Origin: an uncultured Pseudomonadota bacterium
GTDB taxonomy: Bacteria > Pseudomonadota > Alphaproteobacteria > RF32 > CAG-239
NCBI GenBank assembly: GCA_949295475.1
Contig: CASFLC010000085.1
Coordinates: forward strand, 1-41,021
DNA length: 41,021 bases
Direction: 5' to 3'
In this document: in pieces, positions 1 to 41,021 of the stretch
Layout: every line of letters starts with the position of its first letter
Position numbering within the stretch: position 1 is the first letter of the stretch
Notes under the pieces: generated by a model
Databases searched by the model: none
Told to the model about the DNA's origin: nothing
What the model saw: only the letters and a program-made list of their open reading frames with translations
Program-made: the position numbers and the translations under genes

Positions 1-850
1 GGAATGGATTCAAAAGAATCCCAAGGCACGGCAGGCAAAGTCCAAGGCCCGAATCAACGCCTATGACGAATTATTGGCTCAGGCGACAAAAGATAAGATT
101 ACCACGGCGCATATTAATATTCCGATGACGGAACGTCTGGGTGATCTGGTGATTGAGGCGACTAATCTGACCAAGGGTTTTGGCGACAGAGTTTTGATTG
201 ACAATCTGTCTTTTAAGATTCCCAAAGGGGCAATCGTGGGGATTATCGGTCCTAACGGCGCCGGCAAGACAACTTTGTTCCGCATGATTACGGGGCAGGA
301 AGAGCCGGATTCCGGAACAATCCGTCTCGGAGATACGGTTGATTTGGGATATGTCGATCAGTCCCGTGACGAACTGAATCCGGATAAAACGGTTTGGGAG
401 GAAATTTCTGACGGTTTGGATATGATACAGCTCGGCAAAAAGGAAATACCGTCCCGCGCCTATGTCGGACAGTTTAATTTTAAAGGAAGCGACCAGCAGA
501 AAAAAGTCGGACAGCTTTCCGGCGGCGAGCGCAACAGAGTTCATTTGGCCAAGATGCTCAAAAAGGGTGCCAATGTTATTCTGCTGGACGAACCAACCAA
601 TGATCTGGACGTTGATACGCTGCGTTCTCTGGAAGAAGGAATTATGAATTATCCCGGCTGTGTTTTGGTGACATCACACGACCGGTGGTTTCTTGATCGT
701 CTGGCGACGCATATTCTGGCTTATGAAGACGAAGGGCACGTTGAGTGGTTTGAAGGCAATTTTGAGGAATACGAGAAAGATAAACGTCGCCGCCTCGGTG
801 ACGATGCCGTTAATCCGCACCGTATCCGCTATAAAAAACTGGAGCGCTAG
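1..850 (+). CDS. ettA: Energy-dependent translational throttle protein EttA (5' truncated)
   Basis: This is the 3' part of an ABC-F ATPase that binds the ribosomal E site and gates elongation according to ATP/ADP ratio (family knowledge). The frame is open from base 2 with no start, so the gene begins outside the window. What remains is the end of the inter-domain linker (KARQAKSKARINAYDELL) and the second ATPase domain: Walker A GPNGAGKTT, signature LSGGERNRVHLAKML, Walker B ILLDEPTNDLD and the switch histidine in TSHDRWFLD. There are no membrane segments, as expected for ABC-F. The C-terminal end (NPHRIRYKKLER) resembles EttA rather than Uup or YheS. A strong terminator follows. Confidence 0.93.
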   Translation, partial: EWIQKNPKARQAKSKARINAYDELLAQATKDKITTAHINIPMTERLGDLVIEATNLTKGFGDRVLIDNLSFKIPKGAIVGIIGPNGAGKTTLFRMITGQEEPDSGTIRLGDTVDLGYVDQSRDELNPDKTVWEEISDGLDMIQLGKKEIPSRAYVGQFNFKGSDQQKKVGQLSGGERNRVHLAKMLKKGANVILLDEPTNDLDVDTLRSLEEGIMNYPGCVLVTSHDRWFLDRLATHILAYEDEGHVEWFEGNFEEYEKDKRRRLGDDAVNPHRIRYKKLER

Positions 851-866
851 CCGCGGTTTCGCTGTG

Positions 867-902
867 AAAAAGTCCCTTCTTTGCGTAAAGAAGGGACTTT
901 TT
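867..902. terminator. Bidirectional rho-independent terminator
   Basis: A perfect 16-bp stem (867-882 with 887-902) and a GCGT loop. It is A-rich on the left and T-rich on the right, so it can serve both ettA and the convergent minus-strand gene ending at 914. Confidence 0.9.
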
Positions 903-913
903 GTGATTCCGTT

Positions 914-1504
914 TTAGGATTTGGCATAATTGTCGTCAACGATTTTTTGAACTTGCTTTTCGGCTCCGCCGCCTTCCCAGCACCAAAAATTTTCCTGCTG
1001 ATAGATGCGTCCGCTGAGCGCTTTTAATAAACGGCGGCAAATTTTCCGGGTACCGCAATAAAAGTGCCGTTTGTCATCGTCGCTGCTGATGATAATATGC
1101 CGCGGAATAAAATTTTGGCGCAGAATGTTCAGAGCCGTCTGATGTTGGTTTTCCTGCGGAATGTAAAAGCTCAGGAAACAAACTCTGGAGTTTTCCCGCC
1201 TGAGCAGACGGAGAACAGTGCGCGGCGTTGCGTTTCCTTCCCACAGCCAGCTTCCGCGGCGGTACAAAACTTTTCCTTCGGGACAGGCCTTTAGGAGTTT
1301 TTGACAATCTTTCCATGAGCCGATGTAGGTCAGACGGTTTTGGCTGCCGCCATGGAACATAATTTTGACCGAGGCCAGTGTGGCAAGTTTTTGCAATTCT
1401 TGACGGCTAAAATAATTTTTTTTTGTTTTTTTGCGTGAGAAATTTTCCCACTCCGTGCAGGCTTTTTGAATTGCCATGCACATTTCTTGAAATCTTGAAG
1501 ACAT
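914..1504 (-). CDS. Hypothetical protein with internal duplication
   Basis: A 196-residue protein that I do not recognise. It contains two diverged copies of a unit of about 55 residues: residues 46-101 (GSWKDCQKLLKACPEGKVLY, then WLWEG) and 136-188 (GTRKICRRLLKALSGRIYQQ, then FWCWEG). Each copy runs from a hydrophobic strand through a C-x-[KR]-LLKA helix to a W-x-W-E-G motif. It is basic, with no signal peptide or membrane segment, so probably cytoplasmic. There is no clear ribosome binding site before the ATG, but a good promoter lies 30-60 bp upstream. It ends at the terminator shared with ettA. The function is unknown. Confidence 0.75.
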   Translation of the reverse strand: MSSRFQEMCMAIQKACTEWENFSRKKTKKNYFSRQELQKLATLASVKIMFHGGSQNRLTYIGSWKDCQKLLKACPEGKVLYRRGSWLWEGNATPRTVLRLLRRENSRVCFLSFYIPQENQHQTALNILRQNFIPRHIIISSDDDKRHFYCGTRKICRRLLKALSGRIYQQENFWCWEGGGAEKQVQKIVDDNYAKS

Positions 1505-1517
1505 AATTGTTAAAATT

Positions 1518-1580
1518 AAAAATTTTAGTTTATGTCTTCATATAGAATAAATTGGCGGATTTTGTCAAACTAAAATTTTT
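1518..1580. repeat. 14-bp perfect inverted repeat around a divergent promoter region
   Basis: Bases 1518-1531 (AAAAATTTTAGTTT) are the exact reverse complement of 1567-1580, with a 35-bp spacer. The right arm overlaps the -35 box of the minus-strand promoter and the left arm covers its predicted transcription start. A second short palindrome, CTGCCGGCGGCAG, lies at 1594-1606 before the plus-strand gene. These could be operators, but nothing in the sequence names the regulator. Confidence 0.5.
1539..1568 (-). promoter_or_regulatory. Sigma-70-type promoter for the gene at 914-1504
   Basis: On the minus strand, TTGACA (plus 1563-1568) and TATATG (plus 1539-1544) are separated by 18 bp. The predicted start near 1533 gives a leader of about 30 nt. 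It lies inside the inverted repeat at 1518-1580. Confidence 0.55.
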
Positions 1581-1656
1581 TGCCTCTTTAAATCTGCCGG
1601 CGGCAGTTTATATGAATTTTGTGAGGTTATCATGATGTTGAAAGAAAGGGTGCAAG

Positions 1657-2076
1657 ATGCGTTTGTGGTCGGTTCATCCGAAATATTTGGATAAATACGG
1701 TTTGATAGCCCTTTGGAGGGAAGGCCTGCTGGCTCAAAAAGCGCTGAGCGGCGGTGCCCGGGGATATCAGAATAATCCGCAATTGCAGCGTTTTAAAAGT
1801 CAGGACAATCCGCTTAAGGCAATTGGTTCGTATCTTTGTTTTGTGGCATCCGAAGCTTTGAGACAGGGATACCGGTTTAATCATGAAAAAATTTTGTACC
1901 CTAATTTTGAAACGGCTTTTATGAAAGTCGACAGCAGACAGCTGCTTTGGGAAACAGAACATCTCAAGGCAAAGCTCAAACAACGTGATAAGCTGAAGTT
2001 TCTGGAACTCAGCCTTTCGCCCCGGGCGGACGTCCACCCGGTTTTTTATGTCAATCTAACAAAAGGAATTCAATAA
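1657..2076 (+). CDS. Pyrimidine dimer DNA glycosylase family protein
   Basis: A 139-residue protein beginning MRLWSVHPKYLDKYGLIALW, followed by REGLLAQKAL and GYQNNPQLQRF. I match this pattern to the Pyr_excise family (T4 endonuclease V-like), whose characterised members cleave the glycosyl bond at UV-induced pyrimidine dimers and then nick the strand. The length fits the family (about 135-140). There is no signal peptide. The start is a plain ATG. The stop overlaps the next gene's ATG (TAATG at 2074-2078), so the two are probably translationally coupled. The assignment is from recognition of the N-terminal pattern; catalytic activity is inferred. Confidence 0.72.
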   Translation: MRLWSVHPKYLDKYGLIALWREGLLAQKALSGGARGYQNNPQLQRFKSQDNPLKAIGSYLCFVASEALRQGYRFNHEKILYPNFETAFMKVDSRQLLWETEHLKAKLKQRDKLKFLELSLSPRADVHPVFYVNLTKGIQ

Positions 2077-2282
2077 TGTCAAAAGGTACGGTAAAGTGGT
2101 TTAATACTAAAAAAGGTTACGGTTTTATCAGACCGGAAACGGGCAGCAAAGACGTTTTTGTACATATCAGCCAGCTTGAAAGATCCGGGATATCCAGCCT
2201 TCCTGACGGACAAGCAGTCAGTTTTGAGTTGTATCAGGATCGCGACGGGCGTCCGGCCGCCGGTTCGCTCAGGCTTCTTTGA
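2076..2282 (+). CDS. Cold-shock protein, CspA family
   Basis: A 68-residue single cold-shock domain that binds single-stranded RNA or DNA as an RNA chaperone. RNP1 (KGYGFI, residues 13-18) and RNP2 (DVFVHIS, 26-32) are intact, as is the leading KGTVKWFN strand. Length is typical. Its ATG overlaps the stop of the glycosylase gene by one base, an unusual position, since csp genes are often single units with long 5' leaders. Here there is no room for a thermosensing leader, so cold induction of the classical cspA type is unlikely from this start. It converges on the DUF1349 gene 13 bp away, with no terminator visible. Confidence 0.93.
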   Translation: MSKGTVKWFNTKKGYGFIRPETGSKDVFVHISQLERSGISSLPDGQAVSFELYQDRDGRPAAGSLRLL

Positions 2283-2295
2283 GTTTGGACGGAGA

Positions 2296-2856
2296 TTATT
2301 TGAAGGAGATGTTTTCCAATGTGCAGGAAAAACTGCTTTCCTGCGGGGAACAGGCATAAGCGCCGGCTTTCAATCCGTTGTCTGAATTCAGGTAGAACAA
2401 TCTGAGCCTTTGGTATTGTCTGCCGTCGAGAGAATAAGACAGGACACAGTCTCCGTTTTGACAGCATAATCGGTACCAGATGTCTGCAGGGCAGATTTTG
2501 AGAGGGTTTACGGCCCAATCAGACTGCCCCGCAACGGTTACGACGCTGCCTATTTGCGGCTGGTCTTTTGATGCACACAGAATTCCGGCCTTGGCCCAAT
2601 TGAATTCATTTTGCCGGATCATTATGCCGCACTGGGCAAAGTTTTCCGGATTTTCAGCGTGCCATTTTATATCCAGAGAAAAAACAGGCGGGCAGTTTTG
2701 ATAAAAAAAATGGCCGTCGTCTTTTTGAAAATTGTGGCGGCGGTTTTGCCAGAAATCCGTGTGCGGCAGGGTTTCGACAATCATCCCTTCCTCACTGAAA
2801 CGGACGTTGAAAGGTTCGTTGTGCCAGGAAAAGTCTTTGAGCGCATCAAGCAGCAT
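2296..2856 (-). CDS. DUF1349 domain-containing protein
   Basis: A 186-residue protein matching the DUF1349 family, a concanavalin-A-like beta sandwich found in many bacteria and without a settled function. Visible family features are the opening W-H-N-E-P, the TDFW segment near residue 33, the QCGIMIRQNEFNWAKAGI stretch, and the C-terminal GLKAGAYACSP strand. There is no signal peptide, so probably cytoplasmic. Its start codon overlaps the stop of the upstream J-protein gene by one base (TAATG on the minus strand), so it is likely co-translated with it. Members are sometimes annotated as regulators of arabinose use; I see nothing here to support that. Confidence 0.82.
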   Translation of the reverse strand: MLLDALKDFSWHNEPFNVRFSEEGMIVETLPHTDFWQNRRHNFQKDDGHFFYQNCPPVFSLDIKWHAENPENFAQCGIMIRQNEFNWAKAGILCASKDQPQIGSVVTVAGQSDWAVNPLKICPADIWYRLCCQNGDCVLSYSLDGRQYQRLRLFYLNSDNGLKAGAYACSPQESSFSCTLENISFK

Positions 2857-3794
2857 TAAAAGTTCCTTACGGTTTCGTCGGGCATGGCCCTCAGTGTTTT
2901 TTCAAGTTCCGGGTTGGCGGTTTTAGGCGCAATAATTTTTAATGTAATGATTTCGTCTCCTGCCGTACTTTTAGTTTTGATGCCTTTCCCTTTAAGACGC
3001 AGTTTTTCGCCGCTGGAAGCATAAGGCGGAATATTGACGATAACTTTGCCGCTGATGGTGGGGACGGTAACCTTTGCGCCCAAGACGGCTTCTTTGACGG
3101 TAATCGGCAGTTCCATCAGAATATTGCTGCCTTCAGCGCTGAAGTATGGGTGTTTGTCCACATTTAAGGTAATCAGCACATCGCCGGCAGGGCCGCCGTT
3201 GAAACTCGGCTGTCCCAGTCCTTTTAACCGCAGAGTTTGTCCGTCTGAGGTTCCGGCAGGGATTTTGACATTAATGTTTTTGCCGTTGATGCTGACGGTT
3301 TTTTCATCGCCGCGGGCGGCCGTCAGAAAGTCAATCCGCATGGTGTAGGCAATATCTTCGCCTTTGCGCGGCCGATGCGACGACGCTCCGCTGAAACCCT
3401 GAAAACCGCTGTTCCGGCCTCCTGCAAATTGTGAAAAAATATCATCTCCGAAAATGGAGGAAAAATCAAATCCGCCGGAGCCGCCGCCGAAAGGATTATC
3501 GCCTGTGTAAGTATATGTGCGGTATCCGTCGCTTCCGGCACCTCCGAATCCGGCGCCAAACCCGGTAGGTTTTCCATCGGCGTCAATTTCGTTGTTGTCG
3601 TATTTTTTGCGCTTTTCCTTATCGCCGAGAATGTCGTAAGCGCATGAAATTTCTTTGAATTTTTCAGCTGCGTCCGGATTGTCTTTGTTGAGGTCGGGGT
3701 GGTATTTGCGCGCCAGTTTACGGTATGCCGATTTGATTTCCGCATCGCCGGCATCTTTGCTTACGCCCAAGACATGATAAAGGTTTTTGTTCAT
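2856..3794 (-). CDS. Class-B J-domain co-chaperone (CbpA-like)
   Basis: A 312-residue DnaJ-type co-chaperone that would stimulate DnaK ATPase and deliver substrates. An N-terminal J domain (residues 4-65, HPD at 32-34) leads into a Gly/Phe-rich linker (about 75-130) and a two-part C-terminal substrate domain (about 137-300, with [19 protein letters not shown]). The CxxCxGxG zinc repeats of class-A DnaJ are absent, so it is class B. I start it at the ATG giving [11 protein letters not shown]; a TTG ten codons upstream would add a non-homologous [10 protein letters not shown]. No dnaK or grpE is nearby. It is translationally coupled to the DUF1349 gene. Confidence 0.9.
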
Positions 3795-3873
3795 CTTTTT
3801 TTTGCTCTTCGTAAAAATTTCCAATCTTATATGCTATATAGGAAGAACAAGTCTTTATTGCAAGCAGATCGGC

Positions 3874-4185
3874 TTATTTTGCGTCAATGTTCCGGCAGAC
3901 AAAAGTTGCCCGGCGGGCATTGTCCCGCTGCAGCGTGATTTTGTAAAGGGCGGCCTGTTTGTTGCCGCGGTCCTGACAATATTGCGCGGCTACGGGAGCC
4001 AGTTCGTCAACCCTGATATTGCGGTATTCGTAAGTGACGTAGAGCGGAGATTGACTGATAACCCGTGCATTGGCGGCCAGATAATTGTAATCCGGATCAA
4101 AAATTACTTCGGTTTCCTGATATCCGGTCAGAGAGCAGGCTGATGCCGCGGCGATTATACCCAGCAGGGCAAGTGTTTTTTTCAT
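3874..4185 (-). CDS. Small putative lipoprotein
   Basis: A 103-residue protein with a lipoprotein signal: MKKTLALLGIIAAASAC, with the lipobox cysteine at 17. It should be lipidated and anchored in the envelope. The mature part has a tyrosine-rich region (YQETEVIFDPDYNYLAANA) and two later cysteines (about 69 and 97) that could form a disulfide. I do not recognise a named family. Its ATG overlaps the stop of the preceding small gene (ATGA), so the two form an operon. The function is unknown. Confidence 0.75.
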   Translation of the reverse strand: MKKTLALLGIIAAASACSLTGYQETEVIFDPDYNYLAANARVISQSPLYVTYEYRNIRVDELAPVAAQYCQDRGNKQAALYKITLQRDNARRATFVCRNIDAK

Positions 4186-4373
4186 GCGTTGAGACTCCTT
4201 CCACCAGATTTTTTGACACGGGATTTTGTTTTGACTTTTTCTTCGGGCGGAAGTTCGGACAATCCTTCAACCGGTTGATAAACGCCGTCGCGGATTTTGG
4301 CCGCAATAATCAACCGGCGTTTTTCCTGAAAACGTTTGAGGGCCTGCGTGTAATCGTAAGTAAAATTTTTCAT
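4182..4373 (-). CDS. Small basic hypothetical protein
   Basis: A 63-residue protein with no recognised domain. It has an amphipathic N-terminal helix (KNFTYDYTQALKRFQEKRRL), a central acidic patch (GLSELPPEEK) and a lysine/arginine-rich tail. There is no signal peptide or membrane segment. It overlaps the downstream lipoprotein gene by four bases (ATGA), which supports it as a translated gene. It might be a regulator or an RNA-binding peptide, but nothing visible establishes that. Confidence 0.6.
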   Translation of the reverse strand: MKNFTYDYTQALKRFQEKRRLIIAAKIRDGVYQPVEGLSELPPEEKVKTKSRVKKSGGRSLNA

Positions 4374-4428
4374 GTCCGGTACCTTTGTCTTTTCAATCCC
4401 AGCATAGCACTTTCAGGTTAATCAAAGC

Positions 4429-4731
4429 TTAATTGAGTTCGTTGTATATATCTTTGCCGGCGCGGAGCAGAATGTTGTAAATTCTGTTGTTGGTCGAGTT
4501 CTTGGTGCGGGTGTTCTGCAGTTTTTCCATCATGCGAGCCAACTTGCGGTTGAAGGCTTGATTTTGGCGCAGTTTTTCGATGTCGCGGAGATTTTCTTCA
4601 TCGTCGATTTTATAGTTAACCACAGCTTTGAGAGTTGCCATATACTGCGCTTCCTGCTGGGCGGCAAATTGAGCACGGGCAGGAAGAATCCAAAAGGTTG
4701 AAATTAAAAACGCGACGGCGGCGGCCCTCAT
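4429..4731 (-). CDS. Small exported hypothetical protein
   Basis: A 100-residue protein with a cleavable signal peptide (MRAAAVAFLISTFWILPARA, then QF) and a mature part that is largely charged alpha helix (EEQNLRD-like, LARMMEKLQNTRTK). I chose the internal ATG at 4731 because a near-perfect GGGAGG lies six bases upstream (plus 4738-4743); the ATG at 4767 would put a charged 12-residue extension before the signal peptide. A TATAAT on the minus strand (plus 4776-4781) would give a leader of about 38 nt to the chosen start but none to the longer one. It is probably periplasmic, with unknown function. Confidence 0.7.
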   Translation of the reverse strand: MRAAAVAFLISTFWILPARAQFAAQQEAQYMATLKAVVNYKIDDEENLRDIEKLRQNQAFNRKLARMMEKLQNTRTKNSTNNRIYNILLRAGKDIYNELN

Positions 4732-4832
4732 TTTATGCCTCCCTTTCAAATAAGGTATTGTTTTCATTTTGATAAATTATATACTACAAACATTCGAATC
4801 GTTTGACTACGGATTTTTGAAAGTTATCACAC

Positions 4833-5810
4833 ATGAAAAAAACTTTATGGGCTCTTTTTGACGACAGAGCGGGCAGCGTCGGTCAGGCTAAAGGGATTTT
4901 GCCGCTTTTGACCGACGATTTTGATGTTGAGATTAAAACGATAGTTTACAATCGTCTGGCAGCGTTGCCGAATTGTCTGTTGGGCGCCAGCCTGCGCGGC
5001 GTTGACCGTCGGAACAGTTCTTTGACGGAGCCGCCGTATCCTGATTTGATTCTTTCGGTCAGCCGCCGGACGGCGCCGATTGCCCGCTATATCAGAAAAA
5101 AGTCCGGCGGGCGCAGCAAAATCGTGCAGCTGATGTATCCGGGAAAATGCGGCTTGCGGGATATGGCGCTGGTCGTCGTTCCCGAGCATGACCGGCAGAA
5201 ATGTCCGAAAACCGAAAACATTTTCTTTGTGACCGGCTGTGCCCACAGAGTGACGCCTCAGGCAATGGCCGAAGCCGTCGCCCGCTGGGAAAGTGTTTTT
5301 GCGCCTCTGCCCAAACCGTGGACGACGGTAATCGTAGGCGGCGCAATTAAAGGAAAACCTTTCAGTGCCGATAATGCCGCTGCTTTGGGAAGCTTTTTGC
5401 AAAAGACGGTTAAGCAAACCGGTGGTTCGCTGCTGATTACGACATCCCGGAGGACGGGACAGGAGGCTGAAAATATTATAAAAAAAGCTGTTGAGGGTAT
5501 CCCCGCTTATACTTATTGGTGGGGAGAGCAAAAAGATAATCCGATAATGGGTTTTTATGCTCTTGCGGACAGAATCGTGGTGACCGGAGACACGGTGTCC
5601 ATGTGCAGCGAGGCCTGCGGCAGCGGCCGTCCCGTTCTTATCTTTTGCGGCAAAAACTGGCTGCAGCCCAAGCATGAGCGCTTTGTCCGCTCGTTGTGCG
5701 ACGGCGGTTATGCTGTTTTGGCAGAGGCTTCACAGGCTTTGTCTTTTGTTCCGACGCGGCGGCTTGATCCGGCGGCGGAAATCGCCGCAAAGATAAAATC
5801 TTTGTTTTAG
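4833..5810 (+). CDS. ELM1/GtrOC1 family putative glycosyltransferase
   Basis: A 325-residue protein of the family named after plant mitochondrial fission factor ELM1 (formerly DUF1022), widespread in alphaproteobacteria and thought to have a GT-B glycosyltransferase-like fold. Family features are WALFDDRAGSVGQAKGI at the N-terminus, PDLILSVSRRTAPIARYI, LMYPGK, VVVPEHD, a central VIVGGAIKGKPF strand-loop, and the nucleotide-sugar-like VVTGDTVSMCSEACGSGRPV. No signal peptide is seen. It is a single gene, and its stop overlaps the stop of the convergent gene by four bases. In bacteria its substrate is not established; a role in envelope polysaccharide is inference. Confidence 0.85.
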   Translation: MKKTLWALFDDRAGSVGQAKGILPLLTDDFDVEIKTIVYNRLAALPNCLLGASLRGVDRRNSSLTEPPYPDLILSVSRRTAPIARYIRKKSGGRSKIVQLMYPGKCGLRDMALVVVPEHDRQKCPKTENIFFVTGCAHRVTPQAMAEAVARWESVFAPLPKPWTTVIVGGAIKGKPFSADNAAALGSFLQKTVKQTGGSLLITTSRRTGQEAENIIKKAVEGIPAYTYWWGEQKDNPIMGFYALADRIVVTGDTVSMCSEACGSGRPVLIFCGKNWLQPKHERFVRSLCDGGYAVLAEASQALSFVPTRRLDPAAEIAAKIKSLF

Positions 5811-6574
5811 TCTTCGAAAAAGAAATTGTCTTTATGCGGTTGGGAATCCTGAATTCCTTCCAGAGGTCCGGTCTTTTTGGTGGCGGCGACTTTTTGGTAA
5901 ATGCCGCCGAAGTATGTGCTTTTGCGCCAGATATAGTCGAATTTGTTTTTTGCGAAAGTTTCTATGCCGCGATCCCATAATTTTTCGACAAAGGGGTTGT
6001 AGAGGCGGTTGAACATCCGGATAAAATAGCGCAGCGGATTCCACCAATAGGGACTGTGATGGTCAATAAAAATGACGTTTCCGCCGTCTTTGACCAAATT
6101 CAAAGCGTTGTTGATGACTTTGCTTTTGGTAACGGGGGGAAGTTCCTGCAACAGCATAAAACAAATGACGCAGTCATATTTTTCTTCACTTTTATAAGTT
6201 GCGGCGTCTGCGCAGATAAAACGCAGCCCGGGGTAAATGTCGCCGTATTTTTCGCGGTTGCGGGATACCTGCAGGGAATTGATGTCAATGACGTCGATTT
6301 GTCCGTAGGCGCCGACGCGCATGGCAATTTCGTCTGTTTCTTTGCCGAAGACGGCTCCCATTTGGAGAATTCTCTGATTTTGCCGCAGTTCATGCAACAG
6401 CGCCGTGACCAGCCGGTTGTATTGAAACATACTGCGAAGCAGGCACGAAAAACGGCTGTCATATCTCAGGCTGCGGTTAAGATCTCCGTATATGCTTCCG
6501 TAAAAAAAGCTACTGTATGCGGGGACGGGCAGCGGCGTAATTTGGTCTTGTTCTATTGGTTTTGGCGTCATCAT
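5807..6574 (-). CDS. RquA-like rhodoquinone biosynthesis enzyme (putative)
   Basis: A 255-residue SAM-binding class I methyltransferase-fold protein. The best match I recognise is RquA, which replaces a methoxy group of ubiquinone with an amino group to make rhodoquinone, an anaerobic electron carrier for fumarate reduction. Matching features are VPAY (17-20), a non-canonical motif I (ILQMGAVFGKET, 69-80) instead of GxGxG, IDVIDINSLQV (93-103), CFMLLQELP (138-146), FIDHHSPYWWNPLRYF (169-184), an FVEKLW helix (195-200) and the STYFGGIYQKV tail (219-229). A generic ubiquinone methyltransferase would have GxGxG. The ATG overlaps the HPt stop by four bases (ATGA); an upstream TTG start would lie inside that gene. 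Confidence 0.68.
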   Translation of the reverse strand: MMTPKPIEQDQITPLPVPAYSSFFYGSIYGDLNRSLRYDSRFSCLLRSMFQYNRLVTALLHELRQNQRILQMGAVFGKETDEIAMRVGAYGQIDVIDINSLQVSRNREKYGDIYPGLRFICADAATYKSEEKYDCVICFMLLQELPPVTKSKVINNALNLVKDGGNVIFIDHHSPYWWNPLRYFIRMFNRLYNPFVEKLWDRGIETFAKNKFDYIWRKSTYFGGIYQKVAATKKTGPLEGIQDSQPHKDNFFFED

Positions 6575-6915
6575 TGTTTTATTTTCCCTGAATTCAGATA
6601 TTCGGTTACTTTGTCGGTGCTTTCCAGGAAACTTCCGCGGATTTTTTGAATTTGCCGCGGAAGTTTGTGCAGCCGCCGGGCTAGGATGTTTTCTTCGGCC
6701 TCGGCACATAAGGCGGAAAATTCTTCCAGCCCGAAAACCAGACTGCCGGATTTCCAGTTGTGAAAGCAGTTTTTTTGTTCATCCGGCGTTTTCTGCTCAA
6801 AATTGTCCCAGTTGCGGGCGGAAACAGTCAAAAATTCATCCCATAACCGGCGGATTTTGGCGTTTCCGAAAACGGCGGCGTATTCTTGCAGGCGTTGTGT
6901 ATTAAACTTATTCAT
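6571..6915 (-). CDS. HPt-domain phosphotransfer protein
   Basis: A 114-residue all-helical protein with an HPt signature: H52-N-W-K55-S-G-S-L, then F-G62 and L-C-x-x-A-E. H52 is the likely phosphoacceptor histidine and K55 the conserved lysine, although the usual H-x-x-K-G has Ser in place of Gly. Stand-alone HPt proteins shuttle phosphate between a hybrid kinase and a response regulator; no hybrid kinase is in the window. It overlaps the response-regulator gene by 8 bp upstream and the RquA-like gene by 4 bp downstream, so the three are probably one translation-coupled unit. Confidence in the HPt call is moderate because the domain is divergent. Confidence 0.66.
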   Translation of the reverse strand: MNKFNTQRLQEYAAVFGNAKIRRLWDEFLTVSARNWDNFEQKTPDEQKNCFHNWKSGSLVFGLEEFSALCAEAEENILARRLHKLPRQIQKIRGSFLESTDKVTEYLNSGKIKQ

Positions 6916-7582
6916 TGGGCTTGATTAATCCGAGATGAGTGGCTTCCACGACCGCACCGGTGCGGTTGTAGACATTCAGCAGTTTCAAAATGGCGGTTAC
7001 GTGCAATTTGACGGTTCCTTCGGTAAGGCCGAGTTCGTAAGCAATTTGTTTGTTGGATTTTCCTTGAGAAATCAGGCGGATAACATCAATCTGCCGCGGG
7101 GACAGAATTTTGACTTTTTCTTTGACATCCTGCGTTTCGGGAATTTGTTCCACCTGTTTAAGGAGGTCAAATTTGTTTTGATTGGTGTTTTGCAGAAGTT
7201 CCGGCGGAATGTAGACGCCTCCGGACAGCACCAGATTAACGGCGCTGATGATAACGGCATTGGACGAGGCTTTGGAAATATATCCGGCGGCTCCGATTTC
7301 AATGCTTTTTTGCACGATTTCCTTATCGAAAACGGCAGAGAGGATAATTATCGGCGTTTCGGGAAGAGTGAGGTGAATCTTTTGGATGGCATCCAGCCAT
7401 TGGGAACCGGGCATGGCCAAATCGGTCAATACCAAGTTGAAATCTTTTTGTTTGTCGATGATTTTGAATATTTCAGAGTAGTCTTTGGCAAATACCAGCT
7501 GCGCATCCGGGTAATTGTCGCTTAAAATAAGCTCCAGTCCTTTGAGAAACAGTTCATGGTCATCCGCAACTAAAATTTTCAA
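6908..7582 (-). CDS. NarL/FixJ-family response regulator
   Basis: A 224-residue two-domain regulator. The receiver domain (1-120) has the acidic pair D7/D8, the phosphoacceptor D54 (LTDLAMPG), S82 and K104 (ISKAS). The C-terminal LuxR-type helix-turn-helix (about 160-215) reads LSPRQIDVIRLISQGKSNKQ, then VKLHVTAILKLL. The start is TTG at 7582: AAGGAG sits 7 bases upstream and no in-frame ATG is nearby. It lies 15 bp after rsmE and overlaps the HPt gene downstream. The cognate kinase is not adjacent. It most likely controls transcription, perhaps in answer to respiratory conditions given the RquA-like neighbour, but that is inference. Confidence 0.93.
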   Translation of the reverse strand: MKILVADDHELFLKGLELILSDNYPDAQLVFAKDYSEIFKIIDKQKDFNLVLTDLAMPGSQWLDAIQKIHLTLPETPIIILSAVFDKEIVQKSIEIGAAGYISKASSNAVIISAVNLVLSGGVYIPPELLQNTNQNKFDLLKQVEQIPETQDVKEKVKILSPRQIDVIRLISQGKSNKQIAYELGLTEGTVKLHVTAILKLLNVYNRTGAVVEATHLGLIKPNE

Positions 7583-7597
7583 TGGCGTTCTCCTTTG

Positions 7598-8335
7598 TTA
7601 TTTCCAGTCTCCGACAGTCGCCTGCCAGAGCGTCAGTGCTGCGGCGACGGCAGTTTCCGCCCGCAGAATCCTCGGCCCGAGAGAAATTCCTCTGACAAAC
7701 GGCTGCCGACGCAGCAGATGCAGTTCTTCTTCCGAAAAACCGCCTTCCGGTCCGACCAGAATTGCGGCCGGCTTGCCTGCTGCGGTCCGGAATGTTTCCA
7801 GAGCCGGCTGCCCGCCGCCGCTTTCGTCCATCAGAAAGATTATTCTGTTTATATCCCAATTTTTTAAAATATTGGTTAAAGTCTGTACCGGTATAATTTC
7901 CGGCACATCCAGACGCCGGCATTGTTCCGCGGCTTCTATGGCCTGAGCCCGGTAACGTTCGGTGCGGACGGTGTCTGCGTTGGTGTAGGCCGTGTAAACC
8001 GGGCAGATTTTTGAAATGCCCAATTCGGTCGCTTTTTCAATAATGTAATCTGTACGTTCTTTTTTGACCGGGGCAAACAGCAGCCAAACATCAGGTACGG
8101 CTGCGAACGGCCGGAGCCGGCGTTTTGTTTGCAGAACGGTTTGCTTTTTGTGCGGCAGGATTACGGTGCAAAAATATTCGCCGTCTGTGCCGTTAAAGCA
8201 GACGATGTTTTCGCTTTGTTTTAGGCGCATGACGTTGCAGACGTAGTGGGACATGTCCGGCGAAAGGGTAAGTTCCCGGTTTTCGGAGAGCGGAACATCT
8301 ATGTACAAACGGGGCGGGTTTTTTGTTTTGCTCAT
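7598..8335 (-). CDS. rsmE: 16S rRNA (uracil-1498-N3)-methyltransferase RsmE
   Basis: A 245-residue SPOUT-class methyltransferase that makes m3U1498 in the small-subunit rRNA decoding region. An N-terminal PUA-like RNA-binding part (to about 70, with HYVCNVMRLK) precedes the SPOUT fold with KKERTDYIIEKATELGI, AEQCRRLDVPEI, ILVGPEGGFSEEEL and the knot signature LGPRILRAETA. Length is normal. The ATG overlaps the stop of the exported-protein gene by four bases (ATGA), so it is translationally coupled to it. It is housekeeping; the downstream regulator genes may share its transcript. Confidence 0.96.
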   Translation of the reverse strand: MSKTKNPPRLYIDVPLSENRELTLSPDMSHYVCNVMRLKQSENIVCFNGTDGEYFCTVILPHKKQTVLQTKRRLRPFAAVPDVWLLFAPVKKERTDYIIEKATELGISKICPVYTAYTNADTVRTERYRAQAIEAAEQCRRLDVPEIIPVQTLTNILKNWDINRIIFLMDESGGGQPALETFRTAAGKPAAILVGPEGGFSEEELHLLRRQPFVRGISLGPRILRAETAVAAALTLWQATVGDWK

Positions 8336-8856
8336 GGCGTTACCCTGATGCGAAGGATGCGGCTTTGCAAACAGCGGCGGTCATCGGTTTGGTTGTCCAG
8401 ATATAGTTTTGTGGTTCCCGGGGTCACCGACAGGAATTCGATAATACGAACGTCATTTTGCTTTTGAGTACTGATCGGTTTGATGATGTTTTCGTTGGTG
8501 TCAATGTGCCAGGAGGTGTCGTTTGCTTCAGGCAGTTCCAGCTTCAAAATATAGTTTAAGGGGATTTTGACATTGCGCAAGTCAGCGGTCTGCAAGCTGA
8601 GCGTCAATACCGGCGCCGGCCGTTCGGGGAGAATCTTTTCGGCAATGGCTTCAAAATCCACGCTTTGTCCGCTGGGAACAGGGATAAAAACCGCGTCGGA
8701 GGCCGTTTGGTCTTTGTCTTTTTGAGGAACGGCGGCAGAGGCGCGCGCTACGTTTTGAAAAGAAAAGGCTTTCTGCGGACTTTGAGCGACAAAAGCCTGC
8801 GCCGGGCCGGCGAGGGCCGCCAAAACGGCAAGTAATGCAACAGGTGTTTTTTTCAT
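8332..8856 (-). CDS. Exported hypothetical protein with Ig-like (chagasin-like?) C-terminus
   Basis: A 174-residue protein with a cleavable signal peptide (MKKTPVALLAVLAALAGPAQA). The start at 8856 is set by GGGGAG upstream; a longer frame would add ten residues before the signal. The mature N-terminus is low-complexity. Residues about 95-174 are beta-rich: LPEANDTSWHI, then IIEFLSVTPGTTKLYLDNQ and ILRIRVTP. This resembles the chagasin (I42) cysteine-protease-inhibitor fold, in which a loop before SW and a PGTT-type turn are typical, but the GNPTTGY loop is not evident, so the assignment is weak. It is coupled by ATGA to rsmE. Confidence 0.62.
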   Translation of the reverse strand: MKKTPVALLAVLAALAGPAQAFVAQSPQKAFSFQNVARASAAVPQKDKDQTASDAVFIPVPSGQSVDFEAIAEKILPERPAPVLTLSLQTADLRNVKIPLNYILKLELPEANDTSWHIDTNENIIKPISTQKQNDVRIIEFLSVTPGTTKLYLDNQTDDRRCLQSRILRIRVTP

Positions 8857-8979
8857 TTTCTTTCTCCCCAAAACATTTCGTGGCATAAATCCGAAATTAT
8901 GGTGTACACCTTTAGTTTATCGGTTATTTTAACAAATAGAAAGTAAAATTTTGGTTACATTTGAGTTGCGGAATAAAGA

Positions 8980-9651
8980 ATGATTATTACGATAGACGGT
9001 CCGGCCGCCGCCGGAAAAGGAACTCTGGCAGGGAGCTTGTCCCGAAAATATAATCTGGCGTATTTTGATACCGGCATGGTTTACCGGGCTGTCGGATTGG
9101 AGATGGTCTTGACCCATCAGGATGTGAATGACGAAGGTTCGGCCGAGCGGGTGGCCAGGGAGCTGACCTTTCAAAAAATGCATCTGTTGGCCGAGAATCG
9201 GGATTTTCGTTCCGACGTGGGCGGAAAAGCGGCGTCCGTTGTGTCTGCGCATCCCAAAGTACGGGCGGCTCTGCTCAAAATGCAGCAGGATTTTTCTCTT
9301 AATCCGACATTTGCGGACGGGACACCCGCTGCGGGTGCTATTTATGACGGCAGGGATACCGGAACTGTGGTTTGTCCGCAGGCAGACGTTAAGTTTTTTG
9401 TGACGGCTTCGCCGGAAGTTCGGGCCATGCGCCGGTTTAAGGAATTTCAGCAAAAAGGAATCGAGACGACTTATGAAAAGGTGCTGGCGGATATGAAAGC
9501 GCGAGACGAGAGGGATTCCCAAAGGGCCGCCGCACCCCTGAAACCGGCTTCTGACGCGGTTATTCTCGATACTTCTGCTCTTTCAATCGAAGATGTTATC
9601 AAAAAAGCGGAAAAAATTATCTCTCAAAAGCAAAAATCGCTTGAAAAATAA
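8980..9651 (+). CDS. cmk: Cytidylate kinase
   Basis: A 223-residue (d)CMP kinase that phosphorylates CMP and dCMP with ATP. The P-loop is GPAAAGKGT (residues 7-15) and the sugar/phosphate-contact segment is YFDTGMVYRA. The DGRDTGTVVCPQADVKFF segment matches the family, with Thr where most have Ile (DGRDIGT). The lid region (KARDERDSQRAAAPL) carries the expected arginines. It is placed just before rpsA, as in many proteobacteria, but a good terminator lies between them. The start is ATG, with a weak GCGGA ahead. Confidence 0.96.
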   Translation: MIITIDGPAAAGKGTLAGSLSRKYNLAYFDTGMVYRAVGLEMVLTHQDVNDEGSAERVARELTFQKMHLLAENRDFRSDVGGKAASVVSAHPKVRAALLKMQQDFSLNPTFADGTPAAGAIYDGRDTGTVVCPQADVKFFVTASPEVRAMRRFKEFQQKGIETTYEKVLADMKARDERDSQRAAAPLKPASDAVILDTSALSIEDVIKKAEKIISQKQKSLEK

Positions 9652-9671
9652 TATTTTGGATGTATAAAGGT

Positions 9672-9712
9672 AACGCTTTGGGCAGCGGGGTGCGCCGCTG
9701 CCGGCGTTTTTT
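9672..9712 (+). terminator. Terminator between cmk and rpsA
   Basis: GC-rich hairpin: GGCAGCGG (9681-9688) with CCGCTGCC (9695-9702), plus outer AACGC/GCGTT pairs (9672-9676 with 9704-9708), and then a run of six T. It probably ends cmk transcripts or lowers readthrough into rpsA. Confidence 0.75.
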
Positions 9713-9769
9713 GTTTTAAAGTTCGCACAAGTCCGCCCGAGGGGCCGGCAATTTAATTGAAATTTATTA

Positions 9770-11452
9770 ATGACCAATACAGAAATTAAAATTCCCGAAA
9801 TGACCGAAAATTTTGAGGCCCTGCTGAACGAGCAGTTTGGCGACAAGGGATTGGTCGGTTCGGTTGTCAAGGGAACCATCATCAAAGTAACTCCGGATTA
9901 TGCCACGGTTGACGTCGGTCTGAAATCCGAAGGCCGTATTCCGCTGCGCGAATTTGGCCAAAACGCCGAACTGAAAGTCGGCGATCAGGTGGAAGTTTAT
10001 GTTGACCGTTATGAAGACAAAGACGGCAACATTGTTTTGTCCCGTGAAAAAGCCCGCCGCGAAGAAGCCTGGCATGATCTTGAAAAATGCCTCAATTCCG
10101 GCGAAAGAGTTAACGGCGTTATCTTCGGACGCGTCAAGGGCGGCTTTACCGTTGATCTTAACGGTGCCATTGCCTTCCTGCCGGGTTCGCAGATTGATAT
10201 CCGTCCTATTCGCGACATTACCCCGCTGATGGGTATCGTTCAGCCGTTCCAGATTTTGAAGATGGACAAAGTCAGAGGCAATATCGTGGTTTCCCGCCGC
10301 GTTGTTTTGGAAGAAACCCGCGCCGAAGCCCGCGCCGAGCTGATTGACACTCTTAAGGAAGGTTCAATTTTGGAAGGTGTCGTCAAAAATATTACCGATT
10401 ACGGCGCATTTATTGATCTTGGCGGTGTCGACGGTTTGCTGCATGTTACCGATATTTCCTGGAAACGGATCAATCATCCGGCGGAAGTTTTGTCTGTCGG
10501 GCAGACCGTTAAAGTTCAGGTTATCAAGTTTAACGAAGACAATCAGCGCATCAGCCTGGGTATGAAACAGTTGGAAGCCGATCCGTGGCAAAATGTTGCC
10601 GAGAAATACAAAGTCGGTGAAGTTTACAAAGGCAAAGTTACCAATATTACCGATTACGGCGCATTTGTCGAACTTGAAGACGGTATTGAAGGTTTGGTTC
10701 ATGTTTCTGAAATGAGCTGGACCCGCAAGAACGTTCATCCGGGCAAAATTGTTTCTACTTCTCAGGAAGTTGATGTCAAAGTTTTGGAAGTTGACGCCGA
10801 CAAACGCCGCATCAGCCTCGGCATTAAGCAGTGCACGCCGAATCCGTGGGCCGCTTATGTTGAAGAACATCCGGTCGGTTCCGTCATCGAGGGCAAAATC
10901 AAAAATATTACCGAATTTGGTTTGTTTGTCGGTTTGTCCGATGAAATCGACGGCATGATTCACTTGTCCGACATTTCTTGGGACAAGAGCGGTGAGGAAG
11001 CCGTTAAGGATTATGTCAAGGGTCAGGATATTCAGGCCAAGATTATTGATGTCGATGTTGAAAAAGAACGTATCAGCCTGGGCATCAAACAGTTGACCGA
11101 AAATACGCTGGCAACGGCTCTTGACGGTTTCAAAAAAGGTGACGTTGTCAAAGCGACCGTTACCGGTATTGAGGAAAAAGCCGTTACCGTTGAAGTCAAC
11201 GGCGTTGCCGCTTCCATCAAAAAATCCGACTTGTCAAAAGACAAGGCCGGACAGAATCCCGAAAACTTCAAAGAGGGGGATGTCGTGGAAGCCAAAGTTA
11301 CTTCTGTTGACAAGAAGAACAGTAAGCTCGGTCTGTCAATCAAGGCATTGGAAATTGAAGAAGAGAAGAAGGCTCTGGAAGAATATTCTTCCAACTCCGG
11401 AAACTCTGCTCTCGGCGATGCTTTGGGCGAAGCTCTGAAGAAAAACGCCTGA
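9770..11452 (+). CDS. rpsA: 30S ribosomal protein S1
   Basis: A 560-residue protein with six S1 OB-fold repeats, the size and number typical of proteobacteria. Repeats begin near residues 28, 114, 200, 285, 371 and 457; numbers 3-5 carry the most typical NITDYGAF and VHVSEMSW motifs (variants NITEFGLF, IHLSDISW). S1 binds mRNA to the small subunit and helps initiation on structured or weak-SD messages. No Shine-Dalgarno sequence is visible in the 20 bases before the ATG (an A/T-rich stretch), as also known for E. coli rpsA. This fits S1 autocontrol, but that is inference. A terminator follows. Confidence 0.97.
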   Translation: MTNTEIKIPEMTENFEALLNEQFGDKGLVGSVVKGTIIKVTPDYATVDVGLKSEGRIPLREFGQNAELKVGDQVEVYVDRYEDKDGNIVLSREKARREEAWHDLEKCLNSGERVNGVIFGRVKGGFTVDLNGAIAFLPGSQIDIRPIRDITPLMGIVQPFQILKMDKVRGNIVVSRRVVLEETRAEARAELIDTLKEGSILEGVVKNITDYGAFIDLGGVDGLLHVTDISWKRINHPAEVLSVGQTVKVQVIKFNEDNQRISLGMKQLEADPWQNVAEKYKVGEVYKGKVTNITDYGAFVELEDGIEGLVHVSEMSWTRKNVHPGKIVSTSQEVDVKVLEVDADKRRISLGIKQCTPNPWAAYVEEHPVGSVIEGKIKNITEFGLFVGLSDEIDGMIHLSDISWDKSGEEAVKDYVKGQDIQAKIIDVDVEKERISLGIKQLTENTLATALDGFKKGDVVKATVTGIEEKAVTVEVNGVAASIKKSDLSKDKAGQNPENFKEGDVVEAKVTSVDKKNSKLGLSIKALEIEEEKKALEEYSSNSGNSALGDALGEALKKNA

Positions 11453-11470
11453 TTTCTGGTGTTAACACAA

Positions 11471-11507
11471 AAAATCTCCTGCCCGCAAGGACAGGAGATT
11501 TTTTTTT
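11471..11507 (+). terminator. Rho-independent terminator after rpsA
   Basis: An 11-bp stem, AAAATCTCCTG (11471-11481) with CAGGAGATTTT (11492-11502), a 10-base loop and a T-tract of eight. It also precedes the convergent acetyltransferase stop, so it may serve both. Confidence 0.88.
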
Positions 11508-11518
11508 GCTTTAAAATT

Positions 11519-11956
11519 TTACAGATCTTTTACCATTTTGGCGAAGGTAATGCCTTTTTCTTCAAAGATTTCGCCCTCCTGTCGATAGCCGTTTTTTTCG
11601 TAAAAATGAATGACCGTTAACATCGCGTGCATGATGATTTTGTGATATCCGGCTTGCTTGGCGCGGTGTTCGGCATATTTAACCAAATCGCGGCCGATGC
11701 CTTCGCCCTGATATTTTGTGTCGACGGCAACCTGCATCATGCGGATGGTGTCATTGTCGACCGGAACCAGCATTAATCCGCCGATAAGTTTGTCATCCAG
11801 GCTTTCAATGCAGCCGATGTGCAGATAATTGGCTTCCTGTTGGCGGTGCGAATCCAAAAATTTAAGCCCCAGGGGTTCCAACAGAATTTTGTAACGAAGT
11901 TCTACCAGTTCATCATAACGGCTGGAGCCGAAGTCAATGTCGATAATTTTTCTCAT
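11519..11956 (-). CDS. GNAT-family N-acetyltransferase
   Basis: A 145-residue single GNAT domain that would transfer an acetyl group from acetyl-CoA. The acetyl-CoA pyrophosphate loop is visible as YQGEGIGRDLVKYAEHRAK after the beta-4 strand RMMQVAVDTK, and an FYEKNGY motif near the C-terminus is also typical. The substrate is unknown. I start at 11956 because GGAGG lies eight bases upstream; a longer frame adds MRRCV. It has its own strong promoter and faces away from lepA. Confidence 0.9.
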   Translation of the reverse strand: MRKIIDIDFGSSRYDELVELRYKILLEPLGLKFLDSHRQQEANYLHIGCIESLDDKLIGGLMLVPVDNDTIRMMQVAVDTKYQGEGIGRDLVKYAEHRAKQAGYHKIIMHAMLTVIHFYEKNGYRQEGEIFEEKGITFAKMVKDL

Positions 11957-11985
11957 GACGCACCTCCGCAAATTTAGATACTTTG

Positions 11986-12015
11986 ATTATAGTCCCAATT
12001 ATATAATCTAGTCAA
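11986..12015 (-). promoter_or_regulatory. Promoter for the GNAT gene
   Basis: On the minus strand, TTGACT (plus 12010-12015) and TATAAT (plus 11986-11991) are spaced by 18 bp. The hexamers are close to sigma-70 consensus. The predicted leader is about 25 nt. Confidence 0.7.
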
Positions 12016-12115
12016 TCGGAATAGAAAAGAGGGGGATGAAATTTATTGGTTGCAGATTTAAAAAAATCCTTTATTTTCTTAGTCAAGAAGTCAGAAAGAA
12101 GGATTGGTGAAACAG

Positions 12116-13924
12116 ATGAGTACCCATGATTTGAGTTTAATCCGCAACTTTGCGATTATCGCCCATATCGACCACGGCAAGTCAACGCTGGCCGACCGGC
12201 TGATTGAGGCCTGCGGCGGTCTTGAAAAACGCGAAATGACCGAGCAGGTGTTGGACAGCATGGATATTGAACGCGAACGGGGAATTACCATAAAGGCTCA
12301 GACGGTGCGTTTGAATTATAATGCAAAAGACGGCAAGACCTATCAGCTGAATTTGATGGATACGCCCGGGCATGTCGACTTCTCTTATGAAGTCTCCCGG
12401 TCGCTGGCTTCCTGCGAGGGGTCGGTTCTGGTGGTGGATGCGACTCAGGGAGTGGAGGCCCAGACGCTGGCCAATGTTTATCTGGCTATTGAGAATAATC
12501 ACGAAATTATTCCGGTGTTGAATAAAGTGGATTTGCCCTCGGCTGATCCGGAACGTGTGAAAGCTCAGATTGAAGACGTTATCGGATTGGATGCTTCCGA
12601 CGCCATTGAAACTTCCGGAAAAACCGGTTTGGGCGTGGATAATCTGCTGGAGGCTATTGTGACCAGGCTGCCCGCGCCTTCCGGTGACGAGAACGCTCCC
12701 TTAAAAGCGTTGTTGATTGACAGTTGGTATGACAGTTATCTGGGGGTGATAATTCTGGTGCGGGTGCATGACGGTGTGTTGCGCAGAAAAACACAAATCC
12801 GCATGATGTCAAATAATGCGACTTATTTGGTGGACAAGGTCGGTGTGTTTTCTCCAAAAATGACTGATACGGATGCCTTGTATCCCGGTGAAGTCGGTTT
12901 TATCACCGCCAGCATCAAAAGCGTCAGCGATTGTAATATCGGTGATACTCTGACGGATAACAAACGTCCCTGTGATAAGCCTCTGCATGGTTTCAAGCCG
13001 TCCGTTCCGGTGGTCTTCTGCTCTGTTTTTCCGGTGGATTCCAGTCAGTATGAGGCTCTGAAAGATGCTTTGGCCAAGCTGAAGCTCAACGATGCCAGCA
13101 TTGATTTTCAAAACGAGAATTCGGCGGCTCTCGGATTAGGTTTTCGCTGCGGTTTTCTCGGTCTGCTGCACATGGAAATTATTCAGGAACGTCTTGGACG
13201 GGAGTTTGATTTGGACTTGATTACGACAGCGCCGTCGGTGGCCTATAAAATTCACCTGACCAACGGCAGCGGCATGACGCTGCATAATCCCGCCGATATG
13301 CCGGAGCCGACGACAATCCGTTCCATTGAAGAACCGATGGTCAGGGCGACTATTCTGGTGCCTGATACCTACCTTGGTTCGGTGCTTAAACTTTGTACGG
13401 AACGGCGCGGCGAGCAGGTGGAACTGACCTATGTCGGCAGCCGGGCAATGGTTGTTTATAACATTCCTCTTAACGAAATTGTCTTTGATTTTTATGATCG
13501 TTTGAAATCCATTACCAGCGGGTATGCCAGTTTTGATTACGAATTAACGGGATATCAGGAGGCCGATTTGGTCAAGGTGCAAATTTTGATTAATGAGGAA
13601 CCGGTGGATGCTTTGGCCTTTTTGTGCCACCGTTCGGAAGCGGAATCCCGCGGCAGGCAAATTTGTGAGCGTCTTAAAGATTTGATTCCCCGGCATTTGT
13701 TCAAAATTCCGATTCAGGCGACCATCGGCGGACGGGTCGTTGCCCGTGAAACCATTTCGGCTCTGCGTAAAGATGTTACGGCTAAGTGTTACGGCGGAGA
13801 CGTGACCCGTAAGCGCAAACTTTTGGACAAGCAGAAAAAAGGCAAGCAGCGGATGCGCCAGTTCGGCAAGGTAGAGGTTCCTCAATCGGCGTTTATTGAG
13901 GCGTTGAGAATTGGAGATAACTAA
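12116..13924 (+). CDS. lepA: Elongation factor 4 (LepA)
   Basis: A 602-residue translational GTPase that acts on stalled or misplaced tRNA-ribosome complexes. It has the GTPase motifs AHIDHGKST (G1), DTPGHVDF (G3) and NKVD (G4), and the diagnostic LepA C-terminal domain with [20 protein letters not shown], then [12 protein letters not shown]. The length matches the family (about 600). Three in-frame starts exist (TTG 12104, GTG 12107, ATG 12116). I use the ATG, since [12 protein letters not shown] resembles other LepA N-termini, though the AAGGA at 12099-12103 is 12 bases away and also suits GTG 12107. A weak promoter (TTGGTT 12046-12051, TTTATT 12070-12075) is possible. Confidence 0.96.
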
Positions 13925-14052
13925 AAAAGGCCGTCTGGCTGGTGGCTAATACAGATTTAGCGGGACGGCGAAATGCTCATTTACGCTTAATGTAAACTCC
14001 GCTTTCGCCGCCCTAAAATCTTATTATCCACACACGCCATCCGGCCTTTTTT
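13923..14052. repeat. 130-bp imperfect palindromic element
   Basis: A long self-complementary stretch directly after the lepA stop. The outer arms AAAAAAGGCCG and CGGCCTTTTTT are perfect. Going inward, TGGC/GCCA, GTG/CAC, TAAT/ATTA and the block CGGCGAAA/TTTCGCCG also pair, ending in a TTTAC/GTAAA stem around GCTTAAT. The whole would fold into one long hairpin with small bulges. It may work as a terminator through its T6 end, but it is far longer than any other terminator here, and part of its left arm recurs at 14083-14120. It resembles palindromic repeat elements or a miniature mobile element. No coding frame is apparent. Confidence 0.7.
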
Positions 14053-14082
14053 GTGCCCTATGTCGGAGAGGAGTATGTTTTT

Positions 14083-14160
14083 CGTCTGGCTGGTGGCTAA
14101 AGCAGTTTTATGCGGGACGGAGAAAAGGTTGTATAATGGCGAAACAGGGCGTTTAACTGC
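14083..14160. repeat. Second partial copy of the palindrome's left arm
   Basis: CGTCTGGCTGGTGGCTAA at 14083-14100 is identical to 13932-13949. Beyond it the similarity continues with gaps (GCAGTTTTATGCGGGACGG versus ACAGATTTAGCGGGACGG) to about 14120. No matching right arm follows. Its own GCAGTTTTATGC and GCGTTTAACTGC (14149-14160) could pair weakly. Confidence 0.6.
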
Positions 14161-14203
14161 GGTCTTGTACTCGGTCATATATAAAAAATCTGCGCTGAAT
14201 TAG

Positions 14204-14231
14204 TTGACGGTTAACTTTTGCCGGTTACAAT
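14204..14231 (+). promoter_or_regulatory. Promoter for deoB-pgeF
   Basis: TTGACG (14204-14209) and TACAAT (14226-14231) with a 16-bp spacer. The predicted start, near 14238, lies just ahead of the ribosome binding site AGAGGAGA (14246-14253). Confidence 0.65.
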
Positions 14232-14260
14232 TCCTTTTGCTAACAAGAGGAGAATCGGGG

Positions 14261-15463
14261 ATGGGCAGAGTTGTCATCATTATGATGGATTCATTCGGTA
14301 TCGGCGGGGCGCCGGACGGCGTTGCGTTTAACAATGACGGAGCCAATACGCTGGGGCATATTGCCGCCGCTTATCCGGGACTAAAGCTTCCTAATTTATA
14401 TCGGCTCGGTTTGGCCGAGGCGGTCAGAGGCGCCTGTGGGGAATATCCGGCCGGTTGGTCGACGGCGGGCGCTTCCGTGGCTTTGCCGTCCAAATTTGGT
14501 TATGCCCGTGAAATCAGCAAGGATAAGGACACGGTTTCCGGACATTGGGAGATGGCTGGTCTGCCTAATTTAGAGGGGTGGGGACATTTTAAGCCGGATT
14601 ATCCCTCTTTTCCGTCCGAGTTGATGGAAAAAATCGTAAAAGAAAGCGGAATTCCCGGTGTCTTGGGAAACAGGGCGGCTTCCGGGACAGTTATTATTCA
14701 GGAACTCGGAGAGGAGCATCTGCACAGCGGCAAGCCGATATTTTATACTTCGGCGGACAGCAATATGCAGATTGCCGCCCATGAAGAAAAGTTTGGATTG
14801 GAGCGCTTGTATCGTTTGTGCGAAGTTGCCTATAAACATGTTCAACCTTATCATATCGGGAGGATTATCGCCAGACCTTTTGTCGGCGAAAAAAACGGGG
14901 AGTTCGTCCGCACGACCAATCGCCGCGATTATACGGCTCAGCCTTTTGGAGAAACGCTGCTTGACCGCCTGAAAGCTTCGGGACATGAGGTTATCGGCAT
15001 CGGGGCTATTAATGATATTTATGCCCATCGGGGTATCAGCCGGGAGGTTCATGCCGCCAAACTGGAAAATCTGTGGAACGCAACACTGCAGGAAGTTGAG
15101 AAAGCCGGAGAGGGTAGTCTGGTTTTTGTTAATCTTGAAGATTTTGACATGTATTACGGGCATCGCCGCGATGTGGCGGGTTATGCCCGGGCGTTGGAAT
15201 ATTTTGACGGACGTCTGCCGGAAATTGTTCCGCTTCTGAAACAGGATGATCTTGTTTTTATTACGGCAGATCACGGCAACGATCCGACGTGGGACGGAAC
15301 GGACCATACCCGGGAACAAGTGCCGGTGCTGATGTTCGGACATCGGGTCGCGTCGGAAAACATCGGTCAGCGGGAAACCTATGCTGATATTGCGGCAACG
15401 GTGTCGGATTATTTCGGTCTGCCGTCGCCGGCTTACGGCAAAAGTTTTTTGAAAGGAAGATAA
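14261..15463 (+). CDS. deoB: Phosphopentomutase
   Basis: A 400-residue alkaline-phosphatase-superfamily enzyme that interconverts ribose-1-phosphate and ribose-5-phosphate (and the deoxy forms). It links nucleoside phosphorolysis to the pentose-phosphate pool and DeoC. The N-terminal metal site (VVIIMMDSFGIGGAPDG) and the C-terminal ITADHGNDPTWDGTDHTREQ (metal and phosphothreonine-region residues) are intact. I start at 14261 because AGAGGAGA lies 8 bases upstream; the TTG at 14204 coincides with the -35 box. Its stop abuts the next gene's ATG (TAAATG). The rest of the pathway is about 6 kb away on the other strand. Confidence 0.95.
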   Translation: MGRVVIIMMDSFGIGGAPDGVAFNNDGANTLGHIAAAYPGLKLPNLYRLGLAEAVRGACGEYPAGWSTAGASVALPSKFGYAREISKDKDTVSGHWEMAGLPNLEGWGHFKPDYPSFPSELMEKIVKESGIPGVLGNRAASGTVIIQELGEEHLHSGKPIFYTSADSNMQIAAHEEKFGLERLYRLCEVAYKHVQPYHIGRIIARPFVGEKNGEFVRTTNRRDYTAQPFGETLLDRLKASGHEVIGIGAINDIYAHRGISREVHAAKLENLWNATLQEVEKAGEGSLVFVNLEDFDMYYGHRRDVAGYARALEYFDGRLPEIVPLLKQDDLVFITADHGNDPTWDGTDHTREQVPVLMFGHRVASENIGQRETYADIAATVSDYFGLPSPAYGKSFLKGR

Positions 15464-16225
15464 ATGGGTTGGTTTGCACCAAATCTGCCTCGCGACAGGC
15501 ATTGTTTTTTCGGTTCGGAGGGCGGTGTGTCGGAAGGTTTTTATAAGAGCCTTAATCTGAATTTGAAAAGCAAAGACAAGCCGGAGAACATTTATCGAAA
15601 CATGGAAATTGTCGCCGGGTATTATCATCTGCCCCAAACGGCGCTGCATCTGCTTAATCAGGGAGTGAGCGCCGAGGTGATGTTTGTCGAAAAAGCCTCT
15701 CAGATGGCGCATCAGGTTGACGGAGCCGTGACTGACAAGCCGGGGATTATCCTTTCCGTCCGGACGGCTGACTGTGCGCCGGTGCTGCTCGGAGATTTTG
15801 AAAACGGAGTCATCGGTGCGGCGCATGCCGGGTGGCGCGGTGCATTTAAGGGCGTTATAGAAAATACGTTGGATTTGATGTTGTCCAAAGGTGCCCGGCG
15901 GGAAAACATCCGGGCTGCGGTGGGACCGTGCATCGCGCAGCGGTCTTATGAGGTTGACGAAGGGTTTTACCGGCAGTTTACGGAAAAAGATCCTCTGTTT
16001 GCCGTTTTTTTCGGCAATGGGGTTCGTTCAGGTTTTTATCAGTTTGATTTGGAAGCTTTTTGTGTCAGCCGCCTCAAACATTACGGCGTTGAAAACATTT
16101 GCGCTTCGGGGCTGGATACCTATGCGTTGGAAAACCGTTTTTTCAGTTTCCGGCGGTTTACGCATCGGGGGCAGGTGCGCGAAAAATCTGATTTTCCGGT
16201 TGAGATATCCACTATAACCTTATGA
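15464..16225 (+). CDS. PgeF/YfiH-family protein, lacking expected active-site residues
   Basis: A 253-residue member of the YfiH family (multicopper-oxidase-like fold; LACC1/FAMIN relatives). Characterised members are zinc-dependent purine nucleoside phosphorylases/deaminases, or editors of peptidoglycan precursors. Conserved segments remain: TADCAPVLL (Cys104), AAHAGWRG (His121), GPCIAQRSYEV and the C-terminal ENRFFSFRR. But where relatives have Q-[VI]-H-[GS], this protein has QGVS with Val68 at the zinc-ligand His, and the usual F-T-R-x-GGVS near the N-terminus reads FGSEGGVS. Two expected active-site residues are therefore missing. It starts right after the deoB stop, so nucleoside metabolism is the likely context. 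Confidence 0.85.
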   Translation: MGWFAPNLPRDRHCFFGSEGGVSEGFYKSLNLNLKSKDKPENIYRNMEIVAGYYHLPQTALHLLNQGVSAEVMFVEKASQMAHQVDGAVTDKPGIILSVRTADCAPVLLGDFENGVIGAAHAGWRGAFKGVIENTLDLMLSKGARRENIRAAVGPCIAQRSYEVDEGFYRQFTEKDPLFAVFFGNGVRSGFYQFDLEAFCVSRLKHYGVENICASGLDTYALENRFFSFRRFTHRGQVREKSDFPVEISTITL

Positions 16226-16290
16226 TTGCTTTTAATTTTTGAAAAATCTGGTATGCTGAGCAATATGGCTTAACAAGACTGAACGTTTGA

Positions 16291-17457
16291 ATGTCTCCGC
16301 TTGGAAAATTTACATTATCGTTTCTTGGACTGCGTTTTTTTGGCGCGGAAGGTTTTTTTGTCGGTATGTTTTTAGGCCATATGCTGATTGACCGCACGGT
16401 AGCAATTCGTCGTCTGGAAGAAGCCCTGAGCCGGGTTGACGATAATATCCGGCTGTTGCTTCCGTATAAAATTTTTCGATATTATAATCGCTTGGACGGA
16501 AATTTTTGGGGCAAGGCCTGGGGCGGCCTTTTAGGGGCTGCATTGTGGGGCGTTAACGGTTTTATTCTTTTGTTTATTGCCGGACATTTTTTGTTTGATA
16601 CGCCCAACAGCCGTCATGCCCGCCGGTATCGCCGCAAGTTTGATTTTTTCTGGGATAACAATTGGGGAAAAATCGGCGGCGCGGTTTTGGGATTTGTCTG
16701 CCAAAGCCGGGTTTTGTTGTTTGCCGGCATTATCATCGGGTTTTTTGTGGATTATTACCGGGTCGAAAAAGCCGATTTATTTCCTTTTGTGAAGCTGCGG
16801 CAGTTTTGGTACAGAGTAAATCCTCTTAAACTGTGGCGGCATTCCAAAGAGGCCCGGCATGTTTCATATCTTCAGGCAATGGCCGGACTGGCGGCCAAAG
16901 TTGCCAAGGCGGACGGCGCTGTCAGCGAAAACGAAATCAGAGTTTTTAAAAAAGTATTTGCCGTTAAAGAAGAGGATACTTCGCGCGTGGCAAAAGTTTT
17001 TAATATGGAAAAAGCCTCTTTGTCTGGTTTTGAGGGCTATGCCGGACAGCTTAAAATTTTGACCGAGGGCAAGCTTCCGCTCAAGGAAAGCGTTATTGAC
17101 AATTTGTTTAAGATTGCCGCCGCAGACGGAAAGGTTACGGAGGCAGCTTTGGAAATTTTGTGTAAGATTGCGAAGATTATTGAGTGTCCTCAGGGTAATT
17201 TTGAAGTTATCCGCGATATTTATCTGCCCCGGGCCGCGGATGAGCCTCTGCAAAGTTTTTATGATGTGCTGGGGGTGTTGTGCAATGCCAGCGAGGCGGA
17301 AATAAAAAAACGCTGGAAAATGCTGATTGTGCAGTATCATCCCGACCGTTTGCAGGCCAAAGGGGCTTCCTCGGAAGAAATTGAGGAGGCAACCCAGAAA
17401 ATGGCGGAAATCAATAATGCTTATGAAATGATTCTCAAGTCGAGGAGAAAAGTCTGA
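16291..17457 (+). CDS. Membrane TerB/J-domain protein (DjlA-like)
   Basis: A 388-residue protein. The N-terminal half has about three hydrophobic glycine-rich membrane segments (near residues 12-35, 74-102, 125-155; motifs GGLLGAALWG and GGAVLGFV). Residues about 190-310 form a TerB-like helical domain with two KxADG-type sites (VAKADGAVSENE, IAAADGKVTEAA). The last 69 residues are a J domain (YDVLGV, HPD at 350-352), so DnaK is the likely partner. This order matches the DjlA/TerB class, but with more membrane segments than E. coli DjlA. There is no strong SD; TGGTATGCT (16250-16258) might be an extended -10. Its stop overlaps the next start by one base. Confidence 0.88.
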   Translation: MSPLGKFTLSFLGLRFFGAEGFFVGMFLGHMLIDRTVAIRRLEEALSRVDDNIRLLLPYKIFRYYNRLDGNFWGKAWGGLLGAALWGVNGFILLFIAGHFLFDTPNSRHARRYRRKFDFFWDNNWGKIGGAVLGFVCQSRVLLFAGIIIGFFVDYYRVEKADLFPFVKLRQFWYRVNPLKLWRHSKEARHVSYLQAMAGLAAKVAKADGAVSENEIRVFKKVFAVKEEDTSRVAKVFNMEKASLSGFEGYAGQLKILTEGKLPLKESVIDNLFKIAAADGKVTEAALEILCKIAKIIECPQGNFEVIRDIYLPRAADEPLQSFYDVLGVLCNASEAEIKKRWKMLIVQYHPDRLQAKGASSEEIEEATQKMAEINNAYEMILKSRRKV

Positions 17458-18173
17458 TGGCCGAAAATCTTCTCCCTTATTTTGACGCGCGTCGTACGCC
17501 GGTTGATATGCTGATTTTGCATTGCAGTGCTTTTCCGGCGGCACAGTTGACGGAGATTTTGAGGCGTTACCGCTGCAGTTGCCATTATATTGTTGATTTG
17601 GATGGTTCGCTGCTTCGGGGTGTTGAGGAAGATAAAAGCGCATGGCATGCCGGAGTCGGTTACTGGCGGGGAAACGCCGAAAATTTAAATTCCCGTTCAA
17701 TCGGCGTTGAAGTCTGCAATATGTCTTTGGGGCAATCTGAGTATGACGAACGGCAGGTTGCCACGGTTATTTCTCTTTGCCGGGAAATTATCGAGCGTTA
17801 CGGGATTGACGCCGTTAATGTTGTTGGTCATTCGGATATAGCGCCGCAGCGAAAAGCAGATCCGGGCAGAGCTTTTCCGTGGGAGAGACTGGCCCGGGAG
17901 GGAATAGGCCGATGGTTTCGGTTGAGCGATGCCGATAAAATGGCGGAAAACGATGCCGCCGTTCTGTTGCAGACAATTGGGTATGATACCCGGAATGAAG
18001 CGGCCTTTAAAGCGTCGGCTTATGCTTTTTGCAGGCGTTTTTTGCCGAAGTATGCGTCGGCAAATAAAGAAATTTCAAAGTTGGTTGAAAATGTTTTGCC
18101 GGATAGTTTTGATTTTATACAAGAAGATGATTTTCTCAATACTTTGAAAGCTGCGGCCTTTGCCTATAGATAG
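17457..18173 (+). CDS. N-acetylmuramoyl-L-alanine amidase (AmiD/AmpD type)
   Basis: A 238-residue zinc amidase that cleaves the lactyl-amide bond between N-acetylmuramic (or anhydromuramic) acid and the peptide. Amidase_2 residues are visible: H22 (LILHCS), AWHAG (H64), and VGHSDIAPQRKADPG with H125 and D135. The 10-residue H-to-D spacing agrees with AmpD. After the catalytic domain, residues about 163-200 (LLQTIGYDTRNEAAFKASAY) resemble the peptidoglycan-binding tail of AmiD. There is no signal peptide or lipobox, so it is probably cytoplasmic, suggesting muropeptide recycling. The gene overlaps the J-domain gene (TGATG) and converges on ruvX with a 10-bp overlap. Confidence 0.9.
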   Translation: MAENLLPYFDARRTPVDMLILHCSAFPAAQLTEILRRYRCSCHYIVDLDGSLLRGVEEDKSAWHAGVGYWRGNAENLNSRSIGVEVCNMSLGQSEYDERQVATVISLCREIIERYGIDAVNVVGHSDIAPQRKADPGRAFPWERLAREGIGRWFRLSDADKMAENDAAVLLQTIGYDTRNEAAFKASAYAFCRRFLPKYASANKEISKLVENVLPDSFDFIQEDDFLNTLKAAAFAYR

Positions 18174-18625
18174 CGCATGGCATCCAAGGCTCCCTGCAAG
18201 ATGTACGCCGCGGAGGAACTGTCCAGAATGTTTTTGCGTTTGGCGCGAGACATGTCGATTTCTTTAATCAAAAAATTTTCCATGGCTTTGGAGGACAGGC
18301 GTTCGTCCCAAAAGGCATAAGGAAGAGTGATGTTTTCGGCAACTTTTTCCGCAAAGCGGCGGACGGCGGCGGCGGTTTTTCCTTCTTCGCCGTTCATTTG
18401 CAACGGCAGTCCGTAAATGATGCCGCCGGCTTCTTTGGCATTAACCAGAGCAAGAATGGCTTCCATGTCTTTTTCCCAAGAAGAGCGTAAAATTGTTTTT
18501 TGCGCCGTGGCAACCATCAGCATCGGATCCGAGGCGGCGACACCAAGGCGTTTGAGACCGTAGTCAAAACCGATAACCGCGTGAAAGGGTGGAAGGTTAT
18601 TTTTAAATTCCCGTAAATCCATCAT
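18164..18625 (-). CDS. ruvX: RuvX/YqgF-type RNase H-fold protein
   Basis: A 153-residue protein of the essential YqgF/RuvX family, linked to 16S rRNA 5' processing and Holliday-junction-like resolution. It has the RNase H beta-1 motif VIGFDYGLKRLGVA, the IIYGLPLQMNGEEG loop, the WDERLSSKAM segment with catalytic acids, and a C-terminal ILDSSSAAYILQ (final catalytic Asp). The frame is open to a TTG at 18643, but AAAGGA lies 5 bases before the ATG at 18625, which I choose (18622 is a second ATG). Confidence 0.93.
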   Translation of the reverse strand: MMDLREFKNNLPPFHAVIGFDYGLKRLGVAASDPMLMVATAQKTILRSSWEKDMEAILALVNAKEAGGIIYGLPLQMNGEEGKTAAAVRRFAEKVAENITLPYAFWDERLSSKAMENFLIKEIDMSRAKRKNILDSSSAAYILQGALDAMRYL

Positions 18626-18712
18626 GTATTCCTTTAGCGGCAATTTTAGCCGAGGTTAAAATATTTTTCAACCATATAACCGAAAAGTTATGTCAAAAAA
18701 GATATCTGCTAA

Positions 18713-18740
18713 TTGATTTTTAATAATCTGTATTTAGTAT
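18713..18740 (+). promoter_or_regulatory. Probable tolB promoter
   Basis: TTGATT (18713-18718) and TAGTAT (18735-18740) with a 16-bp spacer. The leader is about 33 nt, ending in AAGGGA before the ATG. Confidence 0.45.
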
Positions 18741-18778
18741 AACATTTTAAGAGTAATCTTTGATTTAAGGGAAATTTG

Positions 18779-20095
18779 ATGAAATTGAAATATATTCTGA
18801 CTCTGCTGTTGGGACTTGTGACGGCAGCTCCTGCCCGGGCCGAATTGAGAATCGATGTCAGCGGCGCAATGCGCGAACCGATGCCGATTGCTTTTCCGGA
18901 GATGATACATGACGGTTTTTTTGTCGGACAGACGGCTTCTAAAATTCGTGAAGTGGTTATGGCCGATTTGGAACGTTCGGGGTTGTTCAGAATTATTGAC
19001 GAGAACAGTTATATTCAGGAATTTTCCTCAATGGAAGAGGAACCTAAGTTTGTCGATTGGAAGGCGATTAATGCCCAAGCGTTGATTCAAAGCGCGCTGG
19101 TTGAGGCTGACAAGGAAAATCTGCGGGTGGAGTTTCGGTTATGGGACGTGTTTGCGGAAACGCAGATGAAAGGTCAGTCCTTTACGACGACCAAAGACAA
19201 TTGGCGGCGGGTGGCGCATGTTATGGCAGACGCCATTTATGAACGGCTGACCGGCGAGCAGGGATATTTTGACACGCGGATTGTTTACGTTTCCGAAACC
19301 GGGCCGGCGACGCGTCGGGTAAAACGGCTGGCTATTATGGACCAGGACGGAGAAAATCACAAGTTTTTGACTTCGGGCGCCGCCATGGCGTTGACGCCGC
19401 GTTTTTCTCCCAATCTGCAAAAAATTACTTATATGTCTTATGCCGGCAATACACCCCGGGTTTATGTGTTGGATATAGAAACCGGCGAACAGACGCTGTT
19501 GGGTAATTTTCCGGGAATGACGTTTGCACCGCGGTTTTCTCCGGACAGTTCCAAGGTTCTGTTGAGCTATGCTTCCGGCGGAAAGACCAATATTTATGAG
19601 ATGGATTTAGCTACCCGGAAAAGCAAGCAGCTGACCAGAAGCTATTCCATTGACACATCGCCGTGCTATTCTCCCGACGGCAGCAAGATTGTGTTTAACT
19701 CCGACCGTTCGGGAAATCAGCAGTTGTATGTGATGGATGCCGACGGTAGCAACGTTCAGCGTATCAGTTATGGGGCGGGACGTTATGCAACGCCGGTGTG
19801 GTCGCCGCGCGGCGATTATATCGCTTTTACAAAAATGGCCGGCGGCCAGTTTTATATCGGCGTGATGTATCCCGACGGTACCGGCGAGCGGTTATTGGCC
19901 AGCGGTTATCTGGTCGAGGGCCCGACCTGGTCGCCGAACGGACGGGTTCTGATGTATTTCCGCCAGGAAAAGGGAAGTCGCGGAAGTCAGGCGCCTGTTA
20001 AGCTGTATTCGATTGATTTGACGGGGTATAATGAGCGGCAGATTATTACGCCGGCGGATGGTTCCGATCCGGCATGGTCACCATTGCTTCCGTAG
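18779..20095 (+). CDS. tolB: Tol-Pal system beta-propeller protein TolB
   Basis: A 438-residue periplasmic protein of the Tol-Pal system, which keeps the outer membrane attached during division. It has a signal peptide ([21 protein letters not shown]), an N-terminal alpha/beta domain (about 22-160) and a six-bladed propeller with repeated [10 protein letters not shown] / YSPDGSKI / WSPRGDYI motifs. The start at 18779 follows AAGGGA; the frame opens one codon earlier at a TTG. No tolQ, tolR, tolA or pal is adjacent in the window. A bidirectional terminator separates it from deoA. Confidence 0.96.
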
Positions 20096-20105
20096 ACGTT
20101 GTTCT

Positions 20106-20136
20106 AAAAAAAACGCCCTTTGGGGCGTTTTTTTTT
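20106..20136. terminator. Bidirectional terminator between tolB and deoA
   Basis: AAAAAAAACGCCC (20106-20118), loop TTTG, and GGGCGTTTTTTTT (20123-20135): a 13-bp stem with A and T tails that suit both directions. Confidence 0.9.
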
Positions 20137-20138
20137 AC

Positions 20139-21449
20139 TCAGGCAACGGTTTCGAAAATACAATCGCGATGAAGCGGGTGGGTGTCGGTAATGCTGATGT
20201 TTTTTCGCAGCGAGGCAGCAGCTCTTTCAAAGTCGTCTTCGGTTTGAGCATGGACGACTGCCAGCGGGCGGGCATCGTCGACAAAATCTCCGATTTGGCA
20301 AAAGCGCGTATAGCCGGTGGCGTAATCCAGCTTTTGTTCCGGCGTAATTCGTCCGCCTTTCAGTTCGATGATGCTGAGGCCGATGTTGCGGGTTTGCATG
20401 GCGCTGACATATCCTTCTTTTTTTGCGAAAACCGGTTTTATGACGGCTGCCTTGGGCAGGTAATGTTGCGGGCGTTCGCAGAAATCGGCCGGGCCGCCCA
20501 GCGTATGTACCATTTTGGCAAAAATTTCCAAAGCTTGTCCGGAATCCAAAGCTTTTTGCAGTTTCTTTTCAGCTTCTTGGGTGTTTGGCGCCAGGTCGGA
20601 CAAGACCAAAAGTTCTCCGCAGAGCTGCATGGTTATGCGGTGCAGGCGGGAATCGGTTTTTTCGCCTTTCAGAAAATCAACGGCCTCCAACACTTCCACC
20701 GCATTGCCGACATTACGGCCGAGAACCTGATTCATATCGGTCAGCACGGCCTTGGTTTTGGTGCCGGCGGCATTCGCGACGCCGACGATGGATTTTGCCA
20801 GCTCGCGTCCGTTTTCAATGCTGTCCATGAAAGCCCCGTTGCCGCATTTTAAATCCATAATCAGGCAATCAAGGCCGGCGGCCAGTTTTTTGGAGAGAAT
20901 TGATGCCGTTATGAGCGGCACCGATTCAACCGTAGCGCAGACGTCGCGGATGGCGTAGATTTTTTTGTCGGCGGGAGCCAGATTTCCGGTTTGGCCGATA
21001 ATGGCACAACCGACTTCTTTGACGGTTCTTACAAACAAGTCGTTGGAAGGCGTCGTCCGGTATCCGGGAATGGAATCGAATTTGTCCAGCGTGCCGCCGG
21101 TATGTCCGAGGCCGCGGCCGGAAATCATCGGTACATATCCGCCGCAAGCCGCAATCATCGGCGCCAGCATCAGGCTGATTTTGTCTCCGACGCCGCCGGA
21201 AGAATGTTTGTCAACAACAGGGCCGTTTAGCCCGCTCCAATGCAGGACGTCTCCCGAATCTCTCATATTAAGCGTCAATGCGGTGGTTTCTTCCAGGTTA
21301 AACCCGTTGAGAAAAGCGGCCATGGTAAAAGCGGCCGTTTGTGCATCGACAATGCTGCCGTCAGTTACTCCTTTAACGAAAAAGGCAATTTCTTCGGCAG
21401 TCAGTTTTTTCTTATCGCGTTTTTTGCGGATAATTTCCTGTGGAAGCAT
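20139..21449 (-). CDS. deoA: Thymidine phosphorylase
   Basis: A 436-residue phosphorylase that splits thymidine or deoxyuridine to the base and 2-deoxyribose-1-phosphate. It has the glycine-rich phosphate loop KHSSGGVGDKIS (81-92), the loop after it (PMISGRGLGHTGGTLDK), and SVPLITASILSKK with MDLKCGNGAF. The length matches proteobacterial DeoA (about 440). It is last in the cdd-punA-deoC-deoA order, one base after deoC; AAGGAT at the deoC end precedes its ATG. A broader pyrimidine phosphorylase (pdp) is possible, but the length favours DeoA. Confidence 0.92.
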   Translation of the reverse strand: MLPQEIIRKKRDKKKLTAEEIAFFVKGVTDGSIVDAQTAAFTMAAFLNGFNLEETTALTLNMRDSGDVLHWSGLNGPVVDKHSSGGVGDKISLMLAPMIAACGGYVPMISGRGLGHTGGTLDKFDSIPGYRTTPSNDLFVRTVKEVGCAIIGQTGNLAPADKKIYAIRDVCATVESVPLITASILSKKLAAGLDCLIMDLKCGNGAFMDSIENGRELAKSIVGVANAAGTKTKAVLTDMNQVLGRNVGNAVEVLEAVDFLKGEKTDSRLHRITMQLCGELLVLSDLAPNTQEAEKKLQKALDSGQALEIFAKMVHTLGGPADFCERPQHYLPKAAVIKPVFAKKEGYVSAMQTRNIGLSIIELKGGRITPEQKLDYATGYTRFCQIGDFVDDARPLAVVHAQTEDDFERAAASLRKNISITDTHPLHRDCIFETVA

Positions 21450-21450
21450 G

Positions 21451-22182
21451 TTAATATCCTTGTTTGATGGTTTCCAGAAGATTGTTGAGGACGGAACTGG
21501 CTCCGATGCGAAAATGCGCCCGGTTTATCCAGCCGGGGCCCATGACGGACTGGGCCAGCGTCAGGTATTTTTTTGCCTGCTCGGTGGTTTTGATGCCGCC
21601 GCTGGCTTTGAAGCCGACGTCAGCTTTGCTGTCGCGGATTGTTTCGAGAATGGCATTGGCGGCTTCAGGCGTGGCGGAGATTTTGGTTTTGCCGGTTGAC
21701 GTTTTGATGAAGTCGGCTTTGGCCTCGATACACATTTCGGAAACTTCACGGATACGGGTGGTGCTGCCGAGTTCGCCACTTTCTATAATGACTTTGAGCG
21801 TGTTGTCGCCGGTTTCGTCCCGGAGCATGTTCAAAAACTCCCGGCAAAAAGTGGTTTTTCCGGCCAGCCAGGCGCGGTAGGGAAAGACGGCGTCTATTTC
21901 GTCGGCGCCGCTTTTCAGGGCCCGTTTGATTTCTTTGGCCGTTGCCGTCATGTCCTCGCCGCCGGCGGGAAAGTTTACGACAGTGGCAATGCGGATATTG
22001 TCGGGCAGGTTTTGCAGAACCAGCGGAATAAATTTGGGATAAATACAGACGGCCGCGGTTTTTCCATAAGGCGTTACGGCACGAAAACACAAATCCTTGA
22101 CGGTGTCCGGCGTGTCGTTTTCGTTTAGGGAGGTTAAATCCAGCGAGTTGATTAAAATTCCGGCGGCAGTTACGTCATCCAT
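21451..22182 (-). CDS. deoC: Deoxyribose-phosphate aldolase
   Basis: A 243-residue class I aldolase that cleaves 2-deoxyribose-5-phosphate to glyceraldehyde-3-phosphate and acetaldehyde. The catalytic residues appear as D97 (EIDAVFPY), the Schiff-base lysine K160 (DFIKTSTGK) and the lysine in GFKASGGIKT. The VVNFPAGG loop is also conserved. It lies 2 bp after punA. With deoB elsewhere in the window it completes the pathway from deoxynucleosides to central metabolism. Confidence 0.96.
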   Translation of the reverse strand: MDDVTAAGILINSLDLTSLNENDTPDTVKDLCFRAVTPYGKTAAVCIYPKFIPLVLQNLPDNIRIATVVNFPAGGEDMTATAKEIKRALKSGADEIDAVFPYRAWLAGKTTFCREFLNMLRDETGDNTLKVIIESGELGSTTRIREVSEMCIEAKADFIKTSTGKTKISATPEAANAILETIRDSKADVGFKASGGIKTTEQAKKYLTLAQSVMGPGWINRAHFRIGASSVLNNLLETIKQGY

Positions 22183-22184
22183 GG

Positions 22185-23000
22185 TTAAATTTCTCCGATA
22201 AAATCGTTAATCAAAAGTTTGAGGCTGTTTGCCGCGGCATCGGCTTGGGACAACGTTTCCGCATGGCTTTGGGTTTGCGGGCGCATGCCGGTTCCGTAAT
22301 TGGTGATGACGGAAATTCCGAGGACCCGCATGCCGCACCAAACGGCGGCTAAGACTTCGGGAACTGTGGACATGCCGACGGCGTCGGCTCCGAGTGTTCG
22401 AAAAGCTCTGATTTCGGCGGCCGTTTCAAAGTTTGGTCCCGCAACCATCAGGTATGTTCCGTCCTGTAAGGGTATTCCCCGGCGGGAGGCGATATTTTTC
22501 AACCGGTCACGGAATTCTTTGTCATAGGCATTACTTACATCCGGAAATCTGGGGCCGAAGGCATCGTCGTTGGGGCCAATGAGCGGATTATATCCGCTGA
22601 AATTGATGTGGTCGGCAATCAGCATTAAGCTGCCGGGAGCCATTTCTTCGCGGAGGGAGCCGGCGGCGTTGGTGACAATCAGATTGCAAATTCCAAGCAG
22701 TTTAAAAGTTTTGATTACTTCGGCAATGATTTGCGGCCGGTGTCCTTCATACAGATGAAAGCGTCCCTGCATGCAGAGGACTTCGCTGCCGAGCAGGCGT
22801 CCGGAAATCAGGCATCCGGCGTGGCCGCTGACGGTGCTGTGAGGAAATCCGTCAATGTCGGCGTAGGGAATTATGATTTTGTCTTCAACATTCTCGGCGA
22901 GTGTTCCGAGCCCGCTGCCGAGGATAATCAGCGTTTGAGGCCGGCGGTTTTCCATTTTTGCACGGATTTGTTCGGCAAAGGATTTGCATAAATCAGTCAT
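22185..23000 (-). CDS. punA: Purine-nucleoside phosphorylase (trimeric type)
   Basis: A 271-residue PNP of the trimeric class, which converts (deoxy)inosine or guanosine plus phosphate to base and sugar-1-phosphate. Signatures are LIILGSGLGTLAE (phosphate loop), GHAGCLISGRLLG, MQGRFHLYEGH, VTNAAGSLREEM, VAGPNFETAAEIRAFR and VGMSTVPEVLAA. Hexameric DeoD lacks this layout, so the trimeric name is used. The gene overlaps cdd by 8 bp and precedes deoC by 2 bp. The conserved Asn in SVITNYGTGM fits 6-oxopurine specificity. Confidence 0.93.
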   Translation of the reverse strand: MTDLCKSFAEQIRAKMENRRPQTLIILGSGLGTLAENVEDKIIIPYADIDGFPHSTVSGHAGCLISGRLLGSEVLCMQGRFHLYEGHRPQIIAEVIKTFKLLGICNLIVTNAAGSLREEMAPGSLMLIADHINFSGYNPLIGPNDDAFGPRFPDVSNAYDKEFRDRLKNIASRRGIPLQDGTYLMVAGPNFETAAEIRAFRTLGADAVGMSTVPEVLAAVWCGMRVLGISVITNYGTGMRPQTQSHAETLSQADAAANSLKLLINDFIGEI

Positions 23001-23397
23001 GGGTTAAACTTCCTTCCGTAAAACTCAGGGGGAGAAGTTCTTCAATCGTCAGGGTTTTAACGATTTTTTGCGGGGTGGCAAGGTGTATCAGCGTTTGCGG
23101 TGAGGCGAATTCTTTTATCCGCTGGCGGCAAGCGCCGCAAGGCGTAATCAGGTTTTGGCCGTCTGCCAAAATCAGAATTTCGGCAATGCGACGGTCTCCG
23201 GCGGCAGTCATGGCGGCAATGGCTCCGGCTTCGGCACAAGTGCCGACCGGATAAGAGATGTTTTCGGTGTTGCAGCCGCTGAAAAAGTGTCCTTCTTTGC
23301 TCAGCAGCGCGGCGCCGACGGGAAATTCCGAGTAGGGACAGTAAGCGTTTTGAAAAGCCCGGAGCGCCAAATTATGGAGTTTTTCCTGATTATTCAT
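22993..23397 (-). CDS. cdd: Cytidine deaminase
   Basis: A 134-residue homotetramer-type deaminase turning (deoxy)cytidine into (deoxy)uridine. The zinc site is complete: C54-A-E56 (catalytic Glu) and PCGAC with C87 and C90. The N-terminal AYCPYSEFPVGAAL and the GCNTENISYP loop are typical. It is first in the cdd-punA-deoC-deoA operon; AGGAAAG precedes the ATG and a good promoter lies upstream. The PNP gene overlaps its last 8 bp. Confidence 0.95.
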   Translation of the reverse strand: MNNQEKLHNLALRAFQNAYCPYSEFPVGAALLSKEGHFFSGCNTENISYPVGTCAEAGAIAAMTAAGDRRIAEILILADGQNLITPCGACRQRIKEFASPQTLIHLATPQKIVKTLTIEELLPLSFTEGSLTHD

Positions 23398-23441
23398 GGC
23401 TTGTCTTTCCTGATTAAAAGTTTTATTAATTATTATGCGTT

Positions 23442-23470
23442 ATCATAAAATCAGTTTGGTAATTTTGCAA
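23442..23470 (-). promoter_or_regulatory. Promoter of the cdd-punA-deoC-deoA operon
   Basis: On the minus strand, TTGCAA (plus 23465-23470) and TATGAT (plus 23442-23447) with a 17-bp spacer. The transcription start is predicted near 23435, giving a leader of about 38 nt. Confidence 0.6.
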
Positions 23471-23496
23471 AGATTATTTATCGTTCTTGCAACCGC

Positions 23497-23505
23497 AAAG
23501 GAGAG
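23497..23505 (+). promoter_or_regulatory. Ribosome binding site that fixes the asmA-like start
   Basis: AAGGAGAGG ends five bases before TTG 23511. It shows that this TTG, not the TTG at 23487, is the start. Confidence 0.75.
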
Positions 23506-23510
23506 GCAAA

Positions 23511-26500
23511 TTGAAAAAAGTTCTGCTGATTTTGGTGGGGTTAACAGTTCTGGCGGCAGCCGGCGCGGCAATTTATATTGCGTCGATAGACTGGAATCAG
23601 CATAAGGACAAAATTGCCGCTCAGTTTGCGCAGGCAACCGGTAAACAGATTGTTTTTGACGGGCCGATTTCTTTTAAAATTCTGCCGTCGCCGTATTTGA
23701 ACGCTTCCAATGTTAAAATTTTTAATGCTGGTCCGCGCGGCGAGCCGTTGATGGAAATCCGCAATCTGGTGGCGCGGTTGTCTTTGATGCCGTTGTTGGA
23801 GGGAAATTTTGACGTTAAACGAATGGTACTGGAAAGTCCGGTTATCAATGTTGAAGTTGACGATGACGGTCATTTGAACTGGGAACAAGGTTCGGAGAAG
23901 GAGGCAGAAGACGTTGCTGAAGCCGATATCCGTTTGAACAGCGTGGGGGTTGAAAAAGCGACTTTGAATTTTGTTTATCCCCGTTACGGTCTTGTCAGAA
24001 AAATCGATAATCTGAACGGCGAAGTCAATGCCCAGAGTCTGAAGGGGCCGTTCCGGATTGAGGGAAACTATGTGAAAGACAATGATCCTGAGGGGTTTGC
24101 CATTTCAATGGGGCGTTTGTCGGAAAGCTTTTCAACAACGCTTAATCTGGTTTTTACGCATCCCGTTTCAAAAAGTTATGTCCGGTTTGACGGCAATTTC
24201 CAACTCAGCAACAAGGTTTTGAACGGTAATGTGATTGTCGAATCCGAAAAGTTAAAGGCCTTTGTCGAAAATAATTTTAAACAGGTTGATTTTAAATCGG
24301 AATATGACTATCCGCTGGCCTTGACAACGGATATTGCCGTTAATCCCGAGCAGCTGACGCTTTCAAACATGGTGGTTAAATACGGCGAAACACAGGGCGC
24401 CGGCAGTATGATGCTGCCTTTTAACGACGGTTGGGATCGTGAAGAAGGCGCTATTAAGCCGCGGATGGACATGGCGTTTAATTTTACGGATTTTAATTTG
24501 GATCCGGTGGTTTATACGGTTCGAGAATTTATCAAAAAATACAACGATGAAAATGAAATTTATGAGCCGAATCTGCCGTTGGATATGCTGATTGATCTTA
24601 AATCGGTTCGCACGGTTTACAATGGTCAGCCGGTCAAGGATTTTGAAGCGAGTTTTGACGTGATTGACAATATTGTCAGCGTCAACAAGCTGACGGCCGT
24701 TCTTCCCGGCGATACCAACATGACGTTGCGGGGTGATGTCAGCAGTGTGGACAGCATGCCGTTTTATAATCTTGAGGCTTCATTTAATTCCAGCGATTTC
24801 CTTAAGACGCTGAACTGGATGAACATCAATCCGACGGTGGCGGCGGCTTCAACTTACCGCAAGGCTGTCGGCAACGCGAAACTTTCGGGAACATTTAATA
24901 AATTGTCCGTTTCTCCGTTTACGCTGACGATGGATAAAAGCAGCCTTTCCGGCGAGGCCGGCATTAAATTCGGGGAGCGGGTCGATGCAATGCTGGTCGC
25001 AAAGGCGGATATGATTAATTTTGACAATTACATTAATCCGCTTCCGGCCGAAGAAAAAGAGAAAAACTGGTCTCAGCGAATGTTGTATCGTTTTGCGCAG
25101 ACGGGTTTTTTGAATGATGTCGATTTGCTGGCCAATTTGCATTTCGATCTGGCTATTTACGAAAATATGCCTTTTGAAAAAGTCGATGTGCAGGCGAATC
25201 TGCTGAACGGCGTTATGGAAATTGAAAAATTGTCGGTCGGTTCGGCTGCCAACGCCCTGTTTGAAGCTTCGGGAAAATTGTCCGGTTTCGGCAAAACGCC
25301 GATTTATGAAAATATTAAATATAATTTGGCAACGGACGATGTTTCGGCGCTTGTCAACAAGTTTGAATTTCAGGTTCCCAATTTAAATTACAAACAGCTT
25401 AAAAAATTTCAGTCTAAAGGCATTATGACCGGAAATATTGACAAGACGGCCATTAAAGCGGTCTCCAAGCTTGAGAATCTGGATTTTACCTTTGGCGGGC
25501 AAATCGACCGGCGTAACGGCGAAAATTATTATAACGGGGATTTGGAAATCAGGCATCCCGATTTTGTTAAGATGGTCAATGATTTTAATCTGGCGTATAA
25601 TCCGAAGACTTATTCTTTGGGGCTGTTCAACCTGAAGACAAAGTTTATCGGAACGGCTCGTCAATTTCGAGCGAGCCCGTTGGATTTTAACATCGGATAC
25701 AGCAGTTTTTCGGGAGACGCCACTTATGATGCCGGGCAGGAACGGCCGAGTATTCTGACTAATCTTAAAATCAATAAGTTTGAAGCCGAACGGTTTATGA
25801 CCGAAGCCGCGTCCTCAGTTTCTCAGGTTCCGGCGATGAAGGCGGAAGCCGGCGGCGAGGTCGATTTCCTGAAACGTCCCGACTGGTCGTCGGCACGGTT
25901 GAATTATGATTTTTACAGACGGTTTGATCTGAGCGGCAATTTTCAGGTAGGGGATTTGTCTTATAAAGGCAAGTCTTTGAAAAATGCAGCGTTTGATCTG
26001 GCGTTGGTTAACGGAAACGCTGAATTTAAGGGGATTAAAGGAGATTATAAAGGCGGAACCCTGACGGCAGACGCGACCCTGAATATGCAGGAGAATCCGG
26101 CATTGTCGCTGACGGCTGATTTGCAAAATATTGACACCTCCGGTTTGGGGCTGAGCGGAAAGGTTTACGGCCTCAGCGGCGGGACCGGCGATTATCGTGC
26201 GGTTTTTAACGCCGATATGTCAAGTTTAGACAATGTGTTTAAAACACTTAAAGGGAATCTTGAAATTAAACTGAAAGGATTTGACGTAAAGGGTTGGAAT
26301 CTTGCCGATATCTATGCGGATATAACGACGCGTGAGACGACGGACGGGTTGGTGGCTTTGGTGAAGGATAATCTGCAAAAGGGGCGTTCGCCGTTTAAAG
26401 AGTTCAGCGGCAAACTTGATTTTCAGGACGGAAACTTTACTTTTAGCAACGCTGCGTTGAGCAACAACGGTTTGAAAATAGATGTTTACGGCGGGGGCAG

Positions 26501-27653
26501 CTTGTCTGCGTGGACAATGGATGTGCTGTTCAATGTCAAATATGACGAACCGCGCTATCTTCCGGGGTATTCTTTCTCTATGAAAGGAGACATAAACGCT
26601 CCGTTGACGGATGTGGATGTCAGCGCCCTGTTTAATTTGTATAAGAGCCGACAGGATAAAATTGCCGCTCAGGAGAAGGCTGTCGTCGAGGCGGAACAAA
26701 ACCGTCTGAAAAATCTGGCCGGGGAGCAGAAAAAAATTTCCGACGCTTTGTTAAAAGATGTTCAGGAACGATTGATGCCGGATTTGCAACAAAAATTCGA
26801 GGCTGCTTTCAGTGATAAGGCGCGCAGTTCTTACCAGTCTTTGAAACTTCGTCTGGAAGACGAGAGTTCTGCTGCGGCAAAAATTTCAAATCGGGCTTCA
26901 GCTTCGGATTTAACCGATGAAATTATTGCCGGGCTTACCGAAGACAACAGACAAGCGGCCGGTGCGATAGAAAAAATGAGAACGGAGCTGGCATCGGTTT
27001 ATCTGGAAGATATGAAAGAAAAAGCGAAACAATTGTATCAACAGCTGGTTGAAAACTACAACAGATCAAAGACGCTGATGTTTGACTATAACACGGCGCG
27101 GGACGGTTTCGGCGAGAGGCTTTCTCTGATTGTGACCGATTTTGAAATGGACGTGGATGAGAAAATTGCCGGCTGGCGGAAGTTTATTGAAGATAAAAAT
27201 GCTGCTCTGGAGGCGCAAAATAAGGCTATTCTGGATGAATACGCCGTTGTTAAGGAGCAGAATGACGCCGGGGTTCTCAGTACATATAACGACAAACTGG
27301 AAAAAACGGCAGGCAGCGTGGAGGCCGACGTCAAAGCCATGGATGACCAAATTGCCGCATTTAAATCCTATACGGAGGATCGGGTGAAGGAAGAAGAAAA
27401 CAAATATGCACAGATGCTTCGCCGGGAGGAAATCGAACGTAAAGTCGAAGAAAACACAGGTGTTATCAGTATCAAAAAAACCGGAAAAAGCGTAACGGTG
27501 ACACGGGATATAGAAGATATTGAAAAATCCGAGGAGCTGGCTTCTCAGGATAAGGTCAGGGTATTGGATTTTTCGAAGGACAAAGCTGAGCCCGAGCGTC
27601 CGTCCGAACCGGAAACCGGCGTTGTAAAAAGGGGTAGAGTAATCAGGAAATAA
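23511..27653 (+). CDS. Large AsmA-like envelope protein with coiled-coil tail
   Basis: A 1380-residue protein anchored by one N-terminal membrane helix (MKKVLLILVGLTVLAAAGAA), then an AsmA-type beta-rich body: FDGPISFKILPSPYLNASNV, MEIRNLVARLSLMPLL, and a later AsmA C-terminal part (about 840-1050). Relatives (AsmA, TamB, YhdP) form long grooved rods that carry phospholipids between membranes. From about residue 1045 the protein becomes a long charged, helical, Gln/Glu/Lys-rich coiled coil, with a basic tail (KRGRVIRK). That extension is unusual for AsmA. The start is TTG. It diverges from cdd and is followed by a galU-like gene. Confidence 0.87.
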   Translation: MKKVLLILVGLTVLAAAGAAIYIASIDWNQHKDKIAAQFAQATGKQIVFDGPISFKILPSPYLNASNVKIFNAGPRGEPLMEIRNLVARLSLMPLLEGNFDVKRMVLESPVINVEVDDDGHLNWEQGSEKEAEDVAEADIRLNSVGVEKATLNFVYPRYGLVRKIDNLNGEVNAQSLKGPFRIEGNYVKDNDPEGFAISMGRLSESFSTTLNLVFTHPVSKSYVRFDGNFQLSNKVLNGNVIVESEKLKAFVENNFKQVDFKSEYDYPLALTTDIAVNPEQLTLSNMVVKYGETQGAGSMMLPFNDGWDREEGAIKPRMDMAFNFTDFNLDPVVYTVREFIKKYNDENEIYEPNLPLDMLIDLKSVRTVYNGQPVKDFEASFDVIDNIVSVNKLTAVLPGDTNMTLRGDVSSVDSMPFYNLEASFNSSDFLKTLNWMNINPTVAAASTYRKAVGNAKLSGTFNKLSVSPFTLTMDKSSLSGEAGIKFGERVDAMLVAKADMINFDNYINPLPAEEKEKNWSQRMLYRFAQTGFLNDVDLLANLHFDLAIYENMPFEKVDVQANLLNGVMEIEKLSVGSAANALFEASGKLSGFGKTPIYENIKYNLATDDVSALVNKFEFQVPNLNYKQLKKFQSKGIMTGNIDKTAIKAVSKLENLDFTFGGQIDRRNGENYYNGDLEIRHPDFVKMVNDFNLAYNPKTYSLGLFNLKTKFIGTARQFRASPLDFNIGYSSFSGDATYDAGQERPSILTNLKINKFEAERFMTEAASSVSQVPAMKAEAGGEVDFLKRPDWSSARLNYDFYRRFDLSGNFQVGDLSYKGKSLKNAAFDLALVNGNAEFKGIKGDYKGGTLTADATLNMQENPALSLTADLQNIDTSGLGLSGKVYGLSGGTGDYRAVFNADMSSLDNVFKTLKGNLEIKLKGFDVKGWNLADIYADITTRETTDGLVALVKDNLQKGRSPFKEFSGKLDFQDGNFTFSNAALSNNGLKIDVYGGGSLSAWTMDVLFNVKYDEPRYLPGYSFSMKGDINAPLTDVDVSALFNLYKSRQDKIAAQEKAVVEAEQNRLKNLAGEQKKISDALLKDVQERLMPDLQQKFEAAFSDKARSSYQSLKLRLEDESSAAAKISNRASASDLTDEIIAGLTEDNRQAAGAIEKMRTELASVYLEDMKEKAKQLYQQLVENYNRSKTLMFDYNTARDGFGERLSLIVTDFEMDVDEKIAGWRKFIEDKNAALEAQNKAILDEYAVVKEQNDAGVLSTYNDKLEKTAGSVEADVKAMDDQIAAFKSYTEDRVKEEENKYAQMLRREEIERKVEENTGVISIKKTGKSVTVTRDIEDIEKSEELASQDKVRVLDFSKDKAEPERPSEPETGVVKRGRVIRK

Positions 27654-27655
27654 AC

Positions 27656-27683
27656 TTGTCGAATTCTTTTTTTATGTTATATT
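27656..27683 (+). promoter_or_regulatory. Promoter for the galU homologue
   Basis: TTGTCG (27656-27661) and TATATT (27678-27683) with a 16-bp spacer, in an A/T-rich intergenic stretch. The leader is about 40 nt. Confidence 0.5.
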
Positions 27684-27730
27684 CGCCTTATAAATAAAAA
27701 AACATTTTTTATTATTTGGAGTTTTATAAC

Positions 27731-28621
27731 ATGAATAAAAAACCTGAAGTCTGCATTCTTCCCGTTGCAGGATTGTCAACACGCAATCTCCCTTCCACCA
27801 AAGCCCTGCATAAGGGTTTTTTGACGCTGCACAGCAAGCCCGTTATTCAATATGCGGTTGACGCCTGTGCCGAAATCGGCATTAAGGAAGTTGTATTTAT
27901 TTACAGCGACCAATCCTGCAAACATTTGTTTGAAAAGCATTTTTCGCCGTATCCATGGCTGGAAAACCATTTGAAGGAAAAGGGCAAGTTTGATTTGCTG
28001 AAAGTTGTTCAGGACATTATTCCAGAAGGAATGAAGTTTTCTTTTGCCGAACAGTCGGAGCCTAAAGGAAACGGCCATGCGATTTTGATGGCAAAAGACA
28101 TTGTCGGCGACAGAGATTTTGTGGTGATGTGGCCGGACGATGTTTATGTTAATCTGCACGGCAAGGGGGTTTTGGCTCAGTTGCTTGATGTTTACAACGA
28201 ATACGGCGGTATGGTTGAAAATATTATGGAGTTTCCCCGGGAACAGATGGTTCGTTACGGTGCGCTTATCGGCGCGGTGCGCGACGGACGGATTGTTCAT
28301 GCCAAGGGAAAAATCGAAAAGCCGGCGCTGGAAGATGTTCCTTCTAATTACGCCAGCATGGGACCTTATATTCTTCCCAATGAAATTATGGATATTCTTC
28401 CGGAAGTTAAGAAAGGCAATAACGGTGAAATTAATCTGGCGGACGCCATGGGGTTGGCTGCGGAGAGAGGTATGAAACTGACCGGGGTGTTGTGTGACGC
28501 TATTCGTTTTGATTGCGGTACCAATAAGGATTTGGAGAGAGCCAATCTTAAACTCAGTTTGATGGAAGATCCGGATTTGCGGGTCTATTGTACCGAGTTG
28601 CTGAATACCATGTTGGTTTGA
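27731..28621 (+). CDS. Divergent GalU-like nucleotidyltransferase
   Basis: A 296-residue nucleotidyltransferase of the UTP-glucose-1-phosphate uridylyltransferase class; GalU makes UDP-glucose for envelope sugars. The fold is clear: VCILPVAGLSTRNLPSTKAL, KPVIQYAVDAC, EPKGNGHAIL, VMWPDDVYV, MEFPREQMVRYGAL, IEKPALEDVPSNYASMGPYI, and RFDCGTNKD. However, the nucleotide-binding signature of GalU, GLGTRxLPxTKAxPKEM, reads GLSTRNLPSTKALHKGF here, so Gly and the PKE triplet are changed. It may have a different substrate or be a second copy. GGAG precedes the ATG at 27731; the frame opens earlier at a TTG. Confidence 0.86.
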   Translation: MNKKPEVCILPVAGLSTRNLPSTKALHKGFLTLHSKPVIQYAVDACAEIGIKEVVFIYSDQSCKHLFEKHFSPYPWLENHLKEKGKFDLLKVVQDIIPEGMKFSFAEQSEPKGNGHAILMAKDIVGDRDFVVMWPDDVYVNLHGKGVLAQLLDVYNEYGGMVENIMEFPREQMVRYGALIGAVRDGRIVHAKGKIEKPALEDVPSNYASMGPYILPNEIMDILPEVKKGNNGEINLADAMGLAAERGMKLTGVLCDAIRFDCGTNKDLERANLKLSLMEDPDLRVYCTELLNTMLV

Positions 28622-28632
28622 AACCTGTTATG

Positions 28633-28670
28633 AAAAATCCTCTCTCCGATGTCAGGAGAGAGGATTTTTT
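28633..28670. terminator. Bidirectional terminator between the galU homologue and infA
   Basis: A perfect 15-bp stem, AAAAATCCTCTCTCC (28633-28647) with GGAGAGAGGATTTTT (28655-28669), and a 7-base loop. The A and T flanks suit both convergent genes. Confidence 0.93.
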
Positions 28671-28679
28671 TGTATCCGG

Positions 28680-28901
28680 TTAATCTTTGTGGCGGAAGGT
28701 AATGCGGCCTTTGGTAAGGTCATAGGGCGTCATTTCAATGTCGACTTTGTCTCCGACCATGACGCGGATACGAAATTTGCGCATTTTTCCGGCGGTGTGA
28801 GCCAGAATTTCGACGCCGTTTTCCAGTCGTACCCGGAACATGGCATTAGGAAGCTTTTCAATGACTTCTCCGCTTAGTTCCAGAAGCTCTTCTTTACTCA
28901 T
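28680..28901 (-). CDS. infA: Translation initiation factor IF-1
   Basis: A 73-residue S1/OB-fold protein that blocks the ribosomal A site during initiation. The IF-1 core is intact: [50 protein letters not shown] and FRHKD. AAGGAAT precedes the ATG. It stands between the sensor kinase and the terminator, not in a ribosomal-protein cluster. Confidence 0.97.
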
Positions 28902-28942
28902 AAAATATTCCTTTTTTATTTATGTTGTCAGTATTATTAAAC

Positions 28943-30631
28943 CTATAATTTCTTTTTGGCAAGATTTTTTATCGGCGGAAATGACAGCGTAAAGCAACTT
29001 CCAGTGCCGACTTTACTTTTGACGCGGATATGTCCGCCGAATTTTTCTACGATGGATTTAGATATTGACAAGCCCAAGCCGTTGCCTTTTTGCGTACTGT
29101 CATGTCCGTCGGAAAAGAACGGATCAAAAATACGATTCAGGTTTTCCGGCGGAATTCCCACGCCGGTATCTGCAAAAGATATTTTGACGCCGCGGGCGTT
29201 TTTTTTGATTTCTATATTTATTTCGCCTTTGTCTTCAATGGCTTTGAGGGCGTTGAGGATAATATTAATTGCCACCATTTTAAAATCGGCCTCGTTTCCG
29301 AAAATACAGGCGGGTTCTTTGGGCGGTACGAAGGAAATGTTGATGCCTTTGCTTTTGGCCTCAAAGTCAAGCAGGGCAATGACGTCTTCGACGGCGGCCG
29401 CACAGTTTATTTTTTGTTCGCCGTCGCTGTTGCTGCGGGTCAATTTTAAAAGACGTTCGGGAACATCAATGCAGTTGAGCAACTCGTTGTAAATCAGGGT
29501 AAGATGTTTCTTTTCTTCATCGTCGTCGGGGCGTTTGGCATAAAATTTGTCAATCAGGCGTTCGGTAATAATGCGCAACGCGCCAAGGTGATTTTTAATC
29601 TCATGGGCAATTGAAGTAGAAAGGAAACCCAGAGAAGACAATTTTTGCTGATGAGAGAAATTGATGTCATCGCTCAAGTCACGGATTGATTCAACGATAT
29701 ATTTTTCTTTGCCGGTGTGGTGCAGCGGGGCAGCGTTGATTGACAAGTGTCGGGAAGGATGCCCGCAGAATTGCTGAATAACTTTGATGTTATCCTGCTT
29801 GTTTTTGAGAATGGCCTGAACGGGGCAGTACTGTTTTTCCCGGGAGCAGGGAATGTTCAGATTTTGAGACGCCTGGTGGCATTTGGTATATTTGGCCTGA
29901 CTGCCGCCGACTTGTTTGCGGTAGGCCTTGTTTGAGATGATAATGTTGTAGTTTTTATCAATAACGCGGATGCCGTCGGGGATGCTGTCAATCAGTGCTT
30001 GCAAAAATGCTTCCTGTTCTTTGGCCTCGGAAATAAATTTGCGCAGATTGTCAAGCATGTTGTTAAACGTTATAGTCAGAAAATACAGTTCGTCGGTGAA
30101 TTTTGGGCGCTTTTGGTTTTCTATTCGAACGGAAAGGTCTCCCTGTGAGACTTTTTGAGAAACGTCGGTGATTTTGTTGATCGGGTAAAGAATCCACCAG
30201 TTAATCAGGTATCCCAGAAAGAAAATGGCCAGAATAATCAGAATCGAACTGATGCCCAAGATTTTCATACTTTCGCTGATGGCTCTGTACCGTTCGTCAA
30301 AACTACGGGTGTTTTCCCGGATTTGCTTTTGTTCCAACGACAGAAGCTTGATTTGTTTTTCGTCGTTGGCGTCGGTTGAGATACTTGTCAGAATGCCCGG
30401 GGTGACGCTTATCTCAGGGTGATTGGCTATAATTCTTCGGAATTCTTTAGTGATATTGATATTGCGGTACAAAAGATCGATATATTGCTGGTTTCGCTGA
30501 ATGGAGTAGTTTTGTTCTTCCTGAATTTTGTTGCCGTATACGATGTAAAAGGTATATACAAAGATTATTGAGGTTATCAAAAACAGCGAAAAAATACTGT
30601 AGATAATCTTTTTATTCAGACTGACAAACAT
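28943..30631 (-). CDS. Membrane sensor histidine kinase with Cys-rich PAS region
   Basis: A 562-residue kinase. Two membrane helices (about 9-32 and 124-148) flank a periplasmic sensor region of about 90 residues. A HAMP domain (147-200), a PAS domain (about 208-325), a HisKA dimerisation domain with phosphoacceptor H343 (AHEIKNHLGAL), and an ATPase domain with N460, DTGVGIP and GNGLGLS follow. The PAS holds a C-H-x9-P-C-x6-C-P pattern (C251, H252, C262, C269) plus C289, which suggests metal or redox sensing. No response regulator is adjacent; the NarL-type one at 7 kb is a guess. AGAGG precedes the ATG. Confidence 0.93.
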   Translation of the reverse strand: MFVSLNKKIIYSIFSLFLITSIIFVYTFYIVYGNKIQEEQNYSIQRNQQYIDLLYRNINITKEFRRIIANHPEISVTPGILTSISTDANDEKQIKLLSLEQKQIRENTRSFDERYRAISESMKILGISSILIILAIFFLGYLINWWILYPINKITDVSQKVSQGDLSVRIENQKRPKFTDELYFLTITFNNMLDNLRKFISEAKEQEAFLQALIDSIPDGIRVIDKNYNIIISNKAYRKQVGGSQAKYTKCHQASQNLNIPCSREKQYCPVQAILKNKQDNIKVIQQFCGHPSRHLSINAAPLHHTGKEKYIVESIRDLSDDINFSHQQKLSSLGFLSTSIAHEIKNHLGALRIITERLIDKFYAKRPDDDEEKKHLTLIYNELLNCIDVPERLLKLTRSNSDGEQKINCAAAVEDVIALLDFEAKSKGINISFVPPKEPACIFGNEADFKMVAINIILNALKAIEDKGEINIEIKKNARGVKISFADTGVGIPPENLNRIFDPFFSDGHDSTQKGNGLGLSISKSIVEKFGGHIRVKSKVGTGSCFTLSFPPIKNLAKKKL

Positions 30632-30659
30632 GGGGCCTCTTTCTGTTTTTAACGGGCTT

Positions 30660-30688
30660 TTGTTAGCTAATATTTAAGAATTATAGCA
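30660..30688. promoter_or_regulatory. Overlapping divergent promoters
   Basis: Minus strand: extended -10 TGCTATAAT (plus 30680-30688), leader about 42 nt to the kinase ATG. Plus strand: TTGTTA (30660-30665) and TATAGC (30682-30687), 16-bp spacer, for the small gene at 30725. The two -10 boxes overlap, so polymerases would compete. Confidence 0.5.
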
Positions 30689-30724
30689 GTAAAGTGTTTC
30701 TAAATTATAAACAGAGTGAGAAAG

Positions 30725-30949
30725 ATGCCAAACAGAATAAATTGGGATGAGCTGTCGCCGGATTTACGCGAAGAAATGAGCGAATGGAACGATGATAATT
30801 TTGCTTTTATCAAGCACGCCATGTATGAAGGACGCTATATGTGGTTGATTTATGCCGCGGACGGAGAACGGATTGCCGCAACAGACGACAGGGATTTTGC
30901 TTTTATTATGGCCCGGCAGAATGACTTGACGCCTTTGAGCGTTCATTGA
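30725..30949 (+). CDS. Small hypothetical protein
   Basis: A 74-residue acidic protein of unknown function with a central aromatic block (YMWLIYAADGERIAAT) that looks like a short beta hairpin, then DRDFAFIMARQNDLTPLSVH. There is no signal peptide. The ATG at 30725 has a weak GAGTGAG ahead; the GTG at 30716 has nothing better. A stem-loop terminator follows, supporting an independent gene. A divergent promoter with the kinase gene might link their control. Confidence 0.65.
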   Translation: MPNRINWDELSPDLREEMSEWNDDNFAFIKHAMYEGRYMWLIYAADGERIAATDDRDFAFIMARQNDLTPLSVH

Positions 30950-30975
30950 TTCCGGTTCGAATCTGCAAAAAAAAC

Positions 30976-31001
30976 AAGCCCCGCTGCCGGGGCTTATTTT
31001 A
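30976..31001. terminator. Terminator between the small gene and ptsN
   Basis: AAGCCCCG (30976-30983), loop CTGC, CGGGGCTT (30988-30995), then a T-rich tail. An A8 tract with one C upstream lets it work toward ptsN too. Confidence 0.82.
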
Positions 31002-31448
31002 TTCGTGATTGTTAATCAACGCGTATATTTCCAACGGATTGGACATTTGGCGCAGTCGATCACATAAAGATTCGTCTTTGAGAATTCTGGAAAGCTGAGC
31101 CAAAGCCGTCAGATGATCGGCACCGCTGTTTTCCGGGGAAAGTAGCGCAAATACCAAATCAACAGGTTTGTCGTCAATTGCATCGAAATCCAACGGGGAC
31201 GCCAGTCGCACAAAAATCGCATGGACTTTGTCCAGATTGGCAAAGCGTCCGTGCGGCAACGCCGTCCCGCCTCCGAAACCGGTCGAACCCAGATTTTCGC
31301 GCTCCAAAAAGGCATCGAAAATCGTCCGTTCATCCAAACCGGTAATCTTAGCGGCATGTTCGGCCAGAGTTTGCAGCAATTCACGCTTTGTATTTGCTTT
31401 AATGCCGATAAAAACGTTTTTTTCGGTCATTATTTCAGATATATTCAT
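30999..31448 (-). CDS. ptsN: Nitrogen-regulatory PTS protein EIIA-Ntr
   Basis: A 149-residue EIIA-Ntr. It takes phosphate from NPr on H66 (GGTALPHGRF), the invariant active site, and regulates potassium uptake, stringent response and nitrogen-linked genes in relatives. The flanking motifs (LERENLGSTGFGG, VHAIFVRLASPLDF) are intact. It is the last gene of the kdsD-to-ptsN block, about 27 bp after hpf. AGAGG lies 11 bases before the ATG. No ptsO/ptsH (NPr) or ptsP is in the window. Confidence 0.95.
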   Translation of the reverse strand: MNISEIMTEKNVFIGIKANTKRELLQTLAEHAAKITGLDERTIFDAFLERENLGSTGFGGGTALPHGRFANLDKVHAIFVRLASPLDFDAIDDKPVDLVFALLSPENSGADHLTALAQLSRILKDESLCDRLRQMSNPLEIYALINNHE

Positions 31449-31475
31449 AAGCTTGACGCCTCTTGTCTATTAAAA

Positions 31476-32039
31476 CTAATTTTCGCTTTTCGGTTCAACC
31501 CAGCCGATATTGCCGTCTTTGCGGCGATATACCATGTTGAAGTTGCCGTTGGCGCTGTTTTTGAACATCAGGGCGTTTTCGTTGTTAAGGTCCATATACA
31601 TAACGGCTTCGGAAACTGTGCAAACCGGAATATTGGCTTCCAGCTCGGCAATCGTCAGCGGTGCATCGTCAATGTCAATTTCTTCGGCGTCTTCGTTCAG
31701 AGAGAAGACGGCTTCATTGGCAATCTCGGCCAGGCCGGTTTTGCCTTTATGGTCATTTAATTTGGTTTTGTGGCGGCGCAGACGGGTTGCGATGTGCTGA
31801 TTGGCATCGTCAAAAGCCGAATAAGGATCGCCTGCCGAACCGGTCCCTTTCAGGATAATGTTTTTCGCAGGATGAACCGTTACTTCCGCAGTGAAAGTGT
31901 CGGCTGATTTGGTGAAATAGACATTGCAGCTGACCGGCGCGGGGAAGTATTTGTTGACTACGTTCAGGACGTTTTCTTCAACGTGGTTGCGGAGTCTGTC
32001 TCCGATATCAACTTGATTTCCAGATAATGTAATTTTCAT
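31476..32039 (-). CDS. hpf: Ribosome hibernation-promoting factor (long form)
   Basis: A 187-residue long-form HPF (sigma-54 modulation family). The N-terminal S30AE domain (about 1-100) binds the 30S decoding region, and the C-terminal domain (about 128-187, PVCTVSEAVMYMDLNNENAL and VYRRKDGNIGWVEP) dimerises to join two 70S ribosomes into 100S particles. AAGGAAG precedes the ATG at 32039; an in-frame ATG at 32054 lacks a site. It has its own promoter after rpoN, and a short inverted repeat (CAAAAGA 32077-32083, TCTTTTG 32094-32100) lies in its leader. Confidence 0.94.
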   Translation of the reverse strand: MKITLSGNQVDIGDRLRNHVEENVLNVVNKYFPAPVSCNVYFTKSADTFTAEVTVHPAKNIILKGTGSAGDPYSAFDDANQHIATRLRRHKTKLNDHKGKTGLAEIANEAVFSLNEDAEEIDIDDAPLTIAELEANIPVCTVSEAVMYMDLNNENALMFKNSANGNFNMVYRRKDGNIGWVEPKSEN

Positions 32040-32126
32040 GATTCTTCCTTGCATTAAATTATTACGGTTTTGATTACAAAAGACATGTTACTATCTTTTG
32101 ATTTACTTTTCAATCTGAAATCTGAG

Positions 32127-32153
32127 ATAATACCAAAACGCTCCAAAAGTCAA
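32127..32153 (-). promoter_or_regulatory. Promoter for hpf-ptsN
   Basis: On the minus strand, TTGACT (plus 32148-32153) and TATTAT (plus 32127-32132) with 15-bp spacing and an upstream TGG (extended -10, TGGTATTAT). It gives a leader of about 80 nt. Confidence 0.5.
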
Positions 32154-32181
32154 CATAAAACTCTTCCGATGTCTGGGAACG

Positions 32182-33672
32182 TTATTTTTTTAGACGTTTT
32201 TGGCGTTTGCGTTCGGCGGAAGTCGGCAGTTTCATGGCTTCGCGGTACTTGGCAACGGTGCGGCGGGCGATTTTTATGCCTTCCCCGGCCAAAAGTTCCA
32301 CCAATTTGTCGTCAGACAAAATGTTTTGAGGCTCTTCTTCGGTTATCAGTTGTTTGATTTTGTGTTTGATGGTTGTGGTCGAGGTTTCTTCGTCGCCGGT
32401 ATAAGTTCCGGCGGCTTGGGAGAAAAAGTATTTGAGTTCAAACAGTCCGCGCGGCGTTTGCATATATTTGCGGGCCGTGACGCGGCTGACGGTGCTTTCG
32501 TGCATTTCCAGATTGTAGGCAATATCTTTGAGAGACATGGGTTTCAGGTGTTCAATGCCATATTCAAAAAAATCCCGCTGAAGACGGACGATTTCTTCGC
32601 TGACCCGCAGAATGGCTGTGGCGCGCTGATGCATGGACCGAATGAGAAAGCCGGCATGGCCAAGATTGTCTTTAAGATAACGCCGGGCATTTTTGTCATT
32701 GCCGCTGCGATTCAGAATTTCGCTGTAGTAACGGCGGTTTATCAAAAGTCTGGGCAGAGAGAGGGTGTTCAGCTCCACCTGATAGCCACCGAACCGGTCG
32801 CGCCGGACAAAAACATCGGGGATGACGTAGGCGGTTATGTCGTTTTGGCAGGCGGCAGCTGGTTTGGGTTGAAGCGATTTAATGTCGGCAATCATGGAGG
32901 CCAAATCTTCAGCGTCGGCATTGCATAGTTTCTGCAATTCTTTGAATTTGCGTGCGGCCAGCAAATCCAGGTGGTCCAGCAGGCAGGCCATTGCCGGGTC
33001 AAAGCGGTTGATGTCTTTGAGTTGGATGCTCAGGCACTCGGCCAGGTTTTCCGCGAAAAGGCCGGATGGTTCAAAATTTTTCATTTGTTCCAGAATTTGG
33101 TGCACTTCCCGGGGAGGCGCTTTGAGAGTTCGGGCTATGTCATCGGTCTGTCCGCGAAAATAACCGGCATCGTCAAGATACTGGCTCAGGTGCCGGGCGA
33201 TGATTTTTTGCCGGGGAGAGGAAAAAGTTTGTTCTATTTGCTCGTCAATCAGCCGGTAAAGCGAGGGAGAATCCGCCAGCTTTTGCTCATAGAAGTCAAA
33301 ATTTTCATCGGCAGCGGCGGATTTGCGTTTAGCGTAATCTTCCCATGCATAATCATTACCGTTATCGTAGCCTTCCCGATCGCTGGCATAGTCGTCAAAC
33401 TGATTGTCGCAATCTATGTCCGGCGTATAATCGTCTTCCGGTTCCGGCAAACGGTTGTCATCATAGTCGTCTATGGTTGGCGGTGTTTCTCCGGAGGCAT
33501 CATCTTCCCGAGAGTCTTCTTTTTCGAGCAGGGGATTGTTGTTTAGCTCCTGTTCAATTAATTCGTTCAGCTCCAGATTTGATAACTGGAGCAGGTTAAT
33601 GGCCTGACGCAGCCGGGGCGTCATCAATAAAGATTGCGACTGCCGTATTTCCAGTTTGGGAGTCAGAGCCAT
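32182..33672 (-). CDS. rpoN: RNA polymerase sigma-54 factor
   Basis: A 496-residue sigma-54, needed for enhancer-dependent promoters. Region I (QSLLMTPRLRQAINLLQLS, then NNNPLLE) interacts with activators. An acidic region II (about 57-130, many Asp/Glu/Tyr) follows. The helix-turn-helix (LKDIAYNLEMHESTVSRVT) and the RpoN box (ARRTVAKYR, 469-477), which read the -12 and -24 elements, are intact. It lies 42 bp after lptB. The SD is weak (CCGGGAT). No enhancer-binding activator is in the window. Confidence 0.97.
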   Translation of the reverse strand: MALTPKLEIRQSQSLLMTPRLRQAINLLQLSNLELNELIEQELNNNPLLEKEDSREDDASGETPPTIDDYDDNRLPEPEDDYTPDIDCDNQFDDYASDREGYDNGNDYAWEDYAKRKSAAADENFDFYEQKLADSPSLYRLIDEQIEQTFSSPRQKIIARHLSQYLDDAGYFRGQTDDIARTLKAPPREVHQILEQMKNFEPSGLFAENLAECLSIQLKDINRFDPAMACLLDHLDLLAARKFKELQKLCNADAEDLASMIADIKSLQPKPAAACQNDITAYVIPDVFVRRDRFGGYQVELNTLSLPRLLINRRYYSEILNRSGNDKNARRYLKDNLGHAGFLIRSMHQRATAILRVSEEIVRLQRDFFEYGIEHLKPMSLKDIAYNLEMHESTVSRVTARKYMQTPRGLFELKYFFSQAAGTYTGDEETSTTTIKHKIKQLITEEEPQNILSDDKLVELLAGEGIKIARRTVAKYREAMKLPTSAERKRQKRLKK

Positions 33673-33714
33673 GTTTGTTAATCCCGGTTAAACTTGAACT
33701 GATATTCAGTTTTG

Positions 33715-34458
33715 TCAAAGGGAGAAATTGTCGCCAAGATAAACCGTACGTACTTCTTTGCTTGAAACAATCTCATCGGGCGAGCCTTCCATCAAAACCG
33801 TTCCGCCGTGTAAGATATATGCCCGGTCCGTAATATCAAGGGTTTCGCGCACGTTATGGTCGGTAATCAATACGCCGAGCCCCCGGTGCTTTAACTGGGA
33901 AACCAGGTTACGGATTTCTCCGACGGCAATCGGATCAATTCCCGCCAGAGGTTCGTCAAGCAGAATATAATGCGGCTGGCTGGCTAATGCCCGGGCAATT
34001 TCCAGACGCCGCCGCTCGCCGCCGGACAAGGCGATGGCCGGGCTTTTGCGCAAATGGGCAATTGAAAATTCTGAAAGCAGTTCCTCCAACATGGTTTCCC
34101 GTTTGCTTTCGTTTTCAATCACAATTTCCAAAACAGCCTTGATATTGTCTTCCACGCTCAGGGAGCGGAAAATGGACGCTTCCTGCGGCAGGTAGCCGAT
34201 ACCCATGCGGGCGCGGCGGTACATCGGCAGGTCGGTGATGTCCTGTCCGTCAATGTGCACGTCGCCGTAATCCGGCGTAATCAGCCCGGTAACGCAGTAA
34301 AAGCATGTGGTTTTCCCGGCGCCGTTGGGACCGAGCAGACCAACAGCTTCGCCGCGGCGGACATTCAGAGATACATTGCGCAGTACCGGCCGGTTTTTAT
34401 ATTTTTTGCCGATATTGAAAACTTCAAGTTTTGACTCTGCTGTGTAGGAGGTGCTCAT
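33715..34458 (-). CDS. lptB: LPS export ABC transporter ATPase LptB
   Basis: A 247-residue cytoplasmic ATPase that powers lipopolysaccharide extraction with LptF/LptG. It has Walker A (GPNGAGKTT, 43-51), Q-loop Q92, signature LSGGE (144-148), Walker B ILLDEP (165-170) and the D-loop/switch region (AGIDPIAV, TDHNVRETL). The ATG overlaps the lptA stop by four bases (ATGA). lptF and lptG are not in the window. Confidence 0.97.
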   Translation of the reverse strand: MSTSYTAESKLEVFNIGKKYKNRPVLRNVSLNVRRGEAVGLLGPNGAGKTTCFYCVTGLITPDYGDVHIDGQDITDLPMYRRARMGIGYLPQEASIFRSLSVEDNIKAVLEIVIENESKRETMLEELLSEFSIAHLRKSPAIALSGGERRRLEIARALASQPHYILLDEPLAGIDPIAVGEIRNLVSQLKHRGLGVLITDHNVRETLDITDRAYILHGGTVLMEGSPDEIVSSKEVRTVYLGDNFSL

Positions 34459-35285
34459 TGTTTCTTTTCCGTTTTCTGGGTGTTTGTCTGTTTGTTGCCG
34501 CTCTTTTCTTTGAAGACGCCTTTAACCCGTTGATTCTTGCCGGAGGCAATCAGTTTGCTGATGCCCGTGTTCAAATCTGTTTCGGCCTGATCGCCCCGCA
34601 GAATGTTGGTGTCTTGTTTGATAACAATATTGTCAAACAGTCTGACTTTTCCGGTTTTGGGGAGATAAAGGCCTTTGTCGGCGGTCACAACGGCATCTTT
34701 GGTCACGATTTTGACGTTGCCGTAAATTTCAACTTTTTCAAGCTCCATGTTCTGCGTTTCGGATTTTTTATCCGAGGCGGCGGATTTTTCAAAAAAAGCT
34801 ATCATTTTGTCTGAATAAAGATGGTTTCCTTCTTTGTCAACGGCCTCAACATTTCCGAAAGCAACGGCTTTTTGTTCCTGCGGGTAATAGGTGATGTTGT
34901 CTTTGGCGGTGACGCTTTCCGCTTTGGTTTCGATTTTGGCAGGATCTCCGCGGAGAATGACAACATCTTGAATCAGGTCGTAATCCATCGTGTCGCCGAA
35001 AGCCGAGGCGCGGGGCGACTTCATGATTACTTTGCCGCGGGCCTCGACTTTGGTGATGGCACTTTTGCCTTTGGTTGAGGTGGTGCGGCCGGCGTAATAG
35101 CCGATTAACCGATCGGCGCGGATGCTCATATCTTTTTTGGCGGCGACGGCGTCACCGACAGCCACGATTTTTTGTTCTTTCTGGTGCCATTCAACCTTTT
35201 CTTCGGCGGTGATGTCGATATCTTCGGCGCGCAGTTCAGGCAAAAAGCAAAATGTGCATAAAACGGTCAGGAGAAGCAATTTCAT
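34455..35285 (-). CDS. lptA: LPS transport periplasmic protein LptA
   Basis: A 276-residue protein with a signal peptide (MKLLLLTVLCTFCFLPELRA), then OstA-type beta-jellyroll repeats: ITAEEKVEWHQKEQKIVAVG, later VTAKDNITYYPQEQKAVAFG and VTADKGLYLPKTGKVRLFDN. It bridges the periplasm from LptC to LptD. It is longer than E. coli LptA (185 residues), carrying an extra repeat region and a Lys/Gln-rich tail. It sits one base after lptC and overlaps lptB. Confidence 0.93.
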   Translation of the reverse strand: MKLLLLTVLCTFCFLPELRAEDIDITAEEKVEWHQKEQKIVAVGDAVAAKKDMSIRADRLIGYYAGRTTSTKGKSAITKVEARGKVIMKSPRASAFGDTMDYDLIQDVVILRGDPAKIETKAESVTAKDNITYYPQEQKAVAFGNVEAVDKEGNHLYSDKMIAFFEKSAASDKKSETQNMELEKVEIYGNVKIVTKDAVVTADKGLYLPKTGKVRLFDNIVIKQDTNILRGDQAETDLNTGISKLIASGKNQRVKGVFKEKSGNKQTNTQKTEKKQ

Positions 35286-35286
35286 T

Positions 35287-35958
35287 CTATTGGTTCCTCA
35301 GGCTTTCTTCTTTGATGGTTATATCGTTGTGGCCGGTGAAAATCAGAAGATCTTCGTGATTGTAAAATTCGAATCCGTCGGCAATCAAATCTCCGAAATA
35401 TCCCTGAGCCTTCACCTGATTGACACCGATGCCGTGTCCGGTTTTGAAGTCATAGTCGGCATCAAAGGTATAGACGGTCATTCCTTCGCTATAGAAGAGT
35501 TCGACGTTGTCGGTGAGCCGTATGACGTTGCGGTTTTGGTCATAATAACCGGTGGGAGCTTTGATGTTGGCCCAGTTGGCGTCTCCGACCGGGAGCAAAC
35601 CTTCTGGCTTTATCAATTTGATCAGTTTTGAGCCCGGAGAGGTTTCGTCTATCCGCTCGGCAATGAAATTATTGATTTTGTTGTTTTTATCCGTGATATA
35701 AAGAACCGTGTTTTCAACATGCAGCTTTTCCAGCTCGCCCTGTTTGGGGCGGGTGATGTCCAGCTTGAATTCCCGGGCGTCTTTTTTTAGCGACGGGAAA
35801 ATCAGCAGCAGGCCGATTAATACGGCTGCGGCACTTGGCAAAACCAGTTTGGCAATGCGCACAAAACGGGTATGCTTGCTGACTCTAGGCATTGTGGCCG
35901 AAAACATGGCTTCGGCGTCAGCATTGAAATAGCGGTCTATTTTGCTTTTATCAAACAA
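35287..35958 (-). CDS. lptC: LPS export protein LptC
   Basis: A 223-residue bitopic protein. One N-terminal membrane helix (LVLPSAAAVLIGLLLIF, near 38-54) is followed by a periplasmic LptC domain with repeated strands (FIAERI, NVIRLTDNVELFY, DFKTGHGIGVNQVKAQGYFG, GFEFYNHEDLLIFTGH). It receives LPS from the LptBFG complex and passes it to LptA. The start is TTG immediately after the kdsD stop (TGATTG), with GGAG in the end of kdsD. Confidence 0.93.
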   Translation of the reverse strand: MFDKSKIDRYFNADAEAMFSATMPRVSKHTRFVRIAKLVLPSAAAVLIGLLLIFPSLKKDAREFKLDITRPKQGELEKLHVENTVLYITDKNNKINNFIAERIDETSPGSKLIKLIKPEGLLPVGDANWANIKAPTGYYDQNRNVIRLTDNVELFYSEGMTVYTFDADYDFKTGHGIGVNQVKAQGYFGDLIADGFEFYNHEDLLIFTGHNDITIKEESLRNQ

Positions 35959-36927
35959 TCAGGCTACTCCGGCACGCAGACAATCATGCATGTGAATAAT
36001 TCCGACCGGTTTTCCGTCCTGAACGACGAACAGCTGAGTAATGCCTTTGCCGGTGTTGTTCATCACGCCCAGAGCTTCCGCCGCCAAAACGTCGGGGGCA
36101 ATGGTTTGGGGATTGCGGGTCATGACCGACGACGGTTTTTTGGTGAGAATCTGAGGACTCAGATTGCGTCTGAGGTCGCCGTCGGTGATTATGCCTTCCA
36201 AGTTTCCTGCGGGGTCGACGATACCGACACAGCCCAGCATTTTGGAAGTCATGGTGAGCAGGGCTTCCTGCATGGAAGCATTTTCGTCGATTAAAGGAAC
36301 TTCGTCACCGGTGTGCATGAGATCCGAAACCTTTTGCAAAAAGGCGCCAAGCTTTCCGCCCGGGTGGCGTTGTTTGAAATCGGTTTTGGAAAATCCCTTG
36401 CGTTCAAGCATGCAAATGGCCAGAATATCGCCCAGCACCATTGTGGCGGTGGTTGACGAGGTCGGCGCCAGGCCCAGCGGACAGGCTTCTCCGTCATCGG
36501 GGAGTTTCAGCAACACGTCCCCGGCACGGCCAAGGGCGCTGTCCGGGTTTTTGGTGACGGCAATCAACGGAATGCCATATCTTTTGCAATAAATAATGAT
36601 ATCGGAAAGCTCTTTGGTCTCGCCGCTGTTGGAAATGGCAATTACCGAATCGTCAGCAGTGAGCATGCCAAGATCGCCATGGCTGGCTTCTCCCGGATGA
36701 ACAAAAAAGGACGGGGTTCCCGTGGAGGCCAGCGTTGCGGCAATTTTGGTGCCGACGTGTCCGGATTTGCCCATGCCGGTAACGATAATGCGCCCGGCCG
36801 TTTTTTGCATGATGTCCAACGCTTTGACAAGATTGTCGTCAAGCTCGTCTTCCATCATGCGCAACGCTTCAACTTCTTTGTCTATGGTTCTTTTGGCTGA
36901 AGCCAAGTCTTGTTTTTGTTCCGTCAT
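35959..36927 (-). CDS. kdsD: Arabinose-5-phosphate isomerase
   Basis: A 322-residue enzyme converting D-ribulose-5-phosphate to D-arabinose-5-phosphate, the first step toward Kdo of lipopolysaccharide. An N-terminal SIS domain (about 40-180; IIVTGMGKSGHVGTKIAATL, HPGEASHGDLGML, ISNSGETKEL) precedes two CBS domains (about 205-322). It heads the LPS block. The ATG follows AGAGG by 5 nt; that site lies inside a predicted hairpin of the leader (plus 36931-36966). Confidence 0.95.
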   Translation of the reverse strand: MTEQKQDLASAKRTIDKEVEALRMMEDELDDNLVKALDIMQKTAGRIIVTGMGKSGHVGTKIAATLASTGTPSFFVHPGEASHGDLGMLTADDSVIAISNSGETKELSDIIIYCKRYGIPLIAVTKNPDSALGRAGDVLLKLPDDGEACPLGLAPTSSTTATMVLGDILAICMLERKGFSKTDFKQRHPGGKLGAFLQKVSDLMHTGDEVPLIDENASMQEALLTMTSKMLGCVGIVDPAGNLEGIITDGDLRRNLSPQILTKKPSSVMTRNPQTIAPDVLAAEALGVMNNTGKGITQLFVVQDGKPVGIIHMHDCLRAGVA

Positions 36928-36930
36928 AAA

Positions 36931-36966
36931 AACCTCTGTTTATAAAAATAAAGATATGCAGAGGTT
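36931..36966 (-). promoter_or_regulatory. Inverted repeat that could hide the kdsD ribosome binding site
   Basis: AACCTCTG (36931-36938) is the exact reverse complement of CAGAGGTT (36959-36966), with a 20-base A/T-rich spacer. In the minus-strand transcript the downstream arm contains the SD AGAGG five bases before the ATG, so folding would block it. The loop is long and A/U-rich. This matters only if transcription starts upstream of 36966, which I could not establish. Confidence 0.5.
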
Positions 36967-37094
36967 AGACTTTTATTCGGCCGATGGCAAGATTTTTTTA
37001 AGTTGTGCGGATAAGCCGGCAGAATTAAGTTGCATAAAATGTTTTTTATGATAAATTGTCCGAGCAAGATATTTATGAAAAAAAATTAGTATGT

Positions 37095-37469
37095 ATGAAA
37101 GTGTTTATTGTGTTTTGCACGGTTTTGGTTTTGCTGTGCTACGGGACATTTTTTTATGTTCCCGGTGTTAAAGATTATGGACAGGGTGTGTTACAATTCA
37201 GTGAAACCGCCAACAGCTTTTTTATTGAGTGTCGAACAGGCAGAAAAGAAGTTAGAGCTTTGTATTATAATTTCGATGACAAAATGCATGCGGGATTAAA
37301 AGTTTCTTATTTGCAGTTTGACGGCAGTGAAAAAGTTTATGTTACGCCCTCAATGCGTTCAAAAGAGCAGCTGGCGAAGATTTTACATCGAATCAATATG
37401 GTTCCTGTTTGGTTGGGAGTCGTTTTGGTCGGGTGTTTCTTGGGTTTCGGCCGGGGAAGCATGTGGTGA
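37095..37469 (+). CDS. Small two-helix membrane protein
   Basis: A 124-residue protein of unknown function with an N-terminal hydrophobic helix (VFIVFCTVLVLLCYGTFF) and a C-terminal one (VPVWLGVVLVGCFLGFG) flanking an 80-residue soluble part with basic and aromatic residues. Both helices predict an inner-membrane protein. The frame opens at TTG 37056; the ATG at 37095 gives an immediate membrane helix. Neither has a visible SD, so the start is uncertain. A terminator follows at 37483-37509. Confidence 0.6.
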   Translation: MKVFIVFCTVLVLLCYGTFFYVPGVKDYGQGVLQFSETANSFFIECRTGRKEVRALYYNFDDKMHAGLKVSYLQFDGSEKVYVTPSMRSKEQLAKILHRINMVPVWLGVVLVGCFLGFGRGSMW

Positions 37470-37482
37470 GGGACATTATTAC

Positions 37483-37509
37483 AAAAAGCGTCTTTTGACG
37501 CTTTTTTTT
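37483..37509 (+). terminator. Terminator after the small membrane protein
   Basis: AAAAAGCGTC (37483-37492), loop TTTT, GACGCTTTTT (37497-37506), then more T. Confidence 0.88.
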
Positions 37510-37803
37510 GCGGCCGTTGGACTCAAATTGACTCAAAAAGACGACGGCGGCCGGCGCACTGTTTTTCTTTTGATTTGAATCTGGCCGCGACACAGCGAAT
37601 CGAAAAAAAAGAAAAGTTAATGAAAGGTAAAGCTTTTTTGGACTCAAAAAACGCTTTTTTTGTAAAAAGGGGTTGACTTCGGAGATTTATGAATCTAGTA
37701 TGCCGAGACTCTTGAAAAGGACAGGAGGCTTCAGGTTTGTCTGCCGCACGGGTCTTTTTCGGGAGATTTTTGTAACAATAATAATACTTTAAGGAAATTT
37801 GTG
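37510..37803 (+). other. Gene-free leader region of the str operon
   Basis: About 290 bp without a supported gene. It holds three ACTCAAA copies (37522, 37531 and 37642 areas), the rpsL promoter, and a leader of about 95 nt with a GGACAGGAGG stretch near 37719-37728 and the rpsL site AAGGAA. I see no rho-independent terminator or clear attenuator. Confidence 0.55.
37673..37701 (+). promoter_or_regulatory. Promoter of the str operon
   Basis: TTGACT (37673-37678) and TAGTAT (37696-37701) with a 17-bp spacer. The predicted start is near 37708. Confidence 0.7.
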
Positions 37804-38175
37804 ATGCCTACAATTAATCAGTTAATTCGTAAATCACGAACACCCAAAGTGAAGAGAAACAAAGTTCCGGCTTTGAAAGCTTGCCCTCAAAAACGCGGTG
37901 TTTGTACAAGGGTTTATACAACGACCCCGAAAAAACCGAACTCCGCTTTGCGTAAAGTGGCTCGCGTTCGTCTGACTAACGGCTTTGAAGTAATCAGTTA
38001 TATCCCTGGTGAAGGTCATAATCTTCAAGAACACTCAGTGGTACTGATTAGAGGCGGCCGTGTAAAAGACTTACCTGGTGTTCGTTATCATATCATTCGT
38101 GGTACCTTGGATACTCAGGGTGTATCTAAACGTCGTCAACGTCGTTCTCTGTACGGCGCCAAGAGACCGAAATAA
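37804..38175 (+). CDS. rpsL: 30S ribosomal protein S12
   Basis: A 123-residue S12, part of the decoding centre. It begins [15 protein letters not shown]. The streptomycin-relevant K43 (TTPKKPNS) and the K in GRVKDLPGV are wild type. AAGGAA lies seven bases before the ATG; the frame opens one codon earlier at a GTG. First gene of the str operon, 12 bp before rpsG. Confidence 0.98.
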
Positions 38176-38184
38176 GGAGTATAG

Positions 38185-38658
<474 letters not shown>

Positions 38659-38682
38659 TCTGCAACGTATAGGGAAAATACA

Positions 38683-40758
38683 ATGGCTCGTACACATAAA
38701 TTGGAATTGTACAGAAATATCGGTATTATGGCTCATATTGATGCCGGTAAAACTACTACCAGTGAGCGTATTCTTTACTATACCGGACAGACACACAAAA
38801 TCGGTGAAGTGCATGAAGGCGCCGCAACCATGGACTGGATGGAACAGGAGCAGGAACGCGGTATTACCATTACTTCTGCCGCAACAACCTGTTTTTGGAA
38901 AGATCATCGAATCAATTTGATTGATACGCCCGGACACGTTGACTTTACTGTCGAGGTTGAACGTTCGCTGCGCGTCTTGGACGGCGCAATTACCGTCTTT
39001 GATTCGGTCGCCGGTGTCGAACCTCAGTCCGAAACGGTTTGGAGACAGGCTGACAAATATGGTGTTCCGCGCATCTGTTTTTGCAATAAAATGGATCGTA
39101 TCGGTGCCAACTTCTTCCGTTGCCTGGACATGATCGTCGACCGTCTGGGGGCCAGACCTTTGGCGATGCAGCTGCCGATTGGTGCCGAAGCCGATTTTCG
39201 TGGCGTTGTCGATTTGCTGAATATGAACGCAATCGTTTATACCGGCGATACGGCCGATTCTCCGATTGAAATTCAGGAAATTCCGGCTGATCTTAAGGAA
39301 AAAGCCGAGGAATATCATCATCAGTTGGTCGAAATGGCTGTCGAAGAAGACGAGCAGGCCATGGAAGATTATCTGGAAGGCAAAGAAGTTTCCGTCGAAA
39401 CGCTGAAGAAATGTATTCGCAAGGGAACTTTGGCTCAGCATTTTGTGCCGGTGTTCTGCGGTACTGCTTTTAAAAACAAAGGTGTTCAGCCTTTGTTGGA
39501 TGCGGTTATTGATTATCTGCCTTCTCCGGTAGATATTCCGTCGATTAAAGGTGTTCAGCCCGGAACGGATAAAGAAGAAGTCAGACATCCCAGCGACGAT
39601 GAACCGTTGGCAGCCTTGGCTTTTAAGATCATGAACGACCCGTTTGTCGGTTCTTTGACTTTTACCCGTATTTATTCCGGTACCATGACTGCCGGTTCTT
39701 ATGTCTATAACTCGGTTAAAGATAAAAAAGAACGCGTCGGCCGCATGCTTTTGATGCATTCAAACAAGCGTGAGGATTTGAAAGAAGCGCATGCCGGAGA
39801 TATCGTCGCACTGGCCGGTTTGAAAGATACAACGACCGGTGATACTCTTTGCGACGCCTCGAAGCCGATTGTTTTGGAGAACATGGTATTTCCGGAACCG
39901 GTTATTGAATTGGCCGTTGAACCGAAAACCAAAGCCGACGTCGAAAAGATGGGCTTGGCTTTGTCTCGTCTGGCAATGGAAGATCCTTCCTTTAAGGTGG
40001 CTTCCGATCCGGACAGCGGGCAGACCATTATTAAAGGCATGGGCGAGTTGCACCTTGAAATTATCGTTGACCGTCTGAAGAGAGAATTCAAAGTAGACGC
40101 CAATGTCGGCGAGCCTCAGGTTGCTTACCGCGAAACCTTTACCAAGCCCTGCGATGTCGAATATACCCATAAAAAACAGTCCGGCGGCGCCGGTCAGTTT
40201 GCCAAGGTTAAAATTCATTTTGAACCGATTGAAGGGTATAACGGCTTTGAGTTCGAAAATACCGTTGTCGGCGGTAATGTTCCGAAGGAATATATCCCCG
40301 GTGTCGAAAAAGGTTTGCGCTCCGCGATGGATGCCGGTGTTATTGCCGGGTATCCGGTCAGCGGCGTGAAATGCACCCTGTATGACGGCGCTTATCATGA
40401 AGTCGACTCCAATGTTATGTGTTTTGAAATTGCCGCCCGCGCCGCCTTCCGCGAAGGCATGCGTCAGGCTAATCCGAAACTGCTGGAGCCGGTTATGAAA
40501 GTTGAAGTGGTAACGCCGGAAGAATATATGGGTGATATCATCGGTGACTTGAATTCCCGCCGCGGTATGGTTAACGGTATGGATCAGCGCGCCAATGCCC
40601 GCGTGATTGATGCCTCCGTTCCGCTGGCCAATATGTTCGGTTATGTTAACACGCTGCGTTCGCTGTCTCAGGGCCGCGCTCAGTTTACCATGGTGTTTGA
40701 CCATTACGCTGAGGTTCCGAAAGATATTGCGGACAAGGTAAAAGCAAAGAATGCCTAA
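38683..40758 (+). CDS. fusA: Elongation factor G
   Basis: A 691-residue translational GTPase that drives translocation and, with RRF, recycling. The G domain motifs [10 protein letters not shown] (G1), DTPGHVDF (G3) and NKMDRIG (G4) are intact. Domains II-V follow, with the domain IV segment [17 protein letters not shown] and a domain V GSRRG-like [11 protein letters not shown]. Length is normal. AGGGAA precedes the ATG. Codon use is ordinary for the window (GGT, ATT common), unlike the adjacent tuf start. Confidence 0.98.
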
Positions 40759-40773
40759 TGTTTGAAGAGATAC

Positions 40774-40810
40774 GGAGTAATTGAGAAGTTTTGTGTTTCT
40801 TGATTGCTCC
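40774..40810 (+). promoter_or_regulatory. Possible stem-loop in the fusA-tuf gap
   Basis: GGAGTAATTGAGAA (40774-40787) and TTCTTGATTGCTCC (40797-40810) pair over 14 positions if three G-U pairs are allowed, with a 9-base loop. No long T-tract follows, so it is more likely an RNA structure or processing site than a terminator. The rest of the 123-bp gap is A/T-rich with TTGGAGA before the tuf ATG. Confidence 0.4.
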
Positions 40811-40881
40811 GATGTCTTTTGCATCAGGCGAAGATGATATTTTTTATTTAACTACTTAATTTTATTTTATTGGAGAATAAA

Positions 40882-41021
40882 ATGGCAAAAGAGAAATTTG
40901 AGCGGACGAAGCCGCATTGCAACATCGGGACGATCGGACACGTAGACCACGGGAAGACGACGTTGACGGCGGCGATCACGAAGGTATTGGCCGAGCAGGG
41001 CGGCGCGAGCTTTACGGCGTA
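40882..41021 (+). CDS. tuf: Elongation factor Tu (3' truncated)
   Basis: The first 46 codons of EF-Tu, beginning [20 protein letters not shown] with the P-loop GHVDHGKT; the gene continues beyond the window. GGAG lies seven bases before the ATG. Codon use differs from neighbours: all seven Thr codons are ACG, all three Ile are ATC, and Gly is mostly GGG/GGA/GGC. This could reflect transfer, recoding or gene conversion with another tuf copy, but the fragment is short. Confidence 0.97.

Follow-up and report, generated by a model that had tools for sequence, protein, structure and literature searches.

An RquA-family gene conserved beside response regulator and HPt genes in the alphaproteobacterial order RF32

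RquA is used as the marker gene for rhodoquinone. In the available text of PMC9814641, RquA of Rhodospirillum rubrum is described as the protein of rhodoquinone synthesis. The presence of rquA in the gut alphaproteobacteria 'MAG Azo/Aceto' is also already in print: the accessible sections of PMC5953543 treat it in terms of rhodoquinone metabolism, report respiratory genes near rquA, and consider that eukaryotic rquA may have come from this gut lineage. Like the lineage described here, these are gut-type alphaproteobacterial MAGs with rquA, and the two are probably one lineage, no accession having been compared. As a whole word, 'regulator' is absent from these sections, and they do not mention that UbiA and complex II are missing in the lineage. 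The name 'RF32' was not found in the accessible parts of the quinone surveys PMC11707229 and PMC13386864. A literature search that left most subscription journals outside returned no paper that, judged by title, links rhodoquinone or rquA to a phosphorelay, a response regulator or a histidine kinase; the first-pass annotation had likewise not seen phosphorelay-controlled quinone switching described.

The locus lies in a window of 41,021 nucleotides, which is the whole stretch of DNA that was analysed (contig CASFLC010000085.1 of assembly GCA_949295475.1, an uncultured alphaproteobacterium of the order RF32). The features considered are the following.

4833..5810, plus strand: ELM1-like gene, converging on the unit (Pfam Mito_fiss_Elm1, E 7.2e-68)
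5807..6574, minus strand: RquA-family SAM enzyme of 255 aa, from a clade of genomes without UbiA
6571..6915, minus strand: stand-alone HPt protein of 114 aa, phospho-His at His52
6908..7582, minus strand: NarL-type response regulator (REC and GerE) of 224 aa, TTG start, phospho-acceptor Asp54
7598..8335, minus strand: rsmE, a conserved upstream neighbour that ends 15 bp before the response regulator start

The coordinates confirmed the overlaps already annotated in the first pass, 8 bp between the response regulator and HPt genes and ATGA between the HPt and RquA-like genes, and all three frames were open. The 3' ends of the ELM1-like and RquA-like genes overlapped by 4 bp. In the ORF list the RquA-like frame begins at an ATG further upstream and has 300 aa; the 255-aa protein starts at the ATG overlapping the stop of the HPt gene.

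The 255-aa protein matched the NF038261 family (rhodoquin_RquA) with 181.3 bits, narrowly above the cut-off of 175, which agreed with the family proposed in the first pass. The score against UbiE was weak (31.3 bits compared to 378), and the protein fell far below the cut-offs of both UbiE and UbiG. The structure model (pLDDT 90.8) showed a class I SAM methyltransferase fold and matched yeast Coq5 (4obw_B, TM 0.62/0.67), indicating that the fold is shared with the UbiE/Coq5 C-methyltransferases but that the sequence is far from them. No RquA relative was found in the PDB by sequence search at E ≤ 0.001, and a search of plasmids gave no match. A contig scan returned three relatives and, as a weak match, L112 (22% identity). 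The enzyme resembles R. rubrum RquA in family, in fold and in a non-canonical motif I; unlike R. rubrum RquA, it comes from a genome without UbiA and adjoins response regulator and HPt genes. Asp97, a predicted SAM-binding residue, was present in all 37 order rows; Asp123 was present in 28 of them, where the other 9 have Asn. By motif and spacing these residues would be the counterparts of D118 and D143 of R. rubrum, which itself stood outside the alignment. The RquA-like enzyme very likely binds SAM.

The RquA tree was built from 57 chosen rows and is unrooted, with a midpoint root placed without an outgroup. The 37 order rows, together with the rows of two other families, f23 (3 rows) and f74 (4 rows), formed one side of a branch supported at 99/98, and the 13 rows of the UQ group, including genomes G154 and G461, stood opposite; the window lineage thus lies on one supported side of this tree. 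Support for the order alone was 79/51. G201, of family f51, and G154 joined the 44 rows tentatively (90/78). With the long f117 row excluded, 12 UQ-group rows remained, and 45 columns were fixed in 11 or all 12 of them; 24 of these columns were kept in at least 85% of the order rows and 11 were kept in at most 25%. The two aspartates agree with the first-pass family call; these 11 columns were mostly lost. A second set of 75 columns, fixed in five classical rows, lost 23 in the order compared to 3 in the seven other UQ-group rows, and the control within the order gave 3 of 34 fixed columns lost. Changes fall, among other places, in the Y-x-W-A-Y and I-L stretches and in motif I, and the order rows lack many of the residues that are fixed in classical RquA. 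Phe140 and Glu193, both changed in the order, were kept in 7 of 7 f23 and f74 rows. Because these two families keep some of the sites that changed in the order, UbiA loss and the change at these sites do not fully coincide, which weighs against the explanation preferred below.

It is well established that the known ubiquinone and menaquinone pathways need an enzyme of the UbiA superfamily. The window's own genome (94% complete, 148 contigs) contained no UbiA, no SdhC (PF01127) and no complex I NuoD, the last two having been searched in this genome only. Without UbiA the genome lacks a step of the synthesis of ubiquinone, on which RquA acts, and a supply of cell-made ubiquinone is not indicated. 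UbiA-superfamily proteins were found in 13 of the 153 order genomes. Eight of them, those for which loci were available, were tested: six reached the cut-off of decaprenyl-phosphate phosphoribosyltransferase, two reached none, and none came near the UbiA cut-off; on these eight, the 13 proteins were rejected as a ubiquinone pathway. The control was a set of 12 class genomes whose RquA scored over 235 bits. Ten of these had a UbiA match with an E-value no higher than 1.2e-78, and in eight the match also passed the curated cut-off; the exceptions were G461, with one UbiA match of 64 bits (79% complete), and G154, with none (81% complete). The latter carries a classical-type RquA, an observation that speaks against the explanation preferred below. 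UbiA was present in G267 (RquA 157 bits), was matched in none of the three f23 genomes, and was matched weakly in two of four f74 genomes (E about 1e-9), none over the cut-off.

The survey of quinone users covered SdhA/FrdA and CydA across the order and SdhC and NuoD in the window's genome; others, such as NDH-2, haem-copper oxidase, DsbB, ETF-QO and quinone-linked DHODH, may occur, which limits the explanation preferred below. The C-terminal family of SdhA/FrdA(/NadB), PF02910, was absent from all 153 order genomes, including the window's own, and CydA of cytochrome bd was over the cut-off in 0 of 153, with one 18-bit match containing internal stops. PF00890 was matched in 151 of 153 genomes; among the matches listed, these were short N-terminal stretches except for one fragment. 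That fragment, in G039, sits at the end of a contig next to a nadC-like ORF and is likelier nadB. Proteins of about 540 aa with PF00890 were rejected as candidates for ETF-QO or FrdA, by eye only and from two loci (L174 and L180). The first-pass annotation had suggested phosphorelay-controlled quinone switching, RquA in known systems giving rhodoquinone for fumarate respiration. Because SdhA/FrdA is missing throughout the order and the window's genome lacks SdhC, NuoD and UbiA, the fumarate-respiration reading fails, and such a switch is unsupported in the order.

The response regulator contained Response_reg (E 6.8e-19) and GerE (E 1.6e-17) domains in Pfam, and Asp54 and Lys104 were present in 78 of 78 orthologues; a REC domain with acceptor Asp and Lys and a GerE HTH are the marks of NarL-type regulators. 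The best PDB regulator scored 73.6 bits, and identity to rquA-linked regulators was 47% in f51 and 50% in f74. The HPt protein was below the Pfam Hpt cut-off (E 0.0024, 18.5 bits compared to 24.6), and its assignment is based on an invariant phospho-His (His52, 58 of 58 orthologues) on a predicted helical bundle (pLDDT 93.8). Known HPts occupied the first Foldseek rows, with HptB (7c1i) at TM 0.81, the best E being 0.036 and no match reaching E 0.001. The HPt profile matched LuxU and HptB chains, with 29.5 bits for the best PDB chain, obtained with a slightly different profile, compared to 38-48 bits for the HPts of f51 and f23. The only NCBIfam match of the window HPt at E ≤ 1 was the TorS HPt region. 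This match and the profile scores fit a stand-alone HPt that may have split off as the tail of an f51/f23-type kinase, although such an origin is not proven.

Across the order, NF038261 matched 141 of 153 genomes at E ≤ 0.001, 102 of them over the cut-off; the match in G059 reached only 26 bits, and RquA was accordingly counted in 140 of 153. It was found in 103 of 109 high-quality genomes and was missing from six, which counts against the explanation preferred below. The 91 loci read comprised the 30 best-scoring, 60 picked from the rest, and the window. The order rsmE-RR-HPt-rquA (RR, response regulator) occurred in 52 loci, rsmE-RR-rquA in 15, RR-rquA in 9, rsmE-HPt-rquA in 4, and RR-HPt-rquA in 2. 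Little upstream sequence was available for both of these, and in one of them, L166, an extended stretch shows rsmE upstream. The remaining 9 loci were rsmE-rquA, eight from genus g8 (8/8) and one from g6 (1/1). The response regulator thus preceded rquA in 78 of the 91 loci, and an HPt gene did so in 58, which shows that the three-gene order is conserved in relatives and is more than a chance arrangement. Each of the two, response regulator and HPt, is absent from some order loci. ELM1 lay beside rquA in many of them. RquA and response regulator distances correlated (r 0.71, n = 67), as would also be expected from shared descent alone; some of the RsmE sequences in the distance correlations are truncated where a locus ends. 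The dN/dS of RquA was 0.072, 0.068, 0.069 and 0.065 in the four computable pairs of six. RquA is under strong purifying selection in the order.

In a class sample of 385 genomes, 269 had some NF038261 match and 23 were over the cut-off, 18 of them outside the order. Flanking sequence was read in 20 genomes: G152, from the second family of the order, and 19 from outside the order. The f51 locus (G201) consisted of a response regulator, a PAS-HisKA-HATPase-REC-HPt kinase and rquA; two of three f23 genomes had kinase-REC, HPt and rquA; and all four f74 genomes had a response regulator followed by rquA. In these three families neither rsmE nor ELM1 gave a match near rquA. Among 11 fetched classical rquA loci (RquA over 235 bits), a response regulator or HPt match was found near rquA only in G201, and none was found near the other 10 or in G267. 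These findings show that the pairing of RquA with phosphorelay parts seen in the first pass is conserved in the order and recurs in f51, f23 and f74, the link being present in four families and in the outlying family of the order. The link is probably older than the order, although exchange between lineages may also account for it.

No kinase adjoined rquA in the 91 order loci read. The hybrid kinase looked for after the first pass was found beside rquA in f51 (one genome) and f23 (two of three genomes) but not beside the window's gene. In the window's genome HATPase_c occurred at 10 places, seven of which were kinases by ORF reading; of three run through Pfam, L093 had a REC domain and L092 and L091 did not. 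The rquA-adjoining kinases of f51 and f23 had BarA, TorS and ArcB as best matches, all below cut-off. The order loci resemble TorS/ArcB/BarA relays in the match of the window HPt to the TorS HPt region, and differ from them in that no kinase lies beside rquA, HPt stands alone and the response regulator is NarL-like. NahK/ErcS, ErdR and HptB form one network in Pseudomonas. Kinase L092 resembled NahK/ErcS (206.5 bits compared to 400), a weak lead, and, equally as a weak lead, the window response regulator had ErdR as best NCBIfam match (128.9 bits compared to 390) and HptB was the first fold match of the HPt protein.

The likeliest explanation is that a SAM enzyme of the RquA family has changed its substrate; next comes the use of scavenged quinone. 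We consider it moderately probable that the genes are a conserved phosphorelay-linked set whose last product represents a distinct RquA branch, a SAM enzyme with a substrate other than cell-made ubiquinone. The missing quinone pathway and the absence of the quinone users surveyed, together with the site changes, favour such a substrate over the cell's own ubiquinone. More tentatively, and a little short of probable, an RquA that was already under phosphorelay control may, when ubiquinone synthesis was lost, have been recruited to a new SAM-dependent reaction whose substrate is a lipid or aromatic compound other than a quinone, the control being kept in several alphaproteobacterial lineages. 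His52 of HPt would exchange a phosphoryl group with Asp54 of the response regulator; the upstream step would belong to the hybrid kinase in relatives and, in the window's genome, to a kinase that is encoded elsewhere or may be lost. The response regulator would then adjust transcription, possibly of its own operon, and the enzyme would bind SAM and modify a lipophilic or aromatic substrate other than cell-made ubiquinone.

It is unlikely, though it deserves weight, that the enzyme is still a rhodoquinone synthase acting on ubiquinone from the host or from neighbouring microbes and switched on by the relay under suitable redox conditions. Since the protein passes the RquA cut-off and keeps Asp97 and 24 of the 45 columns, it may still carry out the original reaction with quinone that the cell imports; Asp123, retained in most rows, and the strong purifying selection are consistent with it, as is the fact that the named relatives of the order are MAGs, gut MAGs with rquA being reported in the accessible text of PMC5953543. 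However, the known rhodoquinone users SdhA/FrdA and, over cut-off, CydA were found in none of the 153 genomes, NuoD was absent from the window's own, and sites fixed in classical RquA are changed. Improbable, in turn, is that rsmE, the response regulator, HPt, rquA and ELM1 are neighbours by shared descent only, the relay and the enzyme being unconnected in regulation. The loss of the response regulator and HPt while rquA stays in g8 and g6, the conservation of rsmE and ELM1 as well, and the 10 of 11 classical loci without phosphorelay genes would suit this; against it, the genes overlap, and a response regulator or kinase-HPt lies beside rquA in f74, f23 and f51, with no rsmE or ELM1 match nearby. 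A phosphorelay-controlled switch from ubiquinone to rhodoquinone for fumarate respiration, to which RquA family membership and the conserved phosphorelay genes lend themselves and which may hold in f51 (G201, where UbiA and a classical RquA occur with a regulator and an HPt-bearing hybrid kinase), is very improbable for the window's genome, where the absence of the pathway and its users and the short PF00890 matches already contradict it unless the absent genes sit in unassembled parts.

If this conserved RquA branch occurs where the quinone cannot be made, rquA misleads as a marker, and the lineage that the accessible text of PMC5953543 considers a possible source of rquA in eukaryotes, probably the present order, may make no rhodoquinone. 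Were the recruitment to a new reaction true, the database label 'rhodoquinone biosynthesis' would be wrong in these bacteria. The unit offers a candidate regulator for the RquA gene family and a natural experiment on substrate change in an unusual SAM enzyme: a signalling switch and an RquA relative have been kept together in bacteria that are apparently unable to make the needed quinone.

When the NF038261 profile was searched against the genomes of the order, no RquA match was found in six high-quality genomes (G071, G129, G140, G006, G064 and G031), and these absences are apparent losses. In a sample of 385 genomes from the class, two RquA copies, both scoring over the cut-off, were found in genome G204 (contig C64, 23434-24075, and contig C33, 22080-22724).

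In genome G201, the frame of the regulator adjoining rquA (locus L163, 1837-2427) stops at 196 amino acids within the GerE domain and covers 27 of the 57 GerE profile positions, indicating either a real truncation or an assembly error. Domain matches identified a histidine kinase in the window itself:

28943-30631, minus strand, HAMP-PAS histidine kinase

The domain search of this protein found no REC domain.

Decaprenyl-phosphate phosphoribosyltransferase-like genes (loci L101-L104, L106 and L108) showed a patchy distribution in the order. To our knowledge, such genes are not expected in alphaproteobacteria.

At locus L152 (92-4210) of family f74, outside the order, two proteins were encoded less than 5 kb from the response regulator-rquA pair. 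One contained an iron-only hydrogenase domain (E 3.5e-42), and the other, with CoA_binding and Put_DNA-bind_N domains, we read as a putative Rex-like protein. Judged by its predicted products, the surroundings of the pair at this locus are a redox neighbourhood.
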